From Macrophomina tecta (Eukaryota > Ascomycota > Dothideomycetes > Botryosphaeriales > Botryosphaeriaceae): a stretch of 64,000 nt of DNA. The stretch spans positions 1,361,340 through 1,425,339 of the forward strand of contig JAKSGN010000022.1 in assembly GCA_024180945.1 (NCBI GenBank), written 5' to 3'. Below are positions 1 through 64,000 of the stretch, in pieces; the stretch's first letter is position 1; each line of letters opens with the position of its first letter. The notes beneath the pieces were generated by a model that was given only the letters and a program-made list of their open reading frames with translations, did not search any database and was not told the DNA's origin. The translations under genes and the position numbers were made by a program.

Positions 1-972
1 CTTTCTATTACGGGTTAGCCCCGTACTACTCGTATAGCTACTCGTTTCTACTTAGCGTGTTTTAACTACTTAAGTGTTCTCTTTCTTTGCATTTCTTCTC
101 TCCTTAGCAGCTTCTTTTTGTATACAGAACCCGGTCGAATTATTATTTACCGCGAACCATAACACTTTCCTACTGCTTAAAGATAATTACCATCATCCTT
201 TCTTAAAATTATGTAAGATTCTGTGATGCGACATTTTATCCAGCAGAGGTGGCATTGATTAGTAGAGGGGGGCATAAGAGGCGCCTCCTACCCTTAGAGT
301 ATATACGCGAACTATATACAGTACGACTTACGCCTTTGATATATATTCCAATACATTATATACCGGGCCCCTAAGACAGCAGGGAAGTGGCTTCTTGGTG
401 ATTACCAAGAGGCATAGAACCAAGCATTTGTGGAAAAGGCAGACACCGCCACGTACTACCGCGCTAGACACGGGGCATTAGCTTCACGCGCTCGCGCATC
501 ACGGTATCTAAATCCTTCGCACTTTACTACTTCTTCATCTTATTTTATACTAATGCCTTAGTGCCCTTATTATGGAAATACCATTAGTTCCGCCTTTCGT
601 ATCTCACAATGTCACGACCGTCATTGATATCGGATCGAACAGGGTGCTCAGGAGAGAAAAGAGAAAAGAGTGTAAGCGACTAGATTAGGTGACCTTCATA
701 CCTATAAACACACTCGTAAAGGACTTAGCTACCTCCTAGGCTATTAAGAGAACGTGAGGGCTTATATAGTAGATTATAGCACTTAATACCTTGTTAAATT
801 TATATTCTCATAAAAAAGACCCGCTATTATATGTGCTAGATAGAGCAGTATTAAATAGTAATAATACAAAATATAATTAATAAAAAAAATTAATCTCTTC
901 TAATAAGACTTATTAAGGGTAATATAAGCTAAGTCTTGTAATTATAGGATGTTCTTTAATATGCTGATTACT
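1..972. other. AT-rich degenerate DNA, no gene seen
   Basis: This stretch is rich in TpA, has stops in every frame and reads like RIP-degraded repeat. I recognise no domain and no LTR boundary in it. It may be the relic of an older element extending to the left of the window. Confidence 0.5.
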
Positions 973-1475
973 CTACCTAGGAAGTTTAACTCCGTGTTCT
1001 ACTGTAGTGAACGAAAAACATAATAACATTACCTTATTAAACCCCAACCGCTGTAGTGCGCCGGTCCACAGAGAATTGCTCGGGGACATTAGCCCACGTG
1101 TGTAGTTGTATGATTCTCTTTGTTCCGCGGTTTGTGTACGTGTAGTTCTGCTACAGATAAAGGCCCTTTCTTTACCCATCCAGACCTCTGAAAAAGCAAT
1201 CTTGTAAGACTTAGAGAGATCTGCAGACACCGTCTATCTGTCTTTAAGCCGGCACCATTGCGCCGTCTCCTATTTTCTCTGAATTCCCCTTCGTCTCGTC
1301 GTCCTTCGCCGCAAACGACCGTAATAAACTGGTCCCGTTTAGCGTCAATGACAGCAGCGCGTCCGACGGGCAATTGGCTGTCTTCCTGCCGGATGCCATC
1401 GATCTCTCGACCCCGGCAGTGCCGATGCCGTTGTTCCCTGCCGCACTGCGGCTGCTGTCTGGGGCTCCGCCACTG

Positions 1476-1740
1476 TCAGATAATTCGATGTGGCCAGTGT
1501 TGTTGGACCGCGGCTTCTGTAAAATGATGCATGGTTGCTGCTGTTGCTGTGGTCGTTGAGCTACCTAAAGAGGTGGGCGGTGCTGAATCACGCCCGGGAG
1601 CAAAACCTTCCTTGGCGTAGAAGTGGAGCGCCGGGTTGCAGGCGCACAGGATGCCCAGATGCGTCTCGACCAGGGAAAGAATCAGCCGTGCCGGGTGCCA
1701 TAGGGGAACTGAGCTGCCTGCCATGCAAAAACGAGCTCTA
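1476..1740 (-). pseudogene. possible fragment of a fungal seven-helix (rhodopsin/PTH11-like) protein
   Basis: This lies in a GC-richer patch (about 1100-1740) that does not look RIP-mutated. The minus-strand reading contains a hydrophobic stretch, LSLVETHLGILCACNPAL, which resembles the last helix of fungal rhodopsin-domain (PTH11-type) membrane proteins, where an acidic residue, a helix and a Cys-Ala-Cys-like turn precede the tail. Only one helix is visible and no upstream helices could be assembled. The frame carries on past the motif into a low-complexity Ser/Thr/Ala tail. The plus strand also has a frame (about 1290-1559) with a protein-like look that I do not recognise. The family assignment is a guess from one motif. 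Confidence 0.22.
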
Positions 1741-2151
1741 AGGGAGGTCTCGTCGATTGGATCAGGATCCTACTAGATGGTCCAGACCCCGCTCTTCGAA
1801 ATGGCGAAGCTTGGACAAGGGGTAATGAAGAAGCCTGGCGCCATGCTGGTGAATGTTAAAGAATTGATTGTACTTTTAGTGTTGAGATGCGTCAAGATAT
1901 TTGATGGTATGGGAAAAGCGGCGGCCAGTGGCGGGACGCAGGCTTGGTTCAACGAGTTTTGCTAGTCAAGGCAGGATTGGGTTAGTAACGAAGCTTTTAT
2001 TAGATACTCAGCAAGCCGGGTTTCCGGGATGGTCGGCTAAGAATATGGTAATAAATTTTAGTTAATCTGGATCTATCATTATCTAGGCCTTGTATCCGCG
2101 CCGTGGACTTCTGTTAGAATATATGGCATCTTAGCCCGCACTAGTAATAGT
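1741..2151. other. unassigned spacer before hAT-1
   Basis: Mixed-composition DNA with one short plus-strand frame (1777-1965, 62 aa) that has no recognisable motif. No LTR, TIR or domain is seen until the LTR1 stub at 2152. Confidence 0.4.
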
Positions 2152-2171
2152 TGTAATGAGCGGGCCTCTGC
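2152..2171 (-). repeat. 20-bp stub of an LTR1 terminus
   Basis: The 20 bases immediately left of hAT-1 match the minus-strand outer end of LTR1 seen complete at 28857 (TGTAACGAGCGGGCCTCTGC, with one C-to-T change). The LTR1 then stops exactly at the hAT-1 terminus. The sequence on the other side of hAT-1 is not the rest of LTR1 but Gypsy pol. Confidence 0.7.
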
Positions 2172-2191
2172 CAGGGTGGCAATCAATTCAA
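2172..2191 (+). repeat. hAT-1 left terminal inverted repeat
   Basis: Twenty bases, CAGGGTGGCAATCAATTCAA, exactly complementary to 5012-5031. The CAGGG start is typical of hAT ends. Confidence 0.93.
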
Positions 2192-2302
2192 TCAACGTCA
2201 ATATCGGGTCCAGATTGATTGATTGATAGGATTTTCCAATAAGGTCAAATTGATTGATCAATAAGGTGTTGATATTGATTGAATTGAATTGATTGACACA
2301 CG
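2180..2302. repeat. hAT-1 left subterminal TTGATTGA array
   Basis: About 120 bp with many copies of TTGATTGA/TCAATCAA and the variant TTGAATTGA in both orientations. A similar cluster lies at the other end (4895-5022). Subterminal repeats of this kind are known binding sites for hAT transposases. Confidence 0.8.
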
Positions 2303-2408
2303 GTTCACGTAGCAAAATCTCGTGATGCTTGGCATAGTGTTGAGATTGATAGCCATACAATCTAGCTAACTCTTGCTAGCTATAGCTACTCCCGCGTGTA
2401 TAGAGTCC

Positions 2409-4655
2409 TCAACTTCTTTCAATGATGCCTTCTGCGTTCCATGAGCGTAGTATCTGCCCAACTGCTATAGTATTGGCCTCCAGCCTATTGCGCAATGGCG
2501 TCACCATTTGTCCTGCCAAACTGAATATCCTCTCCACCTCTGCCGACATTGCCGGTATAGAAAAGAGGTCCAGAGCCATACGTGATAGGCGGGGGTATTG
2601 CTGGCGGCGTAGTATCCAGTAATCAACTGGATTGGTGACTGCGTCATCTGTAGGAGAGGTATCGAGCTGCCAGTAGGTGTACTCATCCTCGGTCAGATCT
2701 AGATGCTTGGTCCTCCTGGAGGCAGCAAGCCAGCTGTCAAATTCGCTGAGATGTTCGCGTTTACGCTTCTGCGGTAGCTGTGGGTCCTCAGCAATAGCAA
2801 TTGACTGATACTCATCCTTCCAGAGCTTTAGAACAGCTGCCTTTGCCTTCTTGATCCAGCTCTTCTTGAATGCCCACTGATCCTCAATCCACTCCCAGCG
2901 GTAGGCAGGGTGAAGGGCGCAAGCTGCGACGTAAGCTGGAGTATCATCAAGGAGCTGATAGTACTCATCTAGCTTAGCCCACCCCAAATTGATGTTCACC
3001 TTGAAGTGAGAGTCAGGATACTGATCTGTGCGGATCTTGACCTCCTCCAGCTTGTTCAACAGGTACTCCATGCATGGAAGGACTTCCCATAAGCCGCCAA
3101 ACCTACCACTAGTTGGGTTGGCTTGTAGCCTGATTGTGACTTCATGAAAAGGCTTCAAGATGGAGTGATATTCAGCAAGAGTTGCCCAATCATCTGAGGT
3201 TAGATAATCATCCACGATTGCCGGCTTGTTCTTTGTCTTAGCTGGCATTGGCTGAGTCCTACTAGCAGTGCGAGGCTTGACGTATTTATCCCATTCTTGA
3301 ACTTCGTGGAGGACGAGGGCGTCAATGACTGACTGTAGCTTGATTGCGCGCTCAATCATGGCGGAGGTAGAGTTCCATCGTGTCGCATTATCTTCTATAA
3401 CCTCGTAGGTAGGGCCGTTTTCGCCAGTCAACGCTTGCTCGTTCCGCTGAAGTTGGTGCAGTCTCTGATAGACAAGGTTTGAGCGCTGAATCCAGTGGAC
3501 GATATTGTGAAGCTTGCCGATAGGGCCCTTCTTGCGCCAGAGTAGGAGCTCAGCGAGTAGCTCCTTTGGCTGAGCGCAGTCGTTCTCGAACGCGTCAGCT
3601 TCCTTGCCAAAGAGGATCTGGCGGACTACCAGGTTTATGATATGGCCAATGCAGCGCAAGCGGCGGTGCTTGTGATTGAAGCCAAACTCTTCAGCTAGCG
3701 CGTCCATGCACGTGTCGTTGTTTGACGCGTTATCCGTGACAAAGTAGCCAAGTTGCCCTCCAATGCCCCATTCCATAATTATCTGGGCTACCTCTTCCGC
3801 AAGGCTGTCACCAGTATGCCGTCCTTCGGCGTGTGGGAGGCCAATAAGGAACTTGCGAAGCGTGCCAGAGAACGTAAGGAAGAAGACGTTAATACCGAGT
3901 AGAGAGAGGTGATTACACGACGTCCAGCCGTCAAAGGCAAGGTGTATAAGGCCAGGTGAGCTCTGAAGAAGCTCAGCAACGATCCCTTTATGGCGGTTGA
4001 ATTCATCAAGTAGCCATTTACGAACAGTAGAGTGTGTTGGAAGGCTGCCAGTAGACGTTACTGCAGGATTCAAATAGCTAAGAACGCGCCTGAATCTCTC
4101 GCTTTCAAGCTTGCGGAAAGGAATGTTATCGGATGAGACCCAATCAGTGAGTAGTTGCTGGAAGTACGCCGGATTGAATGATGTGACAAGGCGATTGACA
4201 ATAGCCTGCTCTGAAGGCCTATTCGTATCCAGTCCAAGCCGCTGAGCAACTGAAATCTTGGCCCGTTTGACGTGACGCTTCCCTGTAGGATCCTCAACCT
4301 TGTGCTCAGTCACCAGGTGCCTTGCCTGATTATCAGTGCCAGCAGCAGCGAAGCTAGCTGGTTTGTGGGCTTTCTTGTGCACGCAGTACATACAGACCCA
4401 GCGGGTACGCCCTTCTACGTCCTCAATGTCATATGCGTGCTCCCAAGTCCACCCGCTGCGCTGCTTTGACTCTGTGACATGATATCCACGGAATTTCTGC
4501 CATGGGAAGTACTCCCACCCTTCGCGTACAGGTCCTCGGCCATCAACGGCAAGATTGGTGGGTTGCGCAGGATCTGAGTCCTGTTGAGAGGAAAAGAGGC
4601 TAGTGGGCGCGCTAGAGAGGCTTAAAACAGAGTGTTGATCGTTGCTAGAGTCCAT
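2409..4655 (-). CDS. hAT-1 transposase, 748 aa, BED finger and hAT dimerisation domain
   Basis: Cut-and-paste DDE-type transposase acting in the nucleus on the hAT-1 ends. It is one open frame starting at ATG 4655, the first Met of the long frame, 357 bp inside the right TIR. Visible parts: a Ser/Gln-rich N-terminus; a BED-type zinc finger with Cys88, Cys91, His113 and His118; an RNase-H-like core with an aspartate in LAFDGW (about Asp252) and another in VTDNASNND (about Asp318); and a C-terminal hAT dimerisation region ending with PAMSAEVERIF, where Glu708 fits the third catalytic acid. The length is normal for fungal hAT enzymes. There are no premature stops and no RIP-type codons, in contrast to every neighbouring retroelement. 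This implies a recent arrival, a low copy number, or escape from RIP. Catalytic assignments are by motif position, not alignment. Confidence 0.93.
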   Translation of the reverse strand: MDSSNDQHSVLSLSSAPTSLFSSQQDSDPAQPTNLAVDGRGPVREGWEYFPWQKFRGYHVTESKQRSGWTWEHAYDIEDVEGRTRWVCMYCVHKKAHKPASFAAAGTDNQARHLVTEHKVEDPTGKRHVKRAKISVAQRLGLDTNRPSEQAIVNRLVTSFNPAYFQQLLTDWVSSDNIPFRKLESERFRRVLSYLNPAVTSTGSLPTHSTVRKWLLDEFNRHKGIVAELLQSSPGLIHLAFDGWTSCNHLSLLGINVFFLTFSGTLRKFLIGLPHAEGRHTGDSLAEEVAQIIMEWGIGGQLGYFVTDNASNNDTCMDALAEEFGFNHKHRRLRCIGHIINLVVRQILFGKEADAFENDCAQPKELLAELLLWRKKGPIGKLHNIVHWIQRSNLVYQRLHQLQRNEQALTGENGPTYEVIEDNATRWNSTSAMIERAIKLQSVIDALVLHEVQEWDKYVKPRTASRTQPMPAKTKNKPAIVDDYLTSDDWATLAEYHSILKPFHEVTIRLQANPTSGRFGGLWEVLPCMEYLLNKLEEVKIRTDQYPDSHFKVNINLGWAKLDEYYQLLDDTPAYVAACALHPAYRWEWIEDQWAFKKSWIKKAKAAVLKLWKDEYQSIAIAEDPQLPQKRKREHLSEFDSWLAASRRTKHLDLTEDEYTYWQLDTSPTDDAVTNPVDYWILRRQQYPRLSRMALDLFSIPAMSAEVERIFSLAGQMVTPLRNRLEANTIAVGQILRSWNAEGIIERS

Positions 4656-4894
4656 CTTGATAGTGGGAGAGTTGCTGCTGAGCTGCTGAGAAAATGTAGA
4701 ACGGATCTGAAAGAGCAGATTCAGCTGTCCCTTCTAGCCATTCTGAGAGAGCGTTTATATACTAGCTGCCAAGAGAATGTGCCCGACACGTTGTGTGCCA
4801 AGAGTGTATCAGATAAAAGGCTAGCCTGACGTGGCTTGAGCGCCACAAGAGCGAGATGATCATCAAAGCTGCTTTCTATACAAGGTAAGCCGTC

Positions 4895-5022
4895 AATCAA
4901 TATCGTCAATCAACTGGCCCGGAGCAATTGATTGATTGACGAAAATGACAGACCTCAGTTGATTGATTGATTGCCAAGACATTGGTCAATATTGATTGAC
5001 CGTCAATATTATTGAATTGATT
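4895..5022. repeat. hAT-1 right subterminal TTGATTGA array
   Basis: Counterpart of the left array, with repeated CAATCAAT/ATTGATTG units and GTCAATAT variants directly inside the right TIR. The array lies upstream of the transposase start (4655), so it may also influence transposase expression. Confidence 0.8.
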
Positions 5023-5031
5023 GCCACCCTG
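5012..5031 (-). repeat. hAT-1 right terminal inverted repeat
   Basis: Perfect complement of 2172-2191. Confidence 0.93.
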
Positions 5032-7470
5032 CTAAGATCCTAATCTAGGGGCTAAACGAGCGCCGAAAAAGAGGCTAACTAAATAGTATAAGCCCTAGAA
5101 ATAGCCCGTAGGAGTAAAGTAGGCGTTTAGTAGGCTAAAAGTATACTTTACGTAGGCTCCTATACTACGGTACTATGACCTAAATCTTCCAGTTATACTA
5201 ATTACCGACGTATTAGACTATACCTACGGCGGCATTCTTCTCTAACCGCTAGATAGAGAGGATAACTAGCGCTATTAGCACCCCATTACGTATTTTAGCT
5301 ATAAGTTCGCTGGTGCTGAAATACGGTACGACACCTACGATAAGAAACTCTACGCGATCGTATAGTACTTTAAGCATTAGAGGCCTTACCTAGCATATAT
5401 ATAGACGCCGGTACGGGTATTATCTAATTATAACAACCTACGTTATTTTATAACGACTAAAAGTCTTACGGCTTAATAGGCTCGGTACGCTAAAGTCTTA
5501 GCTAAATTCGATTTTAATATCGAATATAAGCCGAGTAAGTCTAATCTAGCGAACGCTCTTTCGAGGCGTCTAGACTACGCTCTTAGCTTTAAGAAGGGTA
5601 ACAAGCGCACTTACCTTAATACTATATTACCTATACTATAACGCAAACTCTAGATTTAGGGGTTAGAAGAACCCCTACGCACTACTAAGGACCCCGGCTA
5701 AGAGCACGAGGGAAACCTACGTATAAACGGCGGTAGTAATTACTAAACCGCCTTAGTCTATTTCGTTACTTATAAGGAGCACGACGAGTTCGCTTATAAG
5801 GGCCTAGTACCTCCGGTATATACTTACTACGAGGGAGCTAGCACGAGCTTAGTATAAAGCTTCGTACCTCGGTCTATAGTAATAGTAGCCGCTATAACTA
5901 AAATAGCATTTAAAGCTACTTCTAAATTATTAGTTAATTTTATTCGTACTAAGCAACGAAGGGACGCCTTCTACGTAGACGTATAAGAATAGCTTATAAA
6001 AAGAGTACTTTTAGCGTGCGATTAGTATACGATTGACGAGTAAGGACTCCTACACTATAAAGAGCGGGTATACGTGCTAAAGTATACTCCGCTACGCGAG
6101 GAAATCCTACTTAGAAATTATAACGATTCGAGTAGTAGCTATTACAGTATTCGCCGTACCTAGAAGATACTTTCTAGGAAGTACTACTAGAAAGGTATTA
6201 CCGCGGACGTTAGAAAATATATATAAAGCTACGATGCCTATTAACGTAATAAGGCTCGCCGGTATAAGCCATATAGGTTATTATAGCCACTACTAGTAGC
6301 CGCTTAACCCTATAGGCACTACTCTCTTAATTTTATTACGAACTTGCCAGAATCCGTAGAACGAGACGATTAAGTATATAACGTAGTTCTCGTACTCGTT
6401 AACCGTTTTACTAAATATATACGTTACCTACTAGTTAGGAAGACGATTAATAGGGTAACGCTTACAAACCTTATTGTAAATGACGTCTTCATATAATTTA
6501 GGCCATCTAATAGTCTAGTCTTAGATAGGGGCTTAACGTTTATAAGCTAGTTCTAGAGCGAATTATACTATAATCTTAGAATTAAGTATAGACTAAGTAC
6601 CTTCTTTTACCCGTAGATAGACGGCCAAACGGAGAGATAAAATTAGGAGTTAGAGGCGTATCTACGCTATTATATCTTCTAAAACTAGTTAGACTGGGTA
6701 AAGCTTCTCTAGTGGGCTTTATACGCCTATAACTAGAAAACCTACTCTTCTATAGGCTTCATACTAGTTTAACTAGATGCGGGGGTGGAACCTAACTCCT
6801 AGAACGGGGTTTAGGATAACCTTAACAGGAATTCCCTAACCGAATCGGCCGAAGCAGCCAAAAAGCACGCGGAAAGTATATAAAAAATATAGAAATTAGC
6901 GACGGAATCCCTTAGACACTCCTAGGAGCTCTAAACGAAATATTATAACTGGAACCGAACTAAAATATATTTTAATATTAGATAACTAGTCCTTCTCTTA
7001 GTAAGAAATATTAAAACTAAACGGCCTTATAAGAAACTCGATAACCATTACCTAGAGCTATTTCGAATCCTAGAGAAGATTAGCTCCTAGGCCTACCGCT
7101 TAGACCTACTACAATCTATATCCCGGCTGCATACTATTTTTAACGTTATATTACTAGAAGCTTATACGGTAAGGCTAGGGTTCTAACCGCCACTAGTCGA
7201 AGAAATCGATAATAGTAGACACTAGGAAGTCGAAGCTATAGTAGCCTATAAAAAAGAGCTACTAAGGTAATACCTACTTAAATAGCTCGGCTGGCCCTAT
7301 AAACACAACGAGTAGAAGTAGAAAGAGGAGCTAGATAATTATAGAGAGCTTCTATAGAATTACCTTAAAGAAAACCCTATTTCCTAGAACGCCTAGCTAA
7401 AACGTAAGCGAAACGTAGGCGGAACGCAGGCTATAAGTAAGCCACGGCGAGGGCGCCCCCTAGGATTAAA
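5032..7470 (+). pseudogene. Gypsy-A pol: RNase H, integrase, chromodomain (RIP-inactivated)
   Basis: The translation shows RNase H around 5190-5480 (a DYTYGGILLQPL-like start and YDTYDKKLYAIV), then a linker. An integrase zinc-binding region follows (about 6100-6300), then the integrase core (about 6300-6960, with FITNLPES, LDRGLTFIS and DGQTERQN motifs). At about 7225-7385 is a chromodomain-like end (AIVAYKKELL ... LLKQLGWPYKHNE). Many TAG/TAA codons interrupt the frame where Gln or Trp would be expected. The integrase Asp-Asp-Glu residues are still recognisable. Chromodomains of this type direct integration toward particular chromatin, which fits clustering of these elements in repeat islands. 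No product can be made from this copy. Confidence 0.8.
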
Positions 7471-8883
7471 AAATAAGAAGAAACATTAGGGGAAATACTT
7501 AATTTATAAAGAAGGGCCCTAAAGAAGTATCTACTTTATATTTAAGCTATACTAAAACCACCTCTTATCCGTATTAGATATTCTCGCAAAGTACTTATTC
7601 TTAAACTCCTCGTCCACTACTTCATTAGTTAGCTTTATTAAGCTAACCCTACCTAGTCTAGCCTAATAACGCTACTAATTCTCCAAGCGCGATATATTAC
7701 GCGTGTACTACTAGTTACTACGGCCGCTAGTAGCCGTAATCTCCTTCGCCTCTTACTTCTTATATACCAATACCGCCTCTCCCAACGCACCGGCGTACTT
7801 ATATAGCGTAAGTACGTTCTTCTTTATAAACTCTAGTACCTTCTTATCGGGAGCGCCATTAAAGCTATCGTAATAGAACGATAGTAAATTAGTAGCACGG
7901 CGAAATTAAGAGGAAACCTAAAAATAAATTTTATTATTAGTAACGAGCATAAGCAGCATAAAAGTATATAGAAAGTATAAGAAAAGTAGAAAAAAAGTAT
8001 ACTTACTAGAGTATATTTATAACTACTCTTCGTACACCGATTATACTTAGTATAGGGTAGATTCTTAAAGTAGATCTAGCGAAGCCCCCTAAGAAGCTCC
8101 GTAGGCGTAAAATTAACCTATACTTTACTCTCGCGGTGGCGTATCGTGCCCTAGTAGCGCACGTAACGCATATAGCACACTACTACTAAACTAAGCTACG
8201 GCTAAAGATAAGGGAGAAGCTTTATTATATTACCCGTAATAGGCATCTACGGAAGCTTATTATAGAAGTAACCCGAGTAAACGAAGCCGGAAGGGGTCTA
8301 TATAGTAATAGTTATTTAGAAGAAAGGAGTAATAAAAAGGGTTAATATTAGTTAAAGACATTTTAGTTAAAGAAGAAAAGCTAGATCTAAACTACGAAAA
8401 TCTAGGGGGGTATAAAGAGTTATTATACCTATTAAAGCTATTAAAAAAAACGACCTCGTGCCCTATAAGTATTATTAGCACGCGTAAGTTACTAATTAGT
8501 ATATTCGCTAGTATTATCGTATAAGGATAACTCCTATTATCCTTAATAGTAATAATACCTAATAATAAAGAAAAAACTACGCTAATGTACTATTACCTGC
8601 ATTTTCCGTGTATATAGTATGCCGCTAGCATTACTAATAACTACTTAGCGATATATTTCCTTGTTTTTCCATTAATTTATTATTCTTTATTTATTATTCG
8701 TAGTAACGGCTACGTAATAAGGCTAATTTACCTTACTACGCAACGCCTATAGCTAATGTATAATACTACATCCTATATAGTAATTGGGTGTACTCTTTTT
8801 CCTCACTAAAGGTTTTTTAACGAGGCACTAACATAATACCTTCTAATAGGAATCGGGGCGATTCCTACTAGAGGGGGGGGTAG
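7471..8883. other. Gypsy-A 3' untranslated region, possible antisense frame, purine tract
   Basis: Between the chromodomain and the 3' LTR lies about 1.4 kb without plus-strand coding. On the minus strand at about 7910-7500 a broken reading looks protein-like (charged, helical), which may be the Gypsy-A version of the antisense frame seen in Gypsy-1, but no cysteine cluster is visible. A run of G at 8873-8880 next to the LTR start is a convincing polypurine tract. Confidence 0.45.
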
Positions 8884-9076
8884 TGTTAGAATAATAGGCC
8901 CTAGCATACCCTTAGGGTGCTTATACCGTGCGTTCCACGTGCTTATCACGTGCTACGCACGGGCCCCCAGTATATAACGCCACCAAGGGGTGAATCCTGC
9001 ACTACTAAGGATTCGTACCTAAGAATATACGACTCTTCTAAAGGCTCCCTGCTTATAACCAGCCCATTTACTTATA
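8884..9076 (+). repeat. Gypsy-A 3' LTR (about 193 bp)
   Basis: Starts TGTTAGAATAATAGG directly after the polypurine tract. Its second half matches the LTR remnant at 42553-42660, which fixes the identity. The right edge is placed where the two copies diverge and Copia-B sequence begins; it may be off by a few bases. Confidence 0.65.
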
Positions 9077-12000
9077 AATAGTTAGTTATTTAGTGGCTTT
9101 CTAATCTACTAGACCTTTAAATAGTATAACGAGCGAGCCTTAGTAGCTTCTATACGTTTCTTAATTATTTACGTACGCTGCATTACTACTAATTATAAAG
9201 ATATTTTATTTATCCTAGTAGACTAAGCTATTAAAGTATAAGGCGAGTTTCTTTATTTCTCTAAGGTATTTAAGGAGTCTCTACGCTAGTATAAGGTAAC
9301 GGTATAATGGATTAGTTAGATAAGCTAATAGAGCTAATATAGTAAATATAATATCGGCTCTAGTACTAATTATAGCGAACTATACTAATTCTATCTTACT
9401 TTAAAAGGTATAAATATCTTATAGCGTTACGTATAAGTCCTTATTTAGTATAAGAGGCTTATCTTATAGTAAAGATATTACTAGAGTATTTACTTTCTTA
9501 ATGTTATATTTAGTAATTAAGCTATTAACGTACGATTTCTAAGAAAGCTAGAGTAAACGCTCTTATCGGTTACGGACTATACGTAGTATAAGAAACTACT
9601 AGATTTCGCCTATTATACGTATCTCGTAGCGTTAGAATAGGTCCTCTTAGAATATATTTACGTAGCGTTCGTCGTCTTTATAAAAAGCAACGATAACGTC
9701 ATCTATAAAGAAGAACGCAAATAGATAATTATTCGTATAGAGATATAAGGCATCTAGAACTAGTTCTAAGCCGAGTTCTATAAGTATATTATAGAAGTAA
9801 CATTACTAAAGCGCTAGTAATTCTTTAAAACCGTATAACGCTTTTAGTAGTTAAAGAACTTATTTATTCTTTAACGTTATTTCTTCTAGTAGCCTGCAGT
9901 ACATTATTTACTTAAGTAGAACGTAGGAAAACGTATTTATAACGTCGTATTATCTTATTTTAAGGTCGAAGGCGTAAATAATGGCTATAAGCGCTCGGAA
10001 AATACGAAAGGCTAGGATAGCTATAAAGGTATCTTCTTAGGTTATTTATAGATTACCTCTAACGTAGATACGTGCCTTATATTTTAGTAGATAGCCGTTT
10101 TTATTAAATTTATACTTAAAAACCTAAGTAAGCGATATAACCTTTTTAGTATTATCTTATACGTCTATTTCTAAAATAACTCTCTATACCCCCTTACCCT
10201 AGAGTTCCCGTAGTTCGGCTTCTACCGCTTTTAGAAATTTAGGTCCGAGTAGATATATTAAAAGTTCTTTAAACGTCTTTAACTCCGGTAGAAGCGTATC
10301 CCGGTGCCGGCGAGGCGTTTATATAGTAGATAATATAGTAGCGAACAATATTCTCTAGGCTTAATCTAAGTACTAATTAAGTAGGAGTTACGTAATATAG
10401 GCTAATCTACGTGTTCTTTTACCTTAAATAATCGAATTTAGGTTTATTTCGAAGCTAATTTTTAATTTTCTTAGTGCTTAGTTGCCTCTGCTAGCTATAG
10501 GGTCTAGATTAGTATCGTATTAGACTAGTATTAGTCGCCTAAGTCTTAATTATTATTCTTCATTACCCCCTAAGGCTTGAGGAGCTGGTTAGTAATATTA
10601 TTCGAGCGTTATAGGCGTGGTTTCTAAATCTAGCCTAGGCTTAGGGTTAGATTAAACTTAACTACTTTTATTACTAGTCGGTTTAGTATCTTGCGTTTAA
10701 CGTGCTTAAAGGCTGCTTTTAGGCTACTCTTCTCGTAAGTTTAATCTATTACTCGTTATAGACGGTAATAGCGTTAGTAATTAAATAAGTAAATCTAGTT
10801 AATGGCTACTACTAGCTTCTATAGCTTAGTACTATTCGCTTAATTTAAGAAACTTATTCTCTAAAGATTTAGTACTCGTTAATAAGGCTAAGAATAATAT
10901 AAGATCGTTATCGTTTAGATAAATTTATAAATATACGAGGATTTATTCTTTCTTAGCTTCGAATACTTCTTAATAGTACTCTTAATTATAAGATAAGTAT
11001 TTACTATTCTTATCGAACGTAACGTCTCGAATGCGTATAATTTTGTCTATACTTAGTATCTAGATTTAAAAGATATTAGTAAAATCGTATCTAACTAAGT
11101 ATTCAATTAGTGCTTATTTCTAAAGCTTTTAGGTACATAGAATTATCTTATTTAGTATATACGCTTTATAGCCGTATATACGTAGGTGGCTAATATTTAG
11201 CTTCTTACTATAAACTATCTTAAATAGAGTTTTTTAGTTAAGGCCTTTGGCTAGTGTTCGGTTTAAGATATAAGTAGCCGTATAGACGTATTCGGGCTAG
11301 TTATAATTAGGTAGGTTACTACTAATTCGTAGTACCCTTGCTTTTAAGACGAGTAACTATCTAGAACGTTTAGTATTACCGTTCTACTTAGATATTTAAG
11401 AACTTAATACCTCAAGGATAATTTCTCTTCTTTATAGTTCTCTTTAAAAGGCGGTTTCTAGGAACTTTTCTTTATCTAAGTATAAGAAGACTACTTTTCG
11501 TTAAAAGTATTTTCTAATTATTTATTTTATTAATAAGATAATATCTACGTAGTTATTCTTATTTACGTAGGTTATTATAATTATATACTACGTAGCCACG
11601 TATTCGAGATACGTAATTTATATATACCTATTAGCAGCTTCGATCATCTAAATAAAATTAAATAATATTCGGAAGAATAGTTCTAAGGATAATTCCTCGG
11701 GCGTTATATTACGTAAGATAATTTAATAAGCTTTAGCTCGAGCGTATATATTATAGTGCTGCGGTATAGCTTCTTTTATAATAGCTATACCCTTTATAGC
11801 AGTTAGCAGCACTTTAATAACTATAGATAATACGTAAGTAAAGACTTTATACTATTACTTAGCTAGACGCTTTTAGATTATAAGTCCTATAGTAATTTAA
11901 TTCGTTGGATTCTTTACTTTATTAAGCTCTATAAAGTAGAGGTTTTAGTAGGGTATTAGTTTATACGTAATAATATCTTTCTTATAAAGGACTAGGCGGC

Positions 12001-13065
12001 CTATATTAAGATAAACCCCTTTCTTATTTACCTTAGCAACCGACACGAGGTTAGCTATAAATAAAGGTACGTAAGTAGTATCTAGTAGTATTAGAATTTA
12101 TTACGTTAAGTAACGATAAGCCTTAATAGTAACTATACTAAACGCTTCTACTAAAATACGTATATTACTGCTTATAACGTAGTTATTAGGGCCTACGTTA
12201 CGTGTTTTAGTAAACCGCTTCTTTATGTATCGATTATATACGTAGTGTAAGGAGCTAGTATTACCTATTTATAAAAGCTATAGCGTGGTTAGTTTACTAC
12301 GTTTAGCTATAAGGAATATAATAATAATAGCTATAAGCGCTACTAAATCTTTATTCTATAGATCTTTCGCTTATACTAATAAGTTCTAATAATTCTAATC
12401 TTTATTAGTAGGTTCGCCTTCTTTAGCTCCTCTGGCTAGTGCGCGTTTAACTATTATCTTAGTACGTAGATTACTTATCTTCTTTTAAAGTTAAGCCTAA
12501 ATGTCCTTCTTTAGCTTCCACCCTAATGGGCGTATTTATTCGTTTAGATAGTAGTATTTAGCTATCTAGTAAAGTATACTATATAGGCACGGTCTTAGTA
12601 GTAGATCTTCTAATTAGGGTTTACCTCGAAGCGTTACTACTATTATTATTTAAGTAGTACCTTTGCCTTAGGCTACTTACTTGCGCCTTATATACTTACG
12701 GTAGTCGATAATATAGTTAGTAACCTTTAGTTTAGTATCCGCTATTTTAGAAGATTCTCTAATAGCTATTATAGTATATTTAGAGTCGTACGAAAGAAGT
12801 AAATTAAGAAAGGCATTAATACCTCGCCTTAATATAACCTCTAGTATCTTTAGAGCTTTAGCTTTATAAACCATTTCTTCTTATTAGTTTAGCTATTTAT
12901 TAAGGTTTTAATTATTAGGAGGCTTTTCTAGCTAGCGAAGCTAGTTAATAATAAGGCGTTTCTACGTAGCGATAAATAGCTTAATCCTCGCTTATAGAGC
13001 TCTAAGTTAATAGTACGGGTATATATTAAAAAGATTCTAAAGAATCGGTTAAAGCGAGGCTTCTA
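9077..13065 (-). pseudogene. Copia-B gag-pol remnant (Ty1/Copia), minus strand, truncated in RNase H
   Basis: Read right to left, this holds a Copia polyprotein. A gag-like segment includes a 65-codon open piece at 12677-12874. The integrase C-terminal signature follows at about 11250-10980 (NISHLRIYGYKAYI ... LIEYLVRYDFTNIF ... RDVTFD). RT begins near 10300 (GKGVQRVILEIDV ... KARIYVRGNLQ) and contains an FFIDDVIV block near 9690. The RNase H start at about 9300-9077 (LAYLTNPLYRYL ... IFIISSNAAYVNN) is cut by Gypsy-A. Stops are mostly TAG/TAA from RIP. No LTR of this element is recognisable, and the missing 3' end is not found elsewhere in the window. It lies head to head with Copia-A. Confidence 0.78.
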
Positions 13066-13074
13066 CAAAGTTAT

Positions 13075-16000
13075 TAATAATCGTTAAAAGATTATTAATT
13101 TTCTTATAGATACGCTTATAGTCCTTCTTCTCCTCCTTATAGTTATCGAGATCGAGACGGTAGTAGTCGATCGTTTATTCTTATTATTAAGTTAGCTTAA
13201 CCGGTGCCGCGAATTAGGCTAGACGTTCCGGCTTACTCAGATTAATATATTTAAATATATTAGCGCATTGTGCGCGTAATTAGATAAGATTAAACTAGAT
13301 ATTCTAGTCTTAAGAGCCTTTTAGGATAATAATTAGCTTTAAGAACGTTATAGTTATTAATTTTAATATATTATTTACTAGATTGGTTCTTCGGTCGCAC
13401 GTATAAAACGGGCCGAATAGATCGACTAATTACTTAAAAACGTAGTAATGCTGTTAGCTATAACTCGCTTATACGCGTAGCTACGCTATAATAGGTGCGG
13501 TTAGCTATTATTAGCTATTATTACACCGTAGTATATACCTTTAGTTAGCTAATAATGGTTAAGGTTACGTACTACTAGTAGTACTATATACTTAAGCCGC
13601 TTCGGATATCGACTAGATATCTTAGAACGACTAAAAGGTAGTTATAGATAATACTTTAGATAGTAGAAGGTATTAAACGCATATCTAGGCTTATAACTAT
13701 TAGATTTAGTAGTAATACTATTAATTAAGAATAAGTAGTATAAGGCGTAAGAGAAATACTTAAAAAAGTTCTCTTATTCGTCCTCTTCTATAACTAAGCT
13801 AAAGTTTATTATATATATATATAATATTCTAATATTATGGCTGTAAAGCCTACTTACTACTTAAGAATATTCTACGTAGTAATAAGCTAGGTAAGCGTGT
13901 TCTTATTAGATACTTAGTTAGATATAACTCTACTAATATCTATAAAATCTAGTATCCTCTAAAGAACCGAGTAGTACACTTAAGAGACGTTATCTTTAAT
14001 AAATCTAGTAAGTTCTCTCTAGAGGATTTAGAAAAGATACTCGCTCTATAATAGTAGAAGTAAAATTAAGAGTAAGAGATAGTAATTTCTCGTATTACGC
14101 TTTATAAGAAGAAGATTATTTTCTTAGATTAGAAATCTAAGGTCTTCTTTAACCTTAGTAATAAGCTATTACCGGCTCTAATTTATTTAACTTAAGAAAC
14201 TCTAGAGACTTAAGATAGCTACCTAGGCGCCTAAGTATAAGAAGTATAACTAAATTATCTACTAAGCCCCTTAGAATTAACTAGTAAAGGCCTAGCACGC
14301 GAATAGTATACGAAAAACAGCCTATAAGCAGGCTTAACTCAAGACGAGCAAACATTAGATCCTTTAGATTACGTATTACTAGATCGATCTACTCTAGTCC
14401 AATAACAAGCCTCTCAAGGCTTAGCCTCTTAAGGCTTAGGGGGTAAAGATTAATAGAATTAATAATTACAAGGACTCGGCCAGCTTATACTAGTCTAATA
14501 CGAGAATCTACCTAATCTAGGCGCTACTAGAGGAAACCGTACCCTAAGAGAACGTAATATTATAGCGGATATTAATCTAAACCTAATTATCTACGGATTA
14601 AGGACTCGCAACTCACGTAAAGATACGTATATTACGTTAATTTATAATAATATATTTAGTTACTAAATGCTATTTACATCTTTTCTCGCATCTTTCTAGG
14701 AATCTACTATAGTAAAAGCGTAAGCATCGCCTATAGGCCTACTACGTATTTACTAAGATTAACTACTACCTAAACTTCGTTTCTACAAGGATATTTTTAA
14801 CTACCTAATAAAAACCCACCTACTAGAGGTAATCTAAACAGAACTCTAGAAACTTTAGGGTAAGAAAGTATAGGAAACAATAGCACTTAGTAAAGTAAAA
14901 AGCCTTAGTAAGAATATTATTCTACTTACCTAGGTATTTAAGTATAAGCTTAATAAACACGGCTAGCTTACTAAGGTTAAGGTACGTATTTATATAAGAG
15001 GAGACCTTTAGGCTACTTAGTAAAATACTTATATAGCTACCCTTGTCTTTTAAATTTTCCGAGCCCTAATTACCATTATCTGCGCTTTTAACTTACAAAT
15101 GCGCTAGTATAACGTTATAAATACATTCCCTTACGTTCTACTTAAGGAAAAGATATACTATCGACCTCTAGAAGAACTAAAGCTTAAATAAGACTAAATC
15201 CTTCGTTTACTTTAAGCGCTTTATAGCCTTAAGAAGTTACTAGCTCTCTAGTAACGGCACTTCTATAAATCCTTAGAAGAGCTCGGTTTAACTTAGATAT
15301 CTAATACTTCTTACCTATACTTAAACGATCGCCTGTTCATCTTCTTCTTTATAAATAACGTTATTATAGTATACTATAGGCGAGATAAACCTTTTATAGA
15401 TACTTTCTAAGAAGACCTACTTAAATGCTACGAGATAAGAATTCTAGGAGAAGTATAATAGTTTCTAGCCTTACGTATTATAAGGGACCGAGAGTAGAAG
15501 CTCTTATAGCTCTTTTAGAAATTATATATCTCTAGCCTTATTACTCGCTACGGTATTAGTAAAAATTACTTTTCTTTAATACTGCTTTCTTTAGATAAAG
15601 TACTTTAAGCGAACTAAGACACGTACGTAAGCGCGTAAAATATTTACCTTTATTAAAGTAGAATTAGTTTAGTATAATTCGCGGCTACTAGTACTAGAGT
15701 AGATATTACGTACGTCTATTTCGTACTATTATCTTACCTTACTAATTCGTCTTCTCGCTACCTAGAACTTTCTTAGAGGCTTCTTAGCTACTTAGTAGAA
15801 ACTAAAAAGCTCGCCTTATTCTTCTAGAGTAACTATAAGGACGAAAATAATATCTTTACTATTAGTAGTAATATAGTATTTACTAATAATCCGAACACGC
15901 GCCGTAGCTACTAAGACTTGATTATTACTATATTCGGAGCAGCTATTAATTAGAAGGCTATTAAGTAGCCTATAGTTATAACTTTAACTACTAAAGCTAA

Positions 16001-16078
16001 GCTTCTTACCTTATTAGAAGCCGCTAAGTAATACTTCTAGTAAAAATGCCTTTTTAGAGGAGTCTAATTCGATCCAGG
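13075..16078 (+). pseudogene. Copia-A pol, integrase to RNase H (first block)
   Basis: The reading shows a degraded integrase core (about 13200-13700). The integrase tail follows at about 13850-14040 (KRVLIRYLVRYNSTNIYKIQ ... HLRDVIFNKSSKFS), then RT (about 14700-15500, with YLYLNDRLFIFFFINNVIIVYY) and RNase H (about 15550-16078, with YKDENNIFTISSNIVFTNN and TLTTKAKLLTLLEAA). In the RT active-site block the usual FxDD reads FINN: both aspartates have become asparagine, a G-to-A change typical of RIP. Several frameshifts and TAG stops make it non-functional. The sequence ends at the CCAGG target duplication of Gypsy-1. Confidence 0.8.
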
Positions 16079-16547
16079 TATTACGGCGTAGCCTCTATAG
16101 GGTAGGGAATAGGCAGAATAAGGGAATAAAGCGGGGCGCAGATACGCACCGCAGAAAGATCCATAGAAAGAGTTACGTAAATCACGTAACGCCAAGCATT
16201 AATCTATATGCTCTCGCCTAGGCAAATACAAATTAAACAAATCAACCCTCTTTAATCTCTATAATCTATCTTCCCCAAAGACAGATTAATAGGATTAATA
16301 CTAGATTATAGACACTCTCCTACGAGTATATAAACCACACTCCTTAGATAGCTTTAACCTTCGTGGTTAACTTTAATAACAATTCAGTATATTATTAGTA
16401 ACACGGCCTTCGCACGCAGTACTCAGTCTCATCACGTGTTCAACTTACTCTCACCCTCTTCTTATACCTACTTAAGGAAAACCCCCTCAACAGGTTTTCT
16501 TCCTCTTTAGTATTTAGATTCTTAGAGGCAGAGGCCCGCTTATTACA
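16079..16547 (+). repeat. Gypsy-1 5' LTR (LTR1, 469 bp)
   Basis: Begins TATTACGGCG (TG mutated to TA) and ends GCTTATTACA. The inner part carries a TATA box (TATATAAACC) followed by the conserved CTTCGTGG hairpin region. The leader after the LTR (CTTTAACCACCATCCTTACA) is the primer-binding region. Confidence 0.92.
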
Positions 16548-16619
16548 CTTTAACCACCATCCTTACAAGGAGAGGAAGGCTCTAAGATTAAATCTTATCA
16601 GATAAGGTATCACCCCCTA

Positions 16620-18470
16620 ACGAGTTTAGAAAACAGCTATAGCACTAGAATCTTAGATAGAGGTCGACCCGGCCGAGGGTCACGTTCAGGGTGCCCAGGG
16701 GCCAGCTTAGCCCGCATAGTAAACGGAGCCCACCAGAGCTAAGCTCTTACAGCTCATCGAGGAGCTAAAGACTTAGAACGCTCGACTAATCGAGCATACG
16801 ACAAAGCGGAGCGCTACTAAGGTTAAAGTAGCGGCACCCGAGAAGTTCAATAAGAATAGAAAGAAGCTCCAATCCTTCCTACTCCAAATACAACGCTACC
16901 TCTAGTTCAATTAAGCGCAATTCGATAGCGACACCGAGGAAGTACTCTTCGCATCAACCTACCTTAGAGGAACGGTAGAAGTATAGATAGAACCATACCT
17001 TCGCGACCACCTAGTCAATAAACACTCTCTCGAGAAGAAACGGGAAAAGACTAAAAAAATCTTCAGCACCTATACGGGATTCGTAGATAACCTTAGGGCC
17101 ACTTTCAACGATCGAGATAAAGTCCGCAAAGCCTCTAACGATATCATAACCGTTAAATAATTAGGATCTATAGCTATCTACGCAACTAAGTTTTAACAGC
17201 TTACAGCCTACCTCGAATAGTTAGACAAAACTTTCCGCGACCTCTTCTACAAAGGCCTAAAGAAAGAAGTCAAGAAGAATATAATTACCCACAAATACCC
17301 GGCTACCTTTCAAAAGATAGTAGACCTTACGTCTCAAATCAACGGTCGCATATACGAATGGAAAATAGGTTCTCGACAAGCCAATACCTCGAAACCTCGC
17401 CGTAAAAGAACAACCCTCGAAGGCGGAGACGCTATAGCCCTTAACGCGGCCAACAAACAGGATTCCAAGAAGGGCAATAACAATAGTCGAAACAATAATA
17501 AGAAGTCCAAAGAACCTAACCCGAACTAGACGAACGAACAAAAACAGCGCTATAAGAATCGACTCTACATTACCTACGAAAGTAACAAGCACTTCTCTCC
17601 TAAGTACCCGCAGAACCCTCGCAACAAGAAGAATAGAAAGCAGACCTCAAGTACTTAGCGCGAAGCATCGGTTGCATCCCGCTAAGATAATCACAATATA
17701 CTACACTAGACAGCCTACTACGACGATAACTACCAGATATACCAAAGCAGCAAAGACATATCGGGATAATACCCCCACGAACCACGACAATTCGGTATAA
17801 TAACTAGAAACGAAGAAGTCATCGAGACCGACGATATTATTAATAGCTTCCCCTTAGACGAGGAGCTCGTAAATAGCGAAACCGGAGAACTATACGACTC
17901 AACAAATAGCGAAGTAGAAGCTATACCGAACCCCACAGCTCTTCCAAAACTCGAGCGCCTTACAGCCAAGTATAGGATTAGCGCAGAAATAACAAACGAG
18001 AACGATCAACTCGCCCAAATAATTTAAATTCCCCACGAGAGAGGATTAGCCCTCACGGTACTATAGACATAGCGCCAAGAAACCCTCTAGAAAACCCGTA
18101 TCGAGCAAGATAGAAAGAAGTACGAACTCATCATCACAAAGAAAACCGCGCTCGTAATACTTTATTATTAAGGAATAACTACTCGACAGCAAGCAGACTA
18201 CAACTCCCTCTAAGAGTTAGTAAGAATTCTTTATTAGTATAGCACGGCAACTATCCAGAACCGCACGCTTTAGTAAATACCGGACAAGAAACTCAACTAG
18301 CTAGCTTTCCGATACTAGGTACGAAAGGATATAGTCTACCAACAGAAATAGTTATATACCAATAAATAGACCAACTAGAAGCAAGCATACCTTTAAGTTA
18401 ACGAATAGAAGAACTATATACATAGTAAAGTCTACGGCTATCCAAAGCTAAAAAACTAGACGGCCCTACA
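16620..18470 (+). pseudogene. Gypsy-1 gag (RIP-inactivated)
   Basis: Capsid-type reading in frame 1 (codon starts at coordinates of remainder 1 modulo 3). It includes LIEELKTQNARLIEH, a capsid block from about 16834 (APEKFN ... FLLQIQRYLQFN ... TYLRGTVEV), and a degraded CCHC knuckle near 17565-17610, where the cysteines read as Tyr or Ser while the His remains (YITYESNKHF). An acidic C-terminal stretch follows (about 17820-17900). TAG/TAA codons occur at Gln and Trp positions. Pol lies in a different frame (remainder 0), so the ancestor used a frameshift, or the frames were shifted by later indels. The 5' boundary is approximate because no intact ATG survives. Confidence 0.75.
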
Positions 18471-21400
18471 GCATTAGAATCGACCTAGAGGCCACAGTCT
18501 AGGTCCCTTCACATAGTATCACGCACATCGAAAACGGAAATTCTCACCGGAAAGAAACTTTAGAAACAATTTAAGATCACCGAAGTCCTACGAGAACGCA
18601 CAATCTCGATACTAGTCGACAGCAAATTAAGCGGAGACTTCATCCATAACAAACTAGTATAAGAATTAAACATCCCTTATCGAAAAAAGAAAGAACCCTA
18701 CTCTCTTAGCGAATTCAACAAAAGAAACACCGACTATAGAGAAAAATAGATACGTATCAAAACAAAAGAGATCTTACTAGAAGTCAACAGACACCCCGAT
18801 TAGATCACCCTTAATATCCAAAGAATCCCAAAACACGACGTCATCCTTAGAATACCTTAGCTTAGGACTCGCAACCCCCTTATTAACTAGGCGAGCGATA
18901 TACTCTTCCTACAACAAAATATTTAGGACATCATCGAAAACCCCAAAAGTAGTTATAAGAATATTAAACAGAAACTACTAGACATCTTCCAAGAATATAT
19001 TTTTAGCATAAAACGGGAAGTAGCTAGTATAAGGCCTAAATACGACAACTATATAGGCGACTCCGATAGTAGTATAAGTCAGAACTAGGACTACGACGCA
19101 AAAGGCGAAGCCTCCTTAGTAAAATACAACCCTATCGCAGGAATAAGCCCTACTAAGCGAAACGATACCCTCAAATCATTAAAAGAAACGCAAGACTCCA
19201 ACAATAGCGTAAGGCCCAGCGTCGGCAGTATTAACGGCAACCTTAAGAAAGGCCTAAGACAGGACTAGAACTATAGCGTACGAAACGCCGCCTCCTCGGT
19301 AAAATACAGCGCCTTAAGCGGAGTAAGCCATACTAAGTTAAGTATTCCCGAAAATCAGGTACAACACTTATCACGAAGAACTACGCGGAGAAAGCGTAAG
19401 GCTAAGAGTAAGACTTCGTAAAAGTAATTAGCAGCCCCGGAACCTCCCGTAGACGTATAAATAATCTTAAGAGAGGTATTTAGGCGTATACGACGTCAAG
19501 GACAACAGGTCTACCTTATATACATTAAACCCTTACCGGCGGTGCAACAGAGAGCACTAGCCAGGGCCCAACGAAAAAGGCCAAGAAATAAGAACTATCC
19601 AACTCCTATCGAAGGAGATAATCCTACGAGGATTAAAAGAGGACAACACGGTAGTTTAGAGATATAGCAGCAACTATAAGAAACACCTCTAATCCTAGAA
19701 ATAGAAACGGTACCCGACGAATATTAGAACTTAGTTACCGTTTACTAAGAAAGAGAAAAGGGAGACTTACTAAAACACTAACTATAGGACCACGAAATTC
19801 TACTTAAGCCAGAAACAAAACCGGCTTATAAGCCTATCTACTCCTTATCGAAGAAGAAAATAGAGGCTTTAAAGAAATACATCGAGAAGAACCTTAAACG
19901 AGGATACATTCAGCCATTAACGTTATTAGCCGGATATCCGATTCTCTTCGTCCCTAAGAAGAATAGTAAGTTACGCCTCTACGTCAACTATCGATAACTT
20001 AACGACATTACGATCAAGAACCGATACCCGCTCCCACGCATCGACGAGCTCCAGAATAAGTTAGGAAATGCGAAGTACTTTACGAAGCTAGACCTCCGGG
20101 ACGGATATCACTTAGTCAGGATCAAAGAAGGGGAAGAATAGAAAATAGTCTTTAAAACGAGGCTAGGACTCTATAAGTATACGATAATACCATTCGGGCT
20201 TACCAACGCGCCAGCAACATTCCAGTCGCTCGTCAACAACACGCTACGCGAATACTTAGACATCTTCTACCTAGCTTACCTCGACAATATCCTCATCTTC
20301 TCGGAAACACTCGAGGAACATAAGAAGTATATTAGAAAAGTCCTAGAGACCCTCCAAGCCAAAAATCTAACCATCGCGCCCGATAAGTGCGAGTAGCACG
20401 TACAAAGAACAAAATTCTTAGGCTTTATCATCACCCCTAGACATATCGGTATAGACGACTCGAAACTAGATTCCATTAAAGAATAGCCAGTACCAAAAAC
20501 AATCAAGAAAGTACAGTCCTTTCTTAGATTTATAAACTTCTACAAAAAGTTTATCTAGAACTATTCAAAGGTTACGAAACCTTTAACACGACTTACTTAG
20601 AAGGAGTATAGCTTCTAATAGAAAGGCGATTAGTAGCAAGCCTTCAATTCGCTAAAATAAATATTTTACGAAGCACCCGTCTTGGGGATATACGACCCCG
20701 ATAAACCAATCAAAGTAAAAACTAATACGTTAGAATTCGCCCTAGAAGCATGTCTCAGCCAGCCTAACGATAAAGATAGATAGTATCTAATCGCGTTCTA
20801 CTCTAGAAAATTCACCCCAGCAAAGCTTAACTATAATACGTATAATAAGAAGCTCTTAGCTATCGTCTTAGTATTTAAGCACTAGAGACACTACCTAGAA
20901 GAAGCCGAATAGCAGGTAATAGTACATTATAACCATCAAAATCTCACGCGCTTCACCACGACCAAGGAGCTAAACCGACGGCAGGTTCGCTAGTCACAAG
21001 AATTAGCATCCTACAATTTCAAGATCACACACAGAAAAGGTATAAATAACGCCGCCACTAACGCGCTCAGCAGAAGAATAGACTACATAGAAGAAAAAAT
21101 CAAGCCGCAACCTACAGTACTATAGTAGACAAGCGATAGATCGCTCACCCTCGCCAAACAATCTTTCCCAATACTTCGCATCGAGTCAAACCCGTGGCAT
21201 CAGAAGATCCAAGAAGCATACGCTCAGAACTCCTTCGCGCAGGAACTTTTAGCGCTTAAAAACGACCCGCGTATTACTCGAGATAGAAAAGGGACGCTTC
21301 TCTTCAAAGAATTAATCTATATCCCGACAAGACTGCGAGAAGCACTCGTCAAGAACATACACGTAGTACCCGCGCATAAACATTAGAGCATCGACAAGAC

Positions 21401-22817
21401 GACCGAAAGAATCACGCGAAACTTCTACTTTCCAGGATTACGAAAGACAGTCCAGCGTATAGTCTCGCAATACGATCTTTACATCCGAAGCAAAGCCGCA
21501 ACACACGCTCCATACAAACATCTACAACCCCTAGAAATTCCAAAACGACCATAGCAATAGATCACGCTAGACTTCATCACAAAGCTACCGAAGTCTAGAG
21601 ATCCGCTTATAGAAGTTAAGTTCGACTCAATCCTAGTCTTCGTCAACAAACTCACAAAGTACGCATACTTCTTACCCTACCTCGAGGCATCGAATACAGA
21701 ACAACTAGCCCACACGTTTCTCCAATACATCTTCGCGGATCACGGAATGCCGAAAGTATTAGTCTCGGACAAAAACAAGCTAATAAGATCGGAATTTTAG
21801 CAAACGCTTATACGCCAGCTTAGAGCAAAGAACAAACTCTCTATAATAACACACGCGCAAACCAACGGCCAGACAAAACGAATAAACCGGACTCTCAAAC
21901 AATATCTCCGCTATTACATTAACTACCCGCAGAATAACTAGGCCACATAGCTATCCATAGCATAATTCTCCTACAACAGCGCTAAACAAGAGTTAACCAA
22001 CATATCCCCGTTCTTTACCAACTATAGATTCGAACCAGACGCGTATAGAGAAGCCATCCCAAGTAGAAAATTAGCCCAAAAAGGCGTCCTCAAGGCCAAG
22101 CAGCTAAGAGAATTACACAAAGCCATCGGTCTTAACCTCAAATATATACGCATTATAATATCCAAATACTACAACAGACGGCACCAGGCGGCACCAAACC
22201 TAAAAGAGGGGGATAAAGTATACCTCCTTATAAAAAACATTAAATCAAAACGACTAAGCGATAAATTAGATTTCAAGAAAATCGGTCCATTCGAAATTAC
22301 AAAGAAACTCGGAGAAGTCACGTATCAACTTAAATTACCTAACTCACGGATAAATTCCACCTTTCACGTAGCAATACTCGAGCCAGCACCAGAAAACGTC
22401 ACCATTCCAAAAACACAGAAAGAGATTATACCAGAAAACCCTAACGCCGAAGAAGACCAGTACCCAATCAAGAAGATTCTAGACTACAAACAGTTCGGTC
22501 GTCAGCTTAAATATCTTATCAAATAGAAAGGTTACGGGAATAAAGACAACCAGTAGGTACCTAAGAACGACATACACCCAAACCTTATCACAGAGTTCCA
22601 TCGCCAGAACCCTAACCTCCCGCGGAAACAGAGTCGCCCCAGAAGAACGAATCCATCCACAACTCAGCCCCAGACGGAAACGCAATCCCAGCCACCAAAT
22701 TCAACTAAGGACCCCCAGAACTCGAGGACGCCTCAACAACAAGAGAACTCGGAGAACGTTCCGAAGTCGGCACGTCCTCGCCAGCTACACGTCGCCTATC
22801 GCGATCTTCCTTCTTAA
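18471..22817 (+). pseudogene. Gypsy-1 pol: protease, RT, RNase H, integrase, chromodomain-like end
   Basis: One reading frame runs from the protease (ILVDSKLSGDFI near 18606) through RT ([46 protein letters not shown]), RNase H (LEFALEACLSQ, YNTYNKKLLAIVLVFKH, LNRRQVR) and integrase. The integrase has a zinc region HVVPAHKH, a core starting LDFITKLPKS, VLVSDKNKL, and QTNGQTKRINRTL. The frame ends in a chromodomain-like segment (KKILDYKQFGRQLKYLIK, about 22460-22530). A natural TAA stands at 22815-22817. RIP has turned the RT YLDD into YLDN and the integrase Glu of TER into Lys, besides adding TAG stops. The last 113 bp overlap the antisense frame tail to tail. Confidence 0.88.
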
Positions 22818-23107
22818 GCCTTTCCAGCTCCTCGATAGACGCTAGCTCGCGATCAAACATCTTCTTACGCTTCTCGTTCATTAAACTCAGCTGCTTGCGC
22901 AACCGCCGCGCACGGGCGCGCGCCGCCACCTCAGCATCTTCCGCCTCTTCCAGCTACCTCTCCAGTCGTTCCATCTCCGCGTACACCTTATCCCCTACGC
23001 AAGTCAGCCAGAGAAACCACCAGAAGAAAAGAAACCTACACTCCCCACGCGTCACCACCAGGTCGCACTTGCGATTCTTCTGCAGACAACGACTACACTT
23101 CCCGGAG

Positions 23108-23658
23108 AGTAAGGGAAACAGCTTCCTCCTTCTACCAGCTGAAGATTGGACACGGGTACTTCAAGTCCTATCTCTACCGTTTTAACCATGTAGAGGATGA
23201 TAGATGCTACTGCTCTGGTACGGCAAAGCAAACACCGAGACATCTCCTCTTAGACTGTTATTTATATAGAGCTGAAAGGCTCTCTATAAAAGACGCTCTG
23301 GAGAAACCTATTCTTAATCTTACGGACCTATTCACTACAAATAAAGGCGCTCAAGCAACAGCTGAGTTTCTTAGAAAAACCAAGATATCTACGCGCCGGT
23401 GGATTCTTAACAACACGCCCGACGGGGTTTAAATACGTCCGACGCTTACACTCCTTTGTTTTCTATTACTATTCTCTTATACTATCTCCTTAGAGGCCTG
23501 CCTCTCGTTTGGCTTTTAAGTCTACTATTCCTTGTGCTCTCCTAGAATGCTTCTTTTACAAGGAGCCTCTAGAAAATGTATAACTAGAAACGGCTTCTAA
23601 AGCCCGTCTTTGATAGTCTCTGACTCAAGAAGGACGTTAAACTAAATAAATAAATAAA
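23108..23658 (+). mobile_element. 5'-truncated Tad-like LINE fragment (551 bp)
   Basis: Flanked by a 14-bp duplication (TACACTTCCCGGAG at 23094-23107 and 23659-23672). It ends in a TAAA repeat tail (TAAATAAATAAATAAA) and carries only the last 108 codons of the second ORF. These are the hallmarks of target-primed reverse transcription with 5' truncation. The fragment has no RIP-type stops, although the Gypsy-1 host does. Confidence 0.9.
23109..23432 (+). pseudogene. LINE ORF2 C-terminus (Tad/I-type), 107 codons open to TAA
   Basis: The fragment encodes the extreme C-terminus of a non-LTR polymerase. It shows the post-RNase-H motifs FYQLKIGHGYFKSYLYRF and DRCYCSGTAKQTPRHLLLDC, a Cys/His arrangement common to Tad-like elements, followed by RWILNNTPDG and a TAA. 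No start codon or catalytic domain is present because reverse transcription stopped early. The frame is clean from the insertion edge to the stop, so this copy was probably not a RIP target (551 bp is near the lower size limit for detection) or is young. Confidence 0.85.
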
Positions 23659-23911
23659 TACACTTCCCGGAGTCCACGCTCACAAAACACTTAGAACCCG
23701 ACGACCGACACGCGCCACAAGAAGAAGGCATCTCTCGACGTTTATACGAAACAAATTCCGCCAGGTTTCGTCGACGCTCGGTAGAATCAGCAGCAGTCCT
23801 AGCCATCGTTAACACACAACGCGCACGACCAGGAAACACGGGCACACGAGAACTTTATACCCACCAAGCCACGGAATTCTTCGGGCCGAAGAACCCTAAA
23901 AGAGGGAATAG

Positions 23912-24380
23912 TATTACGGCGCAGCCTCCACAGGGTAGAAAACAGGCAGAATAAGAAAATAAAGCAGGACGCAAATACGCACCGCAGAAAGATCCACAGA
24001 AAGAGTCACGTAAATCACATAACGCCAAGCATTAATCTATATACTCTCGCCTAGGCAAACACAAATCAAACAAATCAACCCTCTTTAATCTCTATAATCT
24101 GTCTTCCCCAAAGACAGATCAATAGAATCAATACTAGATTATAAACACTCTCCTACGAGTATATAAACCACACTCCTTAGATAGCTTTAACCTTCGTAGT
24201 CAACTTCAATAACAATTCAGCACATTATTAGTAACACGGCCTTCGCACGCAGTGCTCAGTCTCATCACGTATTCGACTTGCTCTTACCCTCTTCTTATAC
24301 CCACTCAAGGAAAACCCCCTCGACAGGTTTTCTCCCTCTTTAGTGTTTGGATCCTTAGAGGCAGAGGCCCGCTCGTTACA
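23912..24380 (+). repeat. Gypsy-1 3' LTR (LTR1, 469 bp)
   Basis: Same length as the 5' LTR, preceded by the purine tract AAAAGAGGGAATAG. Ends GCTCGTTACA before CTAGG. Differences from the 5' copy are mainly transitions. Confidence 0.92.
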
Positions 24381-24680
24381 CTAGGCTACTAAATTAAAAT
24401 ATAGTACGATAATATATAAACGCTTCGGCTTATATAAAAAAGTATTAGAAAGCTTAATACTAAGCTACGTTATATAGATATACACCACTATTAGCTACGC
24501 TAGAAAGCCTAAGTAGATAACGTTTACCTTTAGTAGACGCCTATAGTAGTAATATTAGTAGACGGTCTTACTAAAGCCCTACCTCGCTAGAAGTACGCTT
24601 ATTTCGTTATAGCTATTAGACTTTCCCTACTCCATAATTAGCGGCTATTTATTTATATTATTTCGCAAAATAAGGCGCAA
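24381..24680 (+). pseudogene. Copia-A RNase H C-terminus (second block)
   Basis: This continues the reading lost at 16078. It contains the IDIHHY block and DGLTKALPRQKYAYFV, the classical end of Copia RNase H. The joined reading across the Gypsy-1 insertion is natural for the family. TAG codons interrupt it. Confidence 0.8.
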
Positions 24681-24974
24681 CCCTTATAGCTTATTTAAGC
24701 TAATAAAGAACTTATACCTAATTAGGTATAAGTCTCTACTAATCTTTCTAGTATTTATAGTTATTATCTAAATGCTACTTATGCATTTTCTATACTACAT
24801 ACGAGTAGTACTACTAGCTTATAGTATAGAAAACGTATTTTATTATTTCTTTATTTTAGAAATTAACCGCCTACTTTAAGTAAGTCTACAAGTTTAATAC
24901 TTACCTAGTTATCTGTTTTACTCTTATTTCTTTTTATCACCTACTCCCCAAATAGGCAGTACGTGAAGGGGGTG
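24681..24974 (+). other. Copia-A 3' untranslated region with polypurine tract
   Basis: AT-rich and non-coding, ending in GAAGGGGGTG just before the LTR start, which fits a polypurine primer for plus-strand synthesis. Confidence 0.55.
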
Positions 24975-25212
24975 TGTTAGATTAATCACGTGTATATGGC
25001 TTTTACTAAGTTGTTGGAATATTTAATTTAATAGTATTTTAGATTTAGTTATATCTTATACTCGTTACACACTTATCTTAGTAGGTAAGCAAGTTACATA
25101 CCCGTTTTACCCTAGTAGGTAGAATAGATATAAGGGAAGCCCGTACGGCCTCCCTCTACTAGATATACTACTTATTCCAATTAATTCTTTTATTATTGAT
25201 TAAGCTGTCACA
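24975..25212 (+). repeat. probable Copia-A 3' LTR
   Basis: Starts TGTTAGATTAATCACGTG directly after the purine tract and is taken to end near the CACA at 25209-25212. With no second LTR copy in the window, the right edge is an estimate. Confidence 0.45.
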
Positions 25213-25490
25213 CCACTTGTTCTAATAGTATGCTTATAAATTATAACTTTTAGATTAAGTAGTATTAATTATATACCTTAAAATTTATCTATAATGTTTT
25301 ACTATATAAATATAGTTTTAAACGCTACTTTAAATACTAGTAAAAATTTAAGCGTTATAATATAACTACTATAGAACTATAGTAGGTATTTAGTTTACGA
25401 TCACCTTCGATTTAATGTTAAAGAATGAGGTCGTCTTAAAGAGTGACGCAGCCTCTAAGAGGCGGCTATGAGGTTCTATAGATTTACAGG
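25213..25490. other. AT-rich spacer, no gene seen
   Basis: AT-rich DNA between the Copia-A LTR and the low-repeat island. It contains a short palindrome (GCCTCTAAGAGGC, about 25455). No coding sense is seen. Confidence 0.45.
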
Positions 25491-26030
25491 TTGTATCAAA
25501 TAGTGGTCGTAGCCTCGGTCAAGTGCAGTTATCGCACTGGCTGCATCATCTACGTCTGTAACAAAACGGTCGCAGGTGCCACCCTCCGGAGGCAACTGAT
25601 GGTCTTCACGCGTATTTTTCAAATGCAATTTGGTACTGAAAGGAGAATTCGCAAGGCCAGAGGCTGTCGTCTAACGTTTTCAACGCACCAAGTGAGTTGT
25701 TGGCACATGTGTTATGCACGCTTCAGGAAATTCGTGCCACACAATACAGCATTGGCAACATTACCACTTGGAAAGATAATATCTGCCAATACCACGAATA
25801 CGGAGATGGGGAGCGGTGCTGAGCACGCCGGGCGGGGGCATAACCGCGTAAACTTGAGGAACTTGACCACTATAACGACAAAAACATGGTGTTATGAGGT
25901 TCCTGGAAGACCACAGAAGAGAGGGAGCCGGCTAATCATTGGAGCAGAGAGTTCTGACGTCATTGATGAGTTGTGGAAACTTCAAATGGAGAAGCGAAAG
26001 GAAACTACGGCAGATCTTTCTAGTGTTTGA
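25491..26030 (+). CDS. hypothetical 179-aa frame of unknown nature
   Basis: An open frame in non-RIP DNA of normal composition between Copia-A and the dehydrogenase gene, convergent with the latter. The first residues look unlike a typical start. The C-terminal third (GRPQKRGSRLIIGAESS, then DELWKLQMEKRKE) is charged and protein-like. I recognise no domain and no signal peptide. It may be a fragment of a gene, an exon, or a chance frame. Confidence 0.25.
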   Translation: MYQIVVVASVKCSYRTGCIIYVCNKTVAGATLRRQLMVFTRIFQMQFGTERRIRKARGCRLTFSTHQVSCWHMCYARFRKFVPHNTALATLPLGKIISANTTNTEMGSGAEHAGRGHNRVNLRNLTTITTKTWCYEVPGRPQKRGSRLIIGAESSDVIDELWKLQMEKRKETTADLSSV

Positions 26031-26238
26031 AGGGCGCATCGGCTCAATGTGGAGGTTGATCAAAAGAGAAAGCTGTGGCCGGGAAAGATAACGCTGCAAC
26101 AAAATCCTGCGGTCCATTGGCTTCTGCCCTCACACAATCTAGTAATCATTTATATCCATAAATAGGCCTGCGCTGACCACCCTAAGCCGAATTGATCAGC
26201 ATGTACGTTTATAGCTACTTTCTTCGGAAGAAATCGCG

Positions 26239-27231
26239 CTACAAAATCTTCGCACTTCCGCCATTTGCCTGAATATTGGCTCCTGTGATCCAACCGGCCC
26301 TCTCACTGATAAGCAGGCCGGCAACATTCGCAATATCCTCAGGCGTGCCCATCCGATCGCCTACGGAGAGCTTTGACAAGATGTGCTTTACAAGCTCCGG
26401 GTTGTTTGGGTTTGCATTGTTGAATGCATCTGTGGACGTGGCGCCCACGAGCAGATTGTTTACCGTGGTGCCCGCCATGGAAGTATGCTTTCCAAACGCA
26501 TCGGCCCAGGTGCGAGTCAAGGACTCCATGGCAGCCTTCGCTGCGGCAAAGACGCTGAAGTGGCTGTGGCATGGATGAGTATGGATTTTTTTTTTCCCCT
26601 CATGCATCTGGATTGTGGTCGAGGGAGCTTACTTGATGACGTAGCCTCGCGTCATTTCACTACCGATGTTCACGATACGGGAGTTTGGCTGGAAGTATTG
26701 GTTCCGGAAAAGGAGGTCTACGCAGAGCACGGGTGTTTGGATGTTGCCCAGGAGGCTACGCTGCACGTAATCGGCGTCAAGCTCGCCGACGGGGCGCTCC
26801 TCGTCGTAGGCGGCGTTGTTGATCAAGATGTGCACGGCGCCATTGAACTCCCGCTTGACTGCATCGGCCAGACGTTGCGGGGTCTCTGCCGAAAGTAAAT
26901 TGGCGTCTAAGCCGATGATGCGGGGAGCCGCATGCTGTGTCTCAGAGTATGCATCCTGAATACTGCTGGCAAGCGTGTTGATGTGCTTAAGTGAGGAAGT
27001 TGACGAGCAGGTGCCTAGAACGGAGGCGCCACGGAGGGCCAGATGAAGAGCAATGGCTCGGCCGATCCCTCGAGTTGCGCCGCTGCTGATCTGTGAGCGA
27101 CGCATTTGGGGCTGGCCGTTGGAAATGCGGCCATGACGGGGCGCTCACGTGACTATAGCATTCTTGCCGGCCAGATCTTGCTCGAGAAGCTTGGGCGGGT
27201 TACCCTCCTTGATGTATGCGGCTCCTGTCAT
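26239..27231 (-). CDS. short-chain dehydrogenase/reductase (SDR), three exons, 285 aa, catalytic Tyr replaced by Phe
   Basis: NAD(P)-dependent Rossmann-fold protein of the classical SDR family. The proposed model is exon 1 27231-27149, intron 27148-27083 (GTGAGC...CAGCAG, 66 bp), exon 2 27082-26633, intron 26632-26564 (GTAAGC...CCACAG, 69 bp), exon 3 26563-26239. This restores the cofactor motif IVTGATRGIG (Thr28-Gly35) across the first intron. Other motifs: NNAA at 116-119, an Asn at about 141, Ser169 in VNIGS, and an active-site segment reading F183-A-A-A-K187 where the family has Tyr-x3-Lys. The C-terminus (ITGANIQANGG) is typical. The fold looks intact, but without the Tyr hydroxyl normal catalysis is unlikely. 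An alternative acceptor (CTTCAG, 9 nt downstream) would shorten the protein by three residues without changing the Phe. There is no gene cluster around it. Confidence 0.82.
26564..26632 (-). other. SDR intron 2 (69 bp)
   Basis: GTAAGC donor and CCACAG acceptor on the minus strand. Removal joins GYVI to NHFSVF in phase. Confidence 0.75.
27083..27148 (-). other. SDR intron 1 (66 bp)
   Basis: GTGAGC donor and CAGCAG acceptor. Its removal creates the uninterrupted TGATRGIG cofactor motif, which decides the ATG at 27231 over the in-frame Met at 27105. Confidence 0.75.
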
Positions 27232-28593
27232 GTCTGCAGAAAATGGCTTGAGAAATCTTAATTGCCAGCATTGAATGGCGATTCGTCAGTCTTTATAGGC
27301 TCCGCTTGCTGTCGTGTGGCCATCGGAAGCAGCAGATACAGCCGATGTCGGGAATGCGCTGTTTCCTGTGCCGGCCACGTTCTGTCAGCGGTTTCAGATC
27401 TACATGCCAAGGATATTGCATCTTAAAGATTCGTGGTATACAAGGCCGTAGTTGCGAGAAAATCCCTGTAGGAATACAATCTAGATGTGCATTTCCTCCA
27501 TACGTTGAAAACAGTCTACCCTTTAAACTAGCCATGAACTAAATAGAAAGTTAAGCTTACGAAGAGGCAAAGAGACAGACATTCTATCATCTCAAAGCGG
27601 AGCGATCCTGTGCGGAGAAGCTACGCTATGCTAGAAGAGCGAGACAGTGTCCACCTACGGCCCACGGGGTTTTTCGGAGTCCGAAGCACCGCATGTCTAG
27701 AACCGTCCGTGTCGATGATGTGATTCTATGACTAGTCGCCGCGATTTCACAAAGCATTCGTCCATTAGTGAGCCATGAAATGATAACACGCCCCGGCCTT
27801 AGTGCTTTCAAGCGCCGTCCGGTAGGCTAGTAGCGAGCCGTTAGACATGTCTTCTATTCGACTTTTTACCTATGCGAAGAACCTACCCCACACTAGAATA
27901 TTCCTAGGTAAAACGGTAATATAAATATACTACAATCCGTAAGGAACTAGCCGATATTCTACCCTCAATGGGTGTGACCTAACGGGAAAAACTATGGACA
28001 CTTTCCGTTCTCTAAGTAGAAGCGCGGTGAATCGTTGAATGCGACAATGTACTGCGCGAATTGGACGAGTTGTACCCTAAGCGTCCGGAAATGGTAATTC
28101 TCTACGGAGGCCCCACTAAGTACCCTCTTATTGCGGAGCACAGAAATTTGTCAGCATCATCTGGCTTTCTCCGAAAAGCGTTCAAAGGCCCGCGGATCTA
28201 GATAAAAGGGCGCACCGAGCTTCTAGATGAGGGTCCGCGCATTCTTTCCGCATGTATCAGGTGGATCTCGCCTGAGACATTGCCTCGACCGACTATGATC
28301 TATCCTCGGGACTTCGCCTTCCGGAGCACCGAGAACCCCGACGTTTGAACGTCATATAGGATTGTGTAGGCACAGCGATAAATATACCAGCCCGACGGCC
28401 GAAGATAAGTATAATCGAGACGATTTGATGGAATTTGCGCTTGATCGATTGGAATTGATGAATGGATGACTTGATTGCTTTGTTGTTGAGGCGCTCGTGG
28501 TGTTGATCCTCACGACGTCTCAGAGTGAATGAAAAAGCTAATATGCTATCCAATAACAGATAACGGAGGTGATTAAGCTCATTTTCCATCAGC
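27232..28593. other. low-repeat intergenic DNA upstream of the SDR gene
   Basis: Mostly non-RIP, of moderate GC, with short open frames only (for example 28293-28622 minus, 109 aa), none with recognisable motifs. The first few hundred bases should hold the SDR promoter; I see no clear TATA box. A further gene with divergent exons cannot be excluded. Confidence 0.4.
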
Positions 28594-28830
28594 TTACCTT
28601 GAAGCGAAGAGAAGGGAAGCAATAATAGGACAAGTAAATCACGTGGATATACGATGCAAAAATGCCTATTACCTATAGCGACGGGCCTTCTCCTACCTAG
28701 TTTCGGAGTGGCCAGGTAGGTGGGAAGCGTCGAAGGGTTTACCTAAGCGAAGAGAAGGGAGCAAAGATGTATAAAGAAAGCGTAGTTACGTAAGTATACG
28801 TTACTAAAGACCTATTACCTCTAATAGGGC
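28594..28830 (+). repeat. two diverged direct repeats of about 92 bp
   Basis: Copies at 28594-28685 and 28738-28830 share AGCGAAGAGAAGGGA at the start and CCTATTACCT near the end, with a diverged middle. Between them lies a short inverted repeat, CCTACCT...AGGTAGG. Origin unknown. Confidence 0.5.
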
Positions 28831-28856
28831 TGTGTCGGGACTTTAAATTGCCCACG

Positions 28857-29302
28857 TGTAACGAGCGGGCCTCTGCCTCTAAGGATCTAAACACCAAAGA
28901 GGGAGAAAAACCTATCGAAGGATTTCCTTAAGTGGGTATAAGAAGAGGGTAAAAGCAAGTCAAATACGTAATAAGACTAAGTAATACGTACGAAGGCCGT
29001 ATTACTAATAATATACTAGATTGTTATTAAAGTTAACCACGAAGGTCAAAGCTATCTAAGAAGTATAGTTTATATATAAGTAGGGAAGTATATATAATCT
29101 ATACGCTTAGTAGAGGTGTTACGCTTAGTAACTAATCGCGATCGTTCTACTAAGCGATTAGATTAATCTGCTTAATTTCTAGGCGAGTAGGTCTAACTAA
29201 TTGCGGGAGTCACGTGATTCTTAACCCGTATCTCTTTAGTTCTACTCGTCTTTAGCGGGGCTATTCCTACCTTTATTACCCTATATAGGCTACGCCGTAA
29301 CA
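28857..29302 (-). repeat. LTR1 (446 bp), 3' LTR of a truncated minus-strand Gypsy
   Basis: Begins TGTAACGAGCGGGCC and ends GCCGTAACA. It is followed by the complement of a polypurine tract (CTATCCCCCTCCTT), so the element body lies to the right on the minus strand. Confidence 0.85.
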
Positions 29303-29524
29303 CTATCCCCCTCCTTAAGAATCTTCGGCCCGAAGATTTATCCGTATTACCTATTTTTCTATATTTTTTTCTAGGATTACTTTCTTTCCGTAAGTCCACT
29401 ATATCTAAATAAAAACGAAATATAACTAAGAAGCGCTATTGTTTAGTAGCCTTAGTAGAGTTAGTTCTCTTATCTTTATCGCGTCCTTATTTTAATTATA
29501 AGTTAAACGGTACGGTTTATAAGG
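29303..29524 (-). mobile_element. 3' end of a minus-strand LTR1 Gypsy, cut by Gypsy-3
   Basis: About 220 bp between the 3' LTR and the Gypsy-3 insertion, containing the CTTCGGCCCGAAGAT palindrome and the purine tract typical of LTR1 elements just before their 3' LTR. No coding motif survives. The rest of this element is not in the window. Confidence 0.65.
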
Positions 29525-29970
29525 TATTACGGCGCAGCCTATATAGGATAATAAAGATAGAAACAGCCCCGCCGAAAATAAGTAAAACTAAAGAGATACG
29601 AATTAAGAATTATATAACTTCCGTAATTAGTTAGACCCACTCGCCTAGAAATTAAGTAGGTTAACCCAACCGCTTAGTAGAACGGTCGCGATTAATTACT
29701 AAGCGTAACACCTCTACTAAGCGTATAAATTATATATACTTCCCTACTTATATATAAACTATACTCCTTAGATAGCTTTAACCTTCGTAGTTAACTTTAA
29801 TAATAATCTAGTATATTATTAGTAATACGGCCTTCGCACGTATTACTTAGTCTTATTATATATTTAACTTACTCTTACCCTCTTCTTATACCCACTTAAG
29901 AAAATTCTTTAATAGGTTTTTCTCTCTCTTTAGTATTTAGATTCTTAGAGGTAGAGGCCTACTTATTATA
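29525..29970 (+). repeat. Gypsy-3 5' LTR (LTR1, 446 bp)
   Basis: TATTACGGCGCAGCC start and CTTATTATA end (CA mutated to TA). It belongs to the same U3 subtype as 28857-29302, 42108-42552 and 53035-53479. Confidence 0.88.
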
Positions 29971-30089
29971 CTTTAACTACTATTCTTATAAGAAGAGAAA
30001 GGCTCTAAGATTAAGTCTTATTAGATAAGATATTACCCCCTAACGAGTTTAGAAAATAGTAATAGCACTAGAATCTTAGATAAAGATCG

Positions 30090-30711
30090 ACCCGACTAAG
30101 GGTTATATTTAGGGTACCTAGGGGCCAGCTTAGCCCGCATAGTAAACGAAGCCTACTAGAGCTAAGCTCTTATAGCTTATCAAGGAGCTAAAAACTTAGA
30201 ACGCTCGACTAATCGAGTATACGATAAAGTGAAGCGCTACTAAGATTAAGATAGCGGCACTCGAAAAGTTCGATAGAGATAAAAAGAAGCTCTAATTTTT
30301 TCTACTTTAAATATAACGCTACCTCTAGTTTAATTAAGCGTAATTTAATAGCGACGCTAAGAAAGTACTCTTCGTATTAACCTATCTTAGAGAAATAGTA
30401 AAGGTATAAATAGAACTATATCTTCGCGACTATCTAGCTAATAAATACTCTCTCGAGAAAAGACGAAAAAAGACTAAGAAAATCTTCGGTATCTATATAG
30501 GATTTATAAATAACCTTAGGGCTACTTTTAACGACTAAGATGAAGTGCGTAAAGCCTCTAATAATATTATAACCGTTAAATAACTAGGATCTATAGCTAT
30601 CTACGTAACTAAGTTTTAATAGCTTGTAGCCTATCTTAAATAGTTAAATAAGACTTTCCGCGACCTCTTCTATAAGAGCCTAAAGAAGAAAGTTAAGAAG
30701 AATATAATTAT
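30090..30711 (+). pseudogene. Gypsy-3 gag, first block
   Basis: Matches Gypsy-1 gag: KTQNARLIEY, FDRDKKKLQFFL and RYLQFN followed by AQFNSD, LEKRRKKTKKIF, DLFYKSLKKKVKKNII. Frequent stops. Interrupted at 30711 by Gypsy-4 with target duplication ATTAT. Confidence 0.78.
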
Positions 30712-31146
30712 TATTACGGCGTAGCCTCTATAATATAGGGAATAAGGAAGGAAAGGACGTTCCGCAGGAAACTCTAAAGAAAAGAGGGGATTACGTAGCT
30801 TAGTACGTAAGTACCTAAGGACGGACCTACCGAGCCCTTACGAGCCGGGCTTACAACGGCTCACCTCGAGCCCTCTAGAGCTAGGCTCGTAATAGTACTA
30901 CTAGATTATATATACTTTTCTACTTATATATAAACTATACTCCTTAGATAGCTTTGACCTTCGTAGTTAACTTTAATAATAGAATTTAGACTCTATTAGT
31001 AATACGGCCTTCGTACGTAGTACTTAGTCTTATTATATATTCGACTTACTCTTACCCTCTTCTTATACCTACTTAAGAAAATTCCTTAATAGGTTTTCTT
31101 TCTTTTTAGTATTTAGATTCTTAGAGGTAGAGGCCCGCTTATTATA
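30712..31146 (+). repeat. Gypsy-4 5' LTR (LTR1, 435 bp subtype)
   Basis: Same outer ends and R/U5 part as the other LTR1 copies. The U3 core differs and is rich in GAGCCC/GGGCTC inverted repeats. Confidence 0.9.
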
Positions 31147-31229
31147 CTTTAACTACTATTCTTACAAGAAGAGGAAGGCTCTAAGATTAAGTCTTATCGG
31201 GTAAGATATTACCCTCTAACGAGTTTAGA

Positions 31230-33150
31230 AAACAGTAATAGTACTAGGATCTTAGATAGAGGTCGACCCGGCCGAGGGTTACGTTTAGAGTGCCTAGGGG
31301 CAAGCTTAGCCCGCGTAGTAAACAGAGCCTACTAGAGCTAAGCTCTTATAGCTTATTAAGAAGCTAAAGGCTTAGAACGCTCAACTAATCGAGTATACGA
31401 CAAAGCGGAGCGCTACTAAGGTAAAAATAATAGCACCTAAGAAGTTCGATAGAGATAGAAAGAAGCTTTAATTATTTCTACTCTAGATATAACGCTACCT
31501 CTAGTTTAATTAAGCGTAATTTAATAGCGACGCCGAGGAAGTACTCTTCGTATTAATCTATCTTAGAGAAACGGTAGAGGTATAGATAGAACTATATCTT
31601 CGCGACTATCTAGCTAACGAATACTCTCTCGAGAAGAGACGAGAAAAGACTAAAGAAATCTTCGACACCTATACGGGATTTATAGATAACCTTAAGGCTA
31701 CTTTTAATAATTAAGATAAAGTCCGTAAAGCCTCTAACAATATTATAACCGTTAAATAATTAGGATTTATAGCTATCTACGTAACTAAGTTTTAATAGCT
31801 CGTAGTCTACCTTAAATAGTTAGATAAGACTTTCCGCGACCTCTTCTATAAAGGCCTAAAGGAGAAAGTTAAGAAGAATATAATTATCTATAAATATCTA
31901 TTTACCTTCTAGAAGATAGTAGACCTAGCGTCCTAGATCGACGATTATATATACGAATAGAAGATGGGTTCTCGATAAGCTAATACCTCGAAACCTCGCC
32001 GTAAAAGAATAACCCTCGAAGGCGGAGATACTATAGCCCTCGATACGGCTAACCGACAGGATTCTAAGAAGGGTAATAATAAGAATCAAAATAATAATAA
32101 GAAGCCTAAAGGACCTAATCCAAACTAGATAGACGAGTAGAAATAGCGCTATAAGAATTAACTCTATATTATCTACGGTAGTAATAAGTACTTTTCTCCT
32201 AAGTGCCCGTAGAACCCGCGTAATAAGAAAGATAGAAAGTAGACCTCGAGCGCTTAACGTAAAGTATCGATTATATCCCGCTAAGATAACTATAATACGC
32301 TATACTAGACAGCCTGCTACAACGATAACTACTAGATATATTAAAGCAGTAAGAATATATTAGAATAGTACTCCTACAAACTACAACAATTCGGTATAAT
32401 AACTAGAAACGAAGAAGTTATCGAGACCAACAATTTTATTAATAGCTTTTTCTTAGACGAGAAGCTCGTAAATAGCGAGACCGAAGAACTATATAACTTA
32501 ACGGATAGCGAAGTAGAAGCTATAACGGACCCTATAGCTCTCTTAGAACTTAAGCGCCTTATAGCTAAGTATAGGATTAGCGTAGAAATAATAAACGAAA
32601 GCGACTAACTCGCCTAGGTAATCTAGATTCCCTACGAGAGAGGGTTGGCCCTTACAATACTATAAATATAGCGCTAAGGGACCCTCTAGGAAACCCGAAT
32701 CAAGTAAGATAGAAAGAAGTACGAACTTATCGTTATAAAGAAAACCGCGCTCGTAACGCTCTATTATTAAGAAATAACTACTTAATAGTAAGTAGACTAC
32801 GACTTTCTCCGAGAATTAGTAAGGATTCTTTACTAATACGGCACGGCGATAATCTAGAACTACATACTTTAGTAAATACCGGACGAGAAACTTAATATAC
32901 TAATCTTCCAATACTAGGTGCGGAAGGATATAGTCTACTAGCAAAAATAGTTACGCACTAATAAATAGACTAACTAGAAGTAAGTATACCTTTAAGTTAA
33001 CAAATAGAAAGACTATATATATAGTAAAATCTACGGCTATCCGAAGCTAAAAAACTAGACGGCCCTACGGTATTAGAATCGACCTAGGGGCTATAGTCTA
33101 GGTCCCTTTATATAGTATTACGTATATCGAAAACGGAAACTCTTACTAGA
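31230..33150 (+). pseudogene. Gypsy-4 gag (RIP-inactivated)
   Basis: Homologous throughout to Gypsy-1 gag (KTQNAQLIEYTTKRSATK, YLRETVEV, DLFYKGLKEKVKKN, TLEGGDTIALD). The CCHC knuckle is degraded, with cysteines changed to tyrosine. Boundaries are approximate. Confidence 0.75.
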
Positions 33151-36100
33151 AAGAAACTTTAAAAATAATTTAAGATTACTAGAGTCCTGCGAGGACGTAC
33201 AATCTCGATACTAGTCGATAGCGAATTAAGTGAAGACTTTATCTATAACGAGCTAGTATAAGAATTAAATATCCCTTATCGAAAAAAGAAAGAACCCTAC
33301 TCTCTTAGCAAATTCAACGGAAGAAGCGCCGACTACGAAGAAGAATAGATACGTATTAAAATAGAAGAAGTCTTACTAGAAATTAACAAATACCCCAATT
33401 AGGTTATTCTTAACATCTAAAGAATTTTAGGACACGACGTTATTCTTAGAATACCTTAGCTTAGGACTCGTAATTCCCTTATTAACTAGGCAAGCGATAT
33501 ACTCTTCCTACGATAGAATATCTAGGATATTATCGAAAACCTAGAAAGTAGTTATAAGAATATTAAATAAGAACTACTAGATATCTTCTAAAAATATATT
33601 TTTAGTATAAAATAGGAAGTAGCTAGTATAAGGCCTAAATATAGCAACTATATAGGCGACTCCGATAATAGTATAAGTTAGAACTAGGACTACGACGTAG
33701 GAAGCGAAGCCTCCTTAGTAAAATATAACCCTATCGCAGGAATAAGCCCTACTAAGCGAAACGATACCCTCGAATTATTAGAAGAAACGCAAGACTTAAA
33801 CGATAGCGTAAGGCCTAGCGTTAGTAGTATTAACGGCAACCTTAAGGAAGGCCTAAGACAGGACTAGAACTATAGTATACGAGACGCCGCCTCCTCGGTA
33901 AAATATAGCGTCTTAAGCGGAGTAAGTCCTACCAAGTTAAGTATTCCCAAAAATCAGGTATAATACTTATTACGAAGAACTACGCGGAGAAAGCGTAAGG
34001 CTAAGAATAAGGCTTTACGAAAGTAATTAGTAGCCTTAGAACCTTTCGTAGACGTCTAGATAATCTTAAGAGAGGTATTTAGGCGTATACAACGCTAAGA
34101 ATAATAGGTCTACCTTATATATATTAAACCCTCACCGGCGGTATAATAAAGAGCATTAGCTAGGGCCTAATAAGAAAGGCTAAGAAATAAGAACTATCTA
34201 ACTCCTATCGGAGGAGATAATCCTACGAGGATTAAGAGAGGATAATACAGTAGTTTAGAGATATAGTAGTAACTATAAGAAACACCTCTAATACCGGAAA
34301 TAGAAACGGTACTTAATAAGTATTAGGACTTAGTTACTATTTACTAAGAAAGAGGAAAGGGAGACTTACTAAAGTACTAACTATAGAACTACGAGATTCC
34401 GCTTAAGCTAGGAACGAAACCGACTTATAAGCCTATCTACTTCTTATTAAAGAAGAAAATAGAGGCTTTAAAGAAATATATTAAGAAGAACCTCGAACGA
34501 GGATATATTTAGCTATTAACGTTATTAGCCGGATATTCGATTCTCTTCGTTTCTAAGAAGAATAGTAAGTTACGCCTCTACGTCGACTATCGATAACTTA
34601 ACGATATTATAATTAAGAACCATTACCCGCTCTTACGCATCGACGAGCTCTAGGATAAGTTAGGAAATATAAAGTACTTTACGAAGCTAGATCTCCGGGA
34701 CGGATATTACTTAGTTAGGATTAAAGAAGGGGAAGAGTAAAAGATAGTCTTTTATATAAGGCTAGGACTCTACGAGTATACGGTTATACTATTCGGGCTT
34801 ACTAACGCGCTAGTAACTTTTTAGAATCTAGTTAACGATACGCTGCGCGAATACTTAGATATCTTCTATATAGCTTATCTCGACGATATCCTCATCTTTT
34901 CGGAAACTCTAGAGAAATATAAAAAGTATATTAGAAAAGTCCTAGAAATACTCTAAGTAAAGAATCTTACTATCGCACCCGATAAGTACTTTTAGTATAC
35001 CTAGAAAGTAGAATTCTTAGACTTTATTATTACCCCCGGATATGTCGGTATGGACGACTCGAAACTAAACTTTATTAGAGAATAGCCAGTACTAAAGACG
35101 ATTAAGGAAGTATAGTCCTTTCTTAGATTCGTAAATTTCTATAGAAAGTTTATCTAGAACTATTTAAAAGTTACGAAACCTTTAACGCGACTTACTTAGA
35201 AAGAGTATAGCTTCTAATAGAGAGACGATTAGTAGCAAGCCTTCAATTCGCTAAAACAAATATTTTACGAAGCACCCGTCTTGGGGATATACGATTCTAA
35301 TAAACCGATCGAAGTAGAGACTAATACGTTAGGATTCGCCCTAGGAGTATATCTTAGCTAGCCTAACGATAAAGATAGATAGTACCCGATCGCGTTCTAC
35401 TTAAGAAAGTTCACCCTAGTAGAGCTTAACTACGATACTTATAATAAGGAGCTCTTGGCTATCGTCTTAGTATTTAAGTATTAGAGATACTACCTAGAAG
35501 GAGCCGACTAATAGGTAATAGTATATTACGACTATTAGAATCTTACGCGCTTTACTACGACTAAGGAGCTAAACCGACGATAGATTCGCTAGTTATAAGA
35601 ATTAGTATTCTATAATTTTAAGATTACGTATAGAAAAGGTATAGATAACGCCGCCGCTAACGCGCTTAGTAGAAGGGTAGACTATATAGAAGAAAGAATC
35701 AAGCCGTAGCTTATAGTCTTATAGTAGGTAAGCGATAAATCGTTTACTCTTACTAGATAGTCTTTTCTAATACTTCGCATCGAGTTAAACCCATAGTATT
35801 AGAAGATTCGAGAAGTATACGCTTAGAACTTCTTCGCGTAGGAACTTCTAGCGCTTAAGAACGACCCGTATATTACTTAAGATAGGAAAGAAATGCTTCT
35901 CTTTAAAGAATTAATCTATATCCTAATAAGACTGCGAGAAGCACTCGTTAAGAATATATACGTAGTACCCGCATATAGATATTAGGGCATCGATAGAACA
36001 ACTAAGAGAATTACGTAAAACTTCTACTTTCTAGGATTACGAAAAATAGTCTAGCGTATAGTTTCGTAATGCGACCTTTATATTCGAAGTAAAGCTGTAA

Positions 36101-37260
36101 CGTACGCTCCGTACGGACAACTATAACCCCTAGAAGTACCGGAACGACTATAGTAATAGATTACGCTAGACTTTATTATGAAGCTACTAGAGTTTAGAGA
36201 TCCGCTTATAGAAGTTAAGTTCGACTTAATCCTAGTCTTTATTAATAGACTTACGAAGTACGTATGCTTTTTACCCTACCTAGAAGTATCGAATATAGAA
36301 TAGCTAGTCTATACGTTTCTCCGATATATCTTCGCGGATTACGGAATGCCGGAAGTATTAGTTTTAGATAGGGATAAGCTAATAAGATTAGAATTTTAGT
36401 AAATACTTACGCGCTAACTTAGAGTAAAGAATAAACTCTCTATAACGGTATACGCGTAAACCAACGGCTAGATAGAACGGATAAACCGGACTCTTAAATA
36501 ATATCTTCGCTGTTATATTAACTACCTATAGGATGACTGGGCTATATAGCTATCTATGGTATAATTCGCCTATAATAGCGCTAAGTAAGAGTTAACTAAC
36601 GTATCCCCGTTCTTTACTAACTATGGGTTCGAACTAGATGCGTATAGAGAAGCTATTCTAAGTAGAAAATTAGCCTAGAAAGGCGTTCTTAAAGCCGAGT
36701 AGCTAAGAGAATTATATAAAGCTATTAGTCTCGACCTTAAATACGTACGAATTATAATATCTAAATACTACAATAAACGGCACTAGGCGGTACCGAACCT
36801 TAAAAGAGGGAATAAAGTGTACCTTCTTACGAAAAATATTAAATTAAAGCGACCGAGCGATAAATTAGATTTTAAGAAAATTAGTCTATTCGAAATTATA
36901 GAAAAACTTAGAGAAGTTACGTATTAACTTAAATTACCTAATATACGGATAAACTTTACCTTTTACGTGGTAATACTCGAGCTAGCACTAGAAAACGCTA
37001 CTATTCTAGAAACTTAGGAAGAAATCGTACTAGAAAATCCTAACGCCGAAGAAGACTAATACCCGGTCGAAAAAATTCTAGACTATAAACGATTTAGACG
37101 TTAGCTTAAATATCTCGTTAAATAGAAAGAATACGGGAACGAGGATAACTAGTAGGTGCTAAAGAACGATATATACCTAGACCTTATTATAGAATTCTAT
37201 CGCTAAAATCCTAATCTTCTACGGAGACGAGGTCGTCCCCGAATAAGAACAACGAAAAAC
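33150..37260 (+). pseudogene. Gypsy-4 pol: protease to chromodomain-like end (RIP-inactivated)
   Basis: Protease (ISILVDSELSEDFI near 33210), RT with an intact [12 protein letters not shown] near 34880, and RNase H (LGFALGVYLSQ, YDTYNKELLAIVLVFKY). Integrase follows (DFIMKLLEF, VLDRDKLIRLEF, QTNGQIERINRTL), then a chromodomain-like tail (EKILDYKRFRRQLKYLVK near 37080). Unlike Gypsy-1, the RT YLDD and the integrase Glu are retained, but stops at Gln/Trp codons inactivate it. Confidence 0.85.
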
Positions 37261-37990
37261 CTTCAAGAACTAGCGGATCCGTCGTAAACTAAGATAAACG
37301 AGCAAGATTTATAGGCTTAGAAGAACGCGGAGACCTCGTATTCGGCGTAGGTTCCCCGGTAAAACTAGCACGATTAGCCTATAGCGCAGTAGAATCTACC
37401 AACTCGTAACGTAGCCGTTTTAACGAGGACCGACCCTTAGAACTCTTAGAGTTAGAAAGACCTTTAGATAAACTAAATGCCTTAGCCTTCTCTAACTTCT
37501 CTAACGATATAAATCCTTACTAAATTATCTTAGACCTACGCTTCTAAAGGAAGCGGCGCTACTTACGCAAACGTACTAACTTTTTTAGAGTAATATCTTT
37601 CTTAGTAGCGATACAATCGAACTTCCGGTCTAAACGATCTACTGCGAAAGTTAGTTAGGAGAATAAAACGGAATAATACGATATTTATAACCCGAGGTAC
37701 TTACTTCCGTAATATTATAACCCGTGCGACGCGCCTTTAAGTAGGCGCTATAAACAGAGGAATTATCCTTTAAGGTAAAGTATACGGTATAGTACTCTAG
37801 GTAGTAAGTATAAGGAATTATCTCTACGCCGTCCCGGAGAATACGACGCAATAAGTCCCAACGACGTATTATAGTACGATGCGGCCGCTTAGTAGAAGAC
37901 TTAAAACTATTAGTAAAAGAACGTTTTAGCGGTATAATAAGGACCTATAACAAGAAATAATATAGAAACCCTATAGAACGAAAAGATATA
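37230..37990 (-). pseudogene. Gypsy-4 antisense ORF with six tyrosines at Zn2Cys6 positions
   Basis: In the same place and orientation as the Gypsy-1 antisense frame. An open piece (37651-37851) reads IIPYTYYLEYYTVY and then SVYSAYLKARRTGY, giving Y-x2-Y-x6-Y-x9-Y-x2-Y-x7-Y (codons from 37812 down to 37717). This is the Zn2Cys6 pattern with every Cys replaced by Tyr, the change RIP makes from TGC/TGT. The distal part toward 37230 is broken by stops and frameshifts and has a charged, leucine-rich composition. Not functional now; its value is as independent support for the ancestral cluster. Confidence 0.65.
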
Positions 37991-38038
37991 GCCGCGTAAG
38001 AAAAATCTTCGAGCCGAAGATTCTAAAAGGGGGGATAG

Positions 38039-38473
38039 TATTACAGCGCAGCCTCTATAGTATAGAAAACAAGAAAGAAAAGAACGTTCCGCGGAAAACT
38101 CTAAAGAAAAGAGGGGATTACGTGGCTTAGTATATAAGTACCTAAGGACGGACCCACTAAGCCCTTACGAGCCGGGCTTATAACGGCTTACCTCGAGCCC
38201 TCTAGAGCTGGGCTCGCAATAGTACTACTAGATTATATACACTTTCCTACTTATATATAAACTACACTCTTTAGATAGCTTTAACCTTCGTAGTTAACTT
38301 TAATAATAGAATTTAGACTCTATTAGTAACACGGCCTTCGCACATAGTACTTAGTCTTATTACGTATTCGACTTGCTCTTACCCTCTTCTTATACCTACT
38401 TAAGGAAATCCCTCGACAGGTTTTCTCCCTCTTTAGTGTTTAGATCCTTAGAGGCAGAGGCCCGCTCGTTATA
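38039..38473 (+). repeat. Gypsy-4 3' LTR (LTR1, 435 bp subtype)
   Basis: Identical length to the 5' copy. Contains CGAGCCC...GGGCTCG around 38192-38214. Ends CTCGTTATA before ATTAT. Confidence 0.9.
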
Positions 38474-41400
38474 ATTATCTATAAATACCTATCTATCTTC
38501 TAGAAGATAGTAGACCTTACGTCTTAAATTAATAGTCGTATATACGAATAGAAAATAAGTTCTTAATAAGCTAACACCTTAAAGCCTCGCCGTAAGAGAA
38601 TAACCCTCGAAGGCGAAGACGCTATAGCCCTTAACGCGGCTAACTAATAGAATTCTAAGAAGGGTAACAATAACGGACGAAATAATAATAAGAAACCTAA
38701 AGAACCTAATCTAAACTAGACAAACGAGTAGAAATAGCGCTATAAGAATCGACTCTATATTATCTATAATAATAATAAGTACTTTTCTTCTAAGTACCCG
38801 CAGAACCCCTATAATAAGAAAGATAAAAAGTAAACCTTAAGCGCCTAGCGCGAAGTATTAGTTATATCCCGCTAAGATAATTACGATACGCTATACTAGA
38901 TAGCCTACTACGACGATAACTACTAAATATACTAAAGTAGTAAAGATATATTAAAATAGTACCCCCTATAAACCTTAATAATTCGGTATAATAACTAAGA
39001 ATAAAGAAGTTATCGAGACTAATAATATTATCAATAGCTTCTCCTTAGACGAGAAACTCGTAAATAGCGAGACTAGAGAACTATATAACTTAATAAATAG
39101 TAAAGTAGAAGCTATACTAAACCCTATAATTCTTCTAAAACTCGAGCGCCTTATAGCTAAGTATAGAATTAGCGCGGAAATAACAAATAAGAATAATTAA
39201 CTCGCCTAAATAATCTAGATTTCCCACGAGAGAAGATTAGCCCTTATAGTACTATAGATATAGCGCTAAGGGACCCTCTAGAAAACCCGAATTAAGTAAA
39301 ATAAAAAGAAGTATAAACTTATCGTTATAAAGAAAACTGTACTCGTAACGCTCTATTATTAAGAAATAACTACTTAATAGTAAGTAGACTACGACTCTCT
39401 CTAAAAGTTAGTAAAGATTCTTTATTAGTATAGTATAGCAACTATTTAAAATCGTATACTCTAGTAGATACTAAACGAGAAACTTAATATACTAGCTTTC
39501 TAATACTAGGTATAAAAGAATATAGTCTACTAGCAAAAATAGTTATATACTAATAAATAGACCGACTAGAAGTAAGTATACCTTTAAGTTAATAAATAGA
39601 AGAACTATATATATAGTAAAGTCTACGGCTATCTAAAGCTAAAAAACTAGACGGCCCTATAATATTAAAATCGACCTAAGGGCTATAGTCTAGGTCCCTT
39701 TATATAGTATTACGTATATTAGAAACGGAAACTCTTACTAGAAAGAAACTTTAGAAATAATTTAAGATTACTAAAGTTCTATAAGAACGTATAATCTTAA
39801 TACTAGTTAATAGTAGATTAAGCGAAGACTTTATCTATAATAAACTAATATAAGAATTAAATATTTCTTATTAAAAGAAAAAAGAACCCTACTCTCTTAG
39901 TAAATTTAATAAAAGAAACGCCGACTATAGAGAAGAATAGATACGTATTAAAATAAAAGAAGTCTTACTAGAAGTTAATAAATACTCTAATTAGATTACC
40001 CTTAATATTTAAAGAATTCTAGGACACGACGTTATTCTTAAAATATCTTAGCTTAGGACTCGTAACCCCCTTATTAACTAGGCGAGCGATATACTCTTCC
40101 TATAATAGAATATCTAGGATATTATCGAAAACCTAAAAAGTAGTTATAAGAATATTAAATAAGAACTACTAGATATCTTCTAAAAATATATCTTTAGTAT
40201 AAGATAGGAAGTAGCTAGTATAAAGCCTAAATATAGTAACTATATAGGCGACTCCGATAGTAGTATAAGTTAAAACTAGAACTACGACGTAGAAGACAAA
40301 GCCTCCTTAGTAAAATATAACTCTATTATAGGAATAAGCCCTACTAAGCGAAATAATACCCTTAAATTATTAGAAGAAACGCAAGACTTAAATAATAGTG
40401 TAAGGCCTAATAACGATAGCATTAATAGTAACCTTAAGAAAGGCCTAAGATAGAACTAAAACTATAGCGTATAAGACGCCGCCTTCTTAGTAAAATATAG
40501 CGCCTTAAGCGAAGTAAGTCCTACTAAGTTAAGTATTCCTAAAAATTAGGTATAATACTTATTATAAAGAACTACACGGAGAAAGCGTAAGACTAAGAGT
40601 AAAGCTTCGCGGAAGTAATTAGTAGCCCTAAAACCCCCCGTAAATATCTAGATAATCTTAAGAGAGGTATTTAGGCGTATATAACGCTAAGAATAATAAA
40701 TCTACCTTATATATATTAAACCCTTACCGGTAGTGTAATAGAGAGCATTAGCTAGGGCCTAATAAAAAGAGCTAAGAAATAAGAACTATCTAACTCCTAT
40801 TAAAGAAGATAATCCTACGAGAATAAGAGAGAATAATATAGTAGTTTAGAGATATAGTAGTAACTATAAGAAACGCCTCTAATATCTAAAATAGAAACGA
40901 TATCCGAAGAGTATTAGAACTTAGTTACCGTTTACTAAGAAAGAGAAAAGGGAGACTTACCTAAATATTAACTATAGAACTATAAGATTCCGCTTAAGCT
41001 AGAAATAAAACCGGCTTATAAGCCTATCTATTTCTTATTAAAGAAGAAAATAGAGGCTTTAAAGAAATATATTAAAAAGAATCTCGAACGAGAATATATT
41101 CGGCTATTAACGTTATTAGCTAGGTATTCGATTCTCTTTATTCCTAAGAAGAATAGTAAGTTACGCCTTTACGTCGACTATTAATAACTTAACAATATTA
41201 TAATTAAGAACTAATACCCGCTTCTATATATTAATAAGCTCTAGGATAAGTTAGGAAATATAAAGTACTTTATAAAACTAAACCTTAGGAATAAATATTA
41301 CTTAGTTAGAATTAAAGAAGGAAAAAAGTAGAAGATAGCTTTCTAAATAAGACTAGAACTCTACGAGTATATAGTTATACTATTCGGGCTTACTAACGCG

Positions 41401-42107
41401 CTAGTAACCTTCTAGAATCTCGTTAATAATACGCTACGCGACTACTTAGATATCTTCTATATAGCTTATCTCGACGATATTCTTATCTTCTTAGAAATAC
41501 TTAAAAAATATAAAAAGTATATTAGAAAGATCCTAGAAATCCTCTAAGTAAAGAATCTATCTATCGTACTAGAGAAATATAAATAGCACGTATAGAGAAT
41601 AAAATTCTTAGGCTTTATTATTACCCCCGAATACGTCGGTATAGACGACTCGAAACTAGACTCTATTAAGAGATAGCTAGTACTAAAGATAATTAAAAAA
41701 GTATAGTTCTTTCTTAGATTCGCTAACTTCTATAGAAAGTTTATCTAGAACTACTTAAAGATTACGAAATCCTTAATATGACTTACTTAAAAGAAGCATA
41801 GCTTCTAATAAAGAGATAATTAGTAGTAAGCCTTTAATTTACTAAAGAAAATATTTTATAAAGCACCCGTCTTAGAAATATATAATTTTAATAAACTAAT
41901 TAAAGTAGAGACTAATACGTTAGAATTCGCCCTAGGAGTATATCTTAGCTAGCCTAACGAAGAAGATAGATAGTATCTAATCGCGTTCTACTTAAAGAAG
42001 TTTACTCCGGTAGAGCTTAATTATAATACTTATAATAAGAAGCTCTTAGCCATCGTCTTAGTATTTAAGTACTAGAGATACTACCTAGAAGAAGCCGACT
42101 AATAGAT
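38474..42107 (+). pseudogene. Gypsy-3 gag end and pol (to RNase H), second block
   Basis: Continues gag from the ATTAT duplication (IIYKYLSIFQKIVDLTSQIN), through the degraded knuckle region and protease to RT (YLDDILIF near 41470) and RNase H (YNTYNKKLLAIVLVFKY near 42030). Almost every Gln/Trp codon is a stop. It ends in the RNase H segment ...YLEEAD, where an LTR1 begins; integrase is missing. Confidence 0.8.
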
Positions 42108-42552
42108 TATTACGGCGTAGCCTATATAGGGTAATAAAAGTAGGAATAGCCCCGCTAAAGGCGAGTAGAACTAAAGAGATATAGATTAGAAATTACGTAA
42201 CTCCCGCGATTAGTTAGACCTACTCGTCTAGAAATTAAGTAAGTTAACCTAACTACTTAGTAGAATGGTCGCGATTAGTTACTAAACGCAATACCTTTAC
42301 TAAGTATATAGATTATATATATTTCCTACTAGTATATAAACTATACTCTTTAGATAGCTTTAACCTCCGTAGTTAACTTTAATAATAATCCGTATATTAT
42401 TAGTAATATAGCCTTCGCATATAGTACTTAGTCTTATTACGTATTTAACTTACTCTTATCCTCTTCTTATATCTACTTAAGGAAAACCCCCTTAGTAGGT
42501 TTTCTTTCTCTTTAGTATTCGGATTCTTAGAGGCAGAGGCCCGCTCATTATA
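42108..42552 (+). repeat. LTR1 (445 bp) without matching flanks
   Basis: Complete LTR1 of the same subtype as the Gypsy-3 5' LTR. Left flank TAGAT is Gypsy-3 RNase H; right flank ATATA is the Gypsy-B LTR. With no target duplication and no purine tract on its left, it is neither a simple solo insertion nor a normal 3' end. Confidence 0.82.
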
Positions 42553-42660
42553 ATATAATGCTACTAAGAAGTAAATCCTATACTACTAAGAATTTATATC
42601 TAAGAATATATAACTCTTTTAAAGGCTTTTTACTTATAACTAGTCTATTTATTTATAATT
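42553..42660 (+). repeat. Gypsy-B 5' LTR remnant
   Basis: About 108 bp corresponding to 8970-9076, for example GAATATATAACTCTT against GAATATACGACTCTT. Its left part was removed at the LTR1 junction. Confidence 0.7.
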
Positions 42661-42679
42661 AAATTCTTCTTAATTTCTT

Positions 42680-43970
42680 TCAGAAAAGCAGCCGGCCTTA
42701 AAGAACTATATATAATAATTTTAATAATTTTAATAAAAAGAACGATTTTACGATAATAAAAATAAGGGGCTAATAAAGTTATTTAAATACTTAAGGCGAA
42801 CGAATAGAAATAGGCTTATTAATTTCTAAAGACTATTAAATGCTAATTATTAATAGAAGCGCCTAGGGCATTAAATACCTAATAGACGACGTAGCCGAAC
42901 TAGAAATACCTATAGCTATCGATAAACTATAACGCTTACGTAGTATACTTATAAAAGGTATATTAGAAGCTAAGCTTCTAAATATCTTAACCGCGTTAAG
43001 GTTCTATAATAGCTATAAGCGGCCCTTAACGGTAAACTATCTATCGTTTCTACGCCAAACGTAGGCGAAACGTATATAGAAAGTAGAATAGATAATAGCG
43101 AAAAGCGACTTAATCTTCTTATAAGAAATCTACCTCTAAAACTCGAAGGCCTTACTTAGGGCTTATATAACTTATAGACGAATATAGTAGAAATACGTTT
43201 TAGTATATACTAGGTAGATAAAAACTATCTTAGAAGAATTCTCTAGGCTACTAAAGAATTATTTAAATATAAGATCTTCTTCTAGCACGTCTAAAGACGT
43301 CTAATAAACTAGAAGAAACTAGTACTACTCTAGTAAAAGTTTAAAATATTAGTATAGAATTATATTTATAATTCTATTATTTACTACCTTAATAATGCTA
43401 TTAGTTATTATACTACGGTAATAAAGAAGGGCTAGAAGTTTATAGAATTCTACGCCTAAATAAAGACGTACGAGAATAAATTTACGTATTAGATTTAAAA
43501 CGTAGATTACTATATTAACTAGATTTACTCCCGGCTTCTATTATTTATACATATAGAGCTCGTGCGCTAGTTCTTTCTTACTAGGATATAGGTAGAAGAG
43601 GATTTAGTAGCTAAAATCTAATATATTAAGTAAATACTAGAGGTAACGAGGCCCTATAAAAAGAATAAGAATAAGTAATAGTTATAAGAGACTAAGCGCC
43701 CTTTTACTATCTTTAGTCTAGAACGTAACGGTTCCTATAAGGAGTTTAGAAATAGTAAGAAGGCTAAAAAGAACTAAAAATCCGAAGCTTTAGCTCTTTT
43801 AAAGAACGTAGGCGATTTATATAGATCTAGTATCCTAAACGTAGGCGAAAAGTAGGCTAAAGACTACGCTAACTAGGCGAACTATAAAGATAAGTAAGAC
43901 TTAAAAAAAGAAAAGCTTTAATTACTTCTCTCTTCTTCTTATAGTTAGGGCCTTAAATAGGAGGTAGTTT
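42680..43970 (+). pseudogene. Gypsy-B gag (RIP-inactivated)
   Basis: Retrotransposon gag-like sequence with a capsid segment around 43150-43420 (KYVLVYTRQIKTILEEFS-like, once the TAG codons are skipped) and a Lys/Asn-rich tail before 43970. A CCHC knuckle is not clearly visible. Confidence 0.6.
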
Positions 43971-45692
43971 AAAACGTATAGAAATTATCGCTTTAATAGA
44001 AACCCTATCCGGTTCTACTAAAATTTAAGTATTAATAGATTATAGTTATAATCTAAACCTCGTATTTCTTAAATATATAGAGCGACTTATCTTATAAAAT
44101 ATATAAGCTAGTACTAAGCCGTCTACCCGTCTTCTTAATAATACTACCGTTACGTTATACGACTTTTATTATATAGGGGTTACTACGTGCGACTCGGGGG
44201 GCGCTATACGTACTATTAAACTCTAATCTTATTAGAGTAGCTTATTTACGGGCTACGACGCTATACTTAGTATACCCTAGCTTAGGGCTACTGGGCCGGT
44301 TATCGATTTTAGAAGAGAAATATTTTACTAGAGTATAAACTCGCTAGAGTATATATATCTAGTAAGCGCTACTAAATTATTCTAGAACTTAAAACTAGAG
44401 AAGTTTATTTACTTTCTTTAGCCGTCCGACTACTAGCTCTCGCCTACGGGTAATCTAGAAAGTTAAAGAAATAACTTTAACTTTTTTATAGCTCTTTCGT
44501 AGGCGGAAAGTATACTAAACGCACGTAAAAAATAGGGCAGGAGCGACCGAAATCTAGAAGGGCTTTTATCTAACTAAACTCTCTTCTATCTATAGGGGCT
44601 ATACTCCTATATCTAAAAAGTATACGAACTGTATAAAGAACTCGCTAGTTTAGTAGACGTACTACTAGCTAAGATAGCTAAGAAGGTCCGCGACGAGATT
44701 CTAAATACTTATAAAAAGTACTTAGACGTTTTTTTAGATAAATAAGCTACTAAGCTACCGTAATATACTAAGTTTAATTATACTATTAATCTTATTATAG
44801 GTTCTAAGCTACCGTTAATACCCCTATATAGACTCTTCTAATCTAAACTACGGATCCTTAGAGAATATATTAATAAGACCTTAGAACGGGGGTAGATTAA
44901 ATATAGTAAGTCGTTTATAGGCGCGCCTATTCTCTTCGCCCCTAAGGTAGACGGTACTATATAGTTATACGTAGATTATAGGGGCCTAAATAAGGTTATA
45001 GTTAAAAATAGCTATTTTATACTACTAGTAGGCGAGCTACTAGACTATCTAAGTATCGTAAAGATCTTTACTAAACTAGACCTACGCGATACTTATTACT
45101 AAATCCGTATAAAGGAAGGTAATAAGTAGAAAATAGTATTTAAGATACGTTATAGATATTACGAGTATTTAGTTATACTATTTAGCTTAACTAACGCACC
45201 TATAATCTTTTAGTTATATATCTACTAAGCCCTAGAAGGTCTAGTAGATACGATTTATATAGTCTACTTAGATAATATACTTATATACTTAGCGAATAAG
45301 TCTTAGTACGCTAAGTACGTTAAATACGTTCTTTAAAGATTATATAATTAGAATCTCTACGTAAAACCGTCTAAATATAGCTTTTATATAAAGTATATCG
45401 AGTTTCTAGGCTTTATTATTACCCCCTAGGGGGTTATTATAGACCCCGTAAGAGTCGAAGCTATTAAGAACTAGCTAAAGCCGTAAAGCTATCGTAATAT
45501 TTAGGTTTTCGTAGGTTTCACTAATTTTTATAGGTGCTTTATATAAAATTACTCTACGGTGGTTTAGCCGCTAATAAGCTTATTAAAAGAAGTAGCCTAG
45601 AATTCTAATCTAGAGGCTAAATAAGTACCGAAAAAAAGACTAACTAAATAGTATAAGCTTTAGAAGTAGCCTATAGAGATAAAATAGGCGTT
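43971..45692 (+). pseudogene. Gypsy-B pol: protease and RT (RIP-inactivated)
   Basis: Protease-like IKVLIDYSYNLNLV (about 44020; the usual DSG serine codon is changed). RT shows LYVDYRGLNKV (about 44965), [20 protein letters not shown] (about 45060), and the catalytic block VYLDNILIY (about 45265; YLDD changed to YLDN). FLGFIITPQGV and VFVGFTNFYRCFI follow. The reading ends in the RNase H linker at the LTR2 insertion. Confidence 0.8.
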
Positions 45693-46431
45693 TATTACGA
45701 ACCCCAGAGGGACAAGGGCTTTATAACCCCACGAACAGAAAGCCCGCACGGGAAAAGGCACCGCAGGGGCCAAGAACCTGCAAGAACAACAGAGCCGCAA
45801 CACCAGCGCGCCCGCACGGGAAAAACAGCCTCGAGAAAGAACGGCGCGTACGGGCCTAGACAAGGCAGCAGCGGAAGCCCGTACGGAAACGGCGCCCACA
45901 CGGCATAGCAAAACCACGGAAACACCGACCAGGTTAAACTCCCGCAGGGGAAGAATGTCCCCAAGAAAAGAATTACGAATCCCGGAAACCAACTTCGGGC
46001 CAAAAGGAACGGACGGAAGAAAGTCGGATAACTCGTACGGTTTAAGAAACGATAGTCTAGCGGTATAATACTCCCTTAACCGATGCAAAAGTCGGATTCC
46101 AGGAAACAAACCTTAGCGCCCAAGTTACGTAAAACCCACCGGGCCTACTAGATAACGAAGAATCGCGATTATCCTCTACTACGTATAGATAATAAAGAAT
46201 TCCAACTATCCTTTACTATCTATAGATTAATATAACTCTTATATAGTATATAGATATACTCTTTAGATAGTACCTTAACCTTCGTAGTTAACTTAAAGTT
46301 CTAATACAACCCTATTAGAGGTAATAAGCCTAACGCGTACCGCGCACCGATATATTACGTAATTACTACTATCGTTCTAATCCTTTACCCTTCTCTTATC
46401 CTTTAAGGTAAACCCTTTAGCTACCTAACCC
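45693..46431 (+). repeat. LTR2, truncated by about 45 bp at its 3' end
   Basis: Begins TATTACGAACCCCAGAG after GCGTT. It matches 48454-49232 until CTACCTAACCC, then breaks into the helicase 5' region. GC-rich CCCGCACGGG repeats fill the U3 part. Plus- and minus-strand frames here (45660-46109) are simply LTR sequence. Confidence 0.82.
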
Positions 46432-46749
46432 AAACTAAAAAAAGTAAATCGACCGTTATAAGGGTCGATTTAGGTCCTATACAAAATTAAGATTTAGGGT
46501 TAGAGTTACGAGTACGGTTGATTAAGTACAGTCGATTTAGAAAAAAGATATCGGATTCGCGTCAAATTAAGATATATTGCAGAGCGCGGTTAGGCGATAA
46601 GAATTTTTACGTATAATATACCCGCCCGATCGCGTGTTCGAGCGTAATTTAGCAGTTAGGGTAAGTTAGAGTAAGGTTAATAGAGTAAGAGCGGCCCGAG
46701 CGCGGTAGTAATTAAAGAGCGCGCATTCGCCGGGTAGGCACGCAGCGCG
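46432..46749 (+). promoter_or_regulatory. upstream region of the helicase gene with a perfect hairpin
   Basis: Contains the inverted repeat TAAATCGACC (46445-46454) / GGTCGATTTA (46463-46472) with an 8-base loop. A few bases on is TTAGGGTTAG, less than two units of the common fungal telomere repeat. No gene is visible. Function unknown. Confidence 0.4.
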
Positions 46750-48453
46750 CGAACGTATAGCAAATACCAAGTCAGAGAGTTAAAAGTAAGGATTAAAGTA
46801 GTTAGTTCAATAGCAAAGAATAGTTTCCCGTATTAACGCAGCGAAAGAAAAAGTAGATAGCAGCGAAATAACAAGCATATAATAAGCGCAAGTTAATATA
46901 GCCGAAACAGCGAAGTATTTTTATTATTTAGAAGAATTTAGAGTCGTCGTATATAAGAAGTACCGGCACGCGGTATAGCCAAATCAGATAGCAGGGCATT
47001 TACAAGGCAGACATTACGGCATTAGCGAAAAAAACACAGAGGCGATCGCAGAGAAAATTATAGCATTTACCGAATTAATCAGGTCCCCCGAAGAATTTTA
47101 GGCGCCCGTAGGCGTTAATAAGCCGATCCTAGAGTTGCCGTTATATTAGAACGGGTTAATATACGAGTTATAGCCCAACAAATACCGGTATATTTACCGG
47201 GATAGAATAACGATAAAGAAGCATTAGCGCATCGAGTATTAGTAGTTAGCCGGCAGCCAAAAGAGCGGGTCGGGCAAGAGTAAAAGCGAGCGGGTTAAGA
47301 GTCGGTTTTAGAAAGTAGTAAAGCGGGTATATTATTAGCAATTTTTCACGAGCCGGCACGGATCGCAGTATTTTAAGATACAGCAACCAGCGAAGAAAGA
47401 AAATAGAACGCGCGAAGACGGTAACGGCGGTAACAACAATAGTAGCAAAAACACGTAAACGCGGGCGTAGCAGCAAATACAGGCCCGGTTCAAGCAGGCC
47501 AAGAAGAAGGCAGCCGCCGTCGTTCAGAACGCCAAGAGAAATCAAGCGAACCCGTAGTTAGAGCGGACGCAGTAGCAGAAGTATTTAGTCGGCAAAAACC
47601 GCAAGAATTTATCGCGGTACATCGTTAAGCCGGGCGGCAAGGAGAACGAAAAGAAGAATAAATAATAGAAGGCCGCTAATAAGAAAAAAGACGATCCGAA
47701 CAAGCCAATTAAGACGGCCGTATAGCAGACAATAAAAAACGTTACCTATATTAGTCAAAAGAGCGTAGCGAAGCGGGCGGGCGTATTAATACGAATATAG
47801 GCGATTCGAACGAAGAAGTATTAGACCTAATATTAGCCGTTATAGCCGTATATAAACGAGGAATCGATTAAAAACTATACCCGGTCGTAGGAGTAGATAT
47901 TAATATTTTTTATATAAACGCAGCGGCAGCACGATTAGAACAACCCAGCGTACAAATTCACCCGCAGTCAGTTTAAAGCATTCGTTAGATTAGTCAAAGA
48001 GGTAGAGCGGGAGATAGAAGAAAACGAAAATAAAAAAGAAAATTATAAAGAAAATAAAGATAATAAGAAAGCAAAAGAAAAGAGAGAAAAAAAAGATGAC
48101 GAGAAAGAAAGCGAGATAAATAAAAAAAATAAAAAGAAGTAGTAAAAATTAACCCTAATTCAACGAGTATATTTAGATTTTTATATCGAGTTATTAAATC
48201 AACGATTCGTTAAGCGCGAGTACGAGAGCGCGTTAGTATACGCGGCCGCCGTATTAGAAGTCGACCCGACGGATAATAGTTAGAGAGGCCTAGAGACGTA
48301 CAGGTTAATTTTATCGGTATTAATTAAGGTGGCGCATTTTATAGTTATTTAGAAGGCATTTAAGGTAGTAATACCGGCGGAGAAGAACGAGTATTTTAGC
48401 GCGAGCGCGAGGCCGTATAATTTCGAAGATAGCGGATACGAAAGCGAGGAAAG
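46750..48453 (+). pseudogene. RecQ-type (telomere-linked-like) helicase, N-terminal part with DUF3505-like fingers
   Basis: The reading contains LEEFRVVVYKKYRHAV, IAGHLQGRHYGI and later LPLYQNGLIYEL, KYRYIYRDRITIKKH. With tyrosines taken as RIP-altered cysteines, these match the two Cys2His2-like fingers of the DUF3505 (PF12013-like) domain that opens large fungal RecQ-helicase-like proteins. Further on come a basic linker, an acidic low-complexity stretch (48000-48140), and LIQRVYLDFYIELLNQRF with REYESALVYAAAVLEV. The frame stops at 48453 in an acidic/Ser-rich segment (YNFEDSGYESEES), where an LTR2 element inserted at GAAAG. The gene continues, inverted, from 57512 downward. The family is often subtelomeric; calling it a true telomere-linked helicase is inference. 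Confidence 0.75.
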
Positions 48454-49232
48454 TATTACGAACCCCAGAGAACAAGGGCTTTATAACCCCACGAGCGGAA
48501 GGCCCGCACGGGAAAAGGCACCGCAGGGGCCAGAAACCTATAGGAACGGCAGAGCCGCACCACCAGCACGCCCGCACGGGAAAACCAGCCGCAAGAGAAG
48601 ACGGCGCGTACGGGCCTAGGCAAGACAGCAATAAGAGCCCGCACGGGAGCGACGCCCACGCGGCACAGCAAGACCACGAGAACACAAACCAGGTAAACTC
48701 CCGCAGGAAAAGAACGCCCACAAGAAAGAAGTCACGAATCCCAAAAACCGGCTTCAAGCCAAAAGAAACGGACGAGAGAAAGTCGGACAACTTATACAAT
48801 CCAAGAAACGATAGTCTAGCGGTAGAATACTCCCGTAACCAATATAGAAGTCGGATTCCAGGAAACGGGCTTTAGCGCCCGAGTTACGTAGGACCCACAA
48901 AGCCCACCTAAATCAACCTAATCCAAGATTAATAATCCAATACCATTAATCTAGCTACTTTAATCTAGCTATATCGATCTAGATTACTACAATTTTCCTA
49001 CAGTATATAGATATACTTATTAGATAGTACTTTAACCTTCGTAGTTAACTCAAGATTCCAATACAGACTTATTAGAGGTAACAAGCCTAACGCGCACCGC
49101 GTACCAACCTATCACGTAACCGCTACCCATTGTTTTAATCCTTTACCCTTCTCTTATCCTTTAAGGTAAACCCTACCGCTACCTAACCCTACTAGGTAAC
49201 TCCGAAGCCTAGTAGAAGAGGCCGCCGTTACA
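48454..49232 (+). repeat. LTR2 5' LTR (779 bp)
   Basis: TATTACGAACCCC start, GCCGCCGTTACA end. U3 is GC-rich with repeated CCCGCACGGG. At 48811-48830 is a tRNA-like A-box/D-arm segment. A TATA-like run (CAGTATATAGATATAC) precedes the conserved CTTCGTAG hairpin near 49032. The leader CTTTAACCACCATCCTTACA is the same as in LTR1 elements. Confidence 0.9.
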
Positions 49233-49359
49233 CTTTAACCACCATCCTTACAAGGAAAGGCAGTTCCGAGGAGAGAAACACTCAACAATAAGGTAGTATC
49301 ACCCAACACTTAACGCTAACTAAGCAACACAATAAACGACGTCAACATAAACAACAACG

Positions 49360-51340
49360 GTCCCCCTTAGCCAACTATAGCCGACCTCTTTCAGGTCATT
49401 CAAGACATACAAGACCAGATCGGCGAACTACGTAAACAACTCCAGGAGCAGACCAACGAGAACACCTAGCTCCATCAACAAATAGGCGAACTTCGCAACC
49501 AAGCCATTCCAACGACCCCTACCCCAATACCTATTTACACTCCGGCATCAACAACGACTCAACCTCCTAACAAAAGCACGAAGACGGCTAAGCCAGATCT
49601 ATTCTACGATAACCAAAAGAAGCTCCAGACCTTCCTCTCGCAACTCAACCTATACTTCTTCTTCAACTCCAGAGACTTCCCCACCGACGACAAAAAGATA
49701 ATATTCGCAGCCACCTACCTCCGCGACATCGCGGCACAGTAGTTCGAGCCCTACCTTAGAGACCGAATAGAGAAAGAACCAAAAGCACGTAAGAAAAACA
49801 CCAAAAAAGTCTTTAGTAGCTATAAGCACTTCGTAACTCAAATTAAGCAAAGCTTCGGAGACCTCGACGAGGTTAACAAGGCCTAACGAGCCGTCATAAA
49901 CATCCACCAAAAGACCTCAGTAGCGGACTACACTATAAAATTCCAAAAGACCGCAGCGTACCTAGATAACTAGTCCAACCGCGCCCTTATAGACCACTAC
50001 TACCGAGGGCTCAAGAAAAGGGTTAAAGACCAACTCATAACACAAGACGATCCTAAGACCCTAGACGAGCTCATCAAGCTAGCCATCAAATACGACAACC
50101 GTCTCTTCGAGCGCCAATCCAAGAAGTACAAGGCAAACTACAGAGCCAACACTTCGCGCCCAGCGCGCCCCAGACACACTCAGGAAGGAGGAGATGCCAT
50201 AGAGCTAGACAACATCAACCGCCGAAACGACCCACCTAAAAGAAACAACCACTATAGGGGAAAGAACAACGGCTACAAGAGAAAACAACGCAAAGAATAG
50301 ACCCCGAAACAAAAACAAAGATTCGAAAAAGAACTATACGTCTACTACAGCAAGACTTAGAAAAAGACACACTACTACCTTAAGAAGAACAAATAAGTCT
50401 CGGCCACAACGCAAAAACCGGAAAGCCGAGAAGCCTCTACGGTTACTAAGCAAGAAAACCCCTTCGCCGAATTCAATAAGCAATACGAAGAAAGCCAGAG
50501 CCCCGAGTATTAGAGGCTTAGCTAGACAGCCTACTATAATAACAACTACACTACTCACTAGAGCGACAAGGACGCCACAGGCTAGTACCCTAAGAAGCCA
50601 CGACACGTCAATACGACCCTAAGAATAGAGGAAGAGCTCATTAAGGCCTTTCCCAACGACGAGGACCTAGTCGACAGCGACACGGGGGAACTATACGACA
50701 GCACCCCAGAGTCGAGCACAACCAACAACGAGCGGTGGCAGGACGAAGCCACGCTCATAAAAATAACCGAGCACCTAACTCGATACGGAGAGACACGCCG
50801 CGTCACCAACAGCCTAGAGCCCACGGTCACCTAGATTCCAGGCCCCACAATTGACCTCAGGACGCAGCAATACAAGGTACAGCAAGAAAAGGTATACGCA
50901 CGCGTATAGCAAGACGACACCTAGAACCCCTAGAAAGAATCACCACTCGAGACGGCCGACGAACTCGCATCTTGGCTAGAGAACGAGGCACAGGGAGCAC
51001 GACAACAACAAGACCTACAACACCTTCGTAACATAGCCTACACCCTCTATCAGTACGGCACAGCAACCAGGAACAGGGGCACCTTACAATAGACACCCTA
51101 CGAAAAATACGACATGCCTACCTTCCAGTATTAGGTCCGAAACGGGTGGATCTACTAGAGACGACTAATCAAGCGCGGTAGATAGACGCAATAAAAAGAC
51201 ACGCTAATCCCAGTAAACAAATAGAACGAATATATCCGTTACGAAATAACGGAACGACCGACGTTAAAAAACTAGACGGCTCCCCTAGACAGAAATCCTA
51301 GGAGGGGCCGTTAGACAGGTCCCTCAACTAGGTTACACGT
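49360..51340 (+). pseudogene. LTR2 Gypsy gag
   Basis: Clear gag: a coiled-coil start (ADLFQVIQDIQDQIGELRKQL, about 49380), a Pro/Thr linker, capsid (PDLFYDNQKKLQTFLSQL; TYLRDIAAQ; KALRKKNTKKVFSSYKHF-like), then RYRGLKKRVKDQLIT-like sequence. At about 50335-50390 is a CCHC knuckle degraded to YVYYSKT...THYYLKK. An acidic tail follows. Stops are few and all of the TAG/TAA type, so this is a mildly RIP-mutated copy. Confidence 0.78.
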
Positions 51341-53034
51341 ATAGCGAACGAAATTATACCTACCGGATCAAACTTATACCGACTTTTACACATCCCAGTT
51401 ACATTCTACGGGAAAAAGGCAATGGCTATAATCGATAGCGGCGCACAAGGCGTATTCGTCGACCCTAAGTTTATCGTTAAAAACCAACTACCCTAGCAAG
51501 CCAAGGATTACCCTTATCGGCTAAGCACGGTAGACGGCTCCCTAGCGAAATACAGAAATAGCTAAATACGAATCGAGACAGAAAAAGCACCCCTCACCAT
51601 CGGTAATTACCGAGAACGAATCAACCTCGACGTAATAACAATCCCCGGACACGACATCATCCTAGAAATATCGTAGCTAAAGACTCACGAGCCACACATT
51701 AGCTAAAGAACAGAGACTATTACGTTCCCTAACAAATACTATAGACGCCACCTCGCAACGGCAAGAAGAAGCCAATAGCGCCAAAAGAAAGCGCCAGAGC
51801 CTAGAAGCCAGAGCGAAACCTCCGAGCCAAGACAGCGGGATAATAACGTACCCGTAGATATTAAGACCATCAGCTACCGAGCGCTAAAACTCATAATAAG
51901 ACGAGGAGAAAAGGCCTACACAATTTACGTAAAACCCAGTAAAGACATCGAGCAGAAGACTCTTACTCGTACAAAATAGGGCCTTACGGACAAAGATAAG
52001 AACAGCCTAAAGCCAGTCGGAGAAGACTACCCCCAGAGACTTAATAGACGATACGGTTACCCAAATAAAGTAGATACCAACCCCCTCGGGTATAAGAGCC
52101 ATAACGACAAAGGCATTTCGGCAGCCGAGGTTAGCGCAGACCTTAGCGGAATTATAAGGCCTACCAAGGACAAATCAGCACCTATACCGGAATTAGAGAC
52201 AGTCCCACAGGAATTCTAAAACATACCGAGAATATTCCAAGAAAGAGGCAAAGGACAACTACCAGAGCATCAGCTATAGAATCATAAGATACCCTTACTC
52301 CCGGGAACACAACCTACTTTCAAGCCCATTTACTCCTTATCTAAAACAGAGGCTAAAGCATTACGGAAATACATTAACAAAAACCTAGAACGAGGATATA
52401 TACGACCCTCATAGTCGCCGGTAAAATACCCCATCCTATTCGTTCCAAAAAAGAATAGCAAGCTCCGCCTCTACGTCGACTACAGACAGCTAAATAACAT
52501 TACGATAAAAAACCAATACCCATTACCTCGCATCGACGAATTACAAAACAAGCTTCGCAACGCCAAGTTCTTCACAAAACTAGACCTCCGAGAAGGTTAC
52601 CACCTAGTTCGTATCAAGAAAGATAAAGAATAGAAAACTACGTTCCAAACGCGATTCAAACATTACAAGTATACGGTAATACCTTTTAGGCTTACCAACG
52701 CACCGGCTACCTTCCAGAGCTTAGTCAACGATACCCTACGTCCGTATTTAGATATATTCGCCTTAGCTTACCTAGATAATATCCTAATATACTCGGAAAC
52801 GCTCGAGGAACACACTAAGCACGTAAGAAAAGTCCTAAAGGCCTTAGATAAACGAAACCTCCAAGTAGCCCCAGAAAAGAGCGAGTAGTACACACAAAAG
52901 ACAGAATACCTAGGGTTCATCATCACCCCAGGGCATATCGGCATAGACGACAAGAAACTAGACGCAATCAGAGACTAGCCAACACCGCGAACCATTAAAA
53001 AAGTACAATCCTTCCTTAGATTTACTAACTTTTA
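51341..53034 (+). pseudogene. LTR2 Gypsy pol, 5' part: protease and RT
   Basis: Protease active site AIIDSGAQGVFVDPKF (about 51430-51475) has its DSG intact. RT shows [70 protein letters not shown] (Asp changed to Asn) and FLRFTNF at the end. The codon for the next Tyr is cut after TA at 53034, exactly at an LTR1. The minus-strand sequence entering from 64000 begins with that Tyr (FYRKFIINYAK). Confidence 0.85.
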
Positions 53035-53116
53035 TGTTACGGCGCAGCCTGCACGGGTTGATGAAGAGGGGAGCAACCCCACCAGAGGCGGGCAGAACCA
53101 AAGAAATGTGGGCTAA

Positions 53117-53130
53117 GGGTCACGTGACCC
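53117..53130. promoter_or_regulatory. palindromic E-box in LTR1 U3
   Basis: GGGTCACGTGACCC, a perfect palindrome around CACGTG. The core GTCACGTG resembles sites bound by Cbf1/Pho4-type bHLH factors. A 16-bp version stands at the same place in 55762-56203. Confidence 0.5.
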
Positions 53131-53259
53131 CGCGATCAGTCAGACCCACTCGCCAAGAAATTGAGCAGACCAACCCAACCGATCAGTAGGAGGGTCGCGA
53201 TCAGTCACTGAGCGCAACACCTTCACTGAGCATACAGATTGTATACACTTTCTTACTTG

Positions 53260-53303
53260 TATATAAACCACACTCCTTAGATAGCCTTGACCTTCGTGGT
53301 CAA
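53260..53303 (+). promoter_or_regulatory. LTR1 core promoter: TATA box and 5' hairpin of R
   Basis: TATATAAA at 53260, then 27 bases on a 6-bp stem with TTCGT loop (53287-53303). The spacing fits a transcript starting at or just before the hairpin. The arrangement is repeated in every LTR1 here and, in mutated form, in LTR2. Confidence 0.55.
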
Positions 53304-53479
53304 CTTCAATAGCAATTCGCACATTGTTAGTAACACGGCCTTCGCACACAGTGCTCAGTCTCATCACGTGTTCGACTTGCTCTCACCCTTTTCTTGTACC
53401 CACTCAAGGAAAACCCCCTCGACAGGTTTTCTCCCTCTTTGGTGTTTGGATCCTTAGAGGCAGAGGCCCGCTCGTTACA

Positions 53480-56400
53480 TATAGTTCTCTTCTCTCTTCT
53501 TAATACGGTTCTTCTTTTTTTTTTTAATATAGTTCTCTCTCTCTTCTCGATATAATATTAATTCTATATACCCTTCTATCTATCTTTTTTAAATACTAAC
53601 TATATTATCTATCTTTTTTTACTCTTCTTTATACTCTCTACCTATCCCGCTAACTATAAAATTTTCTAAATTAAATTATTACTTTTTATCTCTATCGTAT
53701 CCCGCTTTCTATCTAAATATTCTACTATTTTATTACTACGCTATACTTCTACGCCCTTCTTCGCTATTCTTTATAACTACTTTTTCTAAACTGCCTCGTA
53801 CCCGTACTTAATCCCGTATAACGCTGCTAATAAAACCCCGCCGAACTGATATTCTTTTTTTATTCTCTTCTACCCGCTACTGTCGTTACTCTTCTACTCG
53901 CTATATACCCTCTGCGGCGCCCTATATTTAAAATAACTCGAATATTGGTTGTATTTAATCTTTCGGCTCGCCTTTTGTTTATTTTACTCTATACGCCGCC
54001 CCTTCTTTATTTTGTAATTACTAATTCTATGCTCTGCCACTCGACCCGCCGTTTTATATATTTTGTAAATACTTCTCTAATGCCGTAACTACTACTTTAT
54101 TCTTTTTATCTCCTGCCTTTCTTTTTGCGCCCGTACCGTTTATTTTGCGTACGGCCGTGCCCGCTGCCGCTTTTATCTATAGAACGCTACTTTATCTCTC
54201 TTTTTTTTTATTTGTTTTCTCTTCGTTTGTTTCTTCTTTACTTGTCTTCTCTTTTCTACTATTTTAATTATTGTTCGCTGCTCTATTTCTTTTATATCTT
54301 TATCTATATTTTTCTCTTCTTTTTTTTTTACTTTATTTTTTTCTTCTTCTTCTACTTTATTTTCCTCTTCTTTTCTCTCTTTGTAATTATTATATCGTTT
54401 TTTTTCTTTCTTGTATTCTGTTCGCCTCGTTCGGCCGTCGAAATACTCGTTTATAATAATGCGCCGGTACTATCTATTCGCTAAATTCGTATACCGCCTT
54501 ATTAATTCGTTGTCTTCCTCTTCTTTTCTATTATCTATAAACTCTAATTTTAATTTTTCTCTAATAATAACCGCCTTGCTTCTTTTATTATCTCTTTTCG
54601 CCCTGCCGCTCTTCTGCCCGTAATTTATTATGCTACGCGGCTCGCCCGCGTGTACGATTAATCTAATACCTAGTATATTAATTTCTATTTCTAACGCGCT
54701 CGTCGCTACTACTACCCGCTTTCTATCTACCCGGAAATCTTCTAATACCTCGTTTTTTCGCCGCTCGCTTATGTCTGCTTAGAATTTCTTATATACGAAC
54801 CGCCTTACTTTTACTAACCGCTCTACCTTCCCTCTTATCTTATAATAAACTACTACTTTTTCCTTCGCTAATACTCTTAACTCGCGCTCTACTAACTCTG
54901 CTACTAAATTCTTTTGCTTTTTTCTACTACTCTTCTTTTTATTAACTATCCGATACTATATATTCTTCCGTACCGTTGACCCTCTAAATATCTTTATCTT
55001 ATTCGCCCTCTATTCTATTCTTTTATATAATCTGCTCTTCTTTATTATTGGTAATATCGCCGTTAATAATACTATCTACGTCTTAACTCCGGCTAACTTG
55101 TCTAACTGCTATAAATACTTTCGAAAATCTACTCTATCGTTTAATATAACGTAATATTTATCTACTACGATACGGTCTAACTGCCTCGTCTATCTAATGC
55201 GCTTTAAAAACGTCCCGAACTTCTTACCTACCGCCGTCTTCGGCGTTACTAATACGATTGACTTCGTATTTAGCTACCGCCTACCGCTTTATACCGCGTA
55301 CCGTACCCCCGTCTTATTATACCGCCGCTTTATATTCTTTCGTAATGACTTTAACGGTACTACTACTATTATCGTGCTATTGGGTTCTACCTACGCCGAT
55401 AATATAAATAATACGCTCTTGCCCGCCCCCGTTAGTATTACTACTACTACGGGGCTATGCCCTACCTTAATCGTATCTAATACTAGCTTTTATACGCTAC
55501 GAAAAATTGTTTTTTTACTTACTAACTACTGTAACTATTTCTCGCCGTTTATCTTATTTAATTAGATTTAATGATTTAACCGCTTCTCTTTCGCCTTTTT
55601 CTCGAACGGGTATCGCTTACGCTTTTTACTCGTCATTTTACTATTCGCTGCCTTATTCCGCTTGTCTGCCTAACCCGTCGATTCGAATCCTAAAAATCGG
55701 TGCTAATTAATACTATATGCCCGGAACTACTATCTTTATTCTACTATCTACCCTAACTACTTGTTACGGCGCAGCCTACACAGGACCTGGGTAAGAAGGA
55801 TAAGAAGGACAAGCGGGGCGCCTACGCACCCGCGAGAAAGATCCACCGGCAAGGAGTCACGTGACTCCCGGTTCAACTGTTCAGAGCCTTGGCACTCTGA
55901 ACTCCTGAACTCGCGAAGTTCAGACGTTCAACCGCTTGGCAGAATGAACCCATGAACTATCAGATTGTATACACTCTCCCACTATTATATAAACCACACT
56001 CTTTAGATAGCTTTGACCTTCGTGGTCAACTTCAATAACAATTCGCACATTGTTAGTAACACGGCCTTCGCACGCAGTGCTCAGTCTTGTCACGTGTTCG
56101 ACTTGCTCTCACCCTCTTCTTGTACCCACTCAAGGAAATCCTTCGACAGGTTTTCTCCCTCTTCGGTGTTTGGATCCTTAGAGGCAGAGGCCCGCTCGTT
56201 ACACTACTCTATAATTTTTCTTATATATACGATTCCCGCTACGTGTAACGTATACTCTATCTACGCGTCCGCGATCGCCGTCGCTATACCGTTTTTATTC
56301 TACCGCTACTCGCTATCGTCTTTCTCTCTATTATTCTACCTAAACGCTATTGGCCCACGGATCTACTACCTACTAATTGCTATCGCGATATTACGGTACG

Positions 56401-57512
56401 CCCGTATTATAACTTTATATTCTAACTCCGCTATCGTCTTTCGCTTAATCGCCTATCTTATCCGCTTTATTGTCTACTTCTTACCCCCGGGCTCGGCTGT
56501 CTATAAATGCGCGGATAACGCCGGCGACTACGACTACGGCTGTTTTTTTTACTATTGCTACTGCCTTTACTACTCTTTCTACTACTACTGCCGCCCCTGT
56601 CCGGGTGTACTATTTCGCCGCGCGATGAAATACTTTTATCTGTGCTATTATTGCTGCTTCTACTGCTGCTTATCTTATATTAATACCTTAATTCTCTGCT
56701 GAAACGGTAAAACTAACTATAAATACTATACTAATAACTCGCCTACCTCGCGCGGTAAATATCGATAAATAATCTTAATATCTTTCTATAACACGTACCC
56801 CTTGTAATACCGCGTAATAAACACGACTATCCCGTCTTTGATAAAAATATGCCGGTGCCCCGCCTTCGCCGTGTTACTATACCTAATATTTAATATCTCC
56901 GGCCCTCTCGCCGGCTGCCCGCCCGTTATATATATTAATACTAATAACTTTTTCTTAAACGCCGTAATCCGGCTTATCTAATCCGATACCGCCTTGCGGT
57001 TTAATTTGGACGCCGTTTTCTACCGGGTAAACCGTCTTTTAATCCCGCCGTTCTCTATAATCCGCTTAAATAACTACGACCGCCCGTCTATCGGGAATCT
57101 ATTACGCTAATCTTATAAAAAATTCTATCCGCGCCGCCCGTTCGTCGGATTATCGTATATTAAATACTATAGTACCGCCGGGACCTTCTACCTTCTCTTA
57201 TAAAATAATAAATCCTCTACTAATACCTACGCTGTCCCCTACGCTAAACCGTGTACTATTCCGCGGAACTGCGCTATGCTAAACGATATATTCTTATACT
57301 CTAATATATCTCTATTTTTCTACCCGACGTGCCCTTTTACCGTTGTGTTAAAATAAATCTTTATACTATACGCCCGTAAATTTAAAAACTACTATATCGG
57401 GCTATCGCTGCCGCGGACTATAAAATCGTCTATTATCTTATTTATCTACTATAATCCGCTTCTACTGGCGCGTCTACTACTCTTACCGCTTCTACTACTT
57501 TCTGTAACGGCG
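53480..57512 (-). pseudogene. RecQ-type helicase, middle and C-terminal part (inverted, RIP-mutated)
   Basis: Read from 57512 down, it continues the N-terminal block at 46750-48453. A conserved region includes AQFRGIVHGL, VLVEDLLFY, FPIDGRSQLF, TGGQPARGPEILNIRYSNT and RYLPREVGELLVQYL (57280-56720). It is interrupted by a solo LTR1 (55762-56203). The helicase core follows: Walker A TGAGKSVLF (GAGKS at 55415-55429), VVVVPLKSL, a degraded DECH box reading VVDKYY (near 55160), VVLLTA-like motif III, and a C-terminal lobe ending in QKSGRAKRD, a RIP-altered QxxGRxGRD (about 54610). A Lys/Glu-rich linker (54500-54200) is the strand opposite the long T-rich frames. The C-terminus is cut by the junction LTR1 and should continue beyond 64000. 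Confidence 0.8.
55762..56203 (+). repeat. solo LTR1 (442 bp) in the helicase gene
   Basis: Perfect 5-bp target duplication CTACT (55757-55761 and 56204-56208) and typical LTR1 ends. Hardly RIP-mutated. U3 holds the palindrome GGAGTCACGTGACTCC (55853-55868) and two hairpins (55879-55902, 55905-55923). A solo LTR arises by recombination between the two LTRs of a full element. Confidence 0.93.
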
Positions 57513-58062
57513 GCCTTTTCTACTAGGCTTCGGAGTTACCTAGTAGGGTTAGGTAGCGGTAGGGTTTACCTTGAAGGATAAGAGAAGGGTAAAGGATTAG
57601 AACGATGGGTAGCGGTTACGTGATAGGTTGGTGCGCGGTGCGCGTTAGGCTTATTATCTCTAATAAGTCTATATTGGAATCTTGAGTTAACTATAAAGGT
57701 TAAAGTACTATCTAATAAGTATATCTATATACTGTAGGAAAATTATAGCAATCTAGATCGATATAGCTAGATTAAAGCAGCTGGATTAATGGTATTAGAT
57801 TATTAATCTTAGATTAGGTTAATCTAGGTGGGCCCTGTGAGTCTTACGTAACTCGGGCGCTAAAGCCCGTTTCCTGGAATCCGACTTTTGTATCGGTTAC
57901 GGGAGTATTCTACCGCTAGATTATTGTTTTTTGGACCGTATAAGTTGTTCGACTTTCTCTCGTCCGTTTCTCTTGGCTCGAAGCCGGTTTCCGGGATTTG
58001 TGACTTCTTTTTTATAGGCGTTCTTCCCCTGCGGGAGTTTACCTGGTCTGTGTTCTTGTGGT

Positions 58063-58070
58063 CTTGCTGT
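58063..58070. repeat. hAT-2 target duplication, left copy
   Basis: CTTGCTGT, identical to 60796-60803; 8 bp is the hAT hallmark. Confidence 0.95.
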
Positions 58071-58172
58071 CAGACATCCCAATAATAAATAAATACATAA
58101 TATTGACATATTCTTATGTATTCATTGGCAGATCCTAATATTATTATCGATTGCTAAGCTTATCAATAATTA

Positions 58173-60466
58173 TTAATATAAAACTGAAGCGCCATGCATG
58201 TCGTCGTTGCCGCCAGCAATATCCATGACCTTACCATCTACTGCCACGTAGACTTTGCGGACCAAGTCATTCTTCACCCAGTTGCTCAGGCATTGAAGCT
58301 TCTCGATAGTATCAGGCGAGAGCCGTGCCCTGTCCCAAGAAATTGTCCGCCTTGCGCAAGAGAATACCCGTTCCGGATCGTCGGACATCGCCGGCACACT
58401 TAGTATGTCAATGGCCAATTGGTGTAAACGTGGATACTCAATCCTCTGTTCTTCTCGACACCACCATTCAAGCGGTGCTTTGGTCGTCATAGGTCTTGGC
58501 GGAGAATTGACGAATTTTTCGAATTCATCCTCATCTCCGGGTTCATCCAAGACACTCATTGACTGCTTGATACGCTCGTACGGTGTTACTTCCCGTCGTT
58601 CGTCGTTCAGCCGAGCCGCGGACTCCGACGGGAGTGGCCGGTCCTTGTACTTCGCCCAATGCTGCCGTGCACCAGCAATAGCGGTCTGCCTCCATTCCTC
58701 TGCCCAGTGGCGGTCAAGGTACCTCCGGCGCTTTTCTGGATGGAGCAATAATGCCGTGGCATATATTGGGTTTCTGTCACTCTCTTCATAATACTTCGAG
58801 AGAACCCACCAACCCATGTGAATGGAATGAACCATACGCGCGTTGCTGGCGTATTTGCCCTGCTTTAACATCAGTCCAGGTCTGGTAATCGATCGAGCCG
58901 TCCATGGCTTACCTTGGCATTCTCAAACTGCATGAAAAGAATATCCATATTCTCTAGCACCTGATCTATTGATGCCCACTCCATTTGCTGCTCCAAGGTC
59001 GCTTGGTAAAACGGCTGCAAGAACTCGTGAGTCATTTTGAGTACTTGCCAATCATCATGTGTGAGGATGTCGTCTTCCAGCTCGTTGTGGTATTGGTTGA
59101 GGAATATTGACAATGGACCCTCTTGGCTGATAGCCGCATCAAGCAACTTGAACCATGAGTTCCAACGGGTGATATTGTCAATTCCAAGCGCCTTTTCTGC
59201 AATGTCATCCCATGCATCGTTGCGCACTGTGGAATTACGGATGAACACCGCAATGTTGTGGAGTTTACCCATTGGGCCGATGCTCCGCCAGCCGGCAGTG
59301 TCATGGCGTTTCTTGCGCCTGTCGTGACTCTTGTGACAAGTGTTCGACTGAATTTGGTCGTGTAACGCGTCCGCAACTGTTACATCATTTACCTCGTGTT
59401 GCGCCTGCGCAATTGCGGCCTGCAGAGCGTCCTCACTAGTTGCAAAGAGAAAGGCTTGAAGGGACAAGTTAATGATGTGGCCGGCACACCGCGTTCGAGA
59501 GGACACTGGGTCAAGTGTAAGGCCGTACTCTTGCGACAGCTCAACAGCAAGTTGGCGGAGACAGGTGTCATTCTTTGCGTCATTGTCCCCAGTGAAGTAG
59601 CCGATTCGGGGCGCTAAGTGGTACTGTCGGATAATCGTCATCAAGTGAGGTGCCATAGCCGTGCCGGCGTGAGAGCGGCGGAGGTTTGGTAGCCCTAGCA
59701 ATGCTTTCCGAGGTTTGTAGGCCTCGTCAACCCATTGGGCGTGAACAGCGATATAGGCCTTCCGCTGAGGAGAAGACCATACGTCCATAGCAATGTGTAC
59801 GAGGCTCCGGGCACGTTCTAGCCATTCCTTTACGGATTGTTGATGCGCATCGTAGGCCCTATCCAAGTCCGCCGCAACTGTGCTACCGGAATCAGTTAGG
59901 AACTCTTCAACGGCAGGGTTTATCGCGGCCAGAAGTGCCTGGTATTCCGGCCAGGTTACGAAGTTGAGCGGTAAATGTTTATGTGCGGATAGCAACATCT
60001 GTGCCTCTCGAAAGGCATCGACATTGATTACACTCCGTAGAGTGTTCATCTCATTCTCCCTGACTTGCTGCAGCCGCTTGCCGGTTGTCCTTGCGAAGGC
60101 ATTTTCGATGGCTAGTTGGCGCCTGTTTTGAGATTTTGAATCCTCTCGAACAAGTATGTGATGAGCCTTCTCGAGATGATAGCGGGCGTTGCCAGATATG
60201 TGGGTTGACCAGGATGGATTGCGACAACGCGTGCAGTAGTGAAGTAATTTCCCGCTCATAGTACGTGGCTCGTCGCCTTGAGCTTCTCGAAAGTGATCCC
60301 ATGTTGATGTGGCTCTCAGTTTCCGTCTCTTGACCGTATGCTGAGCTGACGATGCCTCGGGTTCTGACAGTGTGCTGGCAACTTGTGAGGCACTGTCAGA
60401 GGGTACCACGGAGGAAGAACTTGACGGGGCATTGGATTGGGGCAGTGAGGATATGTTGACGTCCAT
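58173..60466 (-). CDS. hAT-2 transposase, 746 aa, one 53-bp intron
   Basis: Two exons (60466-58913 and 58859-58173) join across an intron 58912-58860 (GTAAGC...AAGCAG) to give FENAK-GKYASNARMV, which removes an otherwise premature stop at 58871. Features: a Ser-rich N-terminus and basic KRRKLR; a BED finger with Cys78, Cys81, His97 and His102; core aspartates in IAMDVWSS (Asp228) and TGDNDAKND (Asp294); and a C-terminal dimerisation region with PAMSDDPERVFS, where Glu681 fits the third acid. The length nearly equals hAT-1 (748 aa), but the sequences are clearly different lineages and hAT-1 has no intron here. With intact TIRs and duplication, this looks like a recently mobile copy. Residue roles are by motif position. 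Confidence 0.94.
58860..58912 (-). other. hAT-2 transposase intron (53 bp)
   Basis: GT-AG intron in phase 0. Its removal restores a continuous family-typical reading between the core and the C-terminal domain. Confidence 0.85.
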
Positions 60467-60795
60467 TGTCGTGTGTAGAGATATGTCGCTGATGTATTAC
60501 GAACTGCGTACTTGCAACGTGACGGGTATGGCGAGGCAGCAGTTTCGGTTGCTAGGAGTTACAAACATTGGAGTTCACCTCCTATCTAGAGGCCTGATAA
60601 GCAGTAATATGCGTACAAGACTGCAATTTAATCTGAAACACTCTGGGGGAATTGGCGCTGGAAAATAGTGGGCCTATATTATTAATAGTTAACAATATAT
60701 ATTTATTGGCAGCGTCTATATTATTATCCTTATGGAAAAGCTTAACAATAAATATGCCCTTAATAATAAATATATATTTATTACTGGGATGTCTG

Positions 60796-60803
60796 CTTGC
60801 TGT
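60796..60803. repeat. hAT-2 target duplication, right copy
   Basis: CTTGCTGT, identical to 58063-58070. Confidence 0.95.
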
Positions 60804-61119
60804 GCCGCGTGGGCGTCGTTTTCGTGCGGGCTTTTATTGCTATCTTGTCTAGGCCCGTACGCGCCGTCTTTTCTTGCGGCTGGTTTTCCCGTGCGGGCGT
60901 GCTGGTGGTGCGGCTCTGCTGTTTTTGTGGGTTTCTGGCCCCTGCGGTGCCTTTTCCCGTGCGGGCCTTCCGCCTGTGGGGTTATAAAGTCCTTGTTCTC
61001 TAGGGTTTGTAATACTATTCCCCCTCTTAAGGATCTTCGGCCCGAAGATTTGTTTGTTCGTCTATATCTTAGGCTTTCTTTGTTTTTTTATTTTCTTTCT
61101 TTACTGTAAGCCTTCCACC

Positions 61120-61863
61120 ATGCCTCCGAAACGAAAGCGCGATTTATAGAAGACTAAGCGTAAGTCTCTAGGTGCGAAGATTGATTTACTAGGTGTCGCG
61201 ATGCCTATTTCTTGTTCGTAGTGTTTGCTTCTGAACGCCCAGCGAAAGGCGGAGGAGCCTAAGGTAGTGTGTTGGGTGGCCTTGGGTTTTTCTCGTTGTG
61301 GCGAATGTTGTCGTGCCGGGCGCACTGGTTGTAATGCTAGCGGGCTTAAGGACTTCGATTGTTAGTTCTTCTTTAGTGGTCTCGCTAGTCTACTAATCCT
61401 TCCTCTAGTTGAGCGTCTTCGTCGTGCCTTAGATAAGGCGCGCTCGGAACGTGCTGCTTTCGAAGATTAGCTTTAAAAGGCGGCCTCCGGTCTTTCTCGT
61501 GCTAAAAAATAGTAGGAGTTACTTAAGCGTCGTGCTGCTCTGATGTTGTAGCGTAAGTCGGACGCGATCGATGTGCTTGGGGAGTTGGAAGCGTTGGAGG
61601 CTGGGGATGCCTCTGACCCTAAAAATGCCAAGGAGGAACGATCGTCAAAGCGTTTACGTGGCGATACCTTAGCTAATAACGTTGTGGGGTCGTCCTAGTC
61701 TATTGAATCTCCTAGTGTTGGTTCGGGTTCTGCGCCTCCCGAGGATTCCGGTCTAGTTGATTAGGCGCGGTTGTCTTCGTTTTCTAACTTTGATTTTGGG
61801 TCCTTCGTGTATGACGAGTCGGCGGTGTTAGTCGATCTAGGTTTCGGCGATGGAACTCATTAA
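61120..61863 (+). pseudogene. LTR2 antisense ORF (247 codons) with an extended Zn2Cys6-like cluster
   Basis: From ATG 61120 (MPPKRKRD) one frame runs 744 bp to TAA at 61861-61863 on the strand opposite to pol. It is interrupted only by TAG/TAA codons of RIP type (for example codons 10, 34 and 81). The cysteines are Cys32-x2-Cys35-x15-Cys51-x8-Cys60-x2-Cys63-x7-Cys71, with an extra Cys64: the same second half as in Gypsy-1 and a longer first loop. Then come a Leu/Arg-rich helical stretch (LVERLRRALDKARSERAAF), a Ser/Pro-rich region and an acidic tail (ending FGSFVYDESAVLVDLGF). A basic N-terminus, metal cluster, coiled coil and acidic tail resemble a transcription activator. That function is inference. 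Confidence 0.72.
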
Positions 61864-61879
61864 TGAGTTCTTAATAGTT

Positions 61880-64000
61880 ATAGAGTTCTAGTGGTTTCTA
61901 GGTATTGTCCCAGTCTCCTTTCTATTTAAGGAGGTATTGGAATTGACTATTAATGTAGCCGCTGTCTAGGACTTATTCTACGTTCTAGTCTACGTTTTTA
62001 TCGGCGTCTAGATTTTCCGGTAGTATTTCTTCTATTTAGCGCAACGGTGTAGCGTTTTCTGGTGCCGGTTTGAGGAGTAAGACGTGAAATATGGGGTGTA
62101 TCCGTATAGTATTAGGTAATCTAAGGCGGAAATTAACCTTTCTAATCTATTCTTCGATTTCGAAAGGTCCGATTTTCTTAAAGTCTAATTTATTGTTCGG
62201 CCGTTTTGTCTTGATGTTTTTTCTAAGGAGGTAAACTTTGTCCCCCCCTTTTAGCTTTGGTGCCTCCTGGTGCCGTTTGTTGTAGTATTTACCTATTTGT
62301 AGGGCTACGAATTCGAGGTCTAGGTGTAGTTATTTGTGGAGTGCCTTTAGCTAGTCTGCTTTGAGGATTTCTTTTTGGGCTAGGAATTCGCTTAGTATTA
62401 ACTCTTTGTAAGCTGTGGGCTCGTAACCGTAATTAGCGTAGAACGGGGATTCTTGCGTAGCTAACGCTTTTGAGCTGTTGTACGCGAACTATACGAGCGG
62501 TAGTAGCTTAACCTAGTTGTCTTACGCGTAGTTAAGGTAGTAGCGTAGGTACTATTCTAGCGTCTAATTCGTCCGTTCTGTCTGTCCGTCTGTTTAAGGG
62601 TGTGCCGTGGTCGAGAGCTTGTGCTTGGCTCTAAGCTGGCGAGTGAGAGTCTGCTAGAATCGGGATATAAATAGTTGATCTTTGTCTAATACGAGCTCTT
62701 CTAGTAACCCGTGGTTGCCGAGGATTATTCTAAGGAACGTGTAGGCGAGTTCTTCCGCATTTGCCGTTTTGAGATATAGTAAGTAGTATGCGTACTTCGT
62801 TATTCTATTAACGATGACTAGGATTAAGTTATACTTAACCTTAGTAAGCGGTTCTTCTAACTTGGGTAGGTCCGTAATGAAGTCTAGCGAGATGGATTGC
62901 TAAGGGCGCTTCGGTACCGATAGCGGCTAAAGTAGTCTATAGGGTGCGTGCCTCGCGGCCTTGCTTCTGATGTAAAGGTTGTATTGCGAGACTACCCGTT
63001 GAACGGTTTTTCTTAGCCCTAGGAAGTAGTAGCTTCTCGTGATTCGCTCTATTGTCTTGTCTATTTCTTAATGACCGTGTATTGGGGCTTCGTATATGTC
63101 TTTTACGAGCTCTTCCCGTAGTTTAACTAGAACGTAGACTAATTCTAAAAATAGGATAGTGCCGTCTGCGTTTTTAGTTACTCGGGGGTCGTTGTCGAGT
63201 TCTCCGAATTCTTAAGCTGTTGCGTTATCTACGTAGGCTCCTTGGATCTTTTGCTTCCATTCGTTGCCTTTAAGGCGTATTGCTGGGGCGAATAGTCTAA
63301 TCGGGGTAAGCGAGTCGTTTGGTTCTTCTTTAAGCTACGTTTGTTCTAGGCTATAAATAGCTATGATCTGGCGGCTACGGCTAGCGGGTATAAAAGACCC
63401 GTCCTCCTGCGTGTTAAGTATTGTAGGTTGTGGACCTAGCTTTTCTTTGATGTGGTTAGCTCGTCTGCTTAGCGCGTCTACGCGAGCGTTTTTAGATTCC
63501 TTTCTATAGGTAATCTTTATGTTATAGGACGCTAGTTCTTTAGCCTATCGAACCTGTCGTCGGTTTAATTCTTTGGTAGTAGTAAAGTGCGAGAGGTTCT
63601 TATAGTCGTAGTAGACTATGACCTGGTGCTTAGCGCCTTTGAGGTAGTGTCTCTATTCTTTGAAAGCTGTGACTATGGCTAAGAGTTCCTTATTGTGGAC
63701 GTCGTAGTTCTTCTCGGTAGGTGTTATTTTCCTTAAGTAGTAGGCGATGGGGTGTAGTCTGTCTTCTTCGTCTGGCTGACTGAGTACGGCTTCTATGGCG
63801 TAGTCTGAAGCGTCGGTTTCTACCGTGATTGGTAGGTCTGGGTTGTAGAGCCCTAGAACTGGTGCTTTTATAAATATCCGCTTTAGTGAGTCGAACGCTC
63901 GTTGTTGTCTTTCTTTTTATATGAACCCGTGTTCCTTCTTGGTAGTGTCGGTTAGAGGTGCCGCTATTTTAGCGTAGTTTATAATAAACTTCCGGTAAAA
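61880..64000 (-). pseudogene. LTR2 Gypsy pol, 3' part: RNase H, integrase, chromodomain-like end
   Basis: Starting at 64000 with FYRKFIINYAKIAAPL, it goes through RNase H (DASDYAIEAVLSQPDEEDRL, YDVHNKELLAIVTAFKE). The integrase zinc region follows (YEAPIHGH), then the core (SLDFITDLPKL, ELVLDKDQLFISRF, TDGQTERTN with Asp and Glu preserved). The C-terminus reads LKGGDKVYLLRKNIKTKRP, IGPFEIEE and HPIFHVLLLKPAPE, then a weak chromodomain-like end. Stops are TAG/TAA only. The 5' boundary is the window edge, and its last five bases (TAAAA, plus strand) complement the TTTTA at 53030-53034. Confidence 0.85.

Follow-up and report, generated by a model that had tools for sequence, protein, structure and literature searches.

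The Drosophila buzzatii inversion 2z3 was generated by Galileo, through ectopic recombination between copies of this transposon (PMC2775673). In the part of that account considered here, both junctions and the non-inverted chromosomes were sequenced, and both Galileo copies proved to be chimeric. In Podospora, the LTR retrotransposon crapaud has subfamilies distinguished by the 5' half of their LTRs, and solo LTRs with few or no mutations from repeat-induced point mutation (RIP); 7 of 150 full copies have disparate ends, for which gene conversion or ectopic recombination was held responsible (PMC10787394, excerpts). In these excerpts no LTR-to-LTR inversion that swaps the duplications is described, which sets crapaud apart from the arrangement proposed here.

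The locus lies in the window, the 64,000-nucleotide stretch of Macrophomina tecta DNA that was analyzed, the last position of which (64000) is also the end of contig C20 (1,425,339 bp). A segment of at least 10.52 kb (53480-64000) stands in reverse order and divides both a nested retrotransposon, LTR2, and a helicase gene between two orientations. Recombination between inverted copies of an LTR termed LTR1 is the best explanation, and a likely one, for this inversion within a presumably subtelomeric nest of transposons. As in 2z3 (same excerpted account), two opposite copies of one transposon, exchanged duplications and ectopic recombination as the mechanism would be involved. The repeat differs in being a solo LTR and not a DNA transposon, and the second junction is situated beyond the contig end, with no uninverted chromosome for comparison. 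LTR1 resembles crapaud, as excerpted, in its solo LTRs and disparate ends, and in that LTR1a, LTR1b and copy B differ in their 5' half, a likeness of features.

The solo LTR at the left junction, LTR1a (53035-53479, 445 bp, plus strand), aligns with LTRs A, C5 and C3 of contig C31 with one base different. A sequence-only reading had described its flanks as mismatched, and re-reading of the sequence gave the same result, with TTTTA on the left (53030-53034) and TATAG on the right (53480-53484). LTR1a carries duplications of two sites; the second TTTTA occupies positions 63996-64000, and one copy of TATAG is visible.

LTR2 is a pol-bearing LTR retrotransposon, Ty3-type as judged by eye. Its 5' LTR (48454-49232, 779 bp, plus strand) was delimited by alignment to the 3' LTR, and is followed by the internal part up to a break in pol (49233-53034, plus strand), traced by its reading frame and by continuous copies elsewhere. 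As had been claimed from the letters, pol resumes on the minus strand from position 64000, where the reverse complement TTTTACCGGAAG continues the frame (...VQSFLRFTNF/YRKFIINYAK...). This inverted portion (61015-64000) leads to the 3' LTR, the proximal (60804-61014) and distal (57503-58070) parts of which, both on the minus strand, were recognized by LTR alignment. The two pol pieces have the 5 nt TTTTA in common. When each piece was compared with copies elsewhere (40 of 282 and 40 of 358 first-look candidates were scored, giving 39 other places listed per piece), 31 pairs adjoined in one direction, with the two pieces on opposite query strands and all overlapping by exactly 5 nt; among the places listed, 8 of the 39 per piece had no partner on the other list. 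The insertion site in pol is uninterrupted in paralogous LTR2 copies.

The ends of LTR2 give the same order. Equal GAAAG duplications (48449-48453, and 57498-57502 on the minus strand) are found at both ends only with 53480-64000 turned round. The LTR2 flanks joined after re-inversion read DSGYESEESSRSGKSSRR, compared with DSGYESGGSSRSGESSRR in the intact copy. The two LTRs, both of 779 bp, align pairwise with 719 matches, 60 transitions, no transversion and no gap.

The host of LTR2 is a helicase gene akin to the telomere-linked helicases (TLH) of ascomycetes (the name is taken from PMC8381367, in part). Here too, an OrsD and DEAD-box protein is encoded by repeated copies near contig ends, the intact first copy on contig C30 having the Pfam domains OrsD, DEAD and ResIII. 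Among the helicase matches listed, at least 120, 13 carry an organism name, and 9 of these 13 are from Dothideomycetes. Unlike these TLH genes, the C20 copy has been disrupted by RIP, by the insertions of LTR2 and LTR1b and by the inversion. Its N-terminal part (46856-48453, plus strand), which is RIP-damaged, ends in the left GAAAG. The middle part (56204-57502, minus strand) is bounded by the right GAAAG and by CTACT at 56204-56208. The 3' part (53480-55761, minus strand) begins at the other CTACT copy (55757-55761), and its distal end is cut at CTATA, which is TATAG on the plus strand. All three parts were located by tblastn, the middle one also by its flanks. Residues 2-551 of the first C30 copy match the plus strand at 46856-48481, and residues 536-951 the minus strand at 57499-56207; residues 497-1180 of the second C30 copy follow on the minus strand at 55756-53630. 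The C-terminus is directed toward the nearer contig end in all 12 other helicase matches of at least 345 bp (7 shorter matches were left out of the count), which sit 3.3-18 kb from a contig end. The C20 copy is directed away from its contig end, and re-inversion would make it face outward. No telomere array was read at the contig ends, where each 700 bp contained no more than four CCCTAA or one TTAGGG. The reversed order of the segment is well supported by the continuity of pol, the GAAAG duplications with the pair of 779-bp LTRs, the succession of helicase residues and the way in which the other helicase copies face outward. These tests are independent of the LTR1a flanks, and they support the inversion proposed in the sequence-only reading.

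The TATAG site had been placed in the C-terminus of the helicase. It does adjoin the helicase, but the point corresponding to the stop codon comes about 135 bp before it, which puts the site outside the conserved C-terminus. This point was taken from the second C30 copy, where the stop is at L035:7790 and the alignment ends at L035:7805 (window position 53630), with 15 bp extrapolated. In the homologue on contig C8, the sequence runs on past the position of TATAG within a 24-bp tandem array, which Tandem Repeats Finder reported in C8 and did not report in the window. As the 3' terminus of LTR1a (GTTACA) directly abuts TATAG at its exact end, and the C8 homologue is uninterrupted there, an LTR1 insertion at this site probably preceded the flip. 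When the C8 copy was used to look for the rest of the helicase tail, the matches besides C8 itself were weak and partial, one of them being at window positions 53479-53545.

Further insertions are found within the reversed segment. LTR1b (55762-56203, plus strand), a second solo LTR1, lies inside the TLH gene between the matching CTACT duplications. A hAT DNA transposon (58071-60795, minus strand), recognized by Pfam and by its ends and duplication, separates the two parts of the LTR2 3' LTR. It is flanked by the 8-bp duplication CTTGCTGT (58063-58070 and 60796-60803); Dimer_Tnp_hAT is detected in the ORF at 58173-58922, and no Pfam match in a second ORF at 58871-60496. With TTTTA and GAAAG, the duplications of four insertions at the C20 nest allow the rearranged order to be read base by base. 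A census of the LTR1 family covered LTR1b and 18 elements from 28 of 43 matches listed, five of the 28 being set aside. With both flanks read, TG...CA ends with matching 5-bp target duplications were found in 15 of the 19 elements, including LTR1b; the duplications of the other 4 are mismatched. Two of the 15 matching elements have identical 20-bp flanks, and may represent one duplicated locus. The TpA/ApT ratio, taken as a RIP index, is 1.06 for LTR1a and 1.25 for LTR1b, compared with 1.37-1.57 for the helicase parts; as a clock, these indices gave no clean separation of young LTR1 from old flanks.

A probable history of the locus can be proposed. LTR2 would have entered the helicase gene, duplicating GAAAG, and RIP would then have eroded both the gene and LTR2. 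The insertions of LTR1b (CTACT) and of the hAT transposon (CTTGCTGT) may have come next, together with those of an oppositely oriented pair of LTR1 elements, one member of which entered LTR2 pol (TTTTA) and the other the stretch beyond the helicase (CTATA), although the relative timing of these young insertions is conjectural. An exchange between these two copies by homologous recombination would finally have flipped the whole intervening segment. The left junction would then be occupied by a solo LTR1 whose duplications are swapped, and the right junction, at which the assembly breaks off, presumably by a longer or compound LTR1 element. From position 64001 onward, a minus-strand LTR1 and then CTATA are predicted, and a full-length or compound element there would account for the assembly breaking at this junction alone.

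At the C20 locus a single member of this putative pair can be seen, and the second one, with its CTATA duplication, is presumed. The partner junction was not found among the 74 contig ends, of which 700 bp each were examined. The sole minus-strand LTR1 match at these ends consists of 37 bp at C4e, followed by TTTTG and not CTATA. The contig end C19e was also rejected: it is without the first 3 bases of LTR1, has the wrong orientation and is without CTATA, reading inward CTTTGACC and then gag-like sequence. A pattern search for LTR1 with a right flank TTTTA gave 11 matches, each with one mismatch and none exact. With CTATA and up to two mismatches, 117 matches were obtained, of which one was exact (C31:2696715). 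The latter was dismissed as a diverged LTR: between the 8 kb around it and the window from position 50001 on, matches are confined to LTR-like stretches, with none to the helicase. The flank patterns allow one or two mismatches, and a RIP-damaged partner could escape them.

The main rival explanation is a mis-join, in which the chromosome is uninverted and the assembler, on meeting inverted LTR1 copies, took the segment between them in the wrong direction before stopping. It retains the same ancestral order and both LTR1 insertions, the flip alone being unreal. The contig does stop exactly at the border of an LTR1 insertion, which is what faulty assembly across inverted repeats would also produce, and more contig ends are found at repeat borders: the start of C11s resembles, as judged by eye, that of an LTR2-type LTR, the LTR1 at C19e is complete but for its first 3 bases, and 17 of the 74 contig ends are identical over 700 bp. 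However, the assembled junction has a repeat of just 445 bp, in an assembly with contigs of up to 5.1 Mb, and the perfect duplications of 15 of the 19 LTR1-family elements indicate that the assembler usually resolves them. A mis-join is regarded as unlikely.

An inversion could also arise without a second LTR1, by break repair joining the LTR1 in pol to a break that arose independently in the tail of the helicase. That a single LTR1 is visible and that no second TATAG copy was found by the pattern searches would agree with such a repair, which is nonetheless highly improbable, since a random break would rarely fall where LTR1a ends at its exact 3' terminus against TATAG. Least probable, to the point of being negligible, is the insertion of a second LTR2 with its own helicase fragment, reversed beside the first. 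Pol is abundant enough (its two pieces drew 282 and 358 first-look candidates) to make separate elements conceivable, but the halves meet with a 5-nt overlap and have GAAAG in common, their LTRs differ by transitions alone, and helicase residues continue from one half to the other; on these grounds two separate copies were rejected.

Recombination between LTR1 copies on C20 is also favored by contig C31, where three LTR1-family copies have cyclically shared flanks, since this trio fits the same process. It is tentatively suggested, as a possibility less probable than its converse, that short solo LTRs largely escaping RIP provide recombination-competent homology that has repeatedly reshaped the genome, through the C20 inversion and, on C31, through an inversion plus the insertion of a 32.6-kb circular DNA by recombination between LTRs. 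If this were true, the C20 segment may flip between orientations within the population. The C20 case suggests a route by which solo LTRs could rearrange a genome whose other repeat homology is worn down by RIP, and keeping account of the target duplications of every LTR copy would be a cheap genome-wide test. In the part considered of a study of 306 Magnaporthe oryzae genomes, in which transposons were masked, no circle-mediated translocation is reported (PMC9694575). The C31 trio, if confirmed, would be a structural trace, in a filamentous fungus, of a circle that LTR-LTR recombination had inserted. For C31, one inversion of 37 kb was discarded as an explanation, as one duplication pair stayed unequal, a mismatch that the third LTR resolved. 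The trio fits an inversion together with the insertion of the 32.6-kb circle, and the flanks of the third LTR were predicted by target-duplication bookkeeping and then found.

LTR1a, the LTR1 copy at the left inversion junction (53035-53479), is preceded by TTTTA and followed by TATAG. These unequal flanks, claimed by the sequence-only reading, were confirmed by reading both borders, as was the resumption of pol on the minus strand at 64000, where the frame continues in TTTTACCGGAAG. The genome was also searched with the two 1.1-kb pieces of pol; scoring covered 40 of 282 candidates for one piece and 40 of 358 for the other, giving 39 other places in each list with the C20 locus itself as the fortieth. 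Among the matches listed, left and right pieces adjoin on opposite query strands in 31 cases, with an overlap of exactly 5 nt in 31 of 31; 8 of the 39 places per list have no partner among the other list's 39 matches listed. Such adjoining pairs show that the pieces are continuous and co-directional elsewhere and that the five common bases are the LTR1 target duplication.

The host element broken by LTR1a, LTR2, has its 5' LTR on the plus strand (48454-49232), directly preceded by GAAAG, and its 3' LTR on the minus strand in two parts (61014-60804 and 58070-57503), followed by GAAAG on that strand. The GAAAG copies match as a duplication only after the segment is turned round, which bears out the proposed reversal of segment order. 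The LTRs, of 779 bp each, align with 60 transitions, no transversions and no gaps, as would be expected for one element changed by RIP. The 3' LTR is split by a hAT transposon (58071-60795) with CTTGCTGT duplications. The 8-bp duplication of this hAT is intact and its RIP signal is low, in a host LTR that is RIP-damaged; the starts of contigs C16, C24 and C25 lie near the same terminal sequence. On the plus strand, close to the 3' end of LTR2 and antisense to the element, 61120-61860 holds a RIP-broken reading that by eye starts MPPKRKR.

An intact relative of the helicase gene at the start of C30 has an open frame of 1280 residues with OrsD, DEAD and ResIII domains; the relatives listed include some that are named RecQ superfamily helicase. 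Its residues 2-551 match 46856-48481 on the plus strand, whereas residues 536-951 and 906-1262 match 57499-56207 and 55909-54827 on the minus strand, the first bases of the last alignment entering LTR1b, the solo copy within the gene. A second C30 copy aligns through its residues 497-1180 to 55756-53630, also on the minus strand. As the residues run on the plus and then on the minus strand, the gene is split by LTR2 and its remainder is inverted, in keeping with the order originally proposed. Joined at GAAAG, the helicase flanks give an unbroken local reading that is near to the relative. A genome search with the helicase's 3' kilobase gave 20 matches: itself, 12 of at least 345 bp and 7 shorter. 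A contig end lies 3.3 to 18 kb away from each of the 12 long matches, and the C-terminus faces that end in all 12. The copy on C20 faces away from its own contig end and, if turned back, would have the outward direction of the others.

The second insertion site, TATAG, lies on the 3' side of the helicase as claimed, but not within the conserved C-terminus: the flank is about 135 bp beyond the stop codon position of the second C30 copy. The boundary between LTR1a and TATAG falls exactly at the LTR terminus, which makes LTR1 insertion there the natural reading. The last 201 bases of the helicase tract match the C8 homologue at 85% (170/201) and are cut at GAACTATA, past which the homologue runs on. 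In the tract matching this site, C8 carries 8.5 tandem copies of a 24-bp unit, an array to which the window stretch is linked by alignment; Tandem Repeats Finder reported no such array in that stretch.

The window covers bases 1361340-1425339 of C20, and ends with the contig since C20 stops at 1,425,339 bp. The junction at 64000 is thus not produced by the choice of window: the contig as assembled breaks off at an LTR1 insertion border. The predicted partner LTR1 was not found among the 74 contig ends (700 bp each) of the genome (54.1 Mb in 37 contigs), where the sole minus-strand LTR1 match, at the end of C4, is followed by TTTTG. Genome-wide, LTR1 with CTATA gave 117 matches, one of them exact, a diverged C31 copy; LTR1 with the right flank TTTTA gave 11, none exact. 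A search with the C8 tail gave no high-identity match to this helicase's distal tail. As the left 445-bp solo LTR assembled well yet the right side broke, a longer LTR1 structure at the right junction is suggested. Erroneous joining by the assembler across two inverted LTR1 copies would look just like a real flip, and is considered unlikely. The probable inversion resembles those caused by Galileo, whose established signature combines ectopic recombination with exchanged duplications and copies in inverted orientation (PMC2775673). At C20 one of the two junctions is read, the other being past the contig end; the inversion would be a further instance of a mechanism already known.

Seventeen of the 74 contig ends (e.g. 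L035:1-700, L075) are identical over 700 bp with a common first base, and this stretch lies inside a helicase open frame (L035:2-1114). No telomere array was found in the 700 bp of any end. C29 and C37 measure exactly 3,215,000 and 3,345,000 bp, lengths that suggest the assembly was cut by hand or in bins.

A second case was found on C31, where flanks are cyclic across three LTR1-family copies (C31:1529157-1574602; L005, L138, L140, L002, L004): solo A (1529157-1529601, minus, CCCGG/GTGGC), solo B (1533878-1534312, plus, 435 bp, GTGGC/GTCCA) and full-length C (1566872-1574602, plus, GTCCA/CCCGG). Flank bookkeeping predicted the GTGGC/GTCCA copy, and each pattern had exactly one exact match genome-wide, both at B. 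Flipping the 4.3-kb A-B segment restores the GTGGC and CCCGG pairs and leaves the 32.6-kb B-C segment with GTCCA at both ends, as expected of a circle with LTR1. The trio fits a 4.3-kb inversion plus a circular segment inserted by LTR-LTR recombination. Both ends of the 32.6-kb segment adjoin on C12 at 100% listed identity (499 and 791 bases) with an overlap of exactly 5 nt, an empty site for GTCCA; a similar pair on C21 (96 and 94%) overlaps by 3 nt, one alignment being 2 bases short. Because these ends belong to repeated sequence, the segment may instead stem from tandem duplication, or its ends from two different copies.

Among 19 LTR1-family elements with both flanks read, LTR1b included, duplications were equal in 15 and unequal in 4 (LTR1a, two on C31, one at C7:7604). 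The census drew on 28 of the 43 LTR1 matches listed; five (L128, L132, L135, L136, L137) were set aside, as one end only or no clear border was read. The C7 copy (7604-8049, L127) lies between ATCAC and CACAG. Copies at C4:47117 (L123) and C1:358135 (L124), both counted among the 15, may be one duplicated locus, since their 20-bp flanks are the same on both sides. A single base separates LTR1a from three C31 LTRs. TpA/ApT is 1.06 in LTR1a, 1.25 in LTR1b, 0.70 in the hAT, 1.37-1.57 in the helicase parts, 1.66-2.00 in the LTR2 parts and 0.50 in the intact helicase; these RIP indices lean the expected way, not sharply. B is of a different LTR subfamily: it agrees with LTR1a in 361 of 465 alignment columns, the likeness being mainly in the 3' half. 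Between the subfamilies (53035-53479, 55762-56203, L138:1506-1940) the 3' half is almost the same and the 5' 200 bp have diverged, a likeness to crapaud of Podospora, whose subfamilies are described as differing in the 5' half of the LTR (PMC10787394).
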